Assembly (NCBI RefSeq): GCF_005877005.1
Contig: NZ_SSNH01000007.1
Span: 186,001-250,000 of the forward strand
Source: Sinomonas susongensis
Lineage (GTDB): Bacteria; Actinomycetota; Actinomycetes; Actinomycetales; Micrococcaceae
Length of the DNA stretch: 64,000 nucleotides
Reading direction: 5' to 3'
Below the pieces are notes generated by a model. That model ran no database searches. It was given only the letters and a program-made list of their open reading frames with translations, and had not been told where the DNA came from. Shown piece after piece: positions 1-64,000 of the stretch. How positions within the stretch are numbered: the stretch's first letter is position 1; each line of letters opens with the position of its first letter. A program made the translations under genes and the position numbers.

Positions 1-1
1 C

Positions 2-966
<965 letters not shown>

Positions 967-1019
967 CGCCGGACCTGAGCGGGCGAGAGGCCCTCGGGGG
1001 AGTGCGGCTCTGCCACGGG

Positions 1020-1025
1020 TAGAAT
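1020..1025 (+). promoter_or_regulatory. Possible -10 box for efp-nusB
   Basis: TAGAAT lies about 70 bp upstream of the efp GTG in the only sizeable gap of this stretch (967-1096). No convincing -35 hexamer is seen 16-18 bp upstream, which is common in actinobacterial promoters. Sequence inspection only. Confidence 0.35.
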
Positions 1026-1096
1026 GGATCCCGGATTTCCGCGCGTGCGGCTGGCCCTGTCTCGGTGACGCCAGCACGCAGACATGAGAGGGATAC

Positions 1097-1660
1097 GTGG
1101 CAACGACCAACGACATCAAGAACGGCACCGTCCTGAAGATCGACGGCCAGCTCTGGAACGTCATCGAGTTCCAGCACGTGAAGCCGGGCAAGGGCGGCGC
1201 GTTCGTGCGCACGAAGATGCGCAACATCACTTCGGGCAAGGTGGTCGACCGCACGTTCAACGCCGGCGCGAAGATTGACACCGCCACCGTCGACCGCCGC
1301 GACTACCAGTACCTCTACAAGGACGGCAGCGACTTCGTGTTCATGGACACGGAGGACTACCACCAGATCACCATTCCGGGCGAGGCCGTCGGCAACGCCG
1401 CCAACTTCATGCTCGAGAACCAGACCGTGCTCATTGCGCTCAACGAGGGCTCGCCGCTCTACATCGAGCTCCCGCCGAGCGTGACCCTCGAGATCACGTA
1501 CACGGAGCCGGGCCTGCAGGGCGACCGGTCCTCCGCGGGCACCAAGCCCGCCACCCTCGAGACGGGCTACGAGATCCAGGTTCCGCTCTTCCTCGAGACG
1601 GGCACCAAGGTGAAGGTCGACACGCGCGACGGCAGCTACCTGGGACGTGTCAACGACTAG
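1097..1660 (+). CDS. efp: Translation elongation factor P
   Basis: Rescues ribosomes stalled at polyproline stretches by binding between the P and E sites. The 187-residue length is the family norm. Three beta-barrel domains can be followed: KOW-like N-terminal domain (~3-62), central OB domain (~65-125) and C-terminal OB domain (~130-187) ending in the typical [11 protein letters not shown]. The loop that reaches the P-site tRNA reads KPGKGGAF with Lys32 at the tip. No modification enzyme is encoded nearby. The GTG start is preceded by AGAGG at good spacing. The stop overlaps the nusB start by one base (TAGTG). Confidence 0.96.
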
Positions 1661-2070
1661 TGAGCGCCCGCGGCAAGGCCCGAAGCCGGGCCCTCGACAT
1701 CCTCTTCGAAGCCGAGCAGCGCTCGGTCGCGCCCTCGGAGGTCATCCAGCGGCGCCTTGAGCGCACGGACCAGCAGATCAATCCGTACACCGAGGAGATC
1801 GTCTCGGGCGTGGTCTCGAAGCAGGGCCAGATCGACGAGATCCTGCGCACCTACGCGCAAGGCTGGACGCTCGAGCGGATGCCCGCCGTCGACCGCGTGA
1901 TCCTGCGCATCGGCACTTGGGAGCTGCTGTTCAACGACGAGGTCCCGGACACCGTCGCAGTGAGCGAGGCGGTTGCGCTCGCCCGCACGATGTCGACCGA
2001 CGACTCGCCTGCGTTCGTGAACGGCCTGCTCGGACGGCTCCAGTCGCTCAAGCCCACGCTCCTCGCCTGA
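1660..2070 (+). CDS. nusB: Transcription antitermination factor NusB
   Basis: RNA-binding all-helical protein that pairs with NusE (S10) on boxA in rRNA leaders and prevents premature termination. At 136 residues it has the usual length. It shows the N-terminal RxxALDILFEAEQR helix, the central RMPAVDRVILRIGTWELL segment and the C-terminal FVNGLLGRL typical of the family. It starts with GTG overlapping the efp stop, so the two are co-translated. It is the last gene of this rightward operon and converges on the prsW-like gene 45 bp away; no clear terminator is seen in that gap. Confidence 0.95.
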   Translation: MSARGKARSRALDILFEAEQRSVAPSEVIQRRLERTDQQINPYTEEIVSGVVSKQGQIDEILRTYAQGWTLERMPAVDRVILRIGTWELLFNDEVPDTVAVSEAVALARTMSTDDSPAFVNGLLGRLQSLKPTLLA

Positions 2071-2115
2071 GGAACCGACGGCACGAGGGGCGGACAGCGC
2101 ACGGCTAGGGCCGGT

Positions 2116-3300
2116 TCAGGGAGCGACGATCAGCGCCCTGAGCCGGCCCGCCTCGTCGAGATAGCCCTTCTCGGCGATGGCGTAGCCGGTGAGGTCCCGG
2201 CCGCTCAGGGCGCGCTGCCGCGTGTAGGCAAGCTCCGTCGCAACGCGGATGAACCGCCTCATGGCTGATGCCCGGCCTCGCGCAGCGGCCCAGCGGAGCC
2301 CTGCCCGACGGCCCCGCGGCGTCGCCAGCATGTCGACCTCGAGCGGCGTGAACCAGCCCGCAACGGCGTATTCGGTGAGCCGCCGATGCGTCAGGCGGGC
2401 GTCGGCCCGGCGGAGGAGGTAGATCCCCGCGACCGCGACACAGAAGAGCGGAACCTGGACCGCGACGTAGAGGAAGAAGAAGCTCTCGCCCGAACTGTTC
2501 CACAGATGGTGGAGCAGCATGGCCGGGACGAGCCCGACGACGAACGCCACGATCCCCAGCCCGGCGTTCCACCGCCTCGCCGCGAAGCCCAGGACTGCGC
2601 CGAGGGTCCCCGTGAACATCGCATGCGTGAAGGGCGAGAGGATCCCGCGCAGCATGAAGATGACCACGAGGCCCGTCGCCGAACCCGAGCTCTCCCCGCT
2701 GGCGAACGCGCGTCCGAAGTACAGGATGTTCTCCGTGAACGCGAACCCCGCCGCGATCGTCATGCCGTAGACGACCCCGTCCACGGGCCCGTCGAAGTAC
2801 TTCCGTGCCGCGAGGAACAGGACGAGGAGGCCGATTCCCTTGGAGAGCTCCTCGACGAAGGGCGCCTCGACCGTCGCGAGGAAGGACAGCGTCGCGTCCC
2901 GGTCGGAGTGGATCGGCCCGAAGGCGGCCATGAAGACCGGCTGGGCGAGCGTCGTCGTCGCGACGGCGACGACGGACCCCCACGCGAGCGCGAAGGCAAG
3001 CAGCAGCTTGGGCTCGGGCTCCCAACGGTCCACGAACGCGACCGTCCCGAGAACGATGGCGAGCGGCACGAGGGAGAGCACGAAGCCGATCGCGAGGCCG
3101 CCCGTTCCGGTCGAGGAGAGCAGGAACGGCACCACGAGCGCGAGCCCCGCGAGGACGAGCACCCCGCCCGCCAACAGGAGGGCGGTGAGGCCAGGGGCTC
3201 GCGCGGGCCGGGGCTGCGGCGGCTGGGGCACATCCCAGAGGACCTGCTGGGGAAGTCCCGGGCGCCCGGCTCTCGGCGGCCACGGCGCGTTGCTCGTCAT
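2116..3300 (-). CDS. PrsW-family intramembrane metalloprotease
   Basis: Multi-pass membrane protein of 394 residues. A proline-rich cytoplasmic N-terminus (1-35) is followed by about eight hydrophobic segments. PrsW-family signature residues are present: a paired glutamate motif EELSKG (E150, E151, K154), FAFTEN (E190, N191) and a histidine in a hydrophobic segment (FTHAMFT, H226). In Bacillus PrsW makes the site-1 cut of the anti-sigma factor RsiW; here no anti-sigma factor is adjacent and the target is unknown. It is transcribed alone, divergent from pyrR and convergent with nusB. Confidence 0.85.
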   Translation of the reverse strand: MTSNAPWPPRAGRPGLPQQVLWDVPQPPQPRPARAPGLTALLLAGGVLVLAGLALVVPFLLSSTGTGGLAIGFVLSLVPLAIVLGTVAFVDRWEPEPKLLLAFALAWGSVVAVATTTLAQPVFMAAFGPIHSDRDATLSFLATVEAPFVEELSKGIGLLVLFLAARKYFDGPVDGVVYGMTIAAGFAFTENILYFGRAFASGESSGSATGLVVIFMLRGILSPFTHAMFTGTLGAVLGFAARRWNAGLGIVAFVVGLVPAMLLHHLWNSSGESFFFLYVAVQVPLFCVAVAGIYLLRRADARLTHRRLTEYAVAGWFTPLEVDMLATPRGRRAGLRWAAARGRASAMRRFIRVATELAYTRQRALSGRDLTGYAIAEKGYLDEAGRLRALIVAP

Positions 3301-3422
3301 GCCCCAAGGCTAGCTTGGGACCGTCGTCAGGCGAGTGAGGGTCGAAACGTGATAGCTTGGAACTCGGTTCAGCCTTCACATCCTTTTAATTCCGTCCTGT
3401 GAGGCGGGGAAAGGGGTCTGCC

Positions 3423-4076
3423 TTGGCACCTGCCGCAGCAGACAACCGAGCGCCTCGGACCGCCGCCCCCGGGCACTACCCGGCCTCGGGCCGCGTCGTC
3501 CTGAGCGCAGCGGACATCGACCGCGCACTCACGCGTATAGCGCACGAGATCCTCGAGGCCAACAAGGGCCCGCAGGACCTCGTCCTCCTCGGCATTCCGC
3601 GCCGCGGCTACCCGCTTGCCGTTCGGCTCGCGCGCAAGCTCGCCGCCGCCGATCCGACCATCGCTGCAGAGCAGATCGTCGGCCAGCTCGACATCACGAT
3701 GTTCCGCGACGACCTCTCGCGTCAGCCGACCAGACCGCCGTCGCCCACGAAGCTCCCGCTCCAGGGGATCGACGACAAAGTCGTGGTGCTGGTCGACGAC
3801 GTGCTGTACTCGGGCCGCACGATCCGCGCCGCGCTCGACGCCCTCGTGGACCTCGGGCGGCCGAGGATCGTGCGCCTCGCCGTCCTCGTGGACCGCGGGC
3901 ATCGGGAGCTGCCGATCCGAGCCGACCACGTCGGCAAGAACCTGCCGACGTCGGCCGCAGAGAAGGTCCGCGTCCGCCTCACGGAAACGGACGGGCCCGC
4001 GGATTCGGGGTTCCTCGAGGACCATGTCGCCATCGAGTCTCCGCTGGGGACGGAAGAGGAGGTGGCTGCGCGATGA
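3423..4076 (+). CDS. pyrR: Bifunctional pyr operon regulator / uracil phosphoribosyltransferase PyrR
   Basis: UMP/UTP-sensing RNA-binding protein of the phosphoribosyltransferase fold that controls the pyrimidine operon and has weak UPRT activity. The PRPP-binding loop [19 protein letters not shown] and the flexible-loop region MFRDDLS are present. The TTG at 3423 is chosen because AAAGGGG lies just upstream with correct spacing and the product (217 aa) begins close to the family start. A GTG at 3399 would add 8 residues but has no ribosome-binding site. First gene of the operon; the stop overlaps the pyrB ATG. No obvious antiterminator/terminator pair is visible in the leader. Confidence 0.93.
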
Positions 4077-5044
4077 AGCACCTCCTCTCGACCCGCGACC
4101 TCACGCCCGGGGATGCCATCGAGATCCTCGACACCGCCGAGGAGATGGCCGCCGTCAACGACCGTGAAGTGCGCAAGCTCCCAGCGCTGCGCGGCCGGAC
4201 CGTCGTCAACCTCTTCTTCGAGGACTCGACCCGGACACGGATCTCGTTCGAGGCTGCCGCCAAGCGCCTCTCGGCCGACGTCATCAACTTCGCAGCGAAG
4301 GGCTCCTCGGTTTCGAAGGGGGAGTCGCTCAAGGACACGGCCCAGACGCTCGAGGCAATCGGCGCCGACGCCGTCGTCATCCGGCACTCGGCCGCGGGAG
4401 CGCCGCATCGGCTCGCCATGACGGACTGGATCCAGGCCGCGGTCGTCAACGCGGGCGACGGCACCCATGAGCACCCGACCCAGGCCCTCCTCGACGCGTT
4501 CACGCTCAGGCGCCACCTCGCGCGCGTCTCCGGGATCGCCTCGGCCGGCACCGACCTCGCGGGAGCACGGGTCGTGATCGTGGGGGACATCCTGCACTCC
4601 CGTGTCGCGCGGTCGAACGTCTGGCTGCTCACAACCCTCGGCGCCCACGTCACCCTCGTCGCGCCGCCCACCCTCCTGCCGATCGGCGTCGAGCACTGGC
4701 CGTGCGAGGTGAGCTACGACCTCGACGCGGCGCTCGGCGAGGCACCAGATGCGGTCATGATGCTGCGCGTCCAGGCCGAGCGCATGAATGCCTCGTACTT
4801 CCCTTCGACCGCCGAGTACTCGCGGCTGTGGGGCCTCGGCGACGAGAGGTTCGAGCGCTTCGGCACGCCAGCATTCAAGGACACGGTGATCCTCCACCCC
4901 GGCCCCATGGTGCGCGGCCTCGAGATCTCGTCGACGGCGGCCGACTCCGACCGATCGCAGGTGCTCCGCCAGGTCGCGAACGGCGTGTCCGTGCGAATGG
5001 CCGTCCTCTACCTGCTCATGTCTGCGAAGGAGTCCACCCGATGA
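4073..5044 (+). CDS. pyrB: Aspartate carbamoyltransferase catalytic subunit
   Basis: Joins carbamoyl phosphate and L-aspartate to N-carbamoyl-aspartate, the committed step of pyrimidine synthesis. 323 residues. The carbamoyl-phosphate loop STRTRISFE (52-60), SSVSKGES with the mobile catalytic Lys, and the HPTQ motif (H134-Q137) are intact. No pyrI regulatory subunit follows, as usual in actinobacteria, so control is expected through PyrR. It overlaps pyrR (ATGA) and pyrC (ATGA), consistent with tight translational coupling. Confidence 0.96.
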
Positions 5045-6417
5045 CCACTCCAAGCCCGGCCTCGAAGGCGTCCGCGTCGGGCGCCCCGGCCTCGGGGCGC
5101 GACGCCTACCTCGTCCGCGGGGCCTCGCTCTGCGGCGGCGAGCGGGCCGACCTCCTCATCGAGGACGGAAGGATCGCCGAAGTCGGTGCGATCGCCGCCC
5201 CGGCAGGAGCGGCAGTTGTCGATGCGGACGGGCTCATCGCGCTCCCCGGCCTCGTCGACGTTCACACGCACCTGCGGGAGCCCGGGCGTGAGGACGCCGA
5301 GACCGTCGAGACCGGTTCGCGCGCCGCCGCACTCGGCGGGTACACCGCTGTCCACGCGATGGCCAACAGCATGCCGGTGGCAGACACGGCTGGAGTCGTC
5401 GAACAGGTCCACCGGCTCGGCCGCCGAGCGGGGTGGGTCGACGTCCGACCCGTCGGGGCGGTCACCGTGGGGCTCGCGGGCGAGCGGCTGGCCGAAATCG
5501 GCGCGATGGCCGGTTCGGCCGCCCAGGTGCGCATGTTCTCCGACGACGGCATCTGCGTCCACGATCCCGTGCTCATGCGCCGCGCGCTCGAGTACGTCAA
5601 GGCGTTCGACGGCGTCGTGGCCCAGCACGCGCAGGAGCCGCGCCTCACCGCAGGCGCGCAGATGAACGAGGGCGTCGTCTCGGCGATGCTGGGCCTTCCC
5701 GGGTGGCCGGCGGTCGCCGAGGAGAGCATCATCGCGCGCGACGTCCTGCTCGCCCAGCACGTGGGCTCGCGCCTCCATGTGTGCCACGTGTCCACCGCGG
5801 GCTCGGTCGAGATCATCCGGTGGGCGAAGTCCCGGGGGATCGCGGTCACGGCCGAGGTCACGCCACACCACCTGTGGCTCACTGATGAACTCGTCCGCGG
5901 CTACGACCCGGTGTTCAAGGTGAATCCGCCGCTTCGCACCCAGGAGGACGTCGACGCCCTCCGCACCGCTCTTGCGGACGGCACGATCGACGTCGTCGGC
6001 ACCGATCATGCCCCGCATCCGAGCGAGCACAAGGAATGCGAGTGGGCGCAGGCCGCGATGGGCATGACGGGCCTCGAGACGGCGCTCTCGGTCGTGCAGC
6101 ACACGATGGTGGAGAGCGGTCTGATGGACTGGCGACGGGTTGCCGAGGCGATGTCCGTCCGTCCTGCGGGGATCGGACGACTCGAGGACCAGGGCCGTCC
6201 CCTCGCTGCGGGCGAGCCGGCAAACCTCGTCTTCGTGGACCCGGCGGCCCGCTGGACCGTCGACCCGGCCAAGCAGGCGACCAAGGGCCGGAACTCGCCG
6301 TTCGCGGGCCGGGAACTTCCAGGCCGCGTCGTCGCGACGTTCTTCCGAGGGCACCCGACTGTCCTCGACGGGGCCCTCAACGCCCCGCACCCGAGTGCGG
6401 CCGTGATGGCGCAATGA
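5041..6417 (+). CDS. pyrC: Dihydroorotase (class I)
   Basis: Zinc amidohydrolase that cyclises N-carbamoyl-aspartate to dihydroorotate. 458 residues. The metal-binding HxH sits in [10 protein letters not shown] (H75, H77). Further metal and substrate motifs are visible: CHVSTAGS, the KVNPPLR loop and the late TDHAPH (D322). The alanine/serine-rich first ~20 residues are probably a non-conserved tail. The ATG at 5041 overlaps the pyrB stop and is the natural coupled start. Its own stop overlaps the next gene (ATGA). Confidence 0.96.
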
Positions 6418-6947
6418 GCGATCACCTCCTGACGTTTCTCACGTCGGTCGTCTTCGCCGGGCTCCTCGTGCTGCTCGCCGCCGTGGGCTGGCGGGCGCGC
6501 AGGCGACGACAGGGCGGTGTTCCCGCGCCGAGCGCGTTCCCGTCCGACCCCGGGAACGAGCGCTTCCGTGCCGAGGGGCAATACGTCACGACGACGTCGG
6601 CGGGCGACTGGCTCGACCGGATCGCCGTGCATGGGCTCGGGCTCCGGACCCGAGCCGACGCCGTGGTGTGCGACGGCGGAGTCCTCTTCGACCGGGCAGG
6701 CTCCGGCCCCCTCTGGGTCCCTGCCCGGGACCTCGTGGAGGTGCGGCTCGGAAGCGGCATGGCAGGCAAGTTCGTCGAGCGAGACGGCCTCGTGGTGCTC
6801 GAGTGGCACCTCGGGGACAAGGCCGTGGACACCGGGTTCCGAACCCGACGACCAGAAGACAAGGCTGCCCTCGTGGCAGCGATCGAAGACCTCATGGGTG
6901 CAGGGCGCCGGGATGGCAGCTCGCCAGCAGAGCAGGAAGAAGAGTGA
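6414..6947 (+). CDS. Membrane-anchored PH-like domain protein in the pyr operon
   Basis: 177 residues: one N-terminal transmembrane helix (about 5-25) followed by a basic stop-transfer run (RARRRRQ) and a soluble domain of about 120 residues with predicted beta strands, resembling the PH-like domain protein often found between pyrC and carA in actinobacteria. The C-terminus is acidic (EQEEE). No catalytic motif is seen. It overlaps pyrC by 4 bases and ends 3 bp before carA, so it must be co-expressed with the pyrimidine genes. A role in anchoring or regulating the pathway at the membrane is only a guess. Confidence 0.75.
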
Positions 6948-6950
6948 ACA

Positions 6951-8173
6951 GTGACTGACAGGACGAATGAAGCCACGAACCACAGCACGCCCGCTGTACT
7001 GGTGCTTGAGGACGGGCGCGTGTTCCGCGGCCGCAGCTATGGCGCGGTAGGCACGACGCTCGGCGAAGCAGTCTTCGCGACCGGCATGACCGGATACCAG
7101 GAGACGCTCACTGATCCCTCGTACGACCGGCAGATCGTCGTCCAGACGGCGCCCCACATCGGAAACACGGGGGTCAACCCCGAAGACCCCGAATCCCGCC
7201 GCATCTGGGTGGCCGGATACGTGGTCCGCGACCCCGCGCGCCGTCCGTCGAACTGGCGCTCCGTGGGAAGCCTCGACGACGAGCTCGCCCGGCAGGGCGT
7301 CGTCGGAATCCAAGGAGTCGACACGCGCGCCATCACCCGGCATCTCCGCGAGCACCGGACCATGCGCGCCGGCATCTTCTCGGGCGAGGCGGCCCAGCGC
7401 AGCGACAGGGAGCTCGTCGACGAGGTGCTTGCGAGCGCACCCATGGAAGGCTCGCGTCTCGCCGAAGAGGTGAGCGTGGACGAGTCGTACACGGTCGAAC
7501 CCAGCGACCACGGGTGGGAGGGCGAGCCGCGCTTCACGATCGCCGCCGTCGACCTCGGCATCAAGTCGATGACCCCGCACCGCTTCGCCGAGCGCGGCGT
7601 GCGCGTCCACGTCCTCCCGGCCAGCTCGACCCTCGAGGACGTCAAGGCGCTCAACCCGGACGGCTTCTTCATGTCCAACGGCCCCGGCGATCCGGCGACG
7701 GCGGACGGGCAGGTCACGCTCCTCCGCTCGGTGCTCGACGAGCAGATCCCCTACTTCGGCATCTGCTTCGGCAACCAGATCCTCGGGCGGGCCCTCGGCT
7801 TCGGCACGTACAAGCTCCGGTACGGACACCGAGGGATCAACCAGCCCGTCCTGGACCGGCGCACGGGCAAGGTCGAGATCACGTCCCAGAACCATGGCTT
7901 CGCGGTCGACGCGCCGCTCGACGGCCCGACGCCGGCGCCCGAGGGGCGCTACGGACGCGTCGAGGTGAGCCACGTGAGCCTCAACGACCAGGTGGTCGAA
8001 GGCCTCGCGTGCCTCGACATCCCCGCCTTCTCAGTCCAGTACCACCCTGAAGCGGCGGCCGGTCCCCACGACGCCGCCTACCTCTTCGACCGGTTCATCG
8101 AGCTGATGGAAGACCAGCGCCGAACCGAAGACCAGCCCGGAACCGAAGCCGCCCAGAGCGAGGAAGCGAAGTA

Positions 8174-8174
<1 letters not shown>
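6951..8174 (+). CDS. carA: Carbamoyl-phosphate synthase small (glutaminase) subunit
   Basis: Hydrolyses glutamine and channels ammonia to CarB. 407 residues. N-terminal CPSase domain ([14 protein letters not shown]) followed by a class I glutamine amidotransferase domain with nucleophile C272 in GICFGNQ and the H365/E367 pair in YHPEA. The nucleophile elbow reads GICFGNQ rather than the enterobacterial GICLGHQ; I take this as a lineage variant since the triad is intact. GTG start 3 bp after the previous gene. The C-terminal ~25 residues are polar and probably disordered. It overlaps carB by one base (TAATG). Confidence 0.96.
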
Positions 8175-11513
<3,339 letters not shown>

Positions 11514-11521
<8 letters not shown>

Positions 11522-12332
11522 GCTGCCCGCCGCGATGGGGGAGCGGGGCCCCCTGTGCGTGGGCATCGACCCGCACCCGGCGCTCCTCGGGGACTGGGGA
11601 CTCGCGGACGACGCCGAGGGGCTGCGCCGCTTCTCCCTCGCCGCCGTCGACGCGGTCGCCGACCTTGCGGCCGCCCTCAAGCCGCAGGTGGCCCTGTACG
11701 AGCGGCATGGCTCTGCCGGGATCGCGGTGCTCGAGGAGGTCCTGGCTGCCGCTGCCGCAGCCGGTGTGCTAACGATCGCCGATGCCAAGCGCGGCGACAT
11801 CGGCTCGACCATGGCGGCGTATGCCCACGCGTGGCTGGGGGAGGGCTCTCCGCTGGCAGCCGACGCCGTGACGCTGAGCCCCTATCTCGGCTTCGGGTCC
11901 CTGCGGCCTGCCCTCGAGACGGCGGCTGCGACGGGACGCGGAGTGTTCGTCCTCGCCCTCACCTCCAATCCCGAGGGCGCGTCCGTCCAGCACACGGGCG
12001 GCGACCATTCGGTCGCGAGGACGGTGTGCGAGGCGGCCGCCGCGGAGAACGCACGCTATGCGGGCGAACCCTTCGGAAGCGTGGGGCTCGTCGTCGGAGC
12101 GACCGTGGGGGACGCCGTCGAGCGCCTCGGGCTGGACTTGGCCGCGATGGGCGGCCCGATCCTCGCGCCGGGAATCGGCGCTCAGGGAGCCGACGGAGAC
12201 GCCCTCCGCTCGACGTTCGGCCCAGCGGCATCCCGCGTTCTCGGCACGTCGAGCAGGGATATCCTCGCAGGCGGTCCTTCGCGCTCTGGCCTTCGGGAAA
12301 GAGCCGAACGCACCCTGGCAGACCTGGCCTGA
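11514..12332 (+). CDS. pyrF: Orotidine 5'-phosphate decarboxylase (type 2)
   Basis: Final step to UMP. 272 residues, the length of the actinobacterial type-2 family rather than the shorter E. coli type. The catalytic Asp-x-Lys motif reads DAKRGDIG (D90, K92). The start [11 protein letters not shown] and the phosphate-binding [11 protein letters not shown] loop are clear. The GTG start lies inside the end of carB. It is the last gene of the pyr operon; a gap of 105 bp follows that carries the promoter for mihF. Confidence 0.95.
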
Positions 12333-12356
12333 GCCCGGGTGGTGTTGCAGTACGGC

Positions 12357-12386
12357 ATTGCCACGTTGAAGCTCGCGGACTAGGTT
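12357..12386 (+). promoter_or_regulatory. Probable mihF-gmk promoter
   Basis: TTGCCA (12357-12362; five of six matches to TTGACA), an 18-bp spacer and TAGGTT (12381-12386). It is the only well-spaced pair in the pyrF-mihF gap and would start transcription near 12393, about 45 nt before the mihF start. By inspection only. Confidence 0.4.
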
Positions 12387-12437
12387 CGGAATCATCCGTG
12401 CGGGGGTGCGCGCGACAATCACAGTGGGAGACGAGCA

Positions 12438-12755
12438 TTGGGACTCAACCCCTTGACCGCTGAAGAACGCAATCGGGCTGTGTCCAAGGCGACGGCCGCA
12501 CGCGCACGCCGGGCCGAGGCGAAATCCGCCATCAGGGCGGGGACGCTGAGCCTCGACGAGCTCTTCCGGCTGGCCGACGAGGACGAGGCTCTCGCGCGCC
12601 TCAAGGTCACCGAGCTCCTCGAATCATTCCACGGGATCGGGCCCGTGCGCTCACTGGCCATCCTCGAGCAGCTCGGCATCGCGCCGAGCCGCCGACTGCG
12701 GGGGCTCGGCGTGCACCAGCGCCGAGCGCTGATAGATTTCCTAGGGGCCGACTGA
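12438..12755 (+). CDS. mihF: Integration host factor, actinobacterial (MihF) type
   Basis: Small nucleoid-associated DNA-binding protein (105 residues), unrelated in fold to the HU/IHF of Proteobacteria. Basic N-terminal helices (TAARARRAEAK) precede a helix-two-turn-helix region containing HGIGPVRSLAILEQLGI, a GxGxxRA-like non-specific DNA-contact motif. The TTG start is supported by GGGAG 7 nt upstream. It is followed by gmk, the conserved actinobacterial pairing. It bends DNA and influences nucleoid shape and gene expression genome-wide; essential in mycobacteria. Confidence 0.92.
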   Translation: MGLNPLTAEERNRAVSKATAARARRAEAKSAIRAGTLSLDELFRLADEDEALARLKVTELLESFHGIGPVRSLAILEQLGIAPSRRLRGLGVHQRRALIDFLGAD

Positions 12756-12800
12756 CGCTTGGGGTGGAATGACCCGCGGCGACCGGCTCCTGGGCAGACG

Positions 12801-12822
12801 GGTGCCCCCAAGGCGGGGCACC
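12801..12822 (+). terminator. Strong hairpin between mihF and gmk, without a U-tract
   Basis: GGTGCCCC and GGGGCACC form a perfect 8-bp stem around the loop CAAGGC. The following bases (ATCAATAC) are not T-rich, so it is not a standard intrinsic terminator. It could be a processing or attenuation hairpin that lowers gmk expression relative to mihF. Confidence 0.4.
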
Positions 12823-12869
12823 ATCAATACAGCGCCGCAACAGGCGGCGGAGGGAGCTAGGGAACAGGC

Positions 12870-13502
12870 GTGGACACCACAACGGGCGCACCCACCGACG
12901 GAGGCCCTTCGGCGCGCTCCGAGAAGCACACGGGACTCACGGTGCTCGCGGGGCCGACTGCAGTCGGCAAGGGGACCGTCTCGACGTACATCCGCGACAA
13001 CTACCCTGAGGTGTGGCTCTCGGTGTCGGCGACGACCCGGCCTCCCCGCCCCGGCGAGCAGGAGGGTGTGCACTACTTCTTCAAGTCTCCCGAAGAATTC
13101 GATCGGCTCGTCGAGGAGGGTGCATTCCTCGAATGGGCCGTAGTCCACGGGAAGAACCGCTACGGCACGCTGCGCGCCTCCGTCGAGGACGCGATAGCGA
13201 ACGGCAAGGCCGTGCTCCTCGAGATCGACCTGCAGGGCGCGCGGCAGGTCAAGGCCGCCATGCCCGAGGCACGATTCGTGTTCCTCGCACCGCCGAGCTG
13301 GGAAGAGATGGTGCGCCGGCTCGTGGGCCGCGGCACCGAATCGCCCGAGGAACAGCAGGCGCGACTGGAAACGGCTAAAATAGAACTCGCTGCCGAGCCG
13401 GAGTTCGATTTCACTGTCGTCAATGACGACGTGCGCCGCGCGGCAGACGAGCTTGTTTCACTCATGGGCCTGACCCCGCACGCGCGCCAGTCGGCGCGCT
13501 AG
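12870..13502 (+). CDS. gmk: Guanylate kinase
   Basis: Phosphorylates GMP/dGMP to GDP/dGDP. 210 residues. The P-loop reads GPTAVGKGT (28-36; the usual form is GPSGVGKGT). It is followed by the GMP-binding segment [19 protein letters not shown] and the [11 protein letters not shown] segment, with the lid around [13 protein letters not shown] start with GGAGGGAG upstream. The first ~20 residues are an unstructured extension. It lies between mihF and rpoZ as in most actinobacteria. Confidence 0.95.
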
Positions 13503-13544
13503 AGGGCTGTTCAGGCCAACCGCACAGCGCATTGGAGATAGTCC

Positions 13545-13817
13545 GTGACTTCGAATCCCGAAGGAATCATCAACCCGCCGATCGACGATCTGCTGACGAA
13601 GTCCGACTCGAAGTACGGGCTCGTGATCTTCGGGGCCAAGCGGGCCCGCCAGATCAACGCCTACTACGCCCAGCTCCACGAGGGCCTCTTCGAGTACGTC
13701 GGCCCGCTCGTCGACACGAAGCTCAACGAGAAGCCCCTCTCGATCGCACTCCGCGAGATCAACGACGGCCTGCTCGTGGCCAAGCGCGCCGAGGGCGACG
13801 CCGAGTCCCAGGACTGA
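13545..13817 (+). CDS. rpoZ: RNA polymerase omega subunit
   Basis: Small chaperone-like subunit that stabilises beta-prime and completes RNA polymerase. 90 residues with the family core [24 protein letters not shown] and the C-terminal [15 protein letters not shown] helix. GTG start with GGAG upstream. It lies 42 bp after gmk and 10 bp before coaBC, the classic gmk-rpoZ-coaBC string. Confidence 0.95.
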
Positions 13818-13827
13818 GGCCCGCCGA

Positions 13828-15078
13828 GTGCGCGTCGTCCTGGGCGTCGGGGGCGGGATCGCCGCCTACAAGGCGGCTTCGCTCCTGCGGCTCTTCACGG
13901 AGGCCGGGCACGACGTGACGGCTGTGCCCACGGAAGCGGCCCTTCGCTTCGTCGGCAAGGCCACGTGGGAGGCCCTCTCGGGCAAGCCCGTCCGGGTGGG
14001 TGTCTTCGAGGCCGTCGAGACGGTCAACCACGTGCGTCTCGGGCACGAGGCCGATTTGGTCGTCGTCGCCCCGGCCACCGCCGACCTGCTCGCGCGGGCC
14101 GCGGGCGGCCACGCTGACGACCTGCTCACCAACACGCTCCTCATGGCGCGATGCCCGGTCGTCATGGCTCCCGCGATGCACACGGAGATGTGGCGCCATC
14201 CCGCCACCCAGGCGAACGTCGCCGTCCTACGGGACCGCGGCGTCCACGTTCTGGATCCGGCGGAAGGACGGCTTACCGGCAAGGACAGCGGCCCGGGCCG
14301 CCTGCCCGACCCCGAGGAGATCTTCGCGGCAGCCCTCGGCCTCGCCAGCGGCGCGGGCCGTGCCGCGGCGCACGACGCCGACCACGCACCGGGGGAGGGC
14401 CTGCTCGCCGGCCGTCGGGTCGTCGTCTCCGCCGGCGGGACCCGCGAGGCCATCGATCCCGTCCGGTTCCTCGGCAACCGCTCGTCCGGAAAGCAGGGCG
14501 TCGCAGTGGCCCGCGCAGCCCTCGCGGCCGGGGCCTCCGTGACCCTCGTCGCGGCGCACCTCGAGGTCGCTCCGCCAGAGGGCGCCGAGCTCGTGAACGT
14601 CGAGTCGGCGCTCGAACTCCGCGACGCGATGGTCGAGCGGGCCGCTGCAGCGGACGCGATCGTCATGGCGGCCGCCGTAGCGGACTTCCGGCCGGCTCGG
14701 CACAGCAACGCGAAGATCAAGAAGCGCGACGACGCACCCGACCAGCCGATCGAACTCGTCCGCAACCCCGATGTGCTCGTCGAGCTCGTCCGCCAGCGGG
14801 AAGCCGCAGGCACGAAGCAGGTAGTCGTCGGCTTCGCGGCGGAAACGGGGGACGAGGCGGGAGATGTGCTCGCCTACGGCCGCGCCAAGCTCGAACGAAA
14901 GGGCTGCGAGCTGCTCGTCGTCAACGAGGTCGGCACGGACCGGGTCTTCGGACTCGACGAGAACAGTGTGACGATCCTCTCGAAGGACGGAACAGCACCC
15001 GAGCATGTGGCGGGCAGCAAGGACGAGGTGGCGCGCGCCGTCGTCGTCCGCCTCGCCCGTGCGCTCGACGCCCGCTGA
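13828..15078 (+). CDS. coaBC: Bifunctional phosphopantothenoylcysteine decarboxylase / phosphopantothenate-cysteine ligase
   Basis: Two consecutive steps of coenzyme A synthesis. 416 residues. The N-terminal FMN-dependent CoaC domain (~1-185) has GVGGGIAAYKA, the catalytic-type histidine H68 in VNHVRL, the PAMHTEMW substrate motif and the flap region GRLTGKDSGPGR. The C-terminal CoaB domain (~190-416) has SAGGTREAIDPVRFLGNRSSGKQG, AAAVADFRPA and KIKK. The spacer near residues 170-190 is Ala/His rich. GTG start. Confidence 0.95.
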   Translation: MRVVLGVGGGIAAYKAASLLRLFTEAGHDVTAVPTEAALRFVGKATWEALSGKPVRVGVFEAVETVNHVRLGHEADLVVVAPATADLLARAAGGHADDLLTNTLLMARCPVVMAPAMHTEMWRHPATQANVAVLRDRGVHVLDPAEGRLTGKDSGPGRLPDPEEIFAAALGLASGAGRAAAHDADHAPGEGLLAGRRVVVSAGGTREAIDPVRFLGNRSSGKQGVAVARAALAAGASVTLVAAHLEVAPPEGAELVNVESALELRDAMVERAAAADAIVMAAAVADFRPARHSNAKIKKRDDAPDQPIELVRNPDVLVELVRQREAAGTKQVVVGFAAETGDEAGDVLAYGRAKLERKGCELLVVNEVGTDRVFGLDENSVTILSKDGTAPEHVAGSKDEVARAVVVRLARALDAR

Positions 15079-15153
15079 CGGGCGGGCCTGAGGCCGCTTC
15101 GCGGCCCGACATACGCCCCCGGTTCGTCGCGGGGCAGGAAGTAGAGTAGAGCA

Positions 15154-16385
<1,232 letters not shown>

Positions 16386-16386
<1 letters not shown>

Positions 16387-18515
16387 TGGCGGCGTCGGCG
16401 CCCAGTAGCGGGGGAAGCTCGGGGTCAGGAGCACAGCGCGTCGCGCAGCCGTCGCTCCTGCTCGGGTTTCCCGAGCCCTCGCTCGCCCCGGCGACGCCCC
16501 CCGCCGCCCGCGAGCTCCCCGTGGCCCGCGTGTGCATCGAGTCGCCGCTCCCGCAGCTGGACCGCACGTTCGACTACCTCGTGAGCGAGGAGCTGTCGGC
16601 GACGGCCAAGCCGGGGGTCCGGGTGCGGGTCCGCGTCGCGGGCCAGGAGCACAGCGGCTTCATCCTCGAGCGTGCCGAGACCTCGGACGCGGGCGTGGCC
16701 CTTCAGCCGCTCGCCAAGGTCGTCTCTCCCGCCGTCGTCCTCACCCCCGAGGTGCTGCGGGTCGCCACCGCGGTCGCGGAGCGCTGGGCTGGTGCCCTCG
16801 GCGACGTACTGCGGTTCGCGGTGCCGCCTCGGGCCGCGCGAGTCGAGGCCGAGTACCTTCCCGAGCTGGCGGCCTCGGATCAGGGGCGGTCGGACGGGGC
16901 TCCCGTCGGAAGCGACCTGCCGTCGGCTTCGCTGTGGACAGAGCTTCAACGGGGGCCTGCCTTCCTCCGCCATCTCGCGGCCGGCGGGAGCCCGCGGGCC
17001 TCGCTCCAGGCCCTTGAGGGCTACGGGTCCCGCGGGTGGCCCCAGCTCGTCGCCGAGGCGGTGCGGACGGCGCGCGTCTCCGGGCGAGGCGCCCTCGTCG
17101 TCGTTCCCGACCGCCGTGATCTCGAGCGGATGCAGGCCGCGCTCGAGGAGGCCCTCCCCGATGAGCCCATCGTCCGCCTCGCCGCGGAGGATGGCCCGAG
17201 CCAGCGGTACCGGGGGTTCCTCGACCTCCTGAGCGGGCGTGCGCGCGTCGCCGTGGGAACGCGGGGGGCCGTCCTCGCTCCGGTCCGGGACCTCGGTCTC
17301 GTGGTCTGCTGGGACGACGGCGACGACCTCCACGCGGAGCCCCGCGCGCCGTACTTCCACGATCGCGAGGTCTGCCTGCTGCGCTCCGAGATCGAAGGGT
17401 GCGCGCTCCTGCTCGCGGGCCACAGGGTCTCCGCCGAGACGCAGCGGCTCGTCGAGTCGGGCTGGCTCCAGAGCGTCGCCCCCTCGCGGTCCCTCATCCG
17501 TCGCCGGCTTCCGCGCGTGATCAGTACCGCCGACAGCTTCGAGAGCGCGCGGGACCCGTATGCGCGGACAGCACGCCTTCCCCACGCGGCGTGGCAGCTC
17601 GCCCGCGAAGCCCTTGCCGTGGGGCCGGTCCTGGTCCAGGTGGCCCGGGCCGGATACGCGCCGTCGCTCGCCTGCGAGCGGTGCCGTGAGCCCGCCCGGT
17701 GCGCCCACTGTTCGGGCCCCCTCGCGGAATCCGTGACCGGCGGGAGCCGGACGGTCGCGTGCCGCTGGTGCGGGACGCCCGCCGGAGCCTGGGCGTGCCC
17801 GCACTGCGGCGGGCGCTCGTTCCGGCGGTCCGCGGTGGGCGCGTTGCGCACTGCGGAGGAGCTGGGCCGCGCCTTCCCGGGCGCCGTCGTCGTCACCTCG
17901 TCCGGCGATCAGGTGAAATCCGAGCTGCCAGACGGCCCGGTGCTGGTCGTCGCAACCGTGGGCGCCGAACCCGTCGCGCCATCCGGGTACGCCGCCGCGC
18001 TCCTCCTCGACGGCGACTCGCTCCTCGCTCGGGAGACCCTGCGGGCGGGCGAGGAGGCCCTGCGGCGTTGGCTCAACGCTGCAGCCCTCGTCCGCTCGGC
18101 GGACGACGGCGGTCGGGTCGTCGTGACGGCGAGCGAACACGAGGCTGTCGGGGCCCTTGTCCGGTGGGACCCGGGCGGCTTCGCCGAGCGCGAGCTCGCC
18201 CTGCGGAGGAGCTTGGGCCTGCCGCCGGCCGTCCGCATCGCGGCCGTGACCGGGACGCGGACCGCTGTCGACGCGTTCGCGGCCGCTGCGGCCAGCGTCC
18301 TGACCCGTCCCGGGGTGCGGACCGCCGGCCCGGTACCCGTCTCTCAGGTCTCGAAGCCGGCGGCCGACGACGCGTCGTGGCGGCTGCTCGCGTTCTTCCC
18401 CATCGCGGAGGGACCTGAGATGTCACGGGGGCTGAGGGCCGCGCGGATCGCTCAAGCAACCCGGCGCGGCTCCGAACCGGTGCAGCTGAGGCTCGACGGC
18501 GCGGACCTCATCTAG
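16386..18515 (+). CDS. priA: PriA-like primosomal protein lacking helicase motifs
   Basis: 709 residues. The N-terminal PriA DNA-binding domain (RVCIESPLPQLDRTFDYLV, ~45-140) and the two-zinc cysteine region (CERC...CAHC...CRWC...CPHC, eight cysteines) are intact. The ATPase core is eroded: where helicases have a GxGKT Walker A there is only SGRGALVVVPDRRDL, and the DEEH box has become WDDGDDLH. This is the known state in many actinobacteria, where the protein is annotated as probable PriA; it may load partners onto restarted forks without unwinding DNA. It overlaps metK by one base and its end overlaps the convergent glycosyltransferase by 8 bp. Confidence 0.9.
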
Positions 18516-19611
18516 CAGGAGCCGAGCCGTCGCGCCGGAGGCGGAACTGCTCGATGGCCTCCTCGGCGGCCTCGAGCAGTGCCTGCGCCGAATGGTCCCA
18601 GCTGAACTTCTCCGCTTGTCTCGCTGAGGCACGAGACGCATCGCTCCACGTGTGCGGGACCTCGAGCTCGCGAACGGCTGCCGCGAATGCCTCCGGGGAG
18701 TCGGGGTCGACGAATCGCGCCGCCTTGCCGCCGACTTCGCGGAAGATGGGGATCTCGCTCGCGATGACCGGCGTCCCCACCGCCATGGCCTCGACGAGAG
18801 GCAGCCCGTAGCCCTCCGACCGGGAAAGGCTCACGAGAGCGGTCGCGCGGCGCAGGAGCTCCTCGTACTCGGCTTCGCTCACGCCCCCGTGGAACTCGAC
18901 CGAGGCGCCCGCAGGAACGCTCGCCTCGAGTTCCGCCCTGCGGGCCGGGCTGATGCGGCTGAGGAGGTGCAGGGTGTAGTCGGGCAGCCCAGCCATCCCG
19001 GCGATCACGGTCTCGACGTTCTTGTAGGGCATGAACGAACCCATGTAGAGCAGGCTGCGGTCCGGCTTCGCATCGGGGTCGCGGGGCGCCAGCCCTCCCT
19101 GGGGCGCATTGCCGATGATGCGCACGGGGCGGCTCGTGAGCTGCTTCTCCGCCATGAGCCACTTCGTCGTGCGGCTCACGGTGGCGACGACGTCGGCCCG
19201 GTTGAGGAGCATCCGCTGGGGCCAGTAGGCCTTGTGGTACAGGCGCCACAGCATCCGCACGGGGGCGGGCAGGAATCCGGGCGGCGTCGGGTGCTGGTAG
19301 TAGATCAGGTCGTGGAGCGTGAGGATCAGCGGGTAGCGGCGCCCCCACGAGCCCATCGTCTGCATGGGGCAGAACACCACATCCGGCTCGAGCCCGTTGA
19401 CGCGCGCGGCGATGAAGAGCTCGGCAGGGGAGAGGGGACTCGAGACCTTCACGTGGGGCACGTCGGGAAGGAGAGCGAGCTGGCGCTCATCGCTGATGAG
19501 CATCGCCGTCTCGGTGCGGGACGCGACGGCCTCGATAAGGCTCGCGCCGTACCGGCTGATCCCGTCGTGGTGGTCGGTCCGCGTGAAGCGGGCGTCGATC
19601 AGGAGCCTCAT
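18508..19611 (-). CDS. GT4-family glycosyltransferase
   Basis: 367 residues, no membrane segment. Two Rossmann-like halves: an N-terminal acceptor domain beginning MRLLIDARFTR with HDGISRY, and a C-terminal nucleotide-sugar domain with GSFMPYKNVE, FHGGVSEAEYEELLR and the retaining E-x7-E region SRSEGYGLPLVEAMAVGTPVIAS. Closest in kind to mannosyl/rhamnosyl-type transferases that build cell-surface glycans; donor and acceptor cannot be told. Its ATG overlaps the upstream hydrolase stop (ATGA), so it is the third gene of a minus-strand operon with an aldo/keto reductase and an alpha/beta hydrolase. Confidence 0.85.
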   Translation of the reverse strand: MRLLIDARFTRTDHHDGISRYGASLIEAVASRTETAMLISDERQLALLPDVPHVKVSSPLSPAELFIAARVNGLEPDVVFCPMQTMGSWGRRYPLILTLHDLIYYQHPTPPGFLPAPVRMLWRLYHKAYWPQRMLLNRADVVATVSRTTKWLMAEKQLTSRPVRIIGNAPQGGLAPRDPDAKPDRSLLYMGSFMPYKNVETVIAGMAGLPDYTLHLLSRISPARRAELEASVPAGASVEFHGGVSEAEYEELLRRATALVSLSRSEGYGLPLVEAMAVGTPVIASEIPIFREVGGKAARFVDPDSPEAFAAAVRELEVPHTWSDASRASARQAEKFSWDHSAQALLEAAEEAIEQFRLRRDGSAPAR

Positions 19612-20555
19612 TCGCCTGCCTTCTGCTCGAGCTCGCCCAAGAAGGCGCGGATCGCGTCCGCGGCCGGCCGAGGCGTTTCATAGTGGATGAGATGCCCGAC
19701 GCCGGGAATCACGGTGAGGCGTGAATCGACGAGCCTCGAGTGGAAGTCCCGTACGGCAGGCAGCGGCGCCACCTCGTCCCGTTCTCCTGCGATGAGCAGC
19801 ACGGGCAGCGAGAGTTCGTCGGCGGCCTCGGCCGCGGTGTGCGAGACCGAGGCACGGAAGGATTCGAGGAGCACCTCCCGGCTCGCGAAGCTCGAGAAAT
19901 GCTGCGCGTGCTGGCCGTGGACGAACTTCCGGAGCTCCGGGTCGCGCGTCTTGGCCATCGCCTCGCTCATGACCCGGACGATCGCGGGATGCCTCAGGAG
20001 TGCCGATCCGATCGACTCCGGCAGACCGGCACCTGCCCGGTAGTAGCCGACTGCCAGGCGGCTCAAGATGCCCTGTGGTCCTTCGAGCGCCGGCGATGAG
20101 ATGGGGTTCACCAGCACGAGGCCGGAGAACCGGCCCTGGTGCTCGGCACACACCCGCGCCGCGACGATCGATCCGAAGGAGTGCCCGAGCAGGACGGTGT
20201 CCGGGCCGAGACCGAGGTCCTCCGCGAGCGCTGCCACCCACGCGGCGTAGCCCTCGATGTCGTGCTCGCGGCCTGCGCCGAGCGGGGAGGACGCGCCGAA
20301 GCCGGGGAGGTCCGGCATCACGACGCGCACGTCCGGCAGCAGGTCGACGATGCGGAGGAGGCCGTGATGGGTCCCGCGGAACCCGTGGACCGCCAGGACG
20401 GTCGGGGCTGCAGCTCGAGCGGATCCGTCTGGACCCCCACCGGCGGGTTCGTAGGTGAAGACGTCGGTCTGCGAGCCGAGTACGTCGAGGGTCGCGTGCC
20501 GTTCCCGCGATCCGAGGCGGGAAGAGAGGAACTTGTTCTCCGTCGCGACCGCCAT
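19608..20555 (-). CDS. Alpha/beta hydrolase
   Basis: 315 residues of soluble alpha/beta-hydrolase fold. Oxyanion region VLAVHGFRGTHHGLL, nucleophile elbow GHSFGS (S126), late acid in GERDEVAPL and catalytic His in GVGHLIHYE. It resembles general ester/epoxide-type hydrolases (MhpC-like); the substrate is unknown. The ATG at 20555 abuts the aldo/keto reductase stop, with one shared base. It is the middle gene of the AKR-hydrolase-glycosyltransferase operon. Confidence 0.85.
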   Translation of the reverse strand: MAVATENKFLSSRLGSRERHATLDVLGSQTDVFTYEPAGGGPDGSARAAAPTVLAVHGFRGTHHGLLRIVDLLPDVRVVMPDLPGFGASSPLGAGREHDIEGYAAWVAALAEDLGLGPDTVLLGHSFGSIVAARVCAEHQGRFSGLVLVNPISSPALEGPQGILSRLAVGYYRAGAGLPESIGSALLRHPAIVRVMSEAMAKTRDPELRKFVHGQHAQHFSSFASREVLLESFRASVSHTAAEAADELSLPVLLIAGERDEVAPLPAVRDFHSRLVDSRLTVIPGVGHLIHYETPRPAADAIRAFLGELEQKAGE

Positions 20556-21388
20556 CAGTTCACCCTGTCCGGGTCTGAGCCGGTCCGCTCTCCGCGGTCG
20601 AGGCCTGCGATCCGGTCGAGGTCGTCGACTGTGAGCTCGAAGCCGAAGACGTCGGCATTCTCGCGGATGCGCTCGGGGCTGCTGGCCTTGGGGATCACAA
20701 TGTGGCCGCACTGCAGATGCCATCGGATCACGGCCTGGGCGGGAGTGACGTGGTGGGCGTCGGCGATCTCGACGATCACGGGGTCCTCGAGGATGCGGCC
20801 GCGCCCGAGGGGAGACCACGCCTCGGTCCGGATCCCGAGATCCGCGTGGACCGCCTTCAGGAGGTCCTGCTGGAGCCACGGGTGGAGCTCCACCTGGTTC
20901 ACGGCTGGCATTAAAGTGCACTCCGCCGCGAGGCGTCGAAGGTGGCCGGGCAGGAAGTTGCTCACGCCGATGGCACGGACGCGCCCCTCCTCGAGAAGGC
21001 GCTCGAGCGCTCGGTATGTCTCGACGAAGAGGCCCCGCGTGGGGCATGGCCAGTGGATGAGGTAGAGGTCGACGTACTCGAGCCCGAGCGCCGAAAGCGA
21101 GCGGTCGAAGGCGCGCAGCGCCGCGTCGTACCCATGGTCGCTGTTCCAGAGCTTCGTGGTGACGAAGATGTCCTCGCGCGGAAGGCCGCCGTCGGCCGCC
21201 TCTGCGACGGCACGTCCGACCCCGGCCTCGTTGCCGTACATCGCAGCCGTATCGAGGCTTCGGTAGCCCGCGGCGAGGGCGTCGCCGACGAGCTGTGCGG
21301 CGTCCTCAGGGGGCACCTTGTAGAGCCCGAAGCCGAGCTGGGGCATGTCGACGCCCGTGGCGAGAGTCACGCGGGGGGACTGGGTCAT
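20555..21388 (-). CDS. Aldo/keto reductase
   Basis: NADPH-dependent (beta/alpha)8-barrel oxidoreductase of 277 residues, AKR5-like. The catalytic tetrad is complete: D46 and Y51 in SLDTAAMYGNE, K79 in TTKLWNSDHG, H112 in IHWPCP. The C-terminal cofactor segment VIPKASSPERIRENADVF is typical. In actinobacteria such enzymes reduce 2,5-diketo-gluconate-like or aromatic aldehyde substrates; the actual one is not deducible. First gene of the minus-strand operon, beginning 35 bp from the end of the SorC-like regulator gene. Confidence 0.9.
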   Translation of the reverse strand: MTQSPRVTLATGVDMPQLGFGLYKVPPEDAAQLVGDALAAGYRSLDTAAMYGNEAGVGRAVAEAADGGLPREDIFVTTKLWNSDHGYDAALRAFDRSLSALGLEYVDLYLIHWPCPTRGLFVETYRALERLLEEGRVRAIGVSNFLPGHLRRLAAECTLMPAVNQVELHPWLQQDLLKAVHADLGIRTEAWSPLGRGRILEDPVIVEIADAHHVTPAQAVIRWHLQCGHIVIPKASSPERIRENADVFGFELTVDDLDRIAGLDRGERTGSDPDRVN

Positions 21389-21423
21389 GTCCACGACTCT
21401 ACCGGCCGGCCCCTGTCCGAACG

Positions 21424-22464
21424 TCAGGCATCGAGGGCCAGGAGGGCGCGCGCCGTCGCCTCGTCGACGACGAGCTGGGTGACGAGCCCGGCCTTGAGGG
21501 CGCCGCGCAGGCCGCGCGCCTTGGACGGGCCCGAGGCGACACAGAAGCGGTGCTCCACGGCCCGCACGAGCGCATGGTCGGGCCCGGTGGAGCGCTCGTT
21601 GAGCGCTATGCCGCCGGAACTCCCGTCCTCGCGGTGGAAGACGGTCGCGACGTCGCCCACGACCCCCTCCTCGACGAGGGACTGCAGATCCACGGCGTCG
21701 AGGTAGCTCCCCGTGTAGACGTGGCTCGGCACGTCCGCCTCTACGGAGCCGACCCCGAACACGGCGACGGACATGCGGGCCTGGAGGTCCAGAACGCGGC
21801 GGACGCTCCGTTCCTGCCACATGAGCCGCTTCGTCTCGGCGCGGTCGAAGAAGGCGGGCACCGGGAATTCCTCCACCGCGGCATCGTAGGCGGCACCGAA
21901 GCGACGCATGATCTCGCTCGCATAGCCGAGCCCCATGGTCTGAGTGTTGGCGGCTCCGTTGAGCTGCACGACCGTGCTGCCGTGCGTCGACTTCCGGTTC
22001 AGATACCGGCTCATGGCGGTGAGCGTCGAGCCCCACGCCACCCCGATCACGGAATTGGAGGTCACGAAAGGAGTGAGTGTCCGGGCGGCGTACATCGCCA
22101 CACGATCGAGCGTCTCGGCCTCGTTGAGGTTGGACACGTGGGGGACGACGTGGGCGCGGACGCCGAAGCGCTGGGCGATGGCGGACTCGAGTTCGACGGA
22201 CGACTCGAGGGGGTTCCAGATCTGGATCTGGACGAGGCCGGTCTCGCGGGCAAAGGCGAGGAGGCGCGAGACGGTGGAGCGCGAGGTCCTGAGCTCCCTC
22301 GCGATCGCGTCCATGGTGAGGTCCTGGAGGTAGTACAGCTGTGCGGCGAGAAGTGCTTCGCGCTGCCTTCGCGTGACGGGACTCTGTGCGGAAGCCGCGG
22401 CGGGAGAAGGTCCCGGAAGCGAGGCGGAGGGCACCATGGACGCCATTCTTGCACGTTTGTGCAT
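21424..22464 (-). CDS. SorC/DeoR-type sugar-binding transcriptional regulator, divergent from glpD
   Basis: 346 residues: an N-terminal winged helix-turn-helix (~30-75; LQDLTMDAIARELRTSRSTVSRLL) and a C-terminal SorC effector domain (~90-346) of the family that binds phosphorylated sugars. Divergent from glpD-glpK with a 125-bp shared region, so glycerol-3-phosphate or dihydroxyacetone phosphate is a plausible effector. The start is uncertain: ATG at 22464 lies within a palindrome, while ATGs at 22446 or 22437 would leave the palindrome upstream. None has a strong ribosome-binding site. Confidence 0.85.
   Translation of the reverse strand: MHKRARMASMVPSASLPGPSPAAASAQSPVTRRQREALLAAQLYYLQDLTMDAIARELRTSRSTVSRLLAFARETGLVQIQIWNPLESSVELESAIAQRFGVRAHVVPHVSNLNEAETLDRVAMYAARTLTPFVTSNSVIGVAWGSTLTAMSRYLNRKSTHGSTVVQLNGAANTQTMGLGYASEIMRRFGAAYDAAVEEFPVPAFFDRAETKRLMWQERSVRRVLDLQARMSVAVFGVGSVEADVPSHVYTGSYLDAVDLQSLVEEGVVGDVATVFHREDGSSGGIALNERSTGPDHALVRAVEHRFCVASGPSKARGLRGALKAGLVTQLVVDEATARALLALDA
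22450..22463. promoter_or_regulatory. Palindromic operator candidate in the sorC-glpD intergenic region
   Basis: TGCAC-GTTT-GTGCA is a perfect 5+5 inverted repeat. It lies at the start codon region of the SorC-type regulator and upstream of glpD, where an autoregulating repressor site would be expected. Confidence 0.45.
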
Positions 22465-22525
22465 GGCTCTTGAACTTTCTTCTCAGCCCCTCGAAGAATA
22501 GGTGCGGAACCGCCCTTCACGTTTC

Positions 22526-22558
22526 AATGCTGCTTCGCGTGCGAATGCTGCTCCGTGT
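22526..22558. repeat. 18-bp-period direct repeat upstream of glpD
   Basis: AATGCTGCTTCGCGT (22526-22540) and AATGCTGCTCCGTGT (22544-22558) are near-identical and start 18 bp apart, just upstream of the glpD ribosome-binding site. They may be regulator half-sites in the leader. A weak promoter pair (TTGAAC 22470-22475, 18 bp, AAGAAT 22494-22499) would place both inside the 5' untranslated region. Confidence 0.35.
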
Positions 22559-22589
22559 TCAAGCCATTCACCGTCCAAGGAGGACTCCT

Positions 22590-24350
22590 GTGGCCCCGCA
22601 TCCCGCCGCCGCCCCGACCGACCCGGCAACCACCCGCCCTTCAGTTGACGCCCTGAGGGCGAGGCCCCGCTCGAAGGTCCTCGTCATCGGCGGCGGCATC
22701 AACGGCGTCGGCACGTTCAGGGACCTCGCCCTGCAGGGGGTGGACGTGACGCTCGTCGAGCGCGGCGACTACTGCCAGGGTGCCTCCGGGGCGTCCTCCC
22801 ACATGATCCACGGAGGCATCAGGTACCTCGAGAACGGGGAGTTCCGGCTCGTTCACGAATCGGTCGTAGAGAGGAACCGCCTGCTGCGCATCGCCCCGCA
22901 CTACGTCAAGCCGCTGCGGACAGCGATCCCGGTCTTCGGCACACTGTCGGGCCTCCTCAACGCGCCCCTCCGGTTCCTCAGCCATCGCTCGGGCAAGCCG
23001 AGGGCCCGGGGTGCGGTGCTGATCAAGATGGGCCTCGCCCTCTATGACGCGTTCTCCCGAGAGGGCGGCCGTGTGCCGCGCCATCAGTTCGTTGGCCGCA
23101 AGCGCGCCCTGGCCGAGCTTCCGCGGCTCCGGCCTGAGGTGAAGTACCTGGCCAACTACTTCGATGCCTCCGTCCACAACCCCGAGCGGCTCACGCTCGA
23201 CGTCCTCCGAGACGGGCTGGAGGCCACCCCTGCAGCCCGGGCGGTGAACTACGTGGGCGCGGTCGGGACCCACGACGGCGTGGTGCGGCTGCGCGACGAG
23301 CTCACCGGTGAGGAGTTCGACTTCGCGGCCGACGTCGTCGTCAACACCACCGGAGCGTGGACGGACCGTACCAATGCCGCCCTCGGAACGGCCACGCACT
23401 TCATGGGCGGGACCAAGGGTTCCCACATCGTCCTCGACGCCCCCGAACTGCTCGAAGCGACTGGCGGCCGCGAGATCTTCTTCGAGCACACGGACGGGCG
23501 CATCGTACTGATCTACCCGATAGGGGATCGGGTCCTGGTCGGCACGACCGACATCGACGCCGGCGAAGACCTCGTTCCGGTCTGCACCCAAGACGAGGTC
23601 TCGTACTTCTTCGACCTCATCCGCCATGTCTTCCCCGGTGTTCCGGTGGACCCGAGCCAGATCGTCTACACCTTCTCGGGAGTCCGCCCCCTCCCACGCC
23701 ACGACGACACCGCTCCGGGCTTCGTTTCGCGGGACTATCGGATCGAACGCGAAGCGGTCAGCAGGGACGCGCCCCTCCGGCTGAGCCTCGTGGGCGGGAA
23801 GTGGACCACGTTCCGCGCGGTGTCGGAGAACCTGGCGGACGCCGTCCTCGGCGAGCTCGGCCTCGTGCGCCGCGAGAGCACCGCCGAGCGTCCGATCGGC
23901 GGCGGGGCCGGCTTCCCCGAGGGGCGCGCGGCGCAGCGGGACTGGATCGCCGCGCATCTTCCCGCGTCGCTGGATCCGCTCCGGGCAGAGGTGCTGCTCG
24001 AACGCTACGGGACCCGAGCCGAGGAAGTCGCGGCCTTCCTGGCCGGAGGGCCGGATCGCATGCTGGAGAGCACGCAGGAGCTCAGCGTCCGCGAGCTGGC
24101 CTACATGGCCCGGCACGAACAGGTGGGCCACGTTGTGGACGTCCTGATCCGGCGCACGTCGCTCGCGTTCCGAGGCCTCGTGACGCCCGAAGTCATCGGG
24201 GAAGTGGCCGAGACACTCGCGCCCCATCTAGGTTGGGAATCCGAACGTGTCCACAGCGAGGTCCGGCACGCCGAGCGCACGCTGGGCGACTTCCATCGGG
24301 TCGCCTTTGGGCCCCGCGCCACGCAGATCGAAGGAGCCATGAATGTCTGA
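22590..24350 (+). CDS. glpD: Aerobic glycerol-3-phosphate dehydrogenase
   Basis: FAD enzyme at the inner face of the membrane that oxidises glycerol-3-phosphate to dihydroxyacetone phosphate and passes electrons to quinone. 586 residues. FAD dinucleotide fold [21 protein letters not shown] at ~30-50, FAD/substrate motif [49 protein letters not shown] and the C-terminal cap domain. The GTG is chosen because AAGGAGGA lies 6 nt upstream. First of two genes with glpK, overlapping by 8 bases. No glpF facilitator is present in the window. Confidence 0.95.
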
Positions 24351-25917
24351 GCCCACTTCAGGCGCGAGGGGCGGGGCCGCGCGCGCCGAAGCCGCGCCCG
24401 GCAAGGACCAGTTCGTCATGGCCATCGACCAGGGCACGACGAGCACGCGGGCCATCGTGTTCGACCGCGGCGGCTCGATCGTCTCGGTGGGCCAGCTCGA
24501 GCACGAGCAGATCTTCCCCCAGGCCGGCTGGGTCGAGCACGACCCGCGGGAGATCTGGGACAACACACGCGAGGTGATCGGACAGGCCCTCTCCAAGGCG
24601 AACCTTACCCGGCACGATATCGCCGCAGTCGGCATCACGAACCAGCGCGAGACGGCGGTCGTGTGGGACAGGACGACCGGCGAGCCGGTCTACAACGCGA
24701 TCGTCTGGCAGGACACGCGCACGCAGCCGATCGCCGACGAGCTCGCGGCCGACGGCGGCGTCGACCGCTTCAAGGCCACGGTGGGCCTTCCGCTCGCCAC
24801 CTACTTCTCGGGCACCAAGGTCAAGTGGATCCTCGACAACGTCGAAGGTGCCCGGGCCAAGGCCGAGGCTGGCGATCTCCTGTTCGGCAACACCGATGCT
24901 TGGGTCATCTGGAACCTCACAGGGGGAGTCGACGGCGGCATCCACGTGACCGACGTGACGAATGCATCCCGCACGCTCTTCATGGACCTCGAGACGCTCT
25001 CCTGGGACCAAGGGATCCTGGACGTCTTCGGTGTCCCGGCGACCATGCTCCCCGAGATCCGGTCCTCCTCCGAGGTGTACGGCACGGTCCACACCTCGCA
25101 GCTGCTCCGCGAAGTCCCCATCGCGGGGATCCTTGGCGACCAGCAGGCCGCGACCTTCGGCCAGGCTGCGTTCGCCAAGGGGGAAGCCAAGAATACGTAC
25201 GGCACGGGCTGCTTCCTGATCTTCAACACCGGGGAGGAGATCGTTCAGTCGAAGAACGGCCTCCTCACGACGGTGGGCTACAAGCTGGGCGAAGCGAAGC
25301 CGCACTATGCCCTCGAAGGCTCCATCGCCGTCGCGGGCTCTCTCATCCAGTGGCTGCGCGACAACCTCGGACTCATCCGGACGGCGCCGGAAGTGGAGGA
25401 GCTCGCCCGCTCGGTCAAGGACAACGGAGGCGTCTACATCGTCCCGGCCTTCTCAGGGCTGTTCACGCCCTACTGGCGGGCCGACGCACGCGGCACGATC
25501 GTGGGCCTCACGCGCTACGCCAACAAGGGACACCTCGCGCGGGCCGCGCTCGAAGCGACCGCGTTCCAGACGCGCGAGGTCCTCGACGCCGTGAACGCCG
25601 ATTCGGGCGTCCCGCTGAGCGAGCTCAAGGTCGACGGCGGGATGGTGGCCAATGATGCGCTCATGCAGTTCCAGGCCGACATCCTGGGAGTGGACGTCGT
25701 CAGGCCGAAGGTCATCGAGACGACGGCGCTCGGCGCAGCCTATGCGGCAGGACTGGCGGTCGGCTTCTGGGGCGACCTCGGCGAGCTTTCCGCGAACTGG
25801 GACGAAGACGCTCGCTGGAGCCCGCAGCTCGATCCCTCGGAGCGGGACCGGCTGATGCGCCAGTGGAAGAAGGCGGTCACGAAGTCGATGGGCTGGGTCG
25901 ACGACGACGTCCGCTAG
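24343..25917 (+). CDS. glpK: Glycerol kinase
   Basis: Phosphorylates glycerol with ATP, producing the GlpD substrate. 524 residues, about 20 more than usual because of a Gly/Ala-rich N-terminal tail before [15 protein letters not shown]. Other FGGY-family motifs: [28 protein letters not shown] and [18 protein letters not shown]. The ATG is supported by AAGGAG 6 nt upstream within the end of glpD. Followed by a 169-bp gap with regulatory structure before leuS. Confidence 0.95.
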
Positions 25918-25926
25918 GCCCAGGCG

Positions 25927-25974
25927 GGAGGATGCCGGGGCTGCGCTAGGATAGCGGTATGCACGGCATCCTCC
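25927..25974. repeat. Perfect 11-bp inverted repeat flanking the leuS leader promoter
   Basis: GGAGGATGCCG (25927-25937) and CGGCATCCTCC (25964-25974) are exact inverse copies with 26 bp between. In the glpK transcript they could form a terminator-like hairpin followed by TTCTTC. In DNA they bracket the -10 box of the leader and could be a binding site. Confidence 0.45.
25947..25952 (+). promoter_or_regulatory. -10 box for the leuS leader transcript
   Basis: TAGGAT fits the actinobacterial TAnnnT -10 consensus and ends 6 nt before an ATG, the spacing expected for a leaderless transcript. No good -35 is seen, which is common for this promoter class. Confidence 0.5.
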
Positions 25975-25985
25975 TTCTTCACTAG
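25959..25985 (+). CDS. Putative leucine leader peptide (8 codons, MHGILLLH) upstream of leuS
   Basis: ATG CAC GGC ATC CTC CTT CTT CAC TAG: three consecutive Leu codons preceded by Ile, in an 8-codon frame that would begin at or beside the transcription start. The stop codon is directly followed by a hairpin and then a Rho-independent terminator, ahead of the leucyl-tRNA synthetase gene. This is the layout of ribosome-mediated attenuation: low charged tRNA-Leu would stall the ribosome on the Leu run and change folding downstream. A clean antiterminator partner was not found by eye, so the mechanism is inferred. Confidence 0.5.
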   Translation: MHGILLLH

Positions 25986-26002
25986 CCGCTCCCAGCGAGC
26001 GG
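25986..26002 (+). promoter_or_regulatory. Hairpin immediately after the leader-peptide stop
   Basis: CCGCT (25986-25990) pairs with AGCGG (25998-26002) around CCCAGCG. Because it abuts the TAG, a ribosome terminating there would block it while a ribosome stalled at the Leu codons would not. Confidence 0.5.
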
Positions 26003-26004
26003 CC

Positions 26005-26027
26005 GCCCCTCCCTGCGAGGGGCTTTT
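26005..26027 (+). terminator. Rho-independent terminator/attenuator before leuS
   Basis: GCCCCTC (26005-26011), loop CCTGC, GAGGGGC (26017-26023), then TTTT. A perfect 7-bp GC-rich stem with a T-run, lying 60 bp upstream of the leuS start. It can end leuS leader transcripts (attenuator) or read-through from glpK, or both. Confidence 0.7.
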
Positions 26028-26086
26028 GTGTGTCAGGGGACGAATGCTGAGGGACGCCGAGGTGACGAACAGTGGAGAGAAGCAGG

Positions 26087-28642
26087 GTGAGCGAACAGCA
26101 GGGCACGGAGCCGAGGGCTGCAGGCGTGGCCGAGGTGGCCACGGTGGCGGATGCTGCGAACGCAGGGGCTGACGCCGTTTACAGCTTCGCTGCCATCGAG
26201 GCCAAGTGGCCTGCGGTATGGGAGAAGCTGGGCGTGTTCACGCCCAAGGACGACGGGAGCCGGGAGCGCCGCTACGTGCTCGACATGTTCCCCTACCCCT
26301 CCGGCGACCTCCATATGGGCCACGCGGAGGCATTCGCGATGGGTGACGTCGTCGCCCGCTACTGGCGCCTCCGCGGCTACGACGTGCTCCACCCGATCGG
26401 GTGGGACTCCTTCGGCCTGCCCGCTGAGAACGCGGCCATCAAGCGCAACGCGCACCCCGCTGAGTGGACCTACGCGAACATCGACACGCAGGCCGCCTCG
26501 TTCAAGCGCTACGGCCTGAGCCTGGACTGGTCCCGCCGGCTGCACACCTCCGACCCCGAGTACTACCGCTGGACGCAGTGGCTGTTCCTGCGCTTCTACG
26601 AGCGCGGGCTCGCGTACCGGAAGAACCACCCGGTCAACTGGTGCCCCAAGGACCAGACGGTGCTCGCCAACGAGCAGGTCGTCAACGGTGCTTGCGAACG
26701 CTGCGGCACTCTCGTGACCAAGAAGGCGCTCAACCAGTGGTACTTCAAGATCACCGACTACGCCGACCGCCTGCTCAACGACATGACCGCTCTCGAAGGC
26801 CACTGGCCGGAGCGAGTCCTCGCCATGCAGCGCAACTGGATCGGCCGCTCGGAGGGCGCGCACGTCGACTTCGCCGTCGAGCCGACCGGTGACGGGAGCA
26901 GGCCGGAGCGCAAGGTGACGGTCTTCACGACGAGGCCCGACACGCTCTACGGTGCTACCTTCTTCGTCGTCGCGGCCGACGCCGACCTCGCGACCGAGCT
27001 CGTGGCCCCCGAGGAGGCTGCGGCCCTCGCGGAATACCAGGATCGGGTCAAGGCCCTCTCCGAGATCGAGCGCCAGAACACCGACCGCGAGAAGACCGGC
27101 GTGTTCCTCGGCCGGTATGCCGTGAACCCCCTGAGCGGGGAGAAGCTGCCGGTGTGGGCCGCCGACTACGTGCTCGCGGACTACGGCACGGGGGCCATCA
27201 TGGCCGTCCCGGCGCACGACCAGCGCGACCTCGACTTCGCCCGCGCCTTCGGCCTGCCGGTGCGCACGGTCCTCGAGACCGGCGAGGAGGATCCCGTCGT
27301 GAGCGGGGTCGCGACCGCCGGCGAGGGAACGATCGTCAACTCGGGCCCCCTCGACGGACTGTCCAAGTCCGAAGGAATCGCGAAGGCCATCGAGATCGTC
27401 GAAGCCGCGGGGACGGGGGAGGGTACCGTCAACTACCGGCTCCGCGATTGGCTGCTGTCCCGCCAGCGGTTCTGGGGAGCACCGATCCCCATCATCCACT
27501 GCGAGGCGTGCGGCGAGGTTCCCGTGCCGGACGACCAGCTTCCGGTGCGCCTTCCCGACGACCTCCGGGGCGAGCAGCTTGCCCCGAAGGGCACCTCCCC
27601 GCTCGCGGCCGCCGAGCACTGGGTCAACGTCACATGCCCAAGCTGCGGCGGCCCGGCGAAGCGCGACACGGACACGATGGACACGTTCGTGGACTCGTCC
27701 TGGTACTACCTGCGCTATCTGTCGCCGGACTACACCGAGGGGCCGTTCGATCCGGAGGCCGCGAAGCGCTGGATGCCCGTCGCGCAGTACGTGGGCGGCG
27801 TCGAGCATGCGATTCTGCACCTGCTCTACAGCCGGTTCTTCACGAAGGTCCTCAAGGACATGGGCCTCGTCGACTTCGACGAGCCGTTCGCAGCGCTCAT
27901 GAACCAGGGTCAGGTGCTCAACGGGGGCAAGGCCATGAGCAAGTCGCTCGGCAACGGCGTCGACCTCGGCGAGCAGCTCGACCAGTTCGGCGTGGATGCT
28001 GTGCGCCTCACCATGGTGTTCGCCTCGCCCCCCGAGGACGACGTCGACTGGGCCGACGTCTCGCCGTCGGGTTCCGCGAAGTTCCTGGCGCGGGCATGGC
28101 GCCTCGGGCAGGACGTCACGAGCGAGCCCGGCGCGGACCCCGCGAAGGGCGACCGCGCGCTGCGCAGCGTCACCCACCGGACCCTCGCGGACGCCGTCGA
28201 ACTCCTCGAGTCACGCAAGTTCAACGTCGTCGTCGCCAAGGCGATGGAACTCGTCAATGCGACCCGCAAAGCGATCGACAGCGGGCCCGGGGGAGCCGAT
28301 CCCGCTGTGCGCGAGGCGGTCGAGGTCGTGGCGATCATCCTGAGCCTCGTCGCACCGTACACAGCCGAGGATCTCTGGGCGGCCCTCGGCCACGAACCGT
28401 CTGTGGCGAACGCGGAGTGGCCTGCGTATGATCCGTCGCTGCTCGTGGAGGAGACCGTGACCGCGGTGGTCCAGGTCCAGGGCAAGGTCCGCGACCGACT
28501 CGAGGTGTCTCCGGACATCTCCGAGGACGCTCTGCGCGAGCTCGCACTCGCAGCACCCAACGTGCAGCGCATCCTCGACGGCAGGGGCATCCGCACGGTC
28601 ATCGTGCGCGCGCCCAAGCTGGTGAACATCGTTCCCGCGTGA
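26087..28642 (+). CDS. leuS: Leucyl-tRNA synthetase
   Basis: Class I synthetase charging tRNA-Leu. 851 residues from the GTG at 26087, chosen for GGAGA 8 nt upstream; a GTG at 26072 would add 5 residues. HIGH-type motif HMGH (76-79) in [18 protein letters not shown]-type AMSKS (616-620), zinc-type CxxC pairs (CERC, CEAC, CPSC) and the CP1 editing domain with [12 protein letters not shown]. The first ~30 residues are a disordered Ala-rich tail. Apparently controlled by a leader-peptide attenuator. Confidence 0.97.
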
Positions 28643-28676
28643 CACCAACGCGACTGGCCGCCGTCAGGGCGACGGG

Positions 28677-29684
28677 GTGACTGAGCGCGCCCCGTCACCC
28701 TGGTGGCTGAGCGACCGCTTCCTCCGGCAGCGCCTCGGCCGCCTCAGGCTGTCGGTCCTGCGGCCGGAGACCCTTCCCCGGGTGCGTACCGCCGTCGTCA
28801 CCGACAGCGCGTGCGGACTGCCGCCCGAATGGCTTGCCGCCGCCGAAGCGGAGCCATGGTTCGAGGTGGTTCCGCTTTCGGTCATGGCGGGAGACGAGAT
28901 CCACCTCGATGGCCCCGAAGCCGAAGCGGCACTCGGAATTGCCCTTGCGGCAGGGCGTCCGGTGAAGACGTCGCGGCCGGCCCCTGGGGTGTTCGAGCGA
29001 ACCTACCGGCGGCTCGAAGCCGCGGGTTTCGAGGCGGTCGTCTCGGTCCATCTCTCCGGTGCCCTGTCGGGCACGGCGGACGCGGCTCGCCTCGCGGCGG
29101 AGCGCGTGGGCGTCCCCGTCGAGGTCCTGGACACCCGAACCGCCGGCATGGCCCAGGGGTTTGCCGTCCAAGCCGCGTTCCTCGCCGCCTCCACGGGACA
29201 GGACGCGGGGGCCGTGCTTGCGGCAGCACGCGAGACGCTCGACGGCGCGGAGGTCCGCTTCTTCCTTCCGAGCCTCGACCAGCTGCGGCGCGGGGGCCGG
29301 ATCGGTGCGGCCGCATCCTGGGTGGGCACAGTGCTCTCAATCCGTCCGCTGCTCGCGGTCCAGGATGGCAGGATCGTTCCGCTCGAACGCATCCGGACGA
29401 GCGCCCGGGCCCTGCCTCGGCTGCGCGAGCTCTCGGCGGCCGATGCGCGGAAGCGCGTCGATCCTCGCCTCGCCGTCCACTACTTCGGCAACCGCGGTGA
29501 GGCCGAGGCCCTCGCGCGCGAACTCGTCGAGACGCTGGGTGCCGAACCGGAGGCGCTCGTGAAGGGCACCGACGTCGTCGTCACCCCTCTTCCGGCCGTC
29601 CTCGCGGCTCACACGGGGCTCGGCGTCCTCGCAATCGTCGTCACGGGCCGGACGCGTGACGCCGCCACCGCGCCCGCCGATTGA
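28677..29684 (+). CDS. DegV family fatty-acid-binding protein
   Basis: 335 residues. DegV proteins bind a fatty acid in a deep pocket and, in Firmicutes and some others, serve as FakB partners of a fatty acid kinase. The first ~38 residues are a basic, Arg-rich extension; the DegV core starts at VVTDSACGLP and continues with PLSVMAGDE, VKTSRPAPGVF, SVHLSGALSGTADAA and a LRRGGRIGAAASWVGTVLSIRPLL segment. GTG start 34 bp after leuS. No FakA kinase is nearby. The order leuS-degV-comEA-comEC is typical of the group. Confidence 0.88.
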   Translation: MTERAPSPWWLSDRFLRQRLGRLRLSVLRPETLPRVRTAVVTDSACGLPPEWLAAAEAEPWFEVVPLSVMAGDEIHLDGPEAEAALGIALAAGRPVKTSRPAPGVFERTYRRLEAAGFEAVVSVHLSGALSGTADAARLAAERVGVPVEVLDTRTAGMAQGFAVQAAFLAASTGQDAGAVLAAARETLDGAEVRFFLPSLDQLRRGGRIGAAASWVGTVLSIRPLLAVQDGRIVPLERIRTSARALPRLRELSAADARKRVDPRLAVHYFGNRGEAEALARELVETLGAEPEALVKGTDVVVTPLPAVLAAHTGLGVLAIVVTGRTRDAATAPAD

Positions 29685-29774
29685 CTGTTCCTCCACCTCG
29701 GCCGTCCCGCGTGTCCGCCCACATAGCCGCTCCCGACTCACCAGGGCAGCCTGCAGGCCTGTCAGGCTGACTGC

Positions 29775-30632
29775 ATGGGACGAGGGAGACGCGCGGAGGG
29801 GGCGCGAGCGCGGCACCGTTGGGACCGGATCGTCCCACCGCGCGGCCCCGACGAGACCCTCGGTTCTGGCCTTCTCGTGCAGGCCCGGCCGAACGATGGG
29901 GACGACTCGGACGAAGCTGCAGCAGACGACGACCCGACAGCCTCGGGACAAGGACCACGTTGGGTTCTTTCCGCCCGGCTTGCGGCTGTCGTCGTGTGCA
30001 TTCTGGGTGTCGTCGCAGGGCTCTGGTGGTGGTCCGCGGTCTCGTCTCCGCCTGATGTCCGATCGATCGGGCCTCGTGACGCCACTCCCTCCGGCGCCGG
30101 GCATCGTCCGGCCACGGCCGAAACTGCAACGCTCGCGCCTCGCGAATCGGAAGGCGCAGCGGTCATCGTCGTGCACGTTGCCGGAGCCGTCGGCAGGCCG
30201 GGCGTCTATCAGCTTCCCCAGGGGAGTCGTATCCATGACGCGATCAGTGCTGCTGGGGGAGCGCTGCCCAATGGCGAACCGGACCGCCTCAACCTCGCAG
30301 CAGAGATCGACGACGGCGCGCGGATCGCCGTTCCCCGTCAAGGCGAGCCGATGGAGGAAGGCGCGGGCGCCGGGCCGGTGGCCCAGGCCAGCCTTACGCA
30401 AGGCGGCCGCACGACAGGCAGCCGCTCGGCGAGCGGCGCGGCGAAGGTCAATCTCAACACGGCGAGCGCGCAGGAACTCGCGCAGTTGCCCCGTGTGGGC
30501 CCAGTCCTGGCCCAGAGGATCGTCGAGTACCGCGAGCAGCACGGGCGCTTCTCGTCGCCCGAAGACCTCGATGGGGTTCCCGGGATAGGCCCCAAGATGC
30601 TCGAATCCCTCCTGCCACTGGTGTCGGTTTGA
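29775..30632 (+). CDS. comEA: ComEA family DNA-binding protein
   Basis: Surface-exposed receptor for incoming double-stranded DNA in transformation systems. 285 residues: cytoplasmic acidic/basic N-terminus, one transmembrane helix (~68-90), an SLBB-like domain (~130-190; VVHVAGAVGRPGVYQLPQGSR) and a C-terminal helix-hairpin-helix pair (VNLNTASAQELAQLPRVGP, FSSPEDLDGVPGIGPKML). The start codon has no clear ribosome-binding site, so the exact start is uncertain. Its stop overlaps the comEC TTG. Confidence 0.9.
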   Translation: MGRGRRAEGARARHRWDRIVPPRGPDETLGSGLLVQARPNDGDDSDEAAADDDPTASGQGPRWVLSARLAAVVVCILGVVAGLWWWSAVSSPPDVRSIGPRDATPSGAGHRPATAETATLAPRESEGAAVIVVHVAGAVGRPGVYQLPQGSRIHDAISAAGGALPNGEPDRLNLAAEIDDGARIAVPRQGEPMEEGAGAGPVAQASLTQGGRTTGSRSASGAAKVNLNTASAQELAQLPRVGPVLAQRIVEYREQHGRFSSPEDLDGVPGIGPKMLESLLPLVSV

Positions 30633-32452
30633 GCTCGCGACAGACGGAACGCGCGTCCTCGACGGTGTGGGGCCGCTACGTACAATCGGCCACCGACCGC
30701 TTCCACAGGCATCGCCGAGCTCGAGAGCACCAAGGCCCGTCGGGCGGCGCCCGTGCGGCCCTCGTCGAAGCACTGAGGGAATGGCTGGCATCCCGATCGG
30801 CGCGGGGCGGGGCAGCGGGTGGGACCGATTCAGCCTCGGTGAGCCGAGGGTGGAGGGATCTTCGGCTTATCCCACCCGCGGCGGCAGTCTGGGCCGGAGC
30901 GGCGTGGCCAGTCGTGGGCGCTTCAGTTGGTCTCGCGGGGTGGGCGGTCTGGGCTTGGGGGCTGGGGAGCTGCGCCGTGATGCTCGTCGCGGCAGGCATT
31001 GCGGCGATGGCAGGGTCACGAAAGGCGTCACGAAGGCCCGAAGCGCGGGTCGATGGTGCCCGCACGGCAGCGGGGCGCCGCACGCGTCTCCTCTCTGCCC
31101 ACGACAGGAAGAAGGTTGCCTCAGGAATGGGACGAAGGTTCGCGATCGTCGCCGTCGTGACCGCCGTCGCCGGGGGTGCAGGTTTCCTCGCCGGCGCGGC
31201 GCGTCTGACGACGGATACGGCAGGTCCAGCCGGTCGACTCCTTGCCGAGGGCGGTCCAGCCACCGCCAAGCTGGAGATCCTCTCGGAGCCACGGCGTCAG
31301 TCGGCTGCTGGCCGCTTCAGTACCGGGCCCAGGTACATCACGGATGCGCGGCTTGTTGCTGCAATCCGTGACGGCCAGCGTTTTGCCGCTTCGGCGCGGG
31401 TGATCTTGGCTGGTGGAGAATCCCTTCGGGGCCTGGCGCCCGGCACCCGGATCGAGCTACCTGTCCACGTCGCAGCCGGAGGGCCCGGGACGGCGTTCGT
31501 CACCGCACGAAGCTCTCCGCGGACCGTCGAGCCGCCCGGTCAGGGAGGCGTGTGGCGGGCCAGTGCACGGGAGACTCTCCGAGCACATGCGGCGTGGCTC
31601 CCAGCCGATGCCGCGGGCCTCGTCCCGGCCCTCGCAGTGGGGGATCGCAGCAGCCTCGACCCCCGCCTCGAGGAGTCCCTGCGGGTCGCGGGCCTCACCC
31701 ACCTCACCGCGGTGAGCGGGGCGAACTTCGCCATCGTCGTGGGGACGGTTGTGCTTGCTCTCCGCTCGTTCAGGCTGCCGAGGATGGCTGTGCATGCCGT
31801 CTGCGTGGTGGTCCTGGTGTGTTTCCTCGGCATTGTCGGTCCGGAGCCAAGCGTCCTGCGGGCGGGCGCGATGGGACTGGTGTCGCTCGTGGCGCTGGCG
31901 TCGGGGCGCGCAGGTGCGGGCTCGGCGGCGCTTGCGACGGCGGTGATAGCGGTCGTCCTCGCGGACCCTGCACTCGCCCTCAGCTACGGTTTCGTCCTGT
32001 CCGTCCTCGCGACCCTGGGGATCACGCTCCTCGCCCGTCCGCTCGCGGCGCGTCTCTCCGCCCGGCTGCCCACGTGGCTTGCAGCCGCGGTGGCGGTGCC
32101 GCTCGCAGCGCAGCTACTGTGCGGGCCCGTCGTCGTGCTCCTCGAGCCGTCCTTCCAGACGTGGTCGCTCGCGGCCAACCTTGTTGTGGCTCCGCTGGTC
32201 CCGCCCATCACCGTCGCTGCCACCTTGGCCCTTGCGGTCGGGCCGCTGTGCCCACCCCTGGGGTGGGCCGCGACGGCGATGGCGGGGATTCCCGCAGAGG
32301 TTCTCGCGACCGCAGCCCAAGGATTCGCGGCCCTGCCGGGAGCCCGGCTCCCGTGGGCGGAGGGACCCGCCGGCGTAATCGCGATGGCACTCGTCTCCGT
32401 CGCCTCGGCGGCCCTCGTGTGGGGCCTGGGTCATCGGCACAGAGCAGCGTGA
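30629..32452 (+). CDS. comEC: ComEC/Rec2-type DNA-uptake channel, without metallo-beta-lactamase domain
   Basis: Polytopic membrane protein of 607 residues thought to carry single-stranded DNA across the membrane. N-terminal membrane helices (~85-135), a soluble OB-like region (~195-300), then the Competence domain (~320-600) with the family motif LTHLTAVSGANFAIV and about eight helices. It ends soon after the Competence domain, so the C-terminal metallo-beta-lactamase nuclease-like domain of full-length relatives is absent. TTG start coupled to comEA (4-base overlap). The usual downstream neighbours holA and rpsT do not follow. Confidence 0.88.
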   Translation: MSSRQTERASSTVWGRYVQSATDRFHRHRRAREHQGPSGGARAALVEALREWLASRSARGGAAGGTDSASVSRGWRDLRLIPPAAAVWAGAAWPVVGASVGLAGWAVWAWGLGSCAVMLVAAGIAAMAGSRKASRRPEARVDGARTAAGRRTRLLSAHDRKKVASGMGRRFAIVAVVTAVAGGAGFLAGAARLTTDTAGPAGRLLAEGGPATAKLEILSEPRRQSAAGRFSTGPRYITDARLVAAIRDGQRFAASARVILAGGESLRGLAPGTRIELPVHVAAGGPGTAFVTARSSPRTVEPPGQGGVWRASARETLRAHAAWLPADAAGLVPALAVGDRSSLDPRLEESLRVAGLTHLTAVSGANFAIVVGTVVLALRSFRLPRMAVHAVCVVVLVCFLGIVGPEPSVLRAGAMGLVSLVALASGRAGAGSAALATAVIAVVLADPALALSYGFVLSVLATLGITLLARPLAARLSARLPTWLAAAVAVPLAAQLLCGPVVVLLEPSFQTWSLAANLVVAPLVPPITVAATLALAVGPLCPPLGWAATAMAGIPAEVLATAAQGFAALPGARLPWAEGPAGVIAMALVSVASAALVWGLGHRHRAA

Positions 32453-32673
32453 ATCGGGCCGGTCCGTCGGTGAATCCCGATGCCACAGGGTGGCCCAGGC
32501 GGGCGACCCGAGAGCACCTTCTTGTCATCGGGGAGAGCCGAAACACTCAGAGCGAATGACGAGTCCCTTGCACGCAGAGTCAATATCCCTTCGCAGAAGG
32601 GCAAAGCCACGGGCCTCCGGCGCGCGTACCTTTCAAAGGAGAGATGTGACGCAGGCCACTCTAGGAGGTTGGG
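32453..32673. other. Intergenic junction between core genes and accessory region
   Basis: 221 bp with no supported gene. It contains a short hairpin CCCTTC-GCA-GAAGGG (32588-32602) without a T-run, and AGGAGG (32663-32668) serving the next gene. No integrase, tRNA or attachment repeat is recognisable. Confidence 0.4.
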
Positions 32674-34350
32674 ATGCTCGAGCCGGAGGCAGATCTCCTG
32701 CTGGTCAATGGCACGATCGACACGCTTGAGGATCGGGTCGGCCGCACCGACGCGCTGGCTGTTGTTGCGGGGAAGGTCGCGGCGGCCGGCGAGGAGGCCC
32801 TCGCACGCCGGGGCACCGGTACGCACGTGGTCGACCTTGAGGGCGCCTACGTCATGCCCGGTCTCCTCGACGTGCACAATCACTTCTTCCTCGCCGGGCA
32901 GATGGACCTCTTCGAGCTCGACGCCCCGCCCACGCTGAGTCTGTCCAAATTCCTCGAGGTCATCGCCGATTACGCCGCAACCCTGCCCGACGATGGTTGG
33001 GTTCTCGGGGGCAGTTGGGGCTCGGGGCTACTCAGCGAGATCAACACGTCGGAGGCTCTGGCCCGCCTGGACGCCGCAACTGGCGGACGGCCGGCTCTCC
33101 TTAAGGATGACTCGAAGCACAACCGCTGGGCGAGCTCCCGCGCCCTCGACCTTGCCGGGATCGGCCCGGACACGCCAAACCCGGCCGGGGGCCAGATCCT
33201 CCGCGGTACCTCAGGGCGCCCCACAGGCGCTCTCATCGAAGCAGGGGGCGTCCTCGTCGAGAGGGCCCTCGCACGGCTCCAGCCCATGCCCCCGGAATCA
33301 TTGGCGCGCTCGGCAGCCCGGGGCGTCGAACTCCTGCATTCCTATGGCATTACGGCGTTCCAGGACGCTGCAGCGTCACTTCAGACGATGCGGGCCCTGA
33401 AGGAGCTCGACGACGCGGGACAGCTGGATGCCTGGGTGGTCACGTCGATGCAGGCGAATGACTTCATCTTCGGCACGGATCCCCTCGGCGAGGGGATCAT
33501 CGGCCACCGCGAGGAAACGCGGTCTGAGCACCACCGGCCGGACTTTATCAAGATCTTCCTCGACGGGGTCCCGCCCGCTGGGACGGGGGCCTTCATGGAG
33601 CCCTATCTGGAGAGCGCGGGGTTCCCCCCGTGCCACTGCGGCTCGACGACGATGCGCCCGGACGAGCTGGAGAAGTGGCTTCTCAGCACCGCCGAGCGCG
33701 GGATCTCCGCCAAGATCCACTGCACGGGGGACGCCTCGGTCCGGCTCGTGTTGGACACCGTCCGGATAATCCGGGAGGCCGGCTTTTCCACGCCGCGCTA
33801 CCACATCGCCCATGGCCAGTTCGTTCATCCGGACGACGTCGTCCGCTTCGCCGAGCTCGACGTCACCGCCGACATCTCGCCCTCCCTGTGGTTCCCGGGC
33901 GTGATCTCGGAGGCGATCGCCACCGTCCTTCCTGCCGAGCGGGCCTCGAAGATGCAGCCCAACCGTTCGCTTCTGGACGCGGGCGCCCGACTGGCCGGCG
34001 GCTCCGACTGGCCGGTGAGCGTTTCGCCCAACGCGTGGGAGGCCATCTACGGTCTGGTCACACGCCAGGACCCCAGCGGCCAGTTCCCGGGAACCCTCTG
34101 GCCCGAGCAGGCCATCACCCTTGAGGAGGCGATCCGCGCCTACACCACCGACTCGGCCGAGGCCATGGGCCTTGCCGACATCGCCGGCTCGCTCGGCCCC
34201 GGAAGGTCCGCCGACTTCATCGTGCTCTCCGCCAACCCCCACGAAGTCCCCATCGATGGTGTGCGTCGCATCCGGGCGAGGCAGACCTGGTTCGCGGGGA
34301 GGAAGGTCTACGACGAGACCCACATGGCCGCCCCCGCCGCACGCCTCTGA
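32674..34350 (+). CDS. YtcJ-like metal-dependent amidohydrolase
   Basis: 558 residues, the length of the YtcJ/NfdA group of the amidohydrolase superfamily (N-substituted formamide deformylases and relatives). Metal-binding HxH in LLDVHNHFF (H68, H70), KIHCTGDASVR, YHIAHGQFVHPDD and the late Asp in GGSDWPVS (D445). Ends with the usual composite-domain strand (IRARQTWFAGRKVY). A consensus AGGAGG precedes the ATG. Probably hydrolyses an amide or formamide bond; the true substrate is unknown. Followed by an MFS gene that may export or import the substrate. Confidence 0.85.
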   Translation: MLEPEADLLLVNGTIDTLEDRVGRTDALAVVAGKVAAAGEEALARRGTGTHVVDLEGAYVMPGLLDVHNHFFLAGQMDLFELDAPPTLSLSKFLEVIADYAATLPDDGWVLGGSWGSGLLSEINTSEALARLDAATGGRPALLKDDSKHNRWASSRALDLAGIGPDTPNPAGGQILRGTSGRPTGALIEAGGVLVERALARLQPMPPESLARSAARGVELLHSYGITAFQDAAASLQTMRALKELDDAGQLDAWVVTSMQANDFIFGTDPLGEGIIGHREETRSEHHRPDFIKIFLDGVPPAGTGAFMEPYLESAGFPPCHCGSTTMRPDELEKWLLSTAERGISAKIHCTGDASVRLVLDTVRIIREAGFSTPRYHIAHGQFVHPDDVVRFAELDVTADISPSLWFPGVISEAIATVLPAERASKMQPNRSLLDAGARLAGGSDWPVSVSPNAWEAIYGLVTRQDPSGQFPGTLWPEQAITLEEAIRAYTTDSAEAMGLADIAGSLGPGRSADFIVLSANPHEVPIDGVRRIRARQTWFAGRKVYDETHMAAPAARL

Positions 34351-34420
34351 CGAATAAAGCATCGGCATCACCCGCACCACCCAAAACAAGTCCCTTCACC
34401 ACCCCCTGGAAGGCCCTCCC

Positions 34421-35653
34421 ATGACCAATCGCATCCCTTCCGCGCGCCCAAAGGCGGGCACCGACCGCGGAATCTATACCTTCATCGCGGTGTTCAGCGC
34501 CGTGCTTTATACGGTCCTGCTGATCGCGCCCGTGGTCGGCGGCAAGCTCGTCCAGCAGTTCGGTCTGACTCCGACCGAGCTGGGCAGCCTCTTCTCCCTT
34601 GAGCTCGGCTCGTTCAGCCTGGCCACCGTGCCCGCCTACCTCTGGTTGCGGCGCGTGAACATCGTCAAGGCCACCTACGTGTTCACCGCGGTGGTCATCG
34701 CCGGGAACCTGGTCTCCGGCTTCATGACCAGCTTCCCCGTGCTCGTGGCGGTGCGGGTCGTCACCGCTCTGGCCGCGGGCTCCATCACCGTGGTGCTGCT
34801 GACCCTCAGCGGGAAGACCTCGAACCCCAGCCGCGCATTCGGGATCTTCGTCGTCTTCCAGCTGATCATGGGAGCGATCATCCTCTCCGTCTTTCCAATC
34901 GTCTTCGCCAATGCGCCGGTGAGCGCCATCTACTGGACCCTCGCCGGACTCGCTGTGTGCTGCCTTCCCTTCGTCCGCCTGATCGACGGGCAGGCACTCC
35001 GGAAGGCACCGGCCGCGGCAGTCCCGGCAGCGGGGGAGCGGTTGCGCACCCTGCACGCCGGCAAGTTCGTCACCGGCCTCGCCGCCGTGCTGCTGTTCTA
35101 CATCGGGCTCAGCGGCGTCTGGTCCTTCATGGCGCAGATCGCAGGCGCCTCCGGGATCGGGCTGTCAGCGGCCAGTCTCGTCCTCGCCCTCGCCACCGTC
35201 CCGGGCATCATCTCCTCGCTCGTCGCGACCCTGCTCGGAGACAGCCCGTACCGGCGGACCTTCCTGCTCGCCGGATACCTGGGTCTCGGGGCAAGCATCG
35301 CGCTCCTGTTCGGCACACCCGGCCTCCTGCAGTTCGCCATCGCAGCCATGGTCTTCAAGTTCGCCTGGACCTTCATCCTCCCTTACCTGCTCTCTTCGCT
35401 TTCCGACCTCGGCGACGGTGGGCACGTAATGAACACGACCAACCTCATGATCGGTTCGGGGTTCGCGATCGGCCCGATCCTCAGCGGGGTCCTCATTCAG
35501 TCCTCGGGCGGATTCACCTCGATGCTCGCAGTAGCAGTGACCGCCGTCGTCCTCTCCCTCATCGGAGCGATGACGATCCAGACCAAGCGACAGAAGAGGG
35601 CGGCTCTCGCTCCTGCAACCCAGCCGACGAGAGCAGACGCCACGGGCATGTGA
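34421..35653 (+). CDS. MFS transporter
   Basis: Inner-membrane protein of 410 residues with about 12 hydrophobic segments and a longer central loop near residues 185-210, the 6+6 layout of the major facilitator superfamily. The basic pieces LWLRRVN and GDSPYRR lie in cytoplasmic loops. No binding-site motif points to a substrate. It lies 70 bp after the amidohydrolase on the same strand, so the pair may form one transcription unit. Confidence 0.85.
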   Translation: MTNRIPSARPKAGTDRGIYTFIAVFSAVLYTVLLIAPVVGGKLVQQFGLTPTELGSLFSLELGSFSLATVPAYLWLRRVNIVKATYVFTAVVIAGNLVSGFMTSFPVLVAVRVVTALAAGSITVVLLTLSGKTSNPSRAFGIFVVFQLIMGAIILSVFPIVFANAPVSAIYWTLAGLAVCCLPFVRLIDGQALRKAPAAAVPAAGERLRTLHAGKFVTGLAAVLLFYIGLSGVWSFMAQIAGASGIGLSAASLVLALATVPGIISSLVATLLGDSPYRRTFLLAGYLGLGASIALLFGTPGLLQFAIAAMVFKFAWTFILPYLLSSLSDLGDGGHVMNTTNLMIGSGFAIGPILSGVLIQSSGGFTSMLAVAVTAVVLSLIGAMTIQTKRQKRAALAPATQPTRADATGM

Positions 35654-35712
35654 GCGACGGCGCCCACCCTTACAAAGGCGGATCCACTTCACTGCTCAAC
35701 CCGCCAAGCCCA

Positions 35713-35763
35713 AGCCAGTAGGACCCTCCCTGAAATCTTGCACAGGGCAGGGTCCTACTGGCT
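35713..35763. repeat. 15-bp perfect inverted repeat (hairpin)
   Basis: AGCCAGTAGGACCCT (35713-35727) and AGGGTCCTACTGGCT (35749-35763), with an inner CCCTG/CAGGG extension in the 21-bp loop. It could act as a bidirectional terminator for the convergent genes, but there is no T-run. A related broken copy (CAGTAGGAGGCAGGGGTCCTGG) follows directly, which suggests an insertion-sequence end rather than a terminator. Confidence 0.6.
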
Positions 35764-35797
35764 CTCGTCAGTAGGAGGCAGGGGTCCTGGCTGTCGG

Positions 35798-35848
35798 TCA
35801 GCTGCTGATGATCTGGGGTTGGCCGAGGTGCTTGAGGCCGTTGCCAAC
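35798..35848 (-). pseudogene. Possible C-terminal scrap of a transposase
   Basis: A minus-strand frame reads VGNGLKHLGQPQIISS then TGA, with a stop just upstream, and lies about 35 bp inside the inverted repeat. The composition and position suggest the tail of a lost transposase, but 16 residues are too few to name a family. Confidence 0.25.
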
Positions 35849-35950
35849 CTAGGCAGTAAGTCTGCCGAAAATGGGCGGCCATCTGCAGGTATTGGCGGAT
35901 AGTGGGTCGCGATCGTGCACACTCGCCCCAGCCCGTGACGCGACGAGGTC

Positions 35951-37093
35951 TCAGGCTCTCTCGAGCTCTCGATCGCCCGCCCATGTCAGGACGCGGTGAC
36001 CACACCATTCGAAGACCGTATCGAACCCCACGGCGCGCGAGATCTTCTCGACGTACACGGCCACCCCGCGGCCGGTCTCGTCGTCGCCGTGCGGGTGGGG
36101 GATCCCTTCCGTGTCGATCCAGCAGGGCACGAAGCCCGCTGAGGCGAGGCGGCCGCCGTGGAAGGTCGTCGTGGCGATGATCGTGTTCCGGCTCTCCGGG
36201 TGGAAGGGGTAGGTGGGCATGTCTGGGTCTGGGGCGAAGCCAAACATCCGCACCCGCCTTGCCGCCCACTCCATTCGTTCGGCTGAGTCGCCGCCTACCG
36301 GAGTCAGGGCGCGGGTGACGGTGACGAAGTTGCCCAGCCCGTGGAAGATCGGCGCGCCCTTGTACCACTCGATGCCACGCATGATGTGCGCATGGTGGCC
36401 GATGACGACGTCGGCCCCGGCGTCGATCGCGGCGTGAGAGAGCGGACGCTCGTAGTCAGCGAGGATCGCGGGCGTGTGGCCGATGCCCTTGTGCAGGGCG
36501 ACGACTACGACGTCCACTTCCTCGCGGAGCGTGCGGATGTCACGCTGCATGGCGAGCTGGCTCTCCGGCGCGACGAACGTGTAGATGGTCGGTGGGCCCC
36601 CAGGCGTCGCGGATTCGAGTTCGTAGTGGGTGAGCACCTTGACGTACGCGGCGCCCGCCTTCTGGGACGCGGCCCACGAGTCCTTCGGCCCGACGCAGTT
36701 GTAGCTGAGGACGCCGACCCTGGTCCCGGACCTCTCGATGATCGCAGGAGCCTTTGCGGCGGCGAGGCTCGCGCCGCCGCCGGCGGTGATGAGTCCGGCC
36801 TTGCGTGAGTACTCGATGGTGTCGAGGACCCCTTCGGTGCCGACGTCGAAGAAGTGGTTCCCGGCGAGAGTCACAACGTCGAACCCCGCCTCGGCGACTG
36901 CGGTGAGGGCTTCGGGGTCCGCGGGGGGAGCCGGCACGTCGGTGCTCGACTGGATCGTGGCGTACGAGTGGGGGACCTCGATGTGGCCGATCGCGACGTC
37001 CGCCTCCCGCAGGATCGGGGCGCTGGGGGCGAAGAACGAGGCCGGGTTGGGCTCGTCGAGGACGAGGTCGCCCACGGCTGCAATGGTGATCAT
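35951..37093 (-). CDS. CapA-family (PGA_cap) metallophosphoesterase-like protein
   Basis: 380 residues, no signal peptide. Metallophosphoesterase-type motifs in order: VGDLVLDEP, TLAGNHFFDVG (Asn/His), VALHKGIGHT, and GHHAHIMRG (His-rich metal site). Named after CapA/PgsA of poly-gamma-glutamate capsule synthesis, but here there is no capB/capC ligase and no membrane anchor. Its neighbours are an alpha/beta-hydrolase-domain gene (4-base overlap) and an Opp-type importer, so a catabolic phosphoesterase or amide-cleaving role is more likely. A paralogue sits at 52.9 kb in the sister module. Confidence 0.8.
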   Translation of the reverse strand: MITIAAVGDLVLDEPNPASFFAPSAPILREADVAIGHIEVPHSYATIQSSTDVPAPPADPEALTAVAEAGFDVVTLAGNHFFDVGTEGVLDTIEYSRKAGLITAGGGASLAAAKAPAIIERSGTRVGVLSYNCVGPKDSWAASQKAGAAYVKVLTHYELESATPGGPPTIYTFVAPESQLAMQRDIRTLREEVDVVVVALHKGIGHTPAILADYERPLSHAAIDAGADVVIGHHAHIMRGIEWYKGAPIFHGLGNFVTVTRALTPVGGDSAERMEWAARRVRMFGFAPDPDMPTYPFHPESRNTIIATTTFHGGRLASAGFVPCWIDTEGIPHPHGDDETGRGVAVYVEKISRAVGFDTVFEWCGHRVLTWAGDRELERA

Positions 37094-38520
37094 GAGGCCA
37101 CCTTCTCCCGGCGCGCTTCGAGGAGCTCGTCGGCTTCTTCACGGAGAAGGAAGCCCTCCTCGACGAGCCGCTCGGTGCTCGCGCTGTAGTTACTCACATA
37201 ATCCTCCTCGGACGCGTAGAGCCCGGCCAGCGTCTCCGGCGTGAACGGGACCATGTGCGGGATCATTGCCGCGACCTTCTCCGGGCTCCCCATCGGCGCC
37301 CACTCGGGTGGGAGGCAGTACCCCGGAGCCGGGGTGCTGTGCGGGGCGTAGGCGGCCCTCGGCACCTCGACCCACGGGGTGCGGACACCCCCGAGGACGT
37401 TGCCGAACTCGTCGCGGGCGAGGGGCATCCTCGAGCTCACTGCTGATTCGTCGGCGAAGGCGAAGCGCTCCGCCCTGGGTGCGGCAGTGCCGCTCGTGAT
37501 CCACTCATCGAGGCGCTGGTAGAGGGCCCGCACGATGAAGTCCATGCGGGCGTCGCTCGGTTCCTCGTTGATCCTGTTGGGGGAGGCCTCGCCGCCTGCC
37601 GCCAGCCACTGCTCCGTGTTGGTCAGCGCCGAGTCGTTGTCGATCGCAGCGTGCGACGTGCCGGCAATCTCGTAGAGGCGGTAAGGGTCCTCGGGGCTGT
37701 CGCTGTCGGGGCGGAGGCTGTCGCGGTGCGTCTCCGCCTCGAATTCGCTGAGCACCTCGAAGATCGGCACGCCGTGGCCGAAGATGGTGCGACGCGGATC
37801 GTCGGCGGGGAGGGGAAGGCTCTGGGCCGAGAGCGGGGGGTAGCCTGCGAGGCCGGCTGATCCGGAGGAGATCCCGACGACGTAGCCGTCCACGGCGGGA
37901 CGGCCGTCCGCGAGCCTGTACAGCTCGTGGAAGCCATCCTGAGCGAAGACGCGGCAGAAGCTGCCCGTGGCCGACCAGCCGGACATGACCAGGCGGGTGA
38001 CCTCGCCGAGGGCCAATCCGCCGATGCCCAGCGCCCCGCTCCGCAGCGCGACCGCGACCTGGCCGAGGATGTCGTAGCCGAGGCCGTCGGCTGGAATGCA
38101 TACGGCCCCGTACCGCTCAGGCTCAATGCGCTCTCGCAGCTGCTTCGAGACCTGCTTCGCCTGGGTGACACCGACCCATGTGTGGCCGTTGCGCAGGATC
38201 CAGGGGTGGATGGTGCGCCACGTGACGCCGCGGTCGAGGTTGGGGTGCAGGGGCTCGAGCTGGACGGCGCCGCTCGCCCGGGCCGGGTCGGCCGGGCGCC
38301 GTGTCAGGACCCTCGTCGTGTAGGGGTGCGCGCTCTTCCGGAAGGGGACGAGGCCCAGATCGTCGTCGTAGGCCCATTCGTAGGCGGTGCCGGAGAGAAG
38401 GTATTCCTCCTCAACGTAACCCCATTGATCGAGAGCGATGCCGTGTCCGGAAGGAAGGAAGCTCGTCCCGAACGGCAGCGAGTCCGGGGTGATGGCGAGA
38501 GGTCTGACGTCGAATGTCAC
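37090..38520 (-). CDS. Alpha/beta-hydrolase-domain protein (Abhydrolase_10-like)
   Basis: 476 residues of a poorly characterised alpha/beta-hydrolase group. Conserved pieces: YTTRVLTRRPADP, EPLHPNLDRGVTWRTIHPWI, the nucleophile elbow LVMSGWSATGSFCR (S183), VPIFEVLSEFEAETHR, YRLYEIAGTSHAAI with a probable catalytic His, and DEFGNVLGGVRTPWVEVP. No signal peptide, so cytoplasmic. GTG start overlapping the ABC ATPase stop by 4 bases; its stop overlaps the CapA-like gene. Very similar in layout to the protein starting at 62728. Confidence 0.8.
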   Translation of the reverse strand: MTFDVRPLAITPDSLPFGTSFLPSGHGIALDQWGYVEEEYLLSGTAYEWAYDDDLGLVPFRKSAHPYTTRVLTRRPADPARASGAVQLEPLHPNLDRGVTWRTIHPWILRNGHTWVGVTQAKQVSKQLRERIEPERYGAVCIPADGLGYDILGQVAVALRSGALGIGGLALGEVTRLVMSGWSATGSFCRVFAQDGFHELYRLADGRPAVDGYVVGISSGSAGLAGYPPLSAQSLPLPADDPRRTIFGHGVPIFEVLSEFEAETHRDSLRPDSDSPEDPYRLYEIAGTSHAAIDNDSALTNTEQWLAAGGEASPNRINEEPSDARMDFIVRALYQRLDEWITSGTAAPRAERFAFADESAVSSRMPLARDEFGNVLGGVRTPWVEVPRAAYAPHSTPAPGYCLPPEWAPMGSPEKVAAMIPHMVPFTPETLAGLYASEEDYVSNYSASTERLVEEGFLLREEADELLEARREKVAS

Positions 38521-39464
38521 GAGTGGTTCGCAGCCTTTCCTAGGGTCATTCGTTCGGGAAGCCGGCCTTCGTCCCCGACCGCATTGGACTTGGTCCCTGC
38601 GGTGCGCAGGGCGCGCTCGGCGTGCCGGGCCTCCCGTCGCTGGCGCTGCCGGGCGGGGTCCGGGACTGGAGCGGCTGCGAGGAGCGCGCGCGTGTACGGA
38701 TGCTGTGGCCGCTCGTACACCTCGCGCGACGTGCCCTCCTCGATGATCTGCCCCTTATTGAGCACGGCCACACGGTCGGAGACGTGCCGTACGACCGTGA
38801 GGTCGTGGGCGATGAACAGGTAGCTCAGCCCGAATTCCTTCTGGAGGTCCGTCATGAGGTTGAGCACCTGCGCTTGGATCGAGAGGTCGAGTGCGCTCAC
38901 GGGCTCGTCGCAGATCACGAGGCGGGGCCGGAGCATGAGGGCGCGGGCGATCGCGATCCGCTGGCGCTGGCCGCCCGAGAAGGTCGCAGGGTACCGGGCG
39001 CCGTCTTCGGCGCGCAGGCCGACGCGCTCAAGCATCGCTGAGGCCTCGCGGCGGGCGTCGGCGCGGTCGGAGCCGTGCGAGAGCAGGGGCTCCGCGAGCG
39101 AGTACCCGATGGTCTTCGTGGGGTCGAGCGAGCTGTAGGGGTCTTGGAACACGACTTGGAGCGACGAGCTGAACTCGCGGCGCTCCTTGCGCCCGAGGTT
39201 CCCGAGCTCGTGCCCGTCGAAGCAGATGCTGCCCTCGGTCACCGGTGCGAGGCCGAGGACGGCACGGCCGATCGTCGTCTTCCCCGAGCCGGACTCGCCC
39301 ACGAGGCCGAGGGTCTCGCCCTCGTGGATGGTCAGGCTCACGCCGTCGACGGCGCGGCGGGTCTGCTTTCTCCCCATCCGGTACTCAACGGCGAGGTCGC
39401 GGATCTCGAGCAAGGGGTGGGTGCCCGTAGCGCTGCCGGCTTCGGGCGAGGGAGAGCGGTTCAT
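38517..39464 (-). CDS. Oligopeptide/dipeptide-type ABC transporter ATP-binding protein (OppF/DppF-like)
   Basis: 315-residue ATPase. Walker [11 protein letters not shown]-loop [12 protein letters not shown], signature [15 protein letters not shown], Walker [14 protein letters not shown]-loop IAHDL, and the family extension [18 protein letters not shown]. The C-terminal cysteine cluster seen in many OppD/F proteins is lacking. The ATG at 39464 overlaps the preceding fusion gene stop (ATGA). It energises the module A importer together with the ATPase half of the fusion protein. Confidence 0.9.
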
Positions 39465-41479
39465 CGGACGGCCTCCGGCACGAGTCGGCCTTCCGGCATG
39501 AGCTGGTCGGTGTGGATGCAGCGCGAGGCGCGTTCTTCGCCCACCTTGAGGAGCGGGACAGGAGCCGCGAGACAGTCCTCGGTCGCGAAGCGGCAGCGGG
39601 CCGCGAAGTGGCATCCCGTGGGCCAGTCTTTGGGGCGCGGGACGCTTCCGGGGATCGCGGGCAGCGGCTCGCCCTCGACGGCGAGGTGCGGGCTTGCCTC
39701 GAGGAGCGCCTTCGTGTATGGGTGCAGGGGGAGCTGGAACACCCGGTTGATGTCCGCGGTCTCGACGATCTGCCCCGCGTACATGACCAGCGCGCGATCG
39801 CACAGGTCGGCGACGACGCCCCAGTCATGCGTGACGAGGAGCACGGCTATGCCGTTCTTCGCCTGGAGCGAGCGGAGCAAGTCGAGGATCTCGGCCTGGA
39901 CGGTGACGTCGAGCGCCGTGGTGGGCTCGTCCGCGATGAGCAGCTTGGGGTCGCCCGCGATCGCGGCCGCGATCGCTACGCGCTGCGCCTGGCCTCCTGA
40001 GATCTGGTGCGGGTAGCGCTTGGCGACGACCTCCGGATCCGGGATGTTGACGGCCGTGATGAGTTCGACGGCGCGCTTCCGCGCAGCCGCGCGGCTCACC
40101 CTCTTGTTCTTCATGCGGGCATGCGAGCGCACCACCTCGGCGAGCTGGTCGCCGATCGTGAAGGAGGGATCGAGCGCAACCATCGGCTCCTGCGAGATGA
40201 GCGCGATCTCCGTGCCGCGGAAGCGGCGCTTCTCCCGCTCGGGAAGCCCGGAGATCTCGTGGCCCTCGAGGGACACGCTGCCACCTGTGATCCGGCCGAC
40301 CCGCTTCAGGAGGCCGAGCACCGAGAGTGCCGTGACGGTCTTGCCGCTCCCAGACTCGCCGACGAGGCCCACGCACTCGCCGCGGAAGATGTCGAAGGAG
40401 ACGTTCTCCACCACCGTCGTGGCGGCGTCGTCCGCGCCGAAGGCCACGGTGAGACCGCGGACGGAAAGGAGCGCGGCGCTGTTTGGCCCTTCAAGGAGTG
40501 CCGCGGTGGCGTCTCGGACGACGGCGGCTGCCGGCTTCTGATCGGCAGTGGCACCGCGGCGCCTGGCCAGTCGCGTCCTGCCGGTTGCCGTTTTGGCCCG
40601 CTCCGAGGTCGCATCGCGGACGACGTCGCCGAGGAGGCCGAACGCGAGCACGGTGATCGCGATGACCCCGCCGCTGGGCACGAGGAGCCAGGGATTGGTC
40701 TGGATGACGGTCGCTGCGTCGCCGACCATGCCGCCCCAGGTCGGCGCTGGCGGCGGGACGCCGAGGCCGAGGTAGCTCAGGCCCGTCTGCACGCCGAGGG
40801 AGATCGCGGCGAAGATCGAGACGTGCACGATGATCGCACCTGAGGTGCGCGGCAGCACGTGCCGGACGGCGATCTGGGCGGGGCCGAGGCCGATCACCCG
40901 CGCCGCGTCGATGTAGAGCTCCTCCCGCACGGAAAGGACGTTGCCCCGGACTACGCGGATGAGGCCCGACGAGCCGAGCAGGCCGAAGACGATCATGGCC
41001 GCGGTCATGTTGCGGTTGAAAATCGTTAGGACGGCCAGGAGGATGATGATCACCGGGATCGACATGGCGACGTCGATCACGCGTGAGATCACACGGTCCA
41101 CGCGGCCACCGGCGTAGCCCGCGAGCAGGCCGAACGGAACGGCGACGATGAGCAGTACGACGACGGCGGTTAGCACCCCGCCGAGCGAGTAGGCGCCGCC
41201 GTAGAGGAGCCGGCTCAGGACGTCCCGTCCCAGCATGTCCGTGCCCAGGAGGTGGGCCGCGTTGGGGCCTTTCCCGATCGCGTGCAGGTCTTGGAACAGC
41301 GGATCGTGCGGCGCGATCCACGGTGCAATCGCGCACGCAACGACAACGATCGCGAGGTAGATGAGGCAGGCGAGTCCGACGGGGGTCCGCAGGATCGCGT
41401 GGATGACGCCAGCCGGAGCTGCGCCGGCGCCTCCCGCGGAGGGACCCGCGGAGTTCTCGGTCGAGGTGGCGATGGTCAT
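39461..41479 (-). CDS. Fused ABC permease (OppC-like) and ATP-binding protein (OppD-like)
   Basis: 672 residues. The N-terminal half (~1-300) is an OppC/DppC permease with [23 protein letters not shown] and the EAA loop [24 protein letters not shown] basic linker (~300-330) leads to a complete OppD-type ATPase with [44 protein letters not shown] and a C-terminal cysteine region ([14 protein letters not shown]) typical of OppD/F. The sister importer carries the same fusion. The ATG at 41479 overlaps the upstream permease stop. Confidence 0.9.
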
Positions 41480-42417
41480 GCTGTCCGCACTTTCGGATTG
41501 AGGAGGCCGTAGGCAATGTCGACGCAGAGGTTGACGACGATGACGATGACGGTGAAGTACAGGGCCACGCCCTCGATGACCGGCAGATCGTGGTCGAGGG
41601 TGGCCTGCGTCGCGAGGCTGCCCATGCCGGGCAGGACGAAGACGTTCTCGACGAACACCGTCGCATCCAGGCTCGCAATCGCGTGGATTCCGATGACGCT
41701 CGCGACCGGGATCGAGGCGTTCCGGAGCGCGTGCTTGAGCAGGACCGACCACTCGGAGACTCCGGAGGCACGGAAGGTGCGGACGTAGTCGCGGTCGAGG
41801 ACGTCGAGCACTGCCGAACGCGTCTGCTTCGCGATGGTGGCGATCCCCGCCAGGCTCAGAGCGCAGACCGGCAGGACGAGCCCCACAATCCAGTAGAACG
41901 GCGAGGTCATGAGGGGGGTGTAGCCCGTGGCGGGAAAGACCCTGAGCTTCACCGCGAAGAGCGTCACAAGGACGACGGCGACCCAGAAGTTTGGCAGCGC
42001 GAGCCCGGCGAGGGAGAGCGTGTCCACCACGCGGCCCAGAAACCCACCCCGCACGGCGCTGAGCATTCCGAACCCAATCCCGACGACCATGCAGAACAGC
42101 GTCGAGAGCGAGACCAGCGAGAGGGTTACCGGCAGGCGTTCCGCGAGTGTCGTGACGACCGGCTCGCCGCTGTAGAGGGACGTCCCGAGGTCCCCGTGGA
42201 ACACGCCGGAGAGCCAATGGAAGTACTGCGCGTACCACGGCTGGTCCAGCCCGAGCTTATCGCGGAGGGCCGCGACCGCGTCCGGGGTCGCGTCGACGCC
42301 CAGAATGGTCTGGGCGGGGTCGCCCGGAACGAGCGACCCCAGCACGAAGACCACAAGGGACACGACCAGCAGCAGCGGGATCGACATCAGCAGGCGCCGA
42401 AGGATGAGCTGGGTCAT
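41476..42417 (-). CDS. ABC transporter permease (OppB/DppB-like)
   Basis: Integral membrane subunit of 313 residues with six hydrophobic segments. N-terminal LILRRLLMSIPLLLVVSLVVF, the PGDPA loop, HGDLGTSLYSGEPV, and the EAA coupling loop YVRTFRASGVSEWSVLLKHALRNA typical of BPD_transp_1 OppB proteins. Ends LLNPKVRTA. It pairs with the permease half of the next gene. Starts 75 bp after the lipoprotein gene. Confidence 0.92.
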   Translation of the reverse strand: MTQLILRRLLMSIPLLLVVSLVVFVLGSLVPGDPAQTILGVDATPDAVAALRDKLGLDQPWYAQYFHWLSGVFHGDLGTSLYSGEPVVTTLAERLPVTLSLVSLSTLFCMVVGIGFGMLSAVRGGFLGRVVDTLSLAGLALPNFWVAVVLVTLFAVKLRVFPATGYTPLMTSPFYWIVGLVLPVCALSLAGIATIAKQTRSAVLDVLDRDYVRTFRASGVSEWSVLLKHALRNASIPVASVIGIHAIASLDATVFVENVFVLPGMGSLATQATLDHDLPVIEGVALYFTVIVIVVNLCVDIAYGLLNPKVRTA

Positions 42418-42492
42418 GGTGGAGACTTCATTTCCTCAGTGAATTCGTCATCGGATATTTCTCGGACGCCGCGGCAGCCGCAGGGCGGGCGG

Positions 42493-44082
42493 TCAGCTGC
42501 CCAAGGTCCAGGCGAGGCTCGGATCGGGCGCCTCGGGGAGCGGGTTCGGGTTCGTAGCTGACACCGAGACGTTGTGGAGGTTCTTGCCGTTGAACCAGAG
42601 CGTCTGGGGCGCGTAGATGGGGACGATCCACGCGAGGTCCTCGAGGCGCTTCGACATCTGCTGGTAAAGGCTCGTGCGGTCGGAGTCAGTCGGAGCCGCG
42701 AGGGCCTGCTGGTACAGGGACTCGAGCTGCGGATCGGTCGAGTTCTCCGGGTTCTGGGAGACGCCGGTGGCAAGGTCCTGCTGGTAGAACTGCATCATGT
42801 CGGAGCCGGCCGTCGGGAAGATGGCGGCCGCGTACTTCTTGCTCACCACGCCCGAGGAGTACTGGGACATGCCCGTCGCCTCGACGTGGAGGTCTACCTT
42901 GATCCCAATCGCTCCGAGGGACTGGCTGATCGCCTGGGAAATCGTGGTGTTCTTGTCGAGGACGGAGGTCGTGATGACGGGCATCTCGAAGCCGCTCGCG
43001 TAGCCGGCCTCGGCCATGAGCTGCTTCGCCTTGTTCAGGTCGTAGGAGTAGCCCGGATCGTTGCTCATGTAGCCGTCCGTGCCGGGCAGCATGTCCTGGG
43101 TGCTCGGCTTGCCGTAGTCGCCGCCGAGGGCAGTGGCGAGCGACGCGCGGTCGAACGCGAGGGCGATGGCCTGGCGTACGCGGACGTCGGCCAAGGGCTT
43201 GCTGACCGAGCCGTCGCGGTCTAGGAGATTGAGCGACCAGTTGAAGAACGGAGCCGTCAGGATGTTGATCCCGGCCGCCTTCGCGGAGGCGGCCGTGTTC
43301 GCCGAGCCGCCCGCATTGTCAACCTGTCCGGTGGTGATCGCAGACAGGACCGCATTGGGGTCGCCGATGACTTTGACGTTGACCGTCTGGAACTTCTGGG
43401 CGGAGGGCTCCCAGTAGTTCGGGTTCTTTTTGTAGACGTAGGAGCTGTTCGTCACCGAGTCCTGGGAATCGAACGTATAGGCGCCGGTTCCCGCGCTCGT
43501 CTTGAGCAGCGAGGTGGGGTCGGCCACGCCCTTCGGGCTGATGATGAGCCCGAACTCGTTGTATTGGGTGAGGCTCAGGGCCGCGTCGGGATTCGGCTGC
43601 GCATACGTGATGCGGACCTTGTTCGTCCCGACAGCCTCGATCGACGAGATCTTCCCGGCGTGCGCGACCATGGGCCCCTTGGCACTGAGGAAGTACTTGA
43701 GCGAACCGACGACCGCGTTGGCGTCCATCGTGCTGCCGTCGTCGAACTTCACGCCGTCCCGGAGCGTGATCTCGAAGACCTTGTTCCCGGTCCCGACGTA
43801 CTGCCAGGAGGTGGCCAGGTCCGGCACGAGTTTGCCGTCGCCCGAGAGGTAGACGAGCGGATCGTAGGCCAGCGCGGTGAAGATGGCCGACTCGCCGTTG
43901 CTTCCGAGAGCCGGGTTCAGACTCACGGGCGGGCCCGTGAACTGGACTGTGAGCTTGTCGGATGCGGAAGACGACGAGGTGGACGGAGCACCGCCGCTGC
44001 ACGCTGTAAGCGCGACGGCGGCGACGGCCGCGGTTGCCGCGAGCTTGACGCCGACGACGGGGACGGATGGCAATCGAATCAT
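42493..44082 (-). CDS. Solute-binding lipoprotein of the module A ABC importer (SBP_bac_5 family)
   Basis: 529 residues. Lipoprotein signal peptide with lipobox LTAC, cysteine 28 as the lipidation site. A Ser-rich linker is followed by the SBP_bac_5 fold: AYDPLVYLSGDGKLVPDLATSWQ, FEITLRDGVKFDDGSTMDANAVV and YEL-type hinge motifs. The family binds oligopeptides but also nickel, glycosides and other ligands. ATG at 44082 chosen for GGAG upstream and the proper signal peptide. First gene of the minus-strand operon, facing the TetR gene across the tandem operators. Confidence 0.92.
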   Translation of the reverse strand: MIRLPSVPVVGVKLAATAAVAAVALTACSGGAPSTSSSSASDKLTVQFTGPPVSLNPALGSNGESAIFTALAYDPLVYLSGDGKLVPDLATSWQYVGTGNKVFEITLRDGVKFDDGSTMDANAVVGSLKYFLSAKGPMVAHAGKISSIEAVGTNKVRITYAQPNPDAALSLTQYNEFGLIISPKGVADPTSLLKTSAGTGAYTFDSQDSVTNSSYVYKKNPNYWEPSAQKFQTVNVKVIGDPNAVLSAITTGQVDNAGGSANTAASAKAAGINILTAPFFNWSLNLLDRDGSVSKPLADVRVRQAIALAFDRASLATALGGDYGKPSTQDMLPGTDGYMSNDPGYSYDLNKAKQLMAEAGYASGFEMPVITTSVLDKNTTISQAISQSLGAIGIKVDLHVEATGMSQYSSGVVSKKYAAAIFPTAGSDMMQFYQQDLATGVSQNPENSTDPQLESLYQQALAAPTDSDRTSLYQQMSKRLEDLAWIVPIYAPQTLWFNGKNLHNVSVSATNPNPLPEAPDPSLAWTLGS

Positions 44083-44174
44083 GGGAGCTCCGTTGCTCGA
44101 TGCATCGATGGGATGCAGGTCACAGGTGGTATTGCTCACAGTAACGGCACACTGCTAGCATCGTCAATGGGAAA

Positions 44175-44211
44175 TAGATCAAGCGATCTGTCGAATAGAT
44201 CGAGTGATCTA
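44175..44211. promoter_or_regulatory. Tandem palindromic operators for the divergent TetR gene
   Basis: AATAGATCAAGCGATCT (AGATC 44176-44180, GATCT 44185-44189) and AATAGATCGAGTGATCT (AGATC 44197-44201, GATCT 44206-44210) are two copies of the same inverted repeat, 21 bp apart, on one face of the helix. A further GATCTAGA lies at 44221-44228. The sites sit between the TetR gene and the module A importer operon and can control both. Confidence 0.65.
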
Positions 44212-44265
44212 GAGGCCATGGATCTAGAGCAAGTGCCGCACGGATGGGGTACGGAAGGGAAGCCA

Positions 44266-44946
44266 GTGAACCGACAGCGTGGTGCCGAGGAGTCCGTTGA
44301 GCTGAAGCTCTATCGCGCTGCGCTAGAGCTGTTCTCGACGAAGGGCTTCCACAACACTGGAATCCGCGAGATCGGCTCCCACGCTGGCGTGAGCTCTTCG
44401 GTCCTCTACCACTACCTTGGCTCGAAGGAAGAGGCGCTCCGCGAGCTAGTGGCGGATGGGCTCAACAGGCACGCCGAGGCGTCCGAGGCCGCCGTTGCCT
44501 CTCTGGGGCAGCCTGAGGAGAAGCTCGCCGCACTTGTCGCAGTGCACGTCCTCGTCCCCGTCCAGCACCCGACAATGAGCTCGCTCCTGCAGCAGGAGAG
44601 CAATCTCCACGAATGGCCGGCCGAACTCGGACAACTCAGAAAGCGCACCCAAGACCTCTGGACCGAGACGCTCGAGGCCGGGAAGAAGGCCGGCGTCTTC
44701 GACTTTGGCTCGACGGCAGTGACGCGCAGCGGGCTCATCCGGTCGATGACCCTGGTCAACCAGTGGTATCGCCCGGAGGGCGAGATCGGTCTCGAGCAGC
44801 TCGTGGGCGAGTACTGGGACTTCGCCTTCGGGGCAGTGCGGGCAAAGCGCGGCAGGCGCTACCTGCGCGCCGTGCATCTCGCACGCCCGACCGTCGGGGA
44901 GATCCTCGGGCTCGTCCGGGACGCCCACGACGGCGCCTGGTGGTAA
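44266..44946 (+). CDS. TetR family transcriptional regulator
   Basis: 226 residues. The N-terminal helix-turn-helix (ALELFSTKGFHNTGIREIGSHAGVSSSVLYHYLGSKEEAL, ~20-60) is typical TetR; the C-terminal ligand domain resembles the TetR_C group of fatty-acid/acyl-CoA-type sensors but the ligand is unknown. The GTG at 44266 is preferred since GGAAGGGA lies 6 nt before it; an ATG at 44218 would add 16 residues and run the gene closer to the operators with no ribosome-binding site. Divergent from the importer operon it probably represses. Confidence 0.88.
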   Translation: MNRQRGAEESVELKLYRAALELFSTKGFHNTGIREIGSHAGVSSSVLYHYLGSKEEALRELVADGLNRHAEASEAAVASLGQPEEKLAALVAVHVLVPVQHPTMSSLLQQESNLHEWPAELGQLRKRTQDLWTETLEAGKKAGVFDFGSTAVTRSGLIRSMTLVNQWYRPEGEIGLEQLVGEYWDFAFGAVRAKRGRRYLRAVHLARPTVGEILGLVRDAHDGAWW

Positions 44947-45003
44947 TCCACTTCTAATTTCCTTGCGTTTTCTTATTTAGTTCTTCATTGTGGAAGGAAT
45001 CCC

Positions 45004-45907
45004 ATGCCGCTCATAAATATCGGCGACGCCGAACTCTACTACGAGGAATTTGGCTCCGGCGACGACATCGTCCTCTCGTGTTCGAGCGGCTTCACGGCAG
45101 GAACCTACCCCGAGCTTCTCGCCGCCGAGCCCACCAACTGCCGCGTCATCACCGTCCAGGCCAGGGGCTTCGGCAAGTCGACCCATCAGGCGAAGCCGGA
45201 GCAGGGGTGGCTCGACCAGTGGGCCGACGATGTCTGCACGGTTGCCGACAGGCTCGGCATCGAGAAGTTCATCTACACGGGCATTTCCCACGGGGGCGGC
45301 ATCGGCTGGCATCTTGCACGCCGTCGTCCTGAGCGCCTCCGCGCACTCATTTCCGTCGTCGGCACCCCGCATGATCGCGCGGGCGGCGTCGACTCATCCG
45401 GGGGGCGCCGGAAGATCGTCGAGGGCCGGCGGAACCCCGAGGCGATCGCGGAGCAGTTGCGGATCATGGCGGGCTGGTCGGACGATCCCGAGCGCATCGC
45501 GTGGCGCGAGAAGTACATCGAGGAGCGCATCGCCTTCATGACATCCTGGGGCGAGGACGAAGCCACCATCAATCAGGGCAAGCCGTTCCCCGACGACCGA
45601 CGAGGAACTTGAACAGATCTTCCAGGCGATCAACGTCCCTGTGCTCATCCTCGGCGCGCTTCGCGACGGCGTCATCTCACCAGAGTCATGCCTCCGTGCA
45701 GCCCGCCACGTCCGGGGCGCCAAGGCTGTGCTGTTCGAGGACGAGGGGCACTGGATCGGGCGAGAAAGCCCCGCACGCCTGGTCCGCGAAGTCGCTGTGT
45801 ACCTCGAGGAACTGCGCCTCGCCGAGAGCGGCCTGCCCGTCGGGCTCCCGACTGAGTCCACGTATGGCGGGCCCGGTGCTGCGGGATCCGCACAGGCAGG
45901 GCACTAG
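45004..45907 (+). pseudogene. Alpha/beta hydrolase interrupted by a +1 frameshift
   Basis: The first part (45004-45612) runs MPLINIGDAELYYEEFG to a nucleophile elbow GISHGGG and then ends in DDRRGT-stop. The missing C-terminal part, with TDEELEQIF, VLILGALRDG and the catalytic His region EDEGHWIG, continues in the next frame to 45907. Removing one C from the CCCC run at 45588-45591 restores one 300-residue frame. So this is an alpha/beta hydrolase of normal length with either a real frameshift or a base-call error. GGAAGGA precedes the ATG. It starts the plus-strand group with the CoA-transferase. Confidence 0.8.
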
Positions 45908-45921
45908 GAATGGGAAGTCCG

Positions 45922-47157
45922 ATGAATCGACCACTCGACGGGTTGACCGTCATCGATCTGACTACCGCGCTCGCGGGTCCATACGCGACGCTACTGCTCG
46001 CAGGGTTGGGCGCGAGGGTGATCAAGGTGGAGAACCCGGCTACGGGCGGCGACGCCTCCCGCAACAACTCTCCCTATCTCGGCCACGAGGGCCTGCGCGT
46101 GCAGCGCTCGTCCGAGGACGACATGTCCGTCTCGATCCTCTCCCGCGGCCGGAACAAGGAAAGCATCACGCTGGACCTCAAGGATCCCCGCGGGCGGCAG
46201 GTCCTCTTCGACCTTGCTGAGAAGGCCGACGTCCTCGTGGAGAACTACAGCGCGGGCGTCACGTCCCGTCTCGGGATCGGGTATTCGGACCTCGTCGACG
46301 TCAATCCACGCCTCATCTACACCTCCATCAGCGGCTTCGGCGCCACCTACAAGGGCCGCAACGGAAAAGCGATGGACACGATCATCCAGGCGCTCAGCGG
46401 CGTCATGATGACGGCGGGGGAACCCGGGGGAGGGCCGGTCCGGTTCGGCCTGCCCGTCGGGGACCTCGTCGCGCCCATGTTCGCCGTCATGGGCACCCTC
46501 GCCGCGGTCATCCAGTGCGGTGCTACCGGCCGGGGGCAGCACGTGGACGTCTCGATGCTCGGGTCCCTGACCTCGCTCGTGGCCGCGGAGCCCTTCGACG
46601 CGTTCGAGATGCTCGGCCTTCCGCTGAGGACGGGCGAGTACGTCCCCCGGCTCGCGCCGTTCGGGACGTTCCAAGCGAGGGACGGCTGGTTCGCCCTGTG
46701 CGCGCCGACAGACAAGTTCGCCCACGGAGTGCTCGCAGCAATCGGGCGGCCGGAGCTCGCCTCCGACGACCGCTTCTCCCGCCGGGACGGGCGCGTACAC
46801 CACTCGACCGAACTGCACGCGATGATCGCCGAATGGGCTGCCGGGCTCGACGTGCGCGAGACGATCGCCGCGCTAGAGACGAACGGTGTCCCCGTGGCCG
46901 AGGTACGGCATCCGCTCGACGCCGTGCACGACCAAGGCGTACGGGACCGCGGGGAAGTGGTCGCGCTCCGGCACCCGTCCGGCGAGACCGGTGTCGAACT
47001 GTTCGGGCCGGGCCTTCCGTTCGTGATGTCCGATGCGGAGACCACGCTTGACCGCCCGGCCCCGCGGCTCGGCCAGCACAATGACGAGATCCTCCGCGGT
47101 CTGCTCGGTTATAGCGAGGCCCAGGTCGACGAGCTCAAGCGCAGCGCGGTCCTGTGA
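45922..47157 (+). CDS. CaiB/BaiF CoA-transferase family protein (class III)
   Basis: Transfers CoA between a thioester and a free carboxylate through an aspartyl-CoA intermediate. 411 residues. VIDLTTALAGPYATLLLAGLGARVIKVENP at the N-terminus, NKESITLDLKDPRGR, DVLVENYSAGV, and the catalytic Asp D152 in KAMDTIIQALSGVM. An ATG at 45910 would add 4 residues; 45922 is preferred for GGGAAG upstream. It overlaps the dehydratase-family gene by 4 bases, which suggests it makes the CoA thioester used by that enzyme pair. Confidence 0.9.
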   Translation: MNRPLDGLTVIDLTTALAGPYATLLLAGLGARVIKVENPATGGDASRNNSPYLGHEGLRVQRSSEDDMSVSILSRGRNKESITLDLKDPRGRQVLFDLAEKADVLVENYSAGVTSRLGIGYSDLVDVNPRLIYTSISGFGATYKGRNGKAMDTIIQALSGVMMTAGEPGGGPVRFGLPVGDLVAPMFAVMGTLAAVIQCGATGRGQHVDVSMLGSLTSLVAAEPFDAFEMLGLPLRTGEYVPRLAPFGTFQARDGWFALCAPTDKFAHGVLAAIGRPELASDDRFSRRDGRVHHSTELHAMIAEWAAGLDVRETIAALETNGVPVAEVRHPLDAVHDQGVRDRGEVVALRHPSGETGVELFGPGLPFVMSDAETTLDRPAPRLGQHNDEILRGLLGYSEAQVDELKRSAVL

Positions 47158-48317
47158 GCACGGGCCCTGTGAACCCGGGGGAAGCGCTCGGAGCAGCCGC
47201 CGACCTGTACACAAGCCGAGTTGAGCGCGCGCGCGAGGAGGCGGCCGCGGGTCGCGCCGTCGTCGGCTTCGTCGGAGCTGACGTCCCGCGCGAGCTCATT
47301 GCCGCGGCAGGTGCCGTCCCACTGCGCCTGCACAGCCGGCCGGGCTCCGCCTCCGCTGAGGCCAAGGACCTACTCGGCGAGGCCATCGATCCGGTCGCGC
47401 ACTCAATCTTGGGGCAGATCCTGGCCGGGGAGCTGGACTTCCTTGCCGGAATCGCCTTCTCGCGCGACTGCAGCGCGTCGCTCCAGCAGTTCTACGTCGC
47501 GCGCCAGCTCGCCTTCGGCCGCGAGTCACTGCCGCCTGTCCACCTCGTGGACCTGCTCCACCTCCACCGGGACTCGACGCTGCAGTACGACCGCAGCGAG
47601 GTGCGGCGCTTTGCCGAGACCCTCGGCCGGTGGACCGGACGCGAGATCAGCGTTGAGAGCCTGCGTGAGTCCATGCTGGCCTACCGAGAGCTCGGGAAGC
47701 GACTCCAGGAGGCCCAGAGGCTCCGTCACGGGGGCCGGCTCTCCGGAAGTGCGAGCCTGCACCTGTTCGCGGCAGCCGAGTCCCTGCCCCCGCAGGATGC
47801 ATTCGCACTCGTCGACGCCGCCGTGCGGGATTCAAGCGATGTCTCCGCATCCGACAGTCCGCGGATCTTCTTCTCAGGCAGCGGCCAGGACACCGATGTG
47901 CTCTACACGGCGCTCGAGGCACTGGGGACGCATGTCGTCGGCGAGGACCACGACTGGGGCCAGCTTCGCCTTACCGTGACCTGCGATCCGAATGCCTCGG
48001 ACGACCTCGAGGGCCTCTTGGCCGAGCTCTCGCGCGCCTATCATCTCGGCGGCCCGGCCGCGCCGACGTCGGCGATGGGGGAGCGCGCACGCTGGACGGT
48101 CGACCAGGCCTGCCTAGCGGGGACGGAGTTCGTGCTCTGCTACACCCGGGTCTTTGATGACGCCCCGGCGTGGGACTACCCCCTCCAGCGCGAACTCCTG
48201 GCGGCAGCGGACATCCCGTCCGTGCTGCTGAACCGGCAGCCCGTCGAATTCGCGCTCCCGGACATCCACCGGGCCCTCGCGCCCTTCCTCGAACTCACCA
48301 CGGCGGGACAGCCATGA
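47154..48317 (+). CDS. 2-hydroxyacyl-CoA dehydratase / benzoyl-CoA reductase family subunit (HgdB/BadD-like)
   Basis: 387 residues. Family features: VVGFVGADVPRELIAAAGAVPLRLH, a SRDCSASLQQFY region, a long helical middle and a second Rossmann half with FFSGSGQDTDVLY and CYTRVFDDAPAWDYPLQRELL. Four cysteines (106, 277, 320, 329); C106 and C329 lie where relatives carry [4Fe-4S] ligands. Known members are oxygen-sensitive and need an ATP-dependent activator, which is not encoded here. GTG start overlapping caiB. A dehydratase role is inferred from family only. Confidence 0.75.
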   Translation: MSTGPVNPGEALGAAADLYTSRVERAREEAAAGRAVVGFVGADVPRELIAAAGAVPLRLHSRPGSASAEAKDLLGEAIDPVAHSILGQILAGELDFLAGIAFSRDCSASLQQFYVARQLAFGRESLPPVHLVDLLHLHRDSTLQYDRSEVRRFAETLGRWTGREISVESLRESMLAYRELGKRLQEAQRLRHGGRLSGSASLHLFAAAESLPPQDAFALVDAAVRDSSDVSASDSPRIFFSGSGQDTDVLYTALEALGTHVVGEDHDWGQLRLTVTCDPNASDDLEGLLAELSRAYHLGGPAAPTSAMGERARWTVDQACLAGTEFVLCYTRVFDDAPAWDYPLQRELLAAADIPSVLLNRQPVEFALPDIHRALAPFLELTTAGQP

Positions 48318-49573
48318 CAAGAAGACGCCTCACCTCGGCGCAGCGGGCCTCCGCCTACCAGAAGCAATGGTTCGCAGGCCTGCGCGAAGCCGCGGCCGAG
48401 GGCCAGCCGCTCGCCCTCGTCAATGCCGACGCGCCGCAGGAGATCCTGCGCGCGATGGACATTCCATACGTCGTCAACCAGTGGTGGGCCTCCGTGGTCT
48501 CCGCCAAGCGCATGGCCGACCGGAGCCTGGACGCCCTGCGCGAGCGAGGGTTCCCTGACTATTCGCGGCAGTACGACGCGATCGCGTTCGGCGCCGCACA
48601 GCTTCCTCCGGACGAAGCGCCGTGGGGCGGCCTCCCGACGCCCGACTTCGTCATCGCCGAGACGAGCGGGGACTCCGCGCGGAAGGTCTTCGACCTGTGG
48701 GCCGAGAACGGGCACACCGAATTCTTCGCGTTCGAGCGAACCTCCGCCGTCAAGGTCGCCCCCCGCTGGTGGGAGCTCGTCCCGCGTGAGTGGGAGGACG
48801 TGTTCGGCACCGAGCGCCTCGACCTCATGACCGCCGAGAACTGGGAGCTCGTCGGGCTCCTCGAGCGGCGCACCGGCCGGAAGTTCGAGATCGAGCGGCT
48901 CGTGCGGGTCATGGAGCTCGTGAACGAGCAGGCCGAGTGGAACCGGCGAACGCGCGACCTGCTCGCGGCCACCCGTCCGGCGCCGATCGGGGTCCACGAC
49001 ATCATCAACAGCGTCATGATTCCGCAGTGGCACCGAGGCACCGAATGGGCCCGCGATGCTGCCAAGACGCTGTACCACGAGGTGCGCGACGCCGTCGACC
49101 GCGGGGAGGCCGTCTCCCCCGGCGAGAAGGCCCGGCTCATGTGGATCGGCCGCGGCCTCTGGTTCGACATGGACATCTACTCGCGCTTCGAGCGCGAGTT
49201 CGAAGCGGTCTTCGTGTGGTCCATGTACCTCGCAATCGCCGCTGACGGGTACGCCCGCTACGGCGACGACCCCATGCGGACTCTCGCCGCCCGGTTCGCC
49301 GGCATGACTGACCAGCTCTACACCCCCGGCTGGGCTGAGGGCTGGTACGTCAAGGAGGCGCTCACCCACGGCGTCGACGGCGTTGTCCATCTCGTCGCCG
49401 ACGACGTGCCCGGGGCGCACTTCACAACCGAAGCCCTCGAGGCGGCGGGCATCCCCGTCCTCGAAGTGCACGCGAACAACGCAGACCCGCGCTCGACCGA
49501 CCCCGCGGCCTTCAGCGCTGCCATCGGCGACTTCTTGGGCACACGGGTCGGGGCGCCGGCCTCAGGGGGGTGA
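48314..49573 (+). CDS. Cysteine-free partner subunit of the 2-hydroxyacyl-CoA dehydratase family (HgdA-like)
   Basis: 419 residues with the same two-Rossmann layout as its neighbour: QPLALVNADAPQEILRAMDIPYVVNQWWA near the start and DGVVHLVADDVPGAHFTTEAL near the end. It contains no cysteine at all, so it cannot ligate an iron-sulfur cluster as classical alpha subunits do. The middle is rich in Trp and Arg (RWWELVPREWEDVF). ATG overlapping the preceding stop (4 bases) implies a stoichiometric pair. Its chemistry is uncertain; it may be a structural or substrate-binding half. Confidence 0.7.
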   Translation: MTRRRLTSAQRASAYQKQWFAGLREAAAEGQPLALVNADAPQEILRAMDIPYVVNQWWASVVSAKRMADRSLDALRERGFPDYSRQYDAIAFGAAQLPPDEAPWGGLPTPDFVIAETSGDSARKVFDLWAENGHTEFFAFERTSAVKVAPRWWELVPREWEDVFGTERLDLMTAENWELVGLLERRTGRKFEIERLVRVMELVNEQAEWNRRTRDLLAATRPAPIGVHDIINSVMIPQWHRGTEWARDAAKTLYHEVRDAVDRGEAVSPGEKARLMWIGRGLWFDMDIYSRFEREFEAVFVWSMYLAIAADGYARYGDDPMRTLAARFAGMTDQLYTPGWAEGWYVKEALTHGVDGVVHLVADDVPGAHFTTEALEAAGIPVLEVHANNADPRSTDPAAFSAAIGDFLGTRVGAPASGG

Positions 49574-49607
49574 TCTCGACTGGGCGAGCCCATGGCGCCG
49601 GTTGCGC

Positions 49608-50081
49608 ATGCAGGGCTGCTTGAATGGTGGGGTGAACGCAGCGCAGCCCGCCCCCTCCATCATGTACGTGGTGAAGCAGCTCGAGTCGGCCTCGAGGGCG
49701 GCACTCGATGAGCTGCTCCGGCCGGCAGGGGTCACTGCGCTCCAATACACGGCCCTCACCGTCCTGGAGCGCCGGCCGGACATGTCCCAGACCGATCTCG
49801 CCCGGCAGTCGTTCGTGCGGGTACAGTCGGCGGCGGATCTCGTCTCGGCGCTGGTCCGGCGGGGCCTCGTCACGCGGCGGAAGGACCCGGACGGCGGGCG
49901 GCGCTTGCTCCTGTCACTGACTGCGGAGGGCAGGGCGTTCCTCGCCGAGTACGTCCCGCAGGTCCTGGCGATAGAGGACCGAATGCTCGAGGGCCTGGAT
50001 CCGGCAGACCGCCAGGCCTTTGTCTCGGTGCTGCGCTCGTGCAGCGACAATCTCCGCGCGGGGCTTGTCCAGCACCGCTGA
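49608..50081 (+). CDS. MarR family transcriptional regulator
   Basis: 157 residues; winged helix-turn-helix of MarR type: LLRPAGVTALQYTALTVLERRPDMSQTDLARQSFVRVQSAADLVSALVRRGLVTRRKDPDGGRR with the wing DPDGGRR, and a C-terminal dimerisation helix. The start is uncertain: ATG 49608 and GTG 49632 are both in frame without clear ribosome-binding sites. Lies just upstream of the P450 operon, whose leader carries a palindrome that also occurs twice before the second importer operon, so it is the best candidate regulator of module B. Confidence 0.85.
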   Translation: MQGCLNGGVNAAQPAPSIMYVVKQLESASRAALDELLRPAGVTALQYTALTVLERRPDMSQTDLARQSFVRVQSAADLVSALVRRGLVTRRKDPDGGRRLLLSLTAEGRAFLAEYVPQVLAIEDRMLEGLDPADRQAFVSVLRSCSDNLRAGLVQHR

Positions 50082-50106
50082 ATAACCTCGACCGACACAA
50101 TTCCGC

Positions 50107-50121
50107 TTGACACCATTGACA
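50107..50121 (+). promoter_or_regulatory. Possible -35 elements of the P450 promoter
   Basis: Two TTGACA hexamers (50107-50112 and 50116-50121) lie 9 bp apart. A weak -10 (TGCATT, 50140-50145) sits 18 bp after the second. The operator-like box at 50150 would overlap the transcription start. Confidence 0.4.
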
Positions 50122-50149
50122 CCGTCGGGTTGCGGTGTTTGCATTTGTG

Positions 50150-50166
50150 TATCAGGAAGCCTGACA
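50150..50166. promoter_or_regulatory. MarR-type operator box 1 (before P450)
   Basis: TATCAGGAAGCCTGACA, an imperfect palindrome with core TCAGG-AAG-CCTGA. Near-identical boxes occur at 54027 and 54069. It lies between the likely -10 and the P450 start codon. Confidence 0.6.
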
Positions 50167-50190
50167 CGCCGGTCCATTCGGAGAATAACC

Positions 50191-51420
50191 ATGAGTGCAC
50201 ATTCTGAGCTCGACCTCGGCACCCCGGATTCCTTCGATCCCTTGGAACCCGAGGAATTCGATACCGCCCACACGGCCTATGCGCGCGTCCGCGGGACCTG
50301 CCCGGTCGCCCATTCGCAGCGCTATGGGGGATTCTGGGCGCTCTTCGGCTACGACGACGTTTCCGGCGTGCTGTCGGATCCCGCGACGTTCACGACAAGC
50401 GTCCAGAACACGGTTCCGCGGTTCGCGTTCACCGGGCGGCGGCCGCCGCTCCACTTCGACCCGCCAGAGCATTCGGCCTACCGCCGCGTGATCAACCGAT
50501 TCTTCACCCGAGCCAAGATGGAGGCCATCGCGCCCACGGTGCGGGCCATCGCGGCCACGATGATGGCCGAGCTCATCGGCCGGGGCGAGTTCGACGTCGC
50601 AGTCGACTACGCTCAGAAGTTTCCTGCCCACGTCTTCGCAGAGTTCTTCCACCTCGATCCCGCCTTGGCGGAGACCATCAAGGAGATCAGCGCTCGCTAC
50701 GTCGCCGCGATCCAGGTCGTTGACGACGAGAACGTCGTCAAGCTGAGCCGACGGCTCTACGAGATCGGCCAGCTCGTCATCGACGAGCGGATCGCCCACC
50801 CGATGGACCCCGCCGAGGACCTTACGACGGCGCTCCTCGAGGCGGAGTATGAGGACAAGCCTCTGCCACGGGACATGGTGCTGGGCTGTGTCCGCCAACT
50901 CCTCGTGACCGGGATGGTGGCGCCGAGCGTCTTCATCGGCTGCATGTTCGTCCACCTCGCACGTGACCGCGAACTCCAGGCTCGTCTGCGTTCCGACCCG
51001 TCGCTCCTGCCCGCTGCAGTCGAGGAGTTCCTCCGCCTCTACACCCCCTACCGTGGCATGGCGCGAACCGCTCGGCGCGATGTGGCCTTCGGCGACACCG
51101 TGATCCGCGAAGGCGAGCCCATTGCCCTCGTATATATGTCGGCCAACCGCGACGAGAAAGTGTTCGGAGACGACGCCGGGGAGTTCCGGCTCGACCGCGA
51201 GAACATCAAGAAGCACATCGCCTTCGGCGGCGGTCCGCACACATGCCCCGGCGCGCCACTCGCGAGGATCATGTTCCAGGTGACCCTCGAGGAAGCTCTT
51301 TCCCGCACGAGCGACTTCGACCTCGCGGGGCCGATTGCCATGGCGCGTTGGGCCGAGTGGGGGACCAATTCGGTTCCGCTCCGAGTGGTCCCGGCGCCCG
51401 TGCCGGCGGGGGAGGCCTGA
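50191..51420 (+). CDS. Cytochrome P450 with an atypical I-helix
   Basis: 409-residue soluble bacterial P450. Heme motif FGGGPHTCPGAPLAR with ligand C352; the ExxR of helix K is VEEFLRL. In helix I, where most P450s have AGxD/ETT, this protein reads VTGMVAPSVF (T240-G241-M242-V243-A244-P245), so the conserved acid and threonine used for oxygen activation are Val and Ala. It may use an unusual mechanism or substrate-assisted protonation. No ferredoxin or reductase gene is adjacent. The stop shares one base with the MmgE/PrpD start. Confidence 0.9.
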   Translation: MSAHSELDLGTPDSFDPLEPEEFDTAHTAYARVRGTCPVAHSQRYGGFWALFGYDDVSGVLSDPATFTTSVQNTVPRFAFTGRRPPLHFDPPEHSAYRRVINRFFTRAKMEAIAPTVRAIAATMMAELIGRGEFDVAVDYAQKFPAHVFAEFFHLDPALAETIKEISARYVAAIQVVDDENVVKLSRRLYEIGQLVIDERIAHPMDPAEDLTTALLEAEYEDKPLPRDMVLGCVRQLLVTGMVAPSVFIGCMFVHLARDRELQARLRSDPSLLPAAVEEFLRLYTPYRGMARTARRDVAFGDTVIREGEPIALVYMSANRDEKVFGDDAGEFRLDRENIKKHIAFGGGPHTCPGAPLARIMFQVTLEEALSRTSDFDLAGPIAMARWAEWGTNSVPLRVVPAPVPAGEA

Positions 51421-52841
51421 TGGCCACCCCGCGCGAGGGCCTTGGTGTCTCCGCGACTATCGCCGAGTACGCCGCGAGCATGACGGCGGAGGGCGTCCCG
51501 CGGGCGGCCATAAGGTCGGCGTCGCTCTCCCTCATGGATCACCTCGGGGCATCGCTTGCCGCGACGACGCTCGGCGAGGGCTGCGAGGCCTTCGTCGGAC
51601 TCGCGGCGGACGAGGCGGGGACCGGCCATAGCACCCTCCTCGCGAGTGGTCTAAGAGTGCCGGCTGCCGCGGCGGCGTTGGCAAACGGGGCGCTTTCGCA
51701 CGCGCTCGATTTCGAGGACTCTGTCGACGGGCTTCCGGTTCATCCGAACGCTCAGGTCATCCCCGCCGTCCTCGCCCTGGCCGAAGATCGGGACGCCTCG
51801 GGGGAGAGGCTGCTGACCGCCATCGCCGTCGGCTGCGATCTGACAGCGCGCGTCGCGGCCGCGGGTGGCGACCTTATGGCGCGGCGCGGCTGGTACCCGC
51901 CACCGCTCGCAGGAGCCATTGGGGCGACGGTCGCGTGCGCGAACCTCGTAGGTCTCTCGCCGGCCCAGACGCTCGATGCGCTCTCCCTCGTCCAGCTCCA
52001 GGTGAGCGCTCCGGGTGAGATCAAGCACGCACCAGAATCGACGCTCCGCGGCGTGCGCGACGCCTTCGCAGCCCACGCGGCTGTGCGATCAGTCGCCCTC
52101 GCCGAGCGAGGGGTCCGCGGCTTCGACGAACCGCTCGAGGGCCGGGCCGGATTCTTCACGGCTTACGCCGGTGAAAGCTGGGACGACGAGGAGCTGCTCC
52201 GCGGGCTCGGGCGGGCCTTCCGCGGAACCGAGGTCAGCTACAAGCCGTGGCCGAGCTGCCGCGGAACCCACGCCTTCCTCGACGCGTGCGTCGAACTGCA
52301 CGGGACCGTCGCCGTCCAGGACATCGAGGCCGTCGAGCTGCTCGGGGCACCAGTGAACACGATGCTCGCCGAACCCCGCTCCAGCAAGATCGCGCCGAAG
52401 ACCGCGATCGACGCCAAGTTCAGCCTTCCCTTCACCACGGCGACGGCGCTAATCGACGGCACCATCACCCTCGCCTCGTTCGCACGCGAGGCGTTGGCGA
52501 GGCCGGACGTGCTCTCCCTAGCAGAGCGCGTGACCTTTGTGCCCGACCCGTCGTTCGACGTTCCCGAGCGCATGACGGCGGGGCGTACCACGGTGCGATT
52601 GACCGGCGGCCGCACGATCGTCGTCGACACCCCCTACCCGCCGGGAAATCCAGCGGCACCGTTGGGTCTCGACACCCTGCGCCGGAAGTTCGTCGACTGC
52701 GCCACCCACGCCAGGACCACGCTCGCCGATCCTCACGCCTTCGCCGATAGCCTTCTGGCCATCGCCTCAGCTCCGAGCGTGCGTCAGGTCATGGCCAGCC
52801 AGTTTCCCGCCCCCCAGCCAGCCGACGCCGTCGTCGGCTAG
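51420..52841 (+). CDS. MmgE/PrpD family protein
   Basis: 473 residues. The family includes 2-methylcitrate dehydratase, cis-aconitate decarboxylase and iminodisuccinate epimerase. All-helical N-terminal domain with LMDHLGASLAATTLGEGCEAF, NGALSHALDFEDSVDGLPVHPNAQVIPAVLAL and a GCDLTARVA segment; C-terminal alpha/beta domain with YKPWPSCRGTHAFLDACVEL and APKTAIDAKFSLPFTTATAL. No prpB/prpC genes are nearby, so it is not the methylcitrate enzyme in context; it probably hydrates, dehydrates or isomerises a carboxylate from the cluster substrate. Confidence 0.85.
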   Translation: MATPREGLGVSATIAEYAASMTAEGVPRAAIRSASLSLMDHLGASLAATTLGEGCEAFVGLAADEAGTGHSTLLASGLRVPAAAAALANGALSHALDFEDSVDGLPVHPNAQVIPAVLALAEDRDASGERLLTAIAVGCDLTARVAAAGGDLMARRGWYPPPLAGAIGATVACANLVGLSPAQTLDALSLVQLQVSAPGEIKHAPESTLRGVRDAFAAHAAVRSVALAERGVRGFDEPLEGRAGFFTAYAGESWDDEELLRGLGRAFRGTEVSYKPWPSCRGTHAFLDACVELHGTVAVQDIEAVELLGAPVNTMLAEPRSSKIAPKTAIDAKFSLPFTTATALIDGTITLASFAREALARPDVLSLAERVTFVPDPSFDVPERMTAGRTTVRLTGGRTIVVDTPYPPGNPAAPLGLDTLRRKFVDCATHARTTLADPHAFADSLLAIASAPSVRQVMASQFPAPQPADAVVG

Positions 52842-52866
52842 GCCGCACACCATCAGGAGCCCTCCC

Positions 52867-53994
52867 ATGCCCGTTGAAATCTCATTCGTCGGCGACCTCA
52901 TGCTCTCCGCCCCCGATCCGGCGCGCTTCTTCGCCGATTCCCGCCACCTCTTCCTCGGCACGGATGTCGCGATCGGGCACCTCGAATGGCCTCACACGGA
53001 CCGGGGCCAGGTATGCGTCGTGGATATTCCGGCCGCCGCCAACCCGCCCGACTACCTCACCGCCCTCTCCGAGAGCGGATTCCATGCGGTCACGATGGCC
53101 GGCAACCACATGTTCGACCAGGGGCCTTTCGGGATCTCAGACGCTCTCGAGAAGCTTGACGAGCTGGGTATCGCGCACGCCGGTGCGGGAATGGCCATCG
53201 CCGAAGCCCGACGGCCCGCCGTCCTCGAGGCTGGCGGCCTGCGGATCGGCGTGCTGAGCTACAACGCGGTCGGCCCGCGGGAGTCTTGGGCGACACCGGT
53301 AAAGGCCGGAGTTGCCCCCGTCCGCATCGTCAACCATTACGAGCTCGACATCGCATCGCCGGGCAGCGCCCCCGCGGAGTTCACGAGCGTGGACCAGGAG
53401 TCGGAGGAGGCGTTCCGTGCGGACATCGCGGCCCTCCGTGACGAGGTCGACGTCGTGTGCGTCTCGCTCCACAAGGGCATGGGCTTCGTGCGCGCGAAGC
53501 TCGCCCAGTATGAGCGGCCGCTCGCGCACGCGGTCGTGGACGCCGGAGCAGACGTTGTCATCGGCCACCATGCCCACATCCTGCGCGGCGTCGAGGTCTA
53601 CCGGGGGAAGCCGATCTTCCATGGGATCAACCACTTCGTCGCCGGCTACACCGAGGAGACCAATCCGCTCGGTTCCCACGGAAAGCGGCCGCGCCCCAAG
53701 AACGCCCCAAGCCTCGACTTCTTCACGCCTGACCCGGGGACTGCGCCCTTCCCTTTTCCGCGCGAATCGCGGCACACGATGGTGGCCAGGATTGTGGTGG
53801 ACCACGAGGGCGTAGTGGAGGCCGGCTTCGTGCCGTGCTGGATCGAATCCGACGCCCGGCCCGTACCGCATGTCGGTGACGCTCAGGCAGCGGAGACGAT
53901 TGACTACGTCCGCTCAATTACAAAGGAGGCCGGCCTCGAGGCAAGCATCCTCGAGGGGCCGAAGGGCGCCGTCTTCCTTCAGCGCCTGTCCTAG
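52867..53994 (+). CDS. CapA-family metallophosphoesterase-like protein (module B paralogue)
   Basis: 375 residues, no signal peptide. Same motif order as the protein at 35951-37093: FVGDLMLSAP, TMAGNHMFDQG, VLSYNAVGPRESWA, VSLHKGMGFV and GHHAHILRGVEVYRGKPIFHGI. AGGAG precedes the ATG. Third gene after the P450 and MmgE/PrpD. As in module A, its partners are an importer and alpha/beta-hydrolase-domain proteins rather than capsule genes, so both copies probably act on the same class of intermediate. Confidence 0.8.
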   Translation: MPVEISFVGDLMLSAPDPARFFADSRHLFLGTDVAIGHLEWPHTDRGQVCVVDIPAAANPPDYLTALSESGFHAVTMAGNHMFDQGPFGISDALEKLDELGIAHAGAGMAIAEARRPAVLEAGGLRIGVLSYNAVGPRESWATPVKAGVAPVRIVNHYELDIASPGSAPAEFTSVDQESEEAFRADIAALRDEVDVVCVSLHKGMGFVRAKLAQYERPLAHAVVDAGADVVIGHHAHILRGVEVYRGKPIFHGINHFVAGYTEETNPLGSHGKRPRPKNAPSLDFFTPDPGTAPFPFPRESRHTMVARIVVDHEGVVEAGFVPCWIESDARPVPHVGDAQAAETIDYVRSITKEAGLEASILEGPKGAVFLQRLS

Positions 53995-54026
53995 TGTTTC
54001 CAGTTCGTCCCAGCGCCACATTCCTA

Positions 54027-54043
54027 TATCAGGAGTCTTGACA
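54027..54043. promoter_or_regulatory. MarR-type operator box 2
   Basis: TATCAGGAGTCTTGACA, 13 of 17 identical to box 1. Its right end forms the -35 hexamer TTGACA, so binding would exclude RNA polymerase. Confidence 0.55.
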
Positions 54044-54066
54044 TACAAAACGGTCGGCTCTAACCT
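54038..54066 (+). promoter_or_regulatory. Promoter of the module B importer operon
   Basis: TTGACA (54038-54043), exactly 17 bp, TAACCT (54061-54066). Predicted start near 54073, giving a leader of about 150 nt before the permease ATG. It is flanked by operator boxes 2 and 3. Confidence 0.6.
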
Positions 54067-54068
54067 TA

Positions 54069-54085
54069 TATAAGGAAGCCTGACA
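54069..54085. promoter_or_regulatory. MarR-type operator box 3
   Basis: TATAAGGAAGCCTGACA, 16 of 17 identical to box 1, starting 2 bp after the -10 and 42 bp (four helical turns) from box 2. Confidence 0.6.
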
Positions 54086-54222
54086 TCCAAATGCTTCTGA
54101 TTCTTCGAGTGCTCGGCGAAATGCCCACAGAAATTCGCACACTCGTGGAGACGCAAATCTCGAACGGATGCGGTGCCCCACCGCTCCAAAAGTTTCTCTA
54201 GGAACGTCAAAGGGGAGGTTCC

Positions 54223-55167
54223 ATGACGGGGAAGATCATCCTCAAGCGCGTTGCGTTCGGGATTCCGCTTCTCTTCGTTGTCTCGATCATCACGTTCGTC
54301 CTCGTCGCCCTCTCTCCAGGGGACGCGGCCAGGGTCCTCGCCGGGCCGGATGCGACCCAAGCCGACTACGAGTCGCTGCGCCAGCAGCTCGGCCTCAACG
54401 ATCCGCTCCCGGTCCAGTACTGGCATTGGCTCGTGGGTGCGATGCACGGCAATCTCGGCCACTCGATCGTGAACGGCTCCGACGTCGCGCAGTCACTCAA
54501 CGAGCGCCTCGGCGTCACGCTCTCCCTGGTCATCCTCGCCACCATCATCTCGGGTGTCATCGGGATCCTCGTGGGGAGTGTGAGCGCCCACCGGGGCGGC
54601 ATGCTCGGGAAGATCGTCGACGTCGGCGCCATCGCCGGGTTCGCGCTTCCGCACTTCTGGATCGGGCTCATCCTCGTAACCCTCCTGGCGGTCCAGCTGC
54701 GACTCTTCCCAGCGCTCGGCTACGTCAACCTCTCCAGCAGCCCAGAACTCTGGCTGAGATCCGTGTCCCTGCCGGTCCTGACCCTCGTCATAGGTGGCGT
54801 GGCCGGCATCGCCAAACAGACCCGGGACGCGATGCTCAACGGTCTGGGCGCTGAATACACCGTCGCGCATCGTGCCGACGGCGTGCCCGAGCGCTCCGTC
54901 GTCTACCGTCACGTCCTTAGGAATTCCGCCTCGCCCATCCTGGCCGTCGTGGGACTCCACTTCGTCGGAACGCTCAGCGGAACGGTCCTCGTGGAACAGA
55001 TCTTCGGCCTTCCGGGCCTCGGCAGTCTGGCGGTCAGCGCCACGAATCAGCACGACATCCCCGTCATCCAGGGAATCGCCCTCTACTTCGGCATCCTGGT
55101 GGTCCTCGTCAACCTCGTTCTCGACCTGGTCTACCGGCGCCTCAATCCGAAGGTCGACGTCTCATGA
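54223..55167 (+). CDS. ABC transporter permease (OppB/DppB-like), module B
   Basis: 314 residues with six hydrophobic segments; LKRVAFGIPLLFVVSIITFV, PGDAARVLAG, HGNLGHSIVNG and the EAA loop YTVAHRADGVPERSVVYRHVLRNS. Ends LNPKVDVS. GGGAGG before the ATG. First gene of the second importer operon; overlaps the fused permease-ATPase by 4 bases. Paralogue of the permease at 41476-42417. Confidence 0.92.
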   Translation: MTGKIILKRVAFGIPLLFVVSIITFVLVALSPGDAARVLAGPDATQADYESLRQQLGLNDPLPVQYWHWLVGAMHGNLGHSIVNGSDVAQSLNERLGVTLSLVILATIISGVIGILVGSVSAHRGGMLGKIVDVGAIAGFALPHFWIGLILVTLLAVQLRLFPALGYVNLSSSPELWLRSVSLPVLTLVIGGVAGIAKQTRDAMLNGLGAEYTVAHRADGVPERSVVYRHVLRNSASPILAVVGLHFVGTLSGTVLVEQIFGLPGLGSLAVSATNQHDIPVIQGIALYFGILVVLVNLVLDLVYRRLNPKVDVS

Positions 55168-57152
55168 TCCAGACCGAAACCGTCCCTCCGCTCTCAGCAC
55201 GCCGGGCGGCTGCCCCGCCGGCGCTTCGCCGCCCGGGCCTCCTCGGCCGTCTGCTGGGCAAGCCGACGGCGCTGATCTCCGGCATCTTCCTGCTTGCGGT
55301 CGCCGTCGCGTGCGTCGCGGCCCCTTGGGTCGCTCCCTACTCCTCCGACGCCACCGACTTCTCCGCGACGTCAGCCGGCCCCTCCGCGGCGCACCTCCTC
55401 GGCACCGACAACCTTGGCCGCGACGTCTTGAGCAGGCTCCTCTTCGGGGGTGTCCACACGCTCTCCTCCTCTGCCCTCGCGGTGGTAGTCGCGCTCGTGC
55501 TTGGCCTCCCGGTCGGAATGGCCGCCGGCTACCTCGGCGGAGCCTGGGACCGAGTCATAGGCTGGATCAGCGACGGGATCATGGCGCTTCCCGCCACGAT
55601 CTTCCTGCTGGCCGTGCTGGCGGTGTTCCCGCACAACCTATACGCCGCGATGCTCGCTTTTGGCATCCTTGTTGCACCAGGTCTCGCCAAGGTCGTCCGC
55701 TCGGTCGTCCTCGGCGTCCGGCAGGAGCAGTACATCGACGTCGCGAAGGTCAGCGGCATCGGCGATCTCGGCATCATGCGGCGGCACATCGTCTCCAAGC
55801 TCGGGGGCGCGGTCGTCGTCCAGCTGACGCTCGTGATGGGCGTCTCGATCCTGGTCGAGAGCGGCCTCGACTTCCTCGGCCTCGGCCCGCAGCCGCCCAC
55901 ACCCACTTGGGGAACGATGGTCTCCGACGCGTCCCAGGCCATCCACACCCAGCCGTGGCTCCTGATCCCCACGGGCGGGACCATCGCCGTCGTCGTCCTC
56001 GCCCTGTGGTTCTTCGGCGACTCGCTGCGCGACGCCGTCATGGAACGCTGGATGGCACCCACTCATCGGAGGCGCGCTACGGCGAGACTGTCCCGTACGA
56101 CGCCGCAGCTCACCGCGCCCGGTCGGCGTCGCCTCCATGCCGGGGACGCCCGTGGGACGGTCCGGCGCGACGCGGAGGCCGTGTTCGACGTCCAAGAGGT
56201 CACCGTCGCGTTCGAGCGCGACGGTGTGATCCAGCCAGTCGTCGAGGAGGTCTCGTTCTCGGTCCGCCCGGGCGAGACGGTCGCCCTGCTCGGCGAATCC
56301 GGCTGCGGGAAGAGCGTGACGGCCCGGGCCGCGTTCGGGCTGCTCCCCGCCGGGCTCGACGTCCAGCACGGGCGCCTCCGGTACGACGGAACCGACTACG
56401 ACCTCCAGTCCGATACCTCGCGCCTGCCTCGCGGATCCGGGATCTCGGTGATCTTCCAAGAGCCGGTGGCCGCACTCGACCCCACGCTGACAGTCGGCCG
56501 GATCCTCGTCGATTCGGTGCGACGCCACCGTGGCGCGGGGCGCGCAGAGGCGCGGGAGATCGCCCTCGGCCTCCTTGACGACGTCGGCATCCACGACCCG
56601 GATCAGGTCCTAGGCCGATACGCCCACGAACTCTCCGGCGGGATGGCCCAGAGGGTGTGCATCGCGAGAGCCCTAGCGGGGCAACCCAAGGTCCTCATCG
56701 CGGACGAGCCCACGACCGCCCTCGACGTCACGGTCCAAGCAGGCGTGCTCGAACTCATCCGTGAGCGGCAGGCCGAGACCGGCCTCGCGGTCATGCTCGT
56801 CACGCACGACTGGGGCGTGGTGGCAGACATAGCCACGCAATGCGTGGTCATGTACGCAGGACAGGTCGTCGAGTCGGCGACCGTGGAGGAGCTCTTCACG
56901 TCACCGCGGCATCCGTACACGCGCGGCCTCCTGGCCGCCAATCCGGCCGGGGGCCACCCGGGGGAGAGGCTCACGGCTCTGCCCGGCCGCGTTCCCGCCC
57001 CCAGCGAGTGGCCGCCGGGATGCCGCTTCCAAGCCCGGTGCCCGTTCGCCACCGAGGAGTGCGCGGCTGCGGCGATCCCGCTCGAAGCGGACAACGGCGG
57101 CCGCCGGGTGCGCTGCATCCGTTGGAAGGAGACAGTCGATGTCGCCAGTTGA
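55164..57152 (+). CDS. Fused ABC permease (OppC-like) and ATP-binding protein (OppD-like), module B
   Basis: 662 residues. The permease half (~1-300) has [22 protein letters not shown] and the EAA loop YIDVAKVSGIGDLGIMRRHIVSK. The linker around 300-330 is basic. The ATPase half has GESGCGKSVTAR (Walker A with Cys and Ser), [38 protein letters not shown] and the C-terminal CRFQARCPFATEEC region. Same fusion as in module A. Overlaps the following ATPase gene by 14 bases. Confidence 0.9.
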   Translation: MIQTETVPPLSARRAAAPPALRRPGLLGRLLGKPTALISGIFLLAVAVACVAAPWVAPYSSDATDFSATSAGPSAAHLLGTDNLGRDVLSRLLFGGVHTLSSSALAVVVALVLGLPVGMAAGYLGGAWDRVIGWISDGIMALPATIFLLAVLAVFPHNLYAAMLAFGILVAPGLAKVVRSVVLGVRQEQYIDVAKVSGIGDLGIMRRHIVSKLGGAVVVQLTLVMGVSILVESGLDFLGLGPQPPTPTWGTMVSDASQAIHTQPWLLIPTGGTIAVVVLALWFFGDSLRDAVMERWMAPTHRRRATARLSRTTPQLTAPGRRRLHAGDARGTVRRDAEAVFDVQEVTVAFERDGVIQPVVEEVSFSVRPGETVALLGESGCGKSVTARAAFGLLPAGLDVQHGRLRYDGTDYDLQSDTSRLPRGSGISVIFQEPVAALDPTLTVGRILVDSVRRHRGAGRAEAREIALGLLDDVGIHDPDQVLGRYAHELSGGMAQRVCIARALAGQPKVLIADEPTTALDVTVQAGVLELIRERQAETGLAVMLVTHDWGVVADIATQCVVMYAGQVVESATVEELFTSPRHPYTRGLLAANPAGGHPGERLTALPGRVPAPSEWPPGCRFQARCPFATEECAAAAIPLEADNGGRRVRCIRWKETVDVAS

Positions 57153-58245
57153 ATCCGCTTCTGCAGAAGAAGTGACGAGTTCGCCCCTCGTGCTCGAGAT
57201 GGCTGGGGTGTCGATCGACTACGAGCGCCGGCGCCTGCGTACGAGGGCAGTCCACGACGTGACGCTTTCCGTCGCCCACGGCGAGATGGTGGGCCTTGTG
57301 GGGGAGTCGGGCTCCGGCAAGACCTCGATTGCGATGTCTGCGCTGGGCCTCGTTCCCATCGCTGAGGGCAGCATTCGAGTCAATGGTCGATCCATCGATT
57401 ACCGCCGGCGCCGGAGCATCCTCGAGGCGGGAGCCCAGGCGGTGTTCCAGAGCCCGTACAGCTCACTCGATCCGGCGCAGCCGGTCAAGGCGATCCTCTC
57501 GGAGCCCATCTTCCACGAGCGGCTTTCGCGCGCCGCGGTGGTCGAACGCGTGCGGTCCGCGCTCGAGGATGTCGGGCTCGATCCGGCAGCGATGGAGCGC
57601 TACCCGCGAGAGTTCTCGGGAGGCCAACGTCAGCGCATCTCGATAGCCCGCGCAATGATGGCGCAGCCCTCGCTCCTTATCTGCGACGAGCCGACGAGCG
57701 CGCTGGATCTGTCTGTCCAAGCACAGGTGGCGAACCTCCTCCTGGACCTTCAGGAGAGGCACCGCACAAGCTATCTCATCATCGGGCACGACCTCCCGCT
57801 CATGAACCACCTCACGTCTCGGCTGTACGTCATGTATCGCGGCCACATCGTGGAGGAGGGGCCCACTGCGCTCGTCTATGGATCGCCTGCGCATCCGTAC
57901 ACCCGCGCGCTCGTCCTGGCAGCCCCGGTCCCGGACCCCTTGAAGCAGCGGGAGAGGCGAGCTCTCGCGAAGGCGACCGTGGGTAGGACCCCGGCCGCGG
58001 AGGGCGGCTGCGCATTCGCTCCCCGATGCCCCTTCTCGACGGAGCTCTGTATCAGGGAGACACCCCAACTCCGGCGCGTGGGAGAGGTGTCCGTGGCTTG
58101 TCATCACGACGAGGCGCTGGGCACCACCGCAGCAACGACCACTCGAACTGGCACGGCGCAGCCCGCGCTGAGTCCAACCATCACCATCGCTCCGGCCGAT
58201 CAGGCGGGATCAGAAACAGGAAGAGGAACCCATGCGAGTCTCTGA
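57139..58245 (+). CDS. Oligopeptide/dipeptide-type ABC transporter ATP-binding protein (OppF/DppF-like), module B
   Basis: 368 residues. GESGSGKTS Walker A, FQSPYSSLDPAQ Q-loop, [45 protein letters not shown] and a Cys region (CAFAPRCPFSTELC) that the module A counterpart lacks. A ~40-residue Thr/Ala-rich tail ends the protein. Its end overlaps the lipoprotein gene by 14 bases, so all importer parts are tightly coupled. Confidence 0.9.
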   Translation: MSPVESASAEEVTSSPLVLEMAGVSIDYERRRLRTRAVHDVTLSVAHGEMVGLVGESGSGKTSIAMSALGLVPIAEGSIRVNGRSIDYRRRRSILEAGAQAVFQSPYSSLDPAQPVKAILSEPIFHERLSRAAVVERVRSALEDVGLDPAAMERYPREFSGGQRQRISIARAMMAQPSLLICDEPTSALDLSVQAQVANLLLDLQERHRTSYLIIGHDLPLMNHLTSRLYVMYRGHIVEEGPTALVYGSPAHPYTRALVLAAPVPDPLKQRERRALAKATVGRTPAAEGGCAFAPRCPFSTELCIRETPQLRRVGEVSVACHHDEALGTTAATTTRTGTAQPALSPTITIAPADQAGSETGRGTHASL

Positions 58246-59836
58246 TCGCAAGAGCCTCGGCTCGCCGAAGGGCCGCGGCATCGCCGCCGCGGCGGGTGTA
58301 GCCGCTTTGGCGATGGCACTGGGCGGGTGCTCCGGGGGCAGCACGTCATCGACGTCGGCCTCCACTTCAGGGGGCACCTTGACGGTGCAGTTCTCCGGCC
58401 CCCCAATCGCGGGCCTGGACCCGACGAAGGCAGCCGGCGGGCAGTCGATGATCTACAGCACCCTCGCCTACGACTCGCTCACCTTCCTCGAACCAGACGG
58501 CACCCTCGCTCCGGACCTTGCGACGTCGTGGAAGTGGCTCGACTCCACCAACACGACGCTCCAGCTCACGATCCGGGACGGGGTCAAATTCAGCGACGGC
58601 AACGCGATGACAGCTGACGATGTTGCTCAGTGGCTTGTTCACTTCCGCGACGGCAAGTCGACGCTCAGCCCCAATCTCGCAGGAATGGCATCGGCGACAG
58701 CGACCGACGCCCACACGGTCGTCATCAAGATGTCCTCCCCAAACCCGGACCTGCCGATCGCCCTGAGCCAGGAGTACGGCGCCGGCTTGGTGGCTAACCC
58801 CACAGCCCTGATTACGCCCAAGTCTCTCGACCTCGCAACCAATGGGACCGGACCGTACAAGCTCGATCCGAGCCAGACTGTCTCGGGCGACCACTACACC
58901 TACGTCAAGAATCCCAACTACTGGAACCAGTCGGCTGTCCACTACAGCTCAGTCGTGGTAAAGGTCGCCTCCGACGCCAACTCGGTCGTCTCAGCCATTT
59001 CGGCCGGCCAGATGAACGTCGCTGTCGGGCGACCTGACACGGCGAAGACAGTCCAAGGGGCTGGGGCGACCGTTGCATCGGCGCCTGGCAGCGTCACCGC
59101 CCTCTATCTGCTCGACCGCAACGGCAAGCTCGTTCCCGCGCTCGCGAGCCAGCAGGTCCGGCAGGCGATCAACTATGCGATCGACCGTACCGGGATCACC
59201 AAGGCGCTCAATCCCGCGGGCTACGCGGATCCGACGTCCCAGATGGGGATCCCGCTCCAGAACGGGTTCCAGTCCTCGCTCGACTCGTACTACGGCTACG
59301 AGGTCTCCAAGGCCAAGGACCTCCTCTCTCAGGCAGGCTACGCGAACGGTTTCTCCTTCACCGCGATGTGCTCGACGATCCTCGGCACCTGCCCCTTGGC
59401 CCAGGCGGTTGCAAGTTCGCTCGCCAAGGTCGGCATCACCATGAAGATCGACCAGGAGAGCGAGATCTCCTCGTTCAATCAGAAGTACGCGACCGGGGCG
59501 GTGCCGGCGGTCTTCTTCACGAGCGGCTCGCCTGCTTACATGGCGGCGCACTCCCTCGTGGGGACCGGAGTCCTGGCCAACCCTTTCAATACGACGGACC
59601 CGACCATCGCTGCGGATTACAAGAAGGTGGCAACTACAACCGGCCAGCAGCAGGCTGACGCGGCCGCCACTTTCCAGAAGGACCTTGCGAACCTCGCCTG
59701 GTTCGCTCCCGTCTACCGCCGCTACTCGCTCATCTATGCGGACGGGGTCTCGAACGTGAAGCTCCAGCCCGCCAACCCGAGCTACTACTCCGTTGTCGAT
59801 CCCAACGGGACCAACTCGTGGAAGCCCGGTTCGTGA
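58232..59836 (+). CDS. Solute-binding lipoprotein of the module B ABC importer (SBP_bac_5 family)
   Basis: 534 residues. Signal peptide with Arg/Lys n-region and lipobox LGGC (Cys33). Ser/Thr-rich linker, then the SBP_bac_5 fold with AYDSLTFLEPDGTLAPDLATSWK, LQLTIRDGVKFSDGNAMTADDVA and YYGYEVSKAKDLLSQAGYANGF. Paralogue of the lipoprotein at 42493-44082 but clearly diverged. Its stop overlaps the GTG of the carboxylesterase (GTGA). Confidence 0.92.
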   Translation: MRVSDRKSLGSPKGRGIAAAAGVAALAMALGGCSGGSTSSTSASTSGGTLTVQFSGPPIAGLDPTKAAGGQSMIYSTLAYDSLTFLEPDGTLAPDLATSWKWLDSTNTTLQLTIRDGVKFSDGNAMTADDVAQWLVHFRDGKSTLSPNLAGMASATATDAHTVVIKMSSPNPDLPIALSQEYGAGLVANPTALITPKSLDLATNGTGPYKLDPSQTVSGDHYTYVKNPNYWNQSAVHYSSVVVKVASDANSVVSAISAGQMNVAVGRPDTAKTVQGAGATVASAPGSVTALYLLDRNGKLVPALASQQVRQAINYAIDRTGITKALNPAGYADPTSQMGIPLQNGFQSSLDSYYGYEVSKAKDLLSQAGYANGFSFTAMCSTILGTCPLAQAVASSLAKVGITMKIDQESEISSFNQKYATGAVPAVFFTSGSPAYMAAHSLVGTGVLANPFNTTDPTIAADYKKVATTTGQQQADAAATFQKDLANLAWFAPVYRRYSLIYADGVSNVKLQPANPSYYSVVDPNGTNSWKPGS

Positions 59837-61407
59837 CGAGCGCCCCGCTCGTCGAGACGAGCGCAGGGAGAGTCCGCGGAAGCGACACAGGTTCGGTGCT
59901 CCGCTTCCTCGGCATCCCGTACGGTGACACGACGGCGGGTGCGAACCGATTCCTCCCCCCACAGCCTCCCGTCCCCTGGAGTGGAGTGCGCGACGCGTTG
60001 GCTCTGGGGTCGATCGCCCCGCAGCCGGTGCGATCAGGAGCGGCCGCGGGCCGGTTCGGCGGCGCCACGGTGGGGGAGGACTGCCTCGTCGTCAACGTCT
60101 GGACGCCCTCGACGGAAGGGCGCCGCCCCGTTCTGTTCTGGATCCACGGCGGAGGCTTCTTCCAGGGCGCAGGCCTCACCGCACACACCGACGGAGAGGC
60201 GCTCGCCCGCGACCTTGACGTCGTCGTCGTCAGCGTGAACCACCGGCTCGGGCTGCTCGGCTTCCTGTACCTCCACGAGGTCGGCGGTGCTGAGTGGGGC
60301 GCCGAGCCCAATGTCGGCATGCTCGATCTCATCGCAGCCCTCCGGTGGGTGCAGGAGAACATCACGGCATTCGGCGGGGCACCCGAACAGGTCGCAATCT
60401 TCGGCCACTCGGGCGGCGGCGGCAAGGTCGCGACGCTCCTGACCTCACCGTTGGCCCGCGGCCTGTTCTCCGCCGCCTGCATCAATGGAGGGCCGCCCTT
60501 CGGCCTCAAGGACAATGGGCGGGCGACGCTCAATGCCATGGAGGCCCTCAGACGGCTCGGGCTCGAGCGCGCTGACCGGGCTGTCCTCCGGGACCTCCCC
60601 CTCGAACGCCTGCTCGAAGTGCAGGCTAAGATGGGGGTGGGCGGGCTCCCGACCGAGCACGGCATGCGCTTCGCCCCGGTCGTAGGCACGGCCTCTGTCC
60701 CGACATACCCTGAGGAGGCCCTCGCATCGGGAGTCGCCGCCGACGTGCCCCTCATCGCGGGCACTGCGCTCGATGAGATGCGGTACATCCTCCAGATGGG
60801 CCCGCGCTGGGCCGAACCCGGGGAACACCTTTCCGAGTCGCGCCTCGCACACCTCGTGGGAGCCGGCGTCGACAATCCCGCGGACGTTGCTCCCTTGCTC
60901 GCGAGCTATCGTGCGATGGAGGGCTGGCGTGAGCGCAGCAACGCCGACCTCATGCTGGCCATCCTCAGCGACCAGTTCACGATCCGCACGCGCCGCCTTC
61001 TGGACGCGCGCGATAGGGCCGGCGGAGCCCCTGTCTTCGCCTATCTCTGCGACCTGAACCAGGGCTCCCGCCACGGCGCCTTCCACGGCATCGAGATGCC
61101 GCTGTTCTTCAGGAACGTCGGCAAGGGATCGCTGCCCCTCGACGGCAAGCCGTACCGGGTGTCGTCGGAGGTGCTGAGCCGCGCGCTCGTCGCGTTCGCG
61201 CGTGCCGGCGACCCAAGCTCCGATCCGGAGGGACCGAACTGGCCCGCGTACACCTCGGAGCAACAACGGGTGCTCCGATTCGGGGACGACGGAGTCGAGG
61301 TGGTCAAGGGGCCGTATCAGCAGCGCGTTGATGTGTGGCGCGGCGTGACGACGAGCTCGCGGACGGACCCGTGGGGCCGTGCCTTCGCCACCGTGGGGGC
61401 GAAATGA
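59833..61407 (+). CDS. Type B carboxylesterase/lipase family protein
   Basis: 524 residues. Oxyanion hole WIHGGGFF (H105-G108), nucleophile elbow FGHSGGGGK (S193; the usual form is GESAGG), NHRLGLLGFL, DLIAALRWVQENITAFGG, late acid near DEMRY and catalytic His in HGAFHGIEMPLFF. No signal peptide, so it acts on an imported ester. GTG 59833 overlaps the lipoprotein stop; a GTG at 59818 would add 5 residues. Coupled to the next hydrolase by ATGA overlap. Confidence 0.9.
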   Translation: MTSAPLVETSAGRVRGSDTGSVLRFLGIPYGDTTAGANRFLPPQPPVPWSGVRDALALGSIAPQPVRSGAAAGRFGGATVGEDCLVVNVWTPSTEGRRPVLFWIHGGGFFQGAGLTAHTDGEALARDLDVVVVSVNHRLGLLGFLYLHEVGGAEWGAEPNVGMLDLIAALRWVQENITAFGGAPEQVAIFGHSGGGGKVATLLTSPLARGLFSAACINGGPPFGLKDNGRATLNAMEALRRLGLERADRAVLRDLPLERLLEVQAKMGVGGLPTEHGMRFAPVVGTASVPTYPEEALASGVAADVPLIAGTALDEMRYILQMGPRWAEPGEHLSESRLAHLVGAGVDNPADVAPLLASYRAMEGWRERSNADLMLAILSDQFTIRTRRLLDARDRAGGAPVFAYLCDLNQGSRHGAFHGIEMPLFFRNVGKGSLPLDGKPYRVSSEVLSRALVAFARAGDPSSDPEGPNWPAYTSEQQRVLRFGDDGVEVVKGPYQQRVDVWRGVTTSSRTDPWGRAFATVGAK

Positions 61408-62717
61408 TGCGGGAGAGTCTCACAGTCGACGGCCTCGACGTCCAGACGACTCGGCTTCCCCGCCCTGACGGGGCGTTCGGTGCCCACGACGTTGGCAGCG
61501 AACTGCTCGAGCGGTACGGCTATAGGACGTCGGAGGTGCTCTTGCGGGGTCGGGCACTGGGGGAGCCCTTCACCACGCGAGTTCTCCTCCGGCGCCCGGC
61601 ATCGGGGGACTCCGCGAGCGGAACAGTGATCCTTGAGCCGATGCACTTCGCCGGGGGACGGCCCGTCTGGAATGCCGCCCACGAGTACATCCTGCGCAGC
61701 GGGCACGCGTGGGCCGAGGTCGCCTGCCAGACGACGCCGGCGCTCAAGTACCTGAAGGCCTTCGACCCAGGGCGGTACGCTGCCGTTCAGCTTTCAGGGC
61801 GGACGGCGACGGCGCTGCCGACAGATGGGGAGGGTAGCCCGCGGGAGCGGTCAGACGCCTTCGCCCGCACATGGTGGGAGACGAGCCCCCAGACGACGGC
61901 GATCCTCCAGATCACCGTCGCAGCGCTGCGGAGCGGCGCGGTCGACGCCGGTCCGGTGCGCACCGTCGTCGTCGCCGGGAGCTCGCAGACGGGCGGAGTG
62001 GTTCGCCGCTTGGGGCAGCGGCTCAGTGAGGGCTCAGCGGGTCCGGACGAGGGCGTTCCTGATGGGCTGCTGCCGATGCACAGCGGCGGGGCCGCGCTCC
62101 GCGGCGTCCCGGTCCCCGCGATCGAGCTCATCGCCGAAGCCGACCTAGAGTCGGTGCGCAGGCCCAAGGGCCTCCCCGGTCAGGGCCGCGGCCTCGAACA
62201 CCGGAAGAGCCTTGGTGACACGTACCAGATCTATGAGGTCGCGGGGATGTCGCACGTGGACAGCCGTTACCGTCAGCCGGGCGGCACCGCACCGCTTGGC
62301 ACGCGCTGGAGCACGTTCCCGCACACACACGTGACGCACGCCGTCGTCGACGCCCTCATCGCATGGGTTCGCGACGGAGTCCGGCCGCCGTCCGCGACGA
62401 TGCTCGCGACCGAACCGGGCACCGACGCGGTCCGGAGGGACGGCGACGGCCATGCCCTTGGTGGCCTCCAGCTACCGGCGACACTCATGCCGACCGCACA
62501 CGTCGACGTCCTGTCCCCAGGCCCGCTGTGGATCTTCGGCATCGAAGCCCCGCTCAGCGGTGCCGAACTGATCCGCCGCTACGGCTCGACCGACTCTTAC
62601 CTAGGCCGCGCCCGCGAGATCCTCGACGCACTCGTCGCGGAGCGGCGCTACCTACGCGCGGACGCGGACCGGTGGCTCCGGGAAACCGACCGCGCGCTTC
62701 GAGAACACCTTTCGTAG
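61404..62717 (+). CDS. Alpha/beta-hydrolase-domain protein (Abhydrolase_10-like), divergent copy
   Basis: 437 residues. Shares landmarks with the proteins at 37090-38520 and 62728 onward: FTTRVLLRRPA, ILEPMHFAGGRPVWNAAHEYI, VPAIELIAEADLE and YQIYEVAGMSHVDS with the likely catalytic His. Its elbow is VVAGSSQTGGVV (S194) instead of MSGWSxTG, so it is a separate subgroup, possibly with another substrate. A GGGGG run lies before the ATG at 61404; an adjacent second ATG (61407) is possible. Confidence 0.78.
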   Translation: MMRESLTVDGLDVQTTRLPRPDGAFGAHDVGSELLERYGYRTSEVLLRGRALGEPFTTRVLLRRPASGDSASGTVILEPMHFAGGRPVWNAAHEYILRSGHAWAEVACQTTPALKYLKAFDPGRYAAVQLSGRTATALPTDGEGSPRERSDAFARTWWETSPQTTAILQITVAALRSGAVDAGPVRTVVVAGSSQTGGVVRRLGQRLSEGSAGPDEGVPDGLLPMHSGGAALRGVPVPAIELIAEADLESVRRPKGLPGQGRGLEHRKSLGDTYQIYEVAGMSHVDSRYRQPGGTAPLGTRWSTFPHTHVTHAVVDALIAWVRDGVRPPSATMLATEPGTDAVRRDGDGHALGGLQLPATLMPTAHVDVLSPGPLWIFGIEAPLSGAELIRRYGSTDSYLGRAREILDALVAERRYLRADADRWLRETDRALREHLS

Positions 62718-62727
62718 GAGGACTTGC

Positions 62728-64000
62728 ATGACGATTACGAAGATCGCTGAACCGCGCGAGACGACTGCGTCCGACCGTCCCTACCAGACGGGGTGGGCGG
62801 GCGACGGCGAACTCGGGCTTGCGCTCGAGAGCGCGGGCTACGTCGAGGAGGAGATCGTCGTCGAGGGCACCGCAGCGACGTTCGTGTACGACGACGACTT
62901 CCATCGGCAGCCGGCCGAGCAGGACGTTCCGTACGTCACGAGAGTCCTCGTACGGCGCCCCGCGGATCCCTCGAAGGCCTCGGGCCTGGTGTGCTTCGAG
63001 CCGCTGCACCCCGGCATGGACGCAGACCTCACCTGGCGCTCGGTCCATCCGTGGATCGCGCGCGAGGGCCACGTCTGGGTAGGAGCGACGGTGACCCCTC
63101 GCTGGGCAGAGAAGCTCGCCGCATCGGGCGAATGGAACGGACGATACGAACGCCTCAGCATTCCCGCTATGGGGCTTCAGTGGCAGATCACCGCCGACGT
63201 CCTCACGGTCTTGCGCGGCGAGGGCCTCACACCGGCCCTCTCAGGGTCGGCCGTCAGCCGGCTCATCATGTCCGGCTGGTCCATGACCGGAACGTTCTGC
63301 CGAGTCTTCCTCCGCGACGGCTTCCACGAAGACGCTCGTACACCCGACGGAAGCCCGGCCGTGGATGGATACCTCATCGCGATCTCCTCGGGAGGCTTCC
63401 TCGAGGGCGGCTACCAGCCCTTGTCCGACGGTTGCATGGTTCTCCCGCGGGAGGACGCCCGGCGCACCATTTCCAACCACGGCGTCCCGGTCATCGAACT
63501 CCTGAGCGAGGGCGAGTCGGAGACCCATGCCAGCGTCCTGCGGGAGGACAGTGACCACCCCGGCGATCCATACCGCCTCTATGAGATCGCAGGGGCCTGC
63601 CACGGTTCCGTGAGCACGAAGACTGGTTGGCCGGGCGATGCGCAGGCCGACCGAATGGGGATTGCCAGGGGAGCACGGATCCGGGAGATGCCGAGCACCT
63701 TCCCGATCGAACACGTTGCCCGGGCAGCGTTCGCCCACCTCGACAGGTGGATCACCGATGGGATAGAACCGCCGCGTGCACCGCGGCTCCGATTCGGCGA
63801 GGGCAACATTAAGGGCGGCTGGCCGGAATGCGTGCCGCTCGAACGGGACGAACTGGGCAACGCCGTCGGCGGAGTCCGTTCGACTCACGTCGACGTCCCG
63901 ATCGCAACGTACGTCCCGCACAGCACCATTGAATCCGTGGCCGGGACCGCCCATCCCGGCGGCGACCTCTACGGCCACATGGTGCCGTTCTCGGCGGAGC
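62728..64000 (+). CDS. Alpha/beta-hydrolase-domain protein (Abhydrolase_10-like), cut by the window edge
   Basis: The frame is open from the ATG at 62728 to the right edge (424 codons); the C-terminus is missing. AGGAGGA precedes the ATG. Landmarks match the module A protein at 37090-38520: YVTRVLVRRPADPSKASG, EPLHPGMDADLTWRSVHPWI, LIMSGWSMTGTFCRVF (nucleophile S185), PVIELLSEGESETH, YRLYEIAGACHGS and RDELGNAVGGVRSTHVDVP. It is the orthologue-like counterpart of that protein in module B and lies 10 bp after another family member. Confidence 0.8.
   Translation, partial: MTITKIAEPRETTASDRPYQTGWAGDGELGLALESAGYVEEEIVVEGTAATFVYDDDFHRQPAEQDVPYVTRVLVRRPADPSKASGLVCFEPLHPGMDADLTWRSVHPWIAREGHVWVGATVTPRWAEKLAASGEWNGRYERLSIPAMGLQWQITADVLTVLRGEGLTPALSGSAVSRLIMSGWSMTGTFCRVFLRDGFHEDARTPDGSPAVDGYLIAISSGGFLEGGYQPLSDGCMVLPREDARRTISNHGVPVIELLSEGESETHASVLREDSDHPGDPYRLYEIAGACHGSVSTKTGWPGDAQADRMGIARGARIREMPSTFPIEHVARAAFAHLDRWITDGIEPPRAPRLRFGEGNIKGGWPECVPLERDELGNAVGGVRSTHVDVPIATYVPHSTIESVAGTAHPGGDLYGHMVPFSAE

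Follow-up and report, generated by a model that had tools for sequence, protein, structure and literature searches.

How might an essential aminoacyl-tRNA synthetase gene be kept in step with charging of its tRNA when a T-box is not in evidence? The question is raised by leuS of Sinomonas susongensis, which lies in a stretch of 64,000 nucleotides that we analysed as a whole and refer to as the window. A scan with 4227 Rfam families at gathering score, T-box included, gave no match in the window. The first-pass annotation had instead proposed that a leaderless leucine leader peptide and an attenuator precede leuS.

The leader upstream of leuS

The elements of the locus are arranged as follows.

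25940-25952, plus strand: extended -10-like promoter element GCTGCGCTAGGAT, which contains the hexamer TAGGAT (25947-25952)
25959-25985, plus strand: leader ORF MHGILLLH*, read from the sequence; the leaderless start is predicted
25971-25979, plus strand: control codons CTC CTT CTT
25985-26003, plus strand: hairpin 1, GCCGCTC-ccagc-GAGCGGC, whose base shares the G of the stop codon TAG
26004, plus strand: one-nucleotide spacer (C) from hairpin 1 to the terminator hairpin
26005-26023, plus strand: terminator hairpin GCCCCTC-cctgc-GAGGGGC, from the terminator scan and covariation
26024-26033, plus strand: terminator tail TTTTGTGTGT
26074-26079, plus strand: GGAGAG, the likely ribosome-binding site of leuS, as read from the sequence
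26087-28642, plus strand: leuS, leucine--tRNA ligase, with a GTG start (NCBIfam TIGR00396 leuS_bact, E 2e-290)

Direct reading confirmed the hexamer that had been reported 6 nt before the ATG at 25959, as well as the short frame in which three Leu codons follow the Ile codon ATC (ATG CAC GGC ATC CTC CTT CTT CAC TAG). A hairpin had been placed directly after the stop codon; it is present, but its basal pair takes in the G of the stop itself. The 7-bp GC-rich stem, the T-rich tail and leuS then follow as had been described. The stem at 26005 was also found by the terminator scan (two overlapping matches against 0.1 expected), which points to an intrinsic terminator between the leader ORF and leuS. 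The sequence GGGCTTTTGTGTGT occurs only once in the whole genome. TAGGAT is presumably a "-10" element, and a scan for two-box sigma-70 promoters found none at the leader. Since the whole leader folds spontaneously with an energy that is ordinary for its composition (z -0.64), the evidential weight falls on conservation.

Conservation across the class

A covariance model was built from 33 leaders of the family, the Sinomonas leader among them. It finds a single strong match in its own genome (E 5.3e-23, the next being E 0.22). Within the family it matches 111 of 197 genomes, and within the class 128 of 394. The Micrococcaceae framing of the first-pass annotation proved too narrow, as matches extend beyond the order to other families of the class. 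Upstream of leuS, a match is present in 50 of 80 LeuS-anchored loci. Because the other 30 are unmatched (three of them with less than 150 nt upstream), leuS can evidently do without the element. A leaderless-type, Leu-rich short ORF was found in 34 of the 50 model-positive loci, versus 0 of the 27 model-negative loci tested, with shuffles yielding 0.00 and 0.05 loci.

The helices covary, with 97 double-changed cells versus 21.6 after shuffling; none of 500 shuffles reached the observed values, and the slid controls all fell far below. Hairpin 1 is paired in 95.4% of cells, five of its seven pairs have changed on both sides, and in 98 of the 99 leuS leaders (rows) that we aligned the minimum-energy structure has its outermost pair closed. 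For the terminator hairpin 99.7% of cells are paired, and the tails read TTTTGTGTG in 38 and TTTTTTGTG in 15 of the 99 rows.

The Leu run, on whose presence in relatives the first-pass annotation had staked its reading, is kept: Leu-Leu-Leu is found in 25 of the 33 leuS leaders of the family and at least two Leu in 31, the eight leaders without the full run reading LEL (three times), LSL, HSL, LNL, LCL and LRG. Across the 99 rows, Leu occupies slots -14, -11 and -8 in 92, 90 and 98 cases. The Leu codons drift synonymously across related rows, with CTG 46, CTC 30 and CTT 16 at slot -14 and CTC 46, CTG 27 and CTT 15 at slot -11. The last Leu codon, at slot -8, is CTT in 94 rows; for comparison, a count over four long ORFs in the window gave 19 CTT among 246 Leu codons (7.7%).

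The 5' side of the leader is equally regular. The T-A-n-n-n-T columns are invariant in all 33 family leaders (alignment A1), and a TAnnnT hexamer lies 6-7 nt 5' of the start codon in 97 of the 99 rows (a gap of 6 nt in 82 and of 7 nt in 15), which is what a leaderless start would need. Transcription in the Sinomonas strain is predicted to start at the leader ATG. One row (L010) has no in-frame ATG, GTG or TTG start.

The same layout recurs before other genes, and the slot -8 codon agrees with the gene downstream: CTT in the 94 leuS rows, ATT (Ile) in the two citramalate synthase copies that were read (L091 and L093, the former by family assignment), and CTT (13) or GTT (2) upstream of ilvB in all 15 congeners. 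Where a TAnnnT hexamer would be expected, these congeneric ilvB leaders have none (0/15), and the leaderless-type filter missed all of them (0/15), the layout being found afterwards by reading and by a pattern. Several ilvB copies (L090, L092, L096 and L101) have longer leaders without the exact layout of the leuS leader.

The window alone, in which the terminator lies about 90 nt 3' of glpK, would be compatible with an explanation that involves no switch: a terminator that serves glpK, and a short ORF that is a chance frame or a passenger. This is hardly credible in view of the whole unit preceding leuS in many genera, the synonymous drift of the Leu codons, the covariation, and the recurrence before ilvB and cimA. 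That a Leu leader peptide, a terminator and leuS recur together partly supports, at the level of sequence, the first-pass interpretation as a whole: the leader is very probably a switch that raises leuS when charged Leu-tRNA runs short. Leu-sensing attenuation as such we regard as highly likely, and we think it likely that the element is a leaderless leader-peptide transcription attenuator that ties leuS expression to charged tRNA-Leu.

Antiterminator tests and the switching step

No clear antiterminator had been recognised by eye in the first-pass annotation, and a controlled test agrees. As a measure we used the pairing of terminator arm 3 before arm 4 exists, with a stalled ribosome versus a ribosome at the stop codon; the measure is blind to folds outside the energy model and to very fast release at the stop. 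Arm 3 was sequestered in a stall-dependent manner in all four E. coli control leaders (trp, thr, leu and his), whereas the difference between stall and stop exceeded 0.3 in only 3 of the 99 leuS rows and was reversed in 8. With a stall at slot 3, mean sequestration over all rows was 0.22, with 6 of 99 above 0.5; placing the ribosome edge at 15 nt raised this to 0.31 and 17 of 99. For Leu slots 1 and 2 the classical signature was absent at edges from 9 to 15 nt (at most 6/99 above 0.5). A classical antiterminator is thus not detectable in the leuS leaders. We dropped another measure, the probability at equilibrium that the terminator stem is formed while the ribosome masks part of the RNA, because it was equally high in leuS rows (means of 0.94-0.99) and E. 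coli controls (0.90-0.97), and is blind to a kinetic switch. Pairing of the Leu codons with the right arm of the terminator (CCUC/GAGG), judged by eye, was set aside, as a stalled ribosome would cover those codons.

These results bear on the possibility of a classical attenuator, in which stalling would mask the left arm of hairpin 1, so that its right arm is released and can pair with the terminator's left arm (a 2:3 antiterminator). The leuS attenuators of two Streptomyces species are described as classical, with an antiterminator, by Seliverstov 2005 (PMC1262725), unlike the window-type leaders in which none was detected, and switching by a terminator-overlapping antiterminator is reported for ilvBNC of C. 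glutamicum (PMC11857589). In the window itself arm 3 is 48% sequestered with the A site on the last CTT, but the value with the ribosome at the stop is 52%, which gives no discrimination, although very fast release would make the stop value less telling. In addition, arms 2 and 3 are only 0-2 nt apart, which leaves no loop for a stable hairpin formed by the two, and in Actinomadura (L183, L187) hairpin 1 has changed to CCACG/CGTGG while the terminator arm does not follow. Together with the 3 of 99 rows set against four of four controls, this makes a 2:3 antiterminator unlikely.

What the leaders share instead is a fixed geometry. The spacer between the hairpins is 1 nt in 89, 2 nt in 8 and 0 nt in 2 of the 99 rows. 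The model used to find and align these rows itself has a 1-nt spacer and so favours that spacing, although 0 and 2 nt were accepted. With hairpin 1 folded, slot -8 lies 8-10 nt from the terminator in all 99 rows, even though the span of hairpin 1 varies from 18 to 63 nt; unfolded, the distance is 27-72 nt.

As a potential explanation, we propose that transcription would start at the ATG and that a 70S ribosome would begin on the bare 5' end and read MHGILLLH. When Leu-tRNA is plentiful, the ribosome would reach the stop and open hairpin 1 or leave, and the terminator would stop transcription before leuS; when it is scarce, the ribosome would stall on CTC CTT CTT, the terminator would fail and leuS would be transcribed. 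Since no antiterminator fold was detected, the switching step is one that we can only infer. In the version that we prefer, folded hairpin 1 may act as a collapsible spacer that holds the stalled A site at an RNA path of about 9-15 nt from the terminator stem, whatever the length of hairpin 1, and ribosome and RNA polymerase would then leave the terminator hairpin no room. A ribosome at the stop would open hairpin 1 and lengthen the path (to at least 21 nt if fully open).

The distances behind this spacer are E. coli values applied to an actinobacterial host: according to PMC4824070, full folding of the terminator stem needs 10-15 nt of free mRNA separating it from the A site, and termination falls from about 90% to below 10% when the distance of a stop codon from a terminator is shortened from 28 to 5 bp. 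As a counterpoint, the same paper argues that terminators close to stop codons work better when translation is slower, since the ribosome then lags. An exact ruler is moreover weakened because, at a 12-nt edge, a ribosome whose A site holds the last CTT would overlap the first 4 nt of hairpin 1. Given Leu-sensing attenuation, we consider the collapsible-spacer step a serious candidate that falls somewhat short of probable.

The same 4-nt overlap could also be read as part of a bipartite terminator, in which the stacked hairpins 1 and 2 terminate well only jointly and a ribosome stalled at the last CTT would weaken termination by opening hairpin 1 at its base. The 1-nt spacer in 89 of 99 rows, the constant distance from CTT to hairpin and the weak T tract of the window (TTTTGTGTGT) are consistent with it. 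However, hairpin 1 is kept even in the 15 of 99 rows with a stronger T tract (TTTTTTGTG), and a ribosome at the stop would open hairpin 1 still more, giving read-through in replete cells unless release is fast. We thus find this arrangement improbable as well.

Were the collapsible-spacer step to hold, distance would suffice for attenuation, and exchanging a single codon at the fixed slot could alter which amino acid is sensed. One could, quite tentatively, speculate about an antiterminator-free actinobacterial attenuator with a hairpin of free length and fixed ends, a foldable ruler, in which the slot codon (CTT, ATT or GTT) sets the amino acid sensed for leuS, cimA and ilvB. The element suggests how an essential synthetase could be matched to its charged tRNA without a T-box.

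Relation to known attenuators

The E. coli trp, thr, leu and his leaders resemble the leuS leader in having a leader peptide with control codons and a terminator before the operon, and differ in the sequestration of arm 3 on stalling (4/4 versus 3/99). They have Shine-Dalgarno leaders. The pyrBI attenuator of E. coli, cited in PMC4824070, is a further parallel. Its terminator hairpin is blocked by the ribosome close by, and no antiterminator is needed. There it is translation following closely, in response to UTP, that averts termination, whereas in the leuS leader a stalled ribosome acting through a folded spacer would do it. The ilvBNC attenuator of Corynebacterium (C. glutamicum; ilvB-II motif) is likewise an actinobacterial branched-chain leader peptide with a terminator hairpin and CUU among its control codons, but it serves another gene, its uORF spans most of the first stem, and a terminator-overlapping antiterminator has been proposed and mutated (PMC11857589 and PMC10272879).

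The kind of element is already known from Streptomyces; its spread, its fixed geometry and the lack of a detectable classical antiterminator are new. Lopatovskaya's 2010 work on synthetase attenuators, cited in PMC10272879, may already list more leuS cases. Judged by title and abstract start among the matches listed, we found no leuS leaders beyond those of Seliverstov 2005 and PMC8079986; several of the listed papers, such as PMC9413887 and PMC3896937, do mention leuS, which is not named in PMC2965389. The prediction made in 2005 for leuS genes of two Streptomyces species has become an RNA element with a covariance model, sharply defined and present in much of the class.

The closest relative is leuL2 of S. 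lividans TK24, with the peptide MRAVRLLLSEPR, reported as leaderless in 2021 (PMC8079986). Like the leader in the window, the Streptomyces leader combines a Leu leader peptide with a hairpin and a U stretch before leuS, but its stop lies three codons further in, whereas the TAG of the window stands at the hairpin base. The exact LeuL2 peptide is encoded in 8 of 25 class loci, five of which align with the window (alignment A2), and the rows that carry it share the geometry of the window leader.

Elements of the leuS leader

The leuS leader combines Leu codons with synonymous drift, a terminator and, between them, a conserved hairpin with fixed ends and free length, with no classical antiterminator visible on folding. 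The first-pass annotation had proposed a leaderless leucine leader peptide and attenuator upstream of leuS, and by direct reading of the window each of its elements was found in place (forward-strand coordinates):

glpK, ends at 25917, upstream of the leader, glycerol kinase (NCBIfam)
25959-25985, leader ORF, MHGILLLH*
25985-26003, hairpin 1
26005-26023, terminator hairpin
leuS, GTG start at 26087, downstream of the leader (TIGR00396)

After glpK, the sequence reads GCTGCGCTAGGAT, 6 nt, ATG CAC GGC ATC CTC CTT CTT CAC TAG and hairpin 1, which starts on the G of the leader stop; a single C separates it from a second 7-bp hairpin, and TTTTGTGTGT follows before leuS. The second stem was recovered by a terminator scan (two overlapping matches vs 0.1 expected). 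A tRNA search of the window found none, and an Rfam search at the gathering score gave no match. The terminator tail (26024-26033, TTTTGTGTGTC) is nearly invariant in 33 family rows, though a plain T run would suffice; TTTTTTGTG and similar tails are common outside these rows. GGGCTTTTGTGTGT is present only once in the window's own genome.

LeuS matches occur in 15/15 genomes of the genus and 197/197 of the family Micrococcaceae, weak only in a few. Conservation of Leu codons and hairpins in related Micrococcaceae, which the first-pass annotation had named as a check on its proposal, is borne out: from the best-scoring matches only, we retrieved 34 loci with leuS read in the correct orientation (15 from the genus, 19 others), and by eye two hairpins precede leuS in 34/34. 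Removing one identical row (L019) left an alignment, A1, of 33 family leaders including the window's own, in which all three slots are Leu in 25/33, at least two in 31/33, and the third slot is CTT in 28/33. The eight rows without LLL read LEL (3), LSL, HSL, LNL, LCL and a degenerate LRG (L010, with ATT at the start-codon position). In the -10-like hexamer, T, A and the final T are invariant throughout A1.

Three Glutamicibacter loci (L152, L155, L159) are degenerate, with a leader that has at most one Leu (MKPQ* in L155), a changed hairpin 1 and a retained terminator-like stem; this lineage seems to be losing the switch.

Helices and geometry

For covariation we used a larger alignment, A2, of 100 leuS-linked rows, all distinct, from sources picked without a predefined rule. 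It leaves out the leuS-linked loci L019, L043, L049, L050, L052, L054, L081, L102, L126-L128, L134, L135, L137, L139-L141, L143, L146, L151, L178 and L188, as well as four weak matches, L152, L155, L159 and L168 (Propioniciclava); L059-L076, found with the covariance model R1, lie outside the set it drew on. In the two helices 97.6% of cells are paired (90.5 shuffled), 97 cells carry changes in both partners (21.6 shuffled), and 10/14 base pairs show double-sided change (4.1 shuffled), figures to be read with the rows' fitting to R1, which biases them towards the model structure, and with kinship among rows, which inflates the covariation counts. Slid controls were only 39-66% paired.

Geometry was read in 99 of these rows (fragment L107 removed), each codon being numbered by the distance from its first base to the first base of hairpin 1. 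Leu occupies slots -14, -11 and -8 (slots 1, 2 and 3) in 92, 90 and 98 of 99 rows, and slot -8 is CTT in 94/99, compared with 19/246 for CTT among the Leu codons of four long window ORFs. A TAnnnT hexamer lies 6 nt (82 rows) or 7 nt (15) before the start codon in 97/99; of the other two rows, one has a gap of 4 nt and L010 lacks a start. The slot for the stop codon, at the hairpin 1 base, holds TAG in 64 rows and TAA in 1, and in 34/99 the frame extends 3 to 8 codons more, into hairpin 1, like S. lividans MRAVRLLLSEPR. Such frames resemble LeuL2 of S. lividans, reported as leaderless with a hairpin and U stretch (PMC8079986), whereas the window's leader stops at the hairpin 1 base. One-base toggles (such as TAG/GAG/CAG; 25983-25985 in the window) set whether the peptide ends at that base (65/99) or at least 3 codons inside (34/99).

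Hairpin 1 varies in span from 18 to 63 nt, yet it is separated from the terminator by a single nucleotide in 89 of the 99 rows, by two in 8 and by none in 2. Because this gap stays at 0-2 nt despite the variable span, the path from slot -8 to the terminator with hairpin 1 folded is constant, 8-10 nt in 99/99 rows, vs 27-72 nt unfolded.

Antiterminator search and a distance reading

In a classical attenuator the stalled ribosome lets an antiterminator sequester the terminator. We placed the ribosome's leading edge 12 nt from the A-site base, folded the RNA between that edge and the end of the terminator left arm, and measured the paired fraction of the arm. At the best stall codon the E. coli control leaders gave 0.71 (trp), 0.89 (thr), 0.67 (leu) and 0.62 (his), vs 0.00, 0.01, 0.01 and 0.12 with the ribosome at the stop, a stall excess above 0.3 in 4/4; single control codons without it were his H7 and H11-H13 (0.12-0.23) and leu L17 (0.03). 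In the leuS rows, mean arm pairing at the three Leu slots was 0.04, 0.01 and 0.22 (above 0.5 in 0, 1 and 6 of 99), and 0.26 at the stop slot (above 0.5 in 15/99). The window row gave 0.00, 0.00 and 0.48 at the Leu slots vs 0.52 at the stop. With the edge at 15 nt, the slot 3 mean rose to 0.31, with 17/99 rows above 0.5. When the actual in-frame stop of each row is used, a stall excess above 0.3 appears in only 3/99 leuS rows and the reverse in 8/99; no classical switch is therefore visible, within the limit of the raised slot 3 values at the 15-nt edge. This agrees with the first-pass annotation, which had seen no clear antiterminator by eye.

The leuS element is a relative of a known attenuator kind, set apart within it because the test failed to show an antiterminator. 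For S. coelicolor and S. avermitilis, Seliverstov et al. (PMC1262725) predicted attenuators at leuS, which they described as classical, and in Corynebacterium an attenuator at ilvB, for which an antiterminator is proposed, has been tested (PMC11857589, PMC10272879). A literature search by titles and abstract openings found no publication on a leuS leader element in Micrococcaceae.

As the favoured mechanism, when Leu-tRNA is scarce a leaderless ribosome would stall on CTC CTT CTT, and hairpin 1, whose five basal pairs have a mean probability of 0.97 with a slot-1 stall, would if folded leave an RNA path from A site to terminator of about 9 nt (slot 3), 12 (slot 2) or 15 (slot 1). For an E. coli terminator, 10-15 nt of free mRNA are named as required for full folding, and placing a stop codon 5 bp ahead of the terminator is reported to bring termination down from some 90% to less than 10% (PMC4824070). 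A ribosome at the stop codon would open hairpin 1 and lengthen the path to at least 21 nt if fully open, a long hairpin 1 opened only at its base giving a limited gain, and once released it would leave no obstacle to the terminator; both would favour termination. Slots 1 and 2 fit this distance reading best, because a ribosome stalled in slot 3 would also unpair four bases of hairpin 1, extending the path to about 17 nt. As a counterpoint, slower translation was argued to raise termination in that paper's constructs (PMC4824070).

Spread and related leaders

In the window's own genome R1 has a single strong site, at leuS (E 5.3e-23, followed by a match at E 0.22), and LeuS, looked for alongside two weak extra matches there (L057, L058), was absent. 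Counting matches of any kind, with leuS adjacency checked for a minority and some being ilvB or cimA leaders, R1 matches 111/197 family genomes in 20/32 genera (E <= 0.1), 102/347 genomes of the order (E <= 0.1) and 128/394 of the class (E <= 0.01). A LeuS match adjoins the site in 11/11 order loci and 25/25 further loci checked.

Anchored instead on LeuS (best 80 of 588 matched stretches, where the closest named relatives are Arthrobacter and allies), 50 of the best 80 loci have an R1 match (E <= 0.01), all upstream of leuS, in genera including Arthrobacter, Pseudarthrobacter, Paenarthrobacter, Nocardioides, Marmoricola, Actinomadura, Nonomuraea and Streptosporangium. The 30 without a match, three of which hold <150 nt upstream, include Kocuria, Rothia, Yaniella, Tessaracoccus, Cutibacterium, Thermobifida and Agromyces. 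Of the R1-positive loci 34/50 hold a leaderless-type Leu-rich short ORF, against 0/27 R1-negative loci of sufficient length; such an ORF is nearly absent from shuffles.

Twenty further, second or weak R1 matches were fetched; they lie upstream of leuS (6), ilvB (9), citramalate synthase (2) and no recognised gene (3). The leuS genes were called by tblastn, one ilvB and one cimA by NCBIfam, and the others by eye. Citramalate belongs to the isoleucine pathway, and both citramalate synthase leaders (L091, L093; order members), MAHKALLIT* and MAHPALLIT* with GTG starts, have the leuS-leader architecture with ATT, an Ile codon, at slot -8 (2/2). Not all nine ilvB copies share the exact leuS-leader layout: L090, L092, L096 and L101 have longer leaders. 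All 15 genomes of the window's genus (L213-L227) carry an ilvB leader of the leuS-leader layout, with CTT (13) or GTT (2) 8 nt upstream of a GCGCGTG/CACGCGC hairpin, an AA spacer and a terminator; a TAnnnT hexamer was not found at the expected place in these 15. The window's genome carries the ilvB leader MRTVSTDMVLTVVVLAKRVAY (L227, G000:C31, just upstream of 19299). Judged by sequence, the ilvB and cimA leaders hint at independent support for our reading of the leuS leader.

At L078, L085-L087, L119 and L123-L129 the leuS leader stands in front of a divergent synthetase, whose matched part shares only about 40-43% identity with the window's LeuS; the leader is thus not strictly tied to one type of LeuS. 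An Arthrobacter-like leuS (81% identity) with the leuS leader also lies on NZ_JADHDY010000020.1 (L149), labelled Sporosarcina beigongshangi, a Firmicute name; the assembly is possibly misnamed or mixed.
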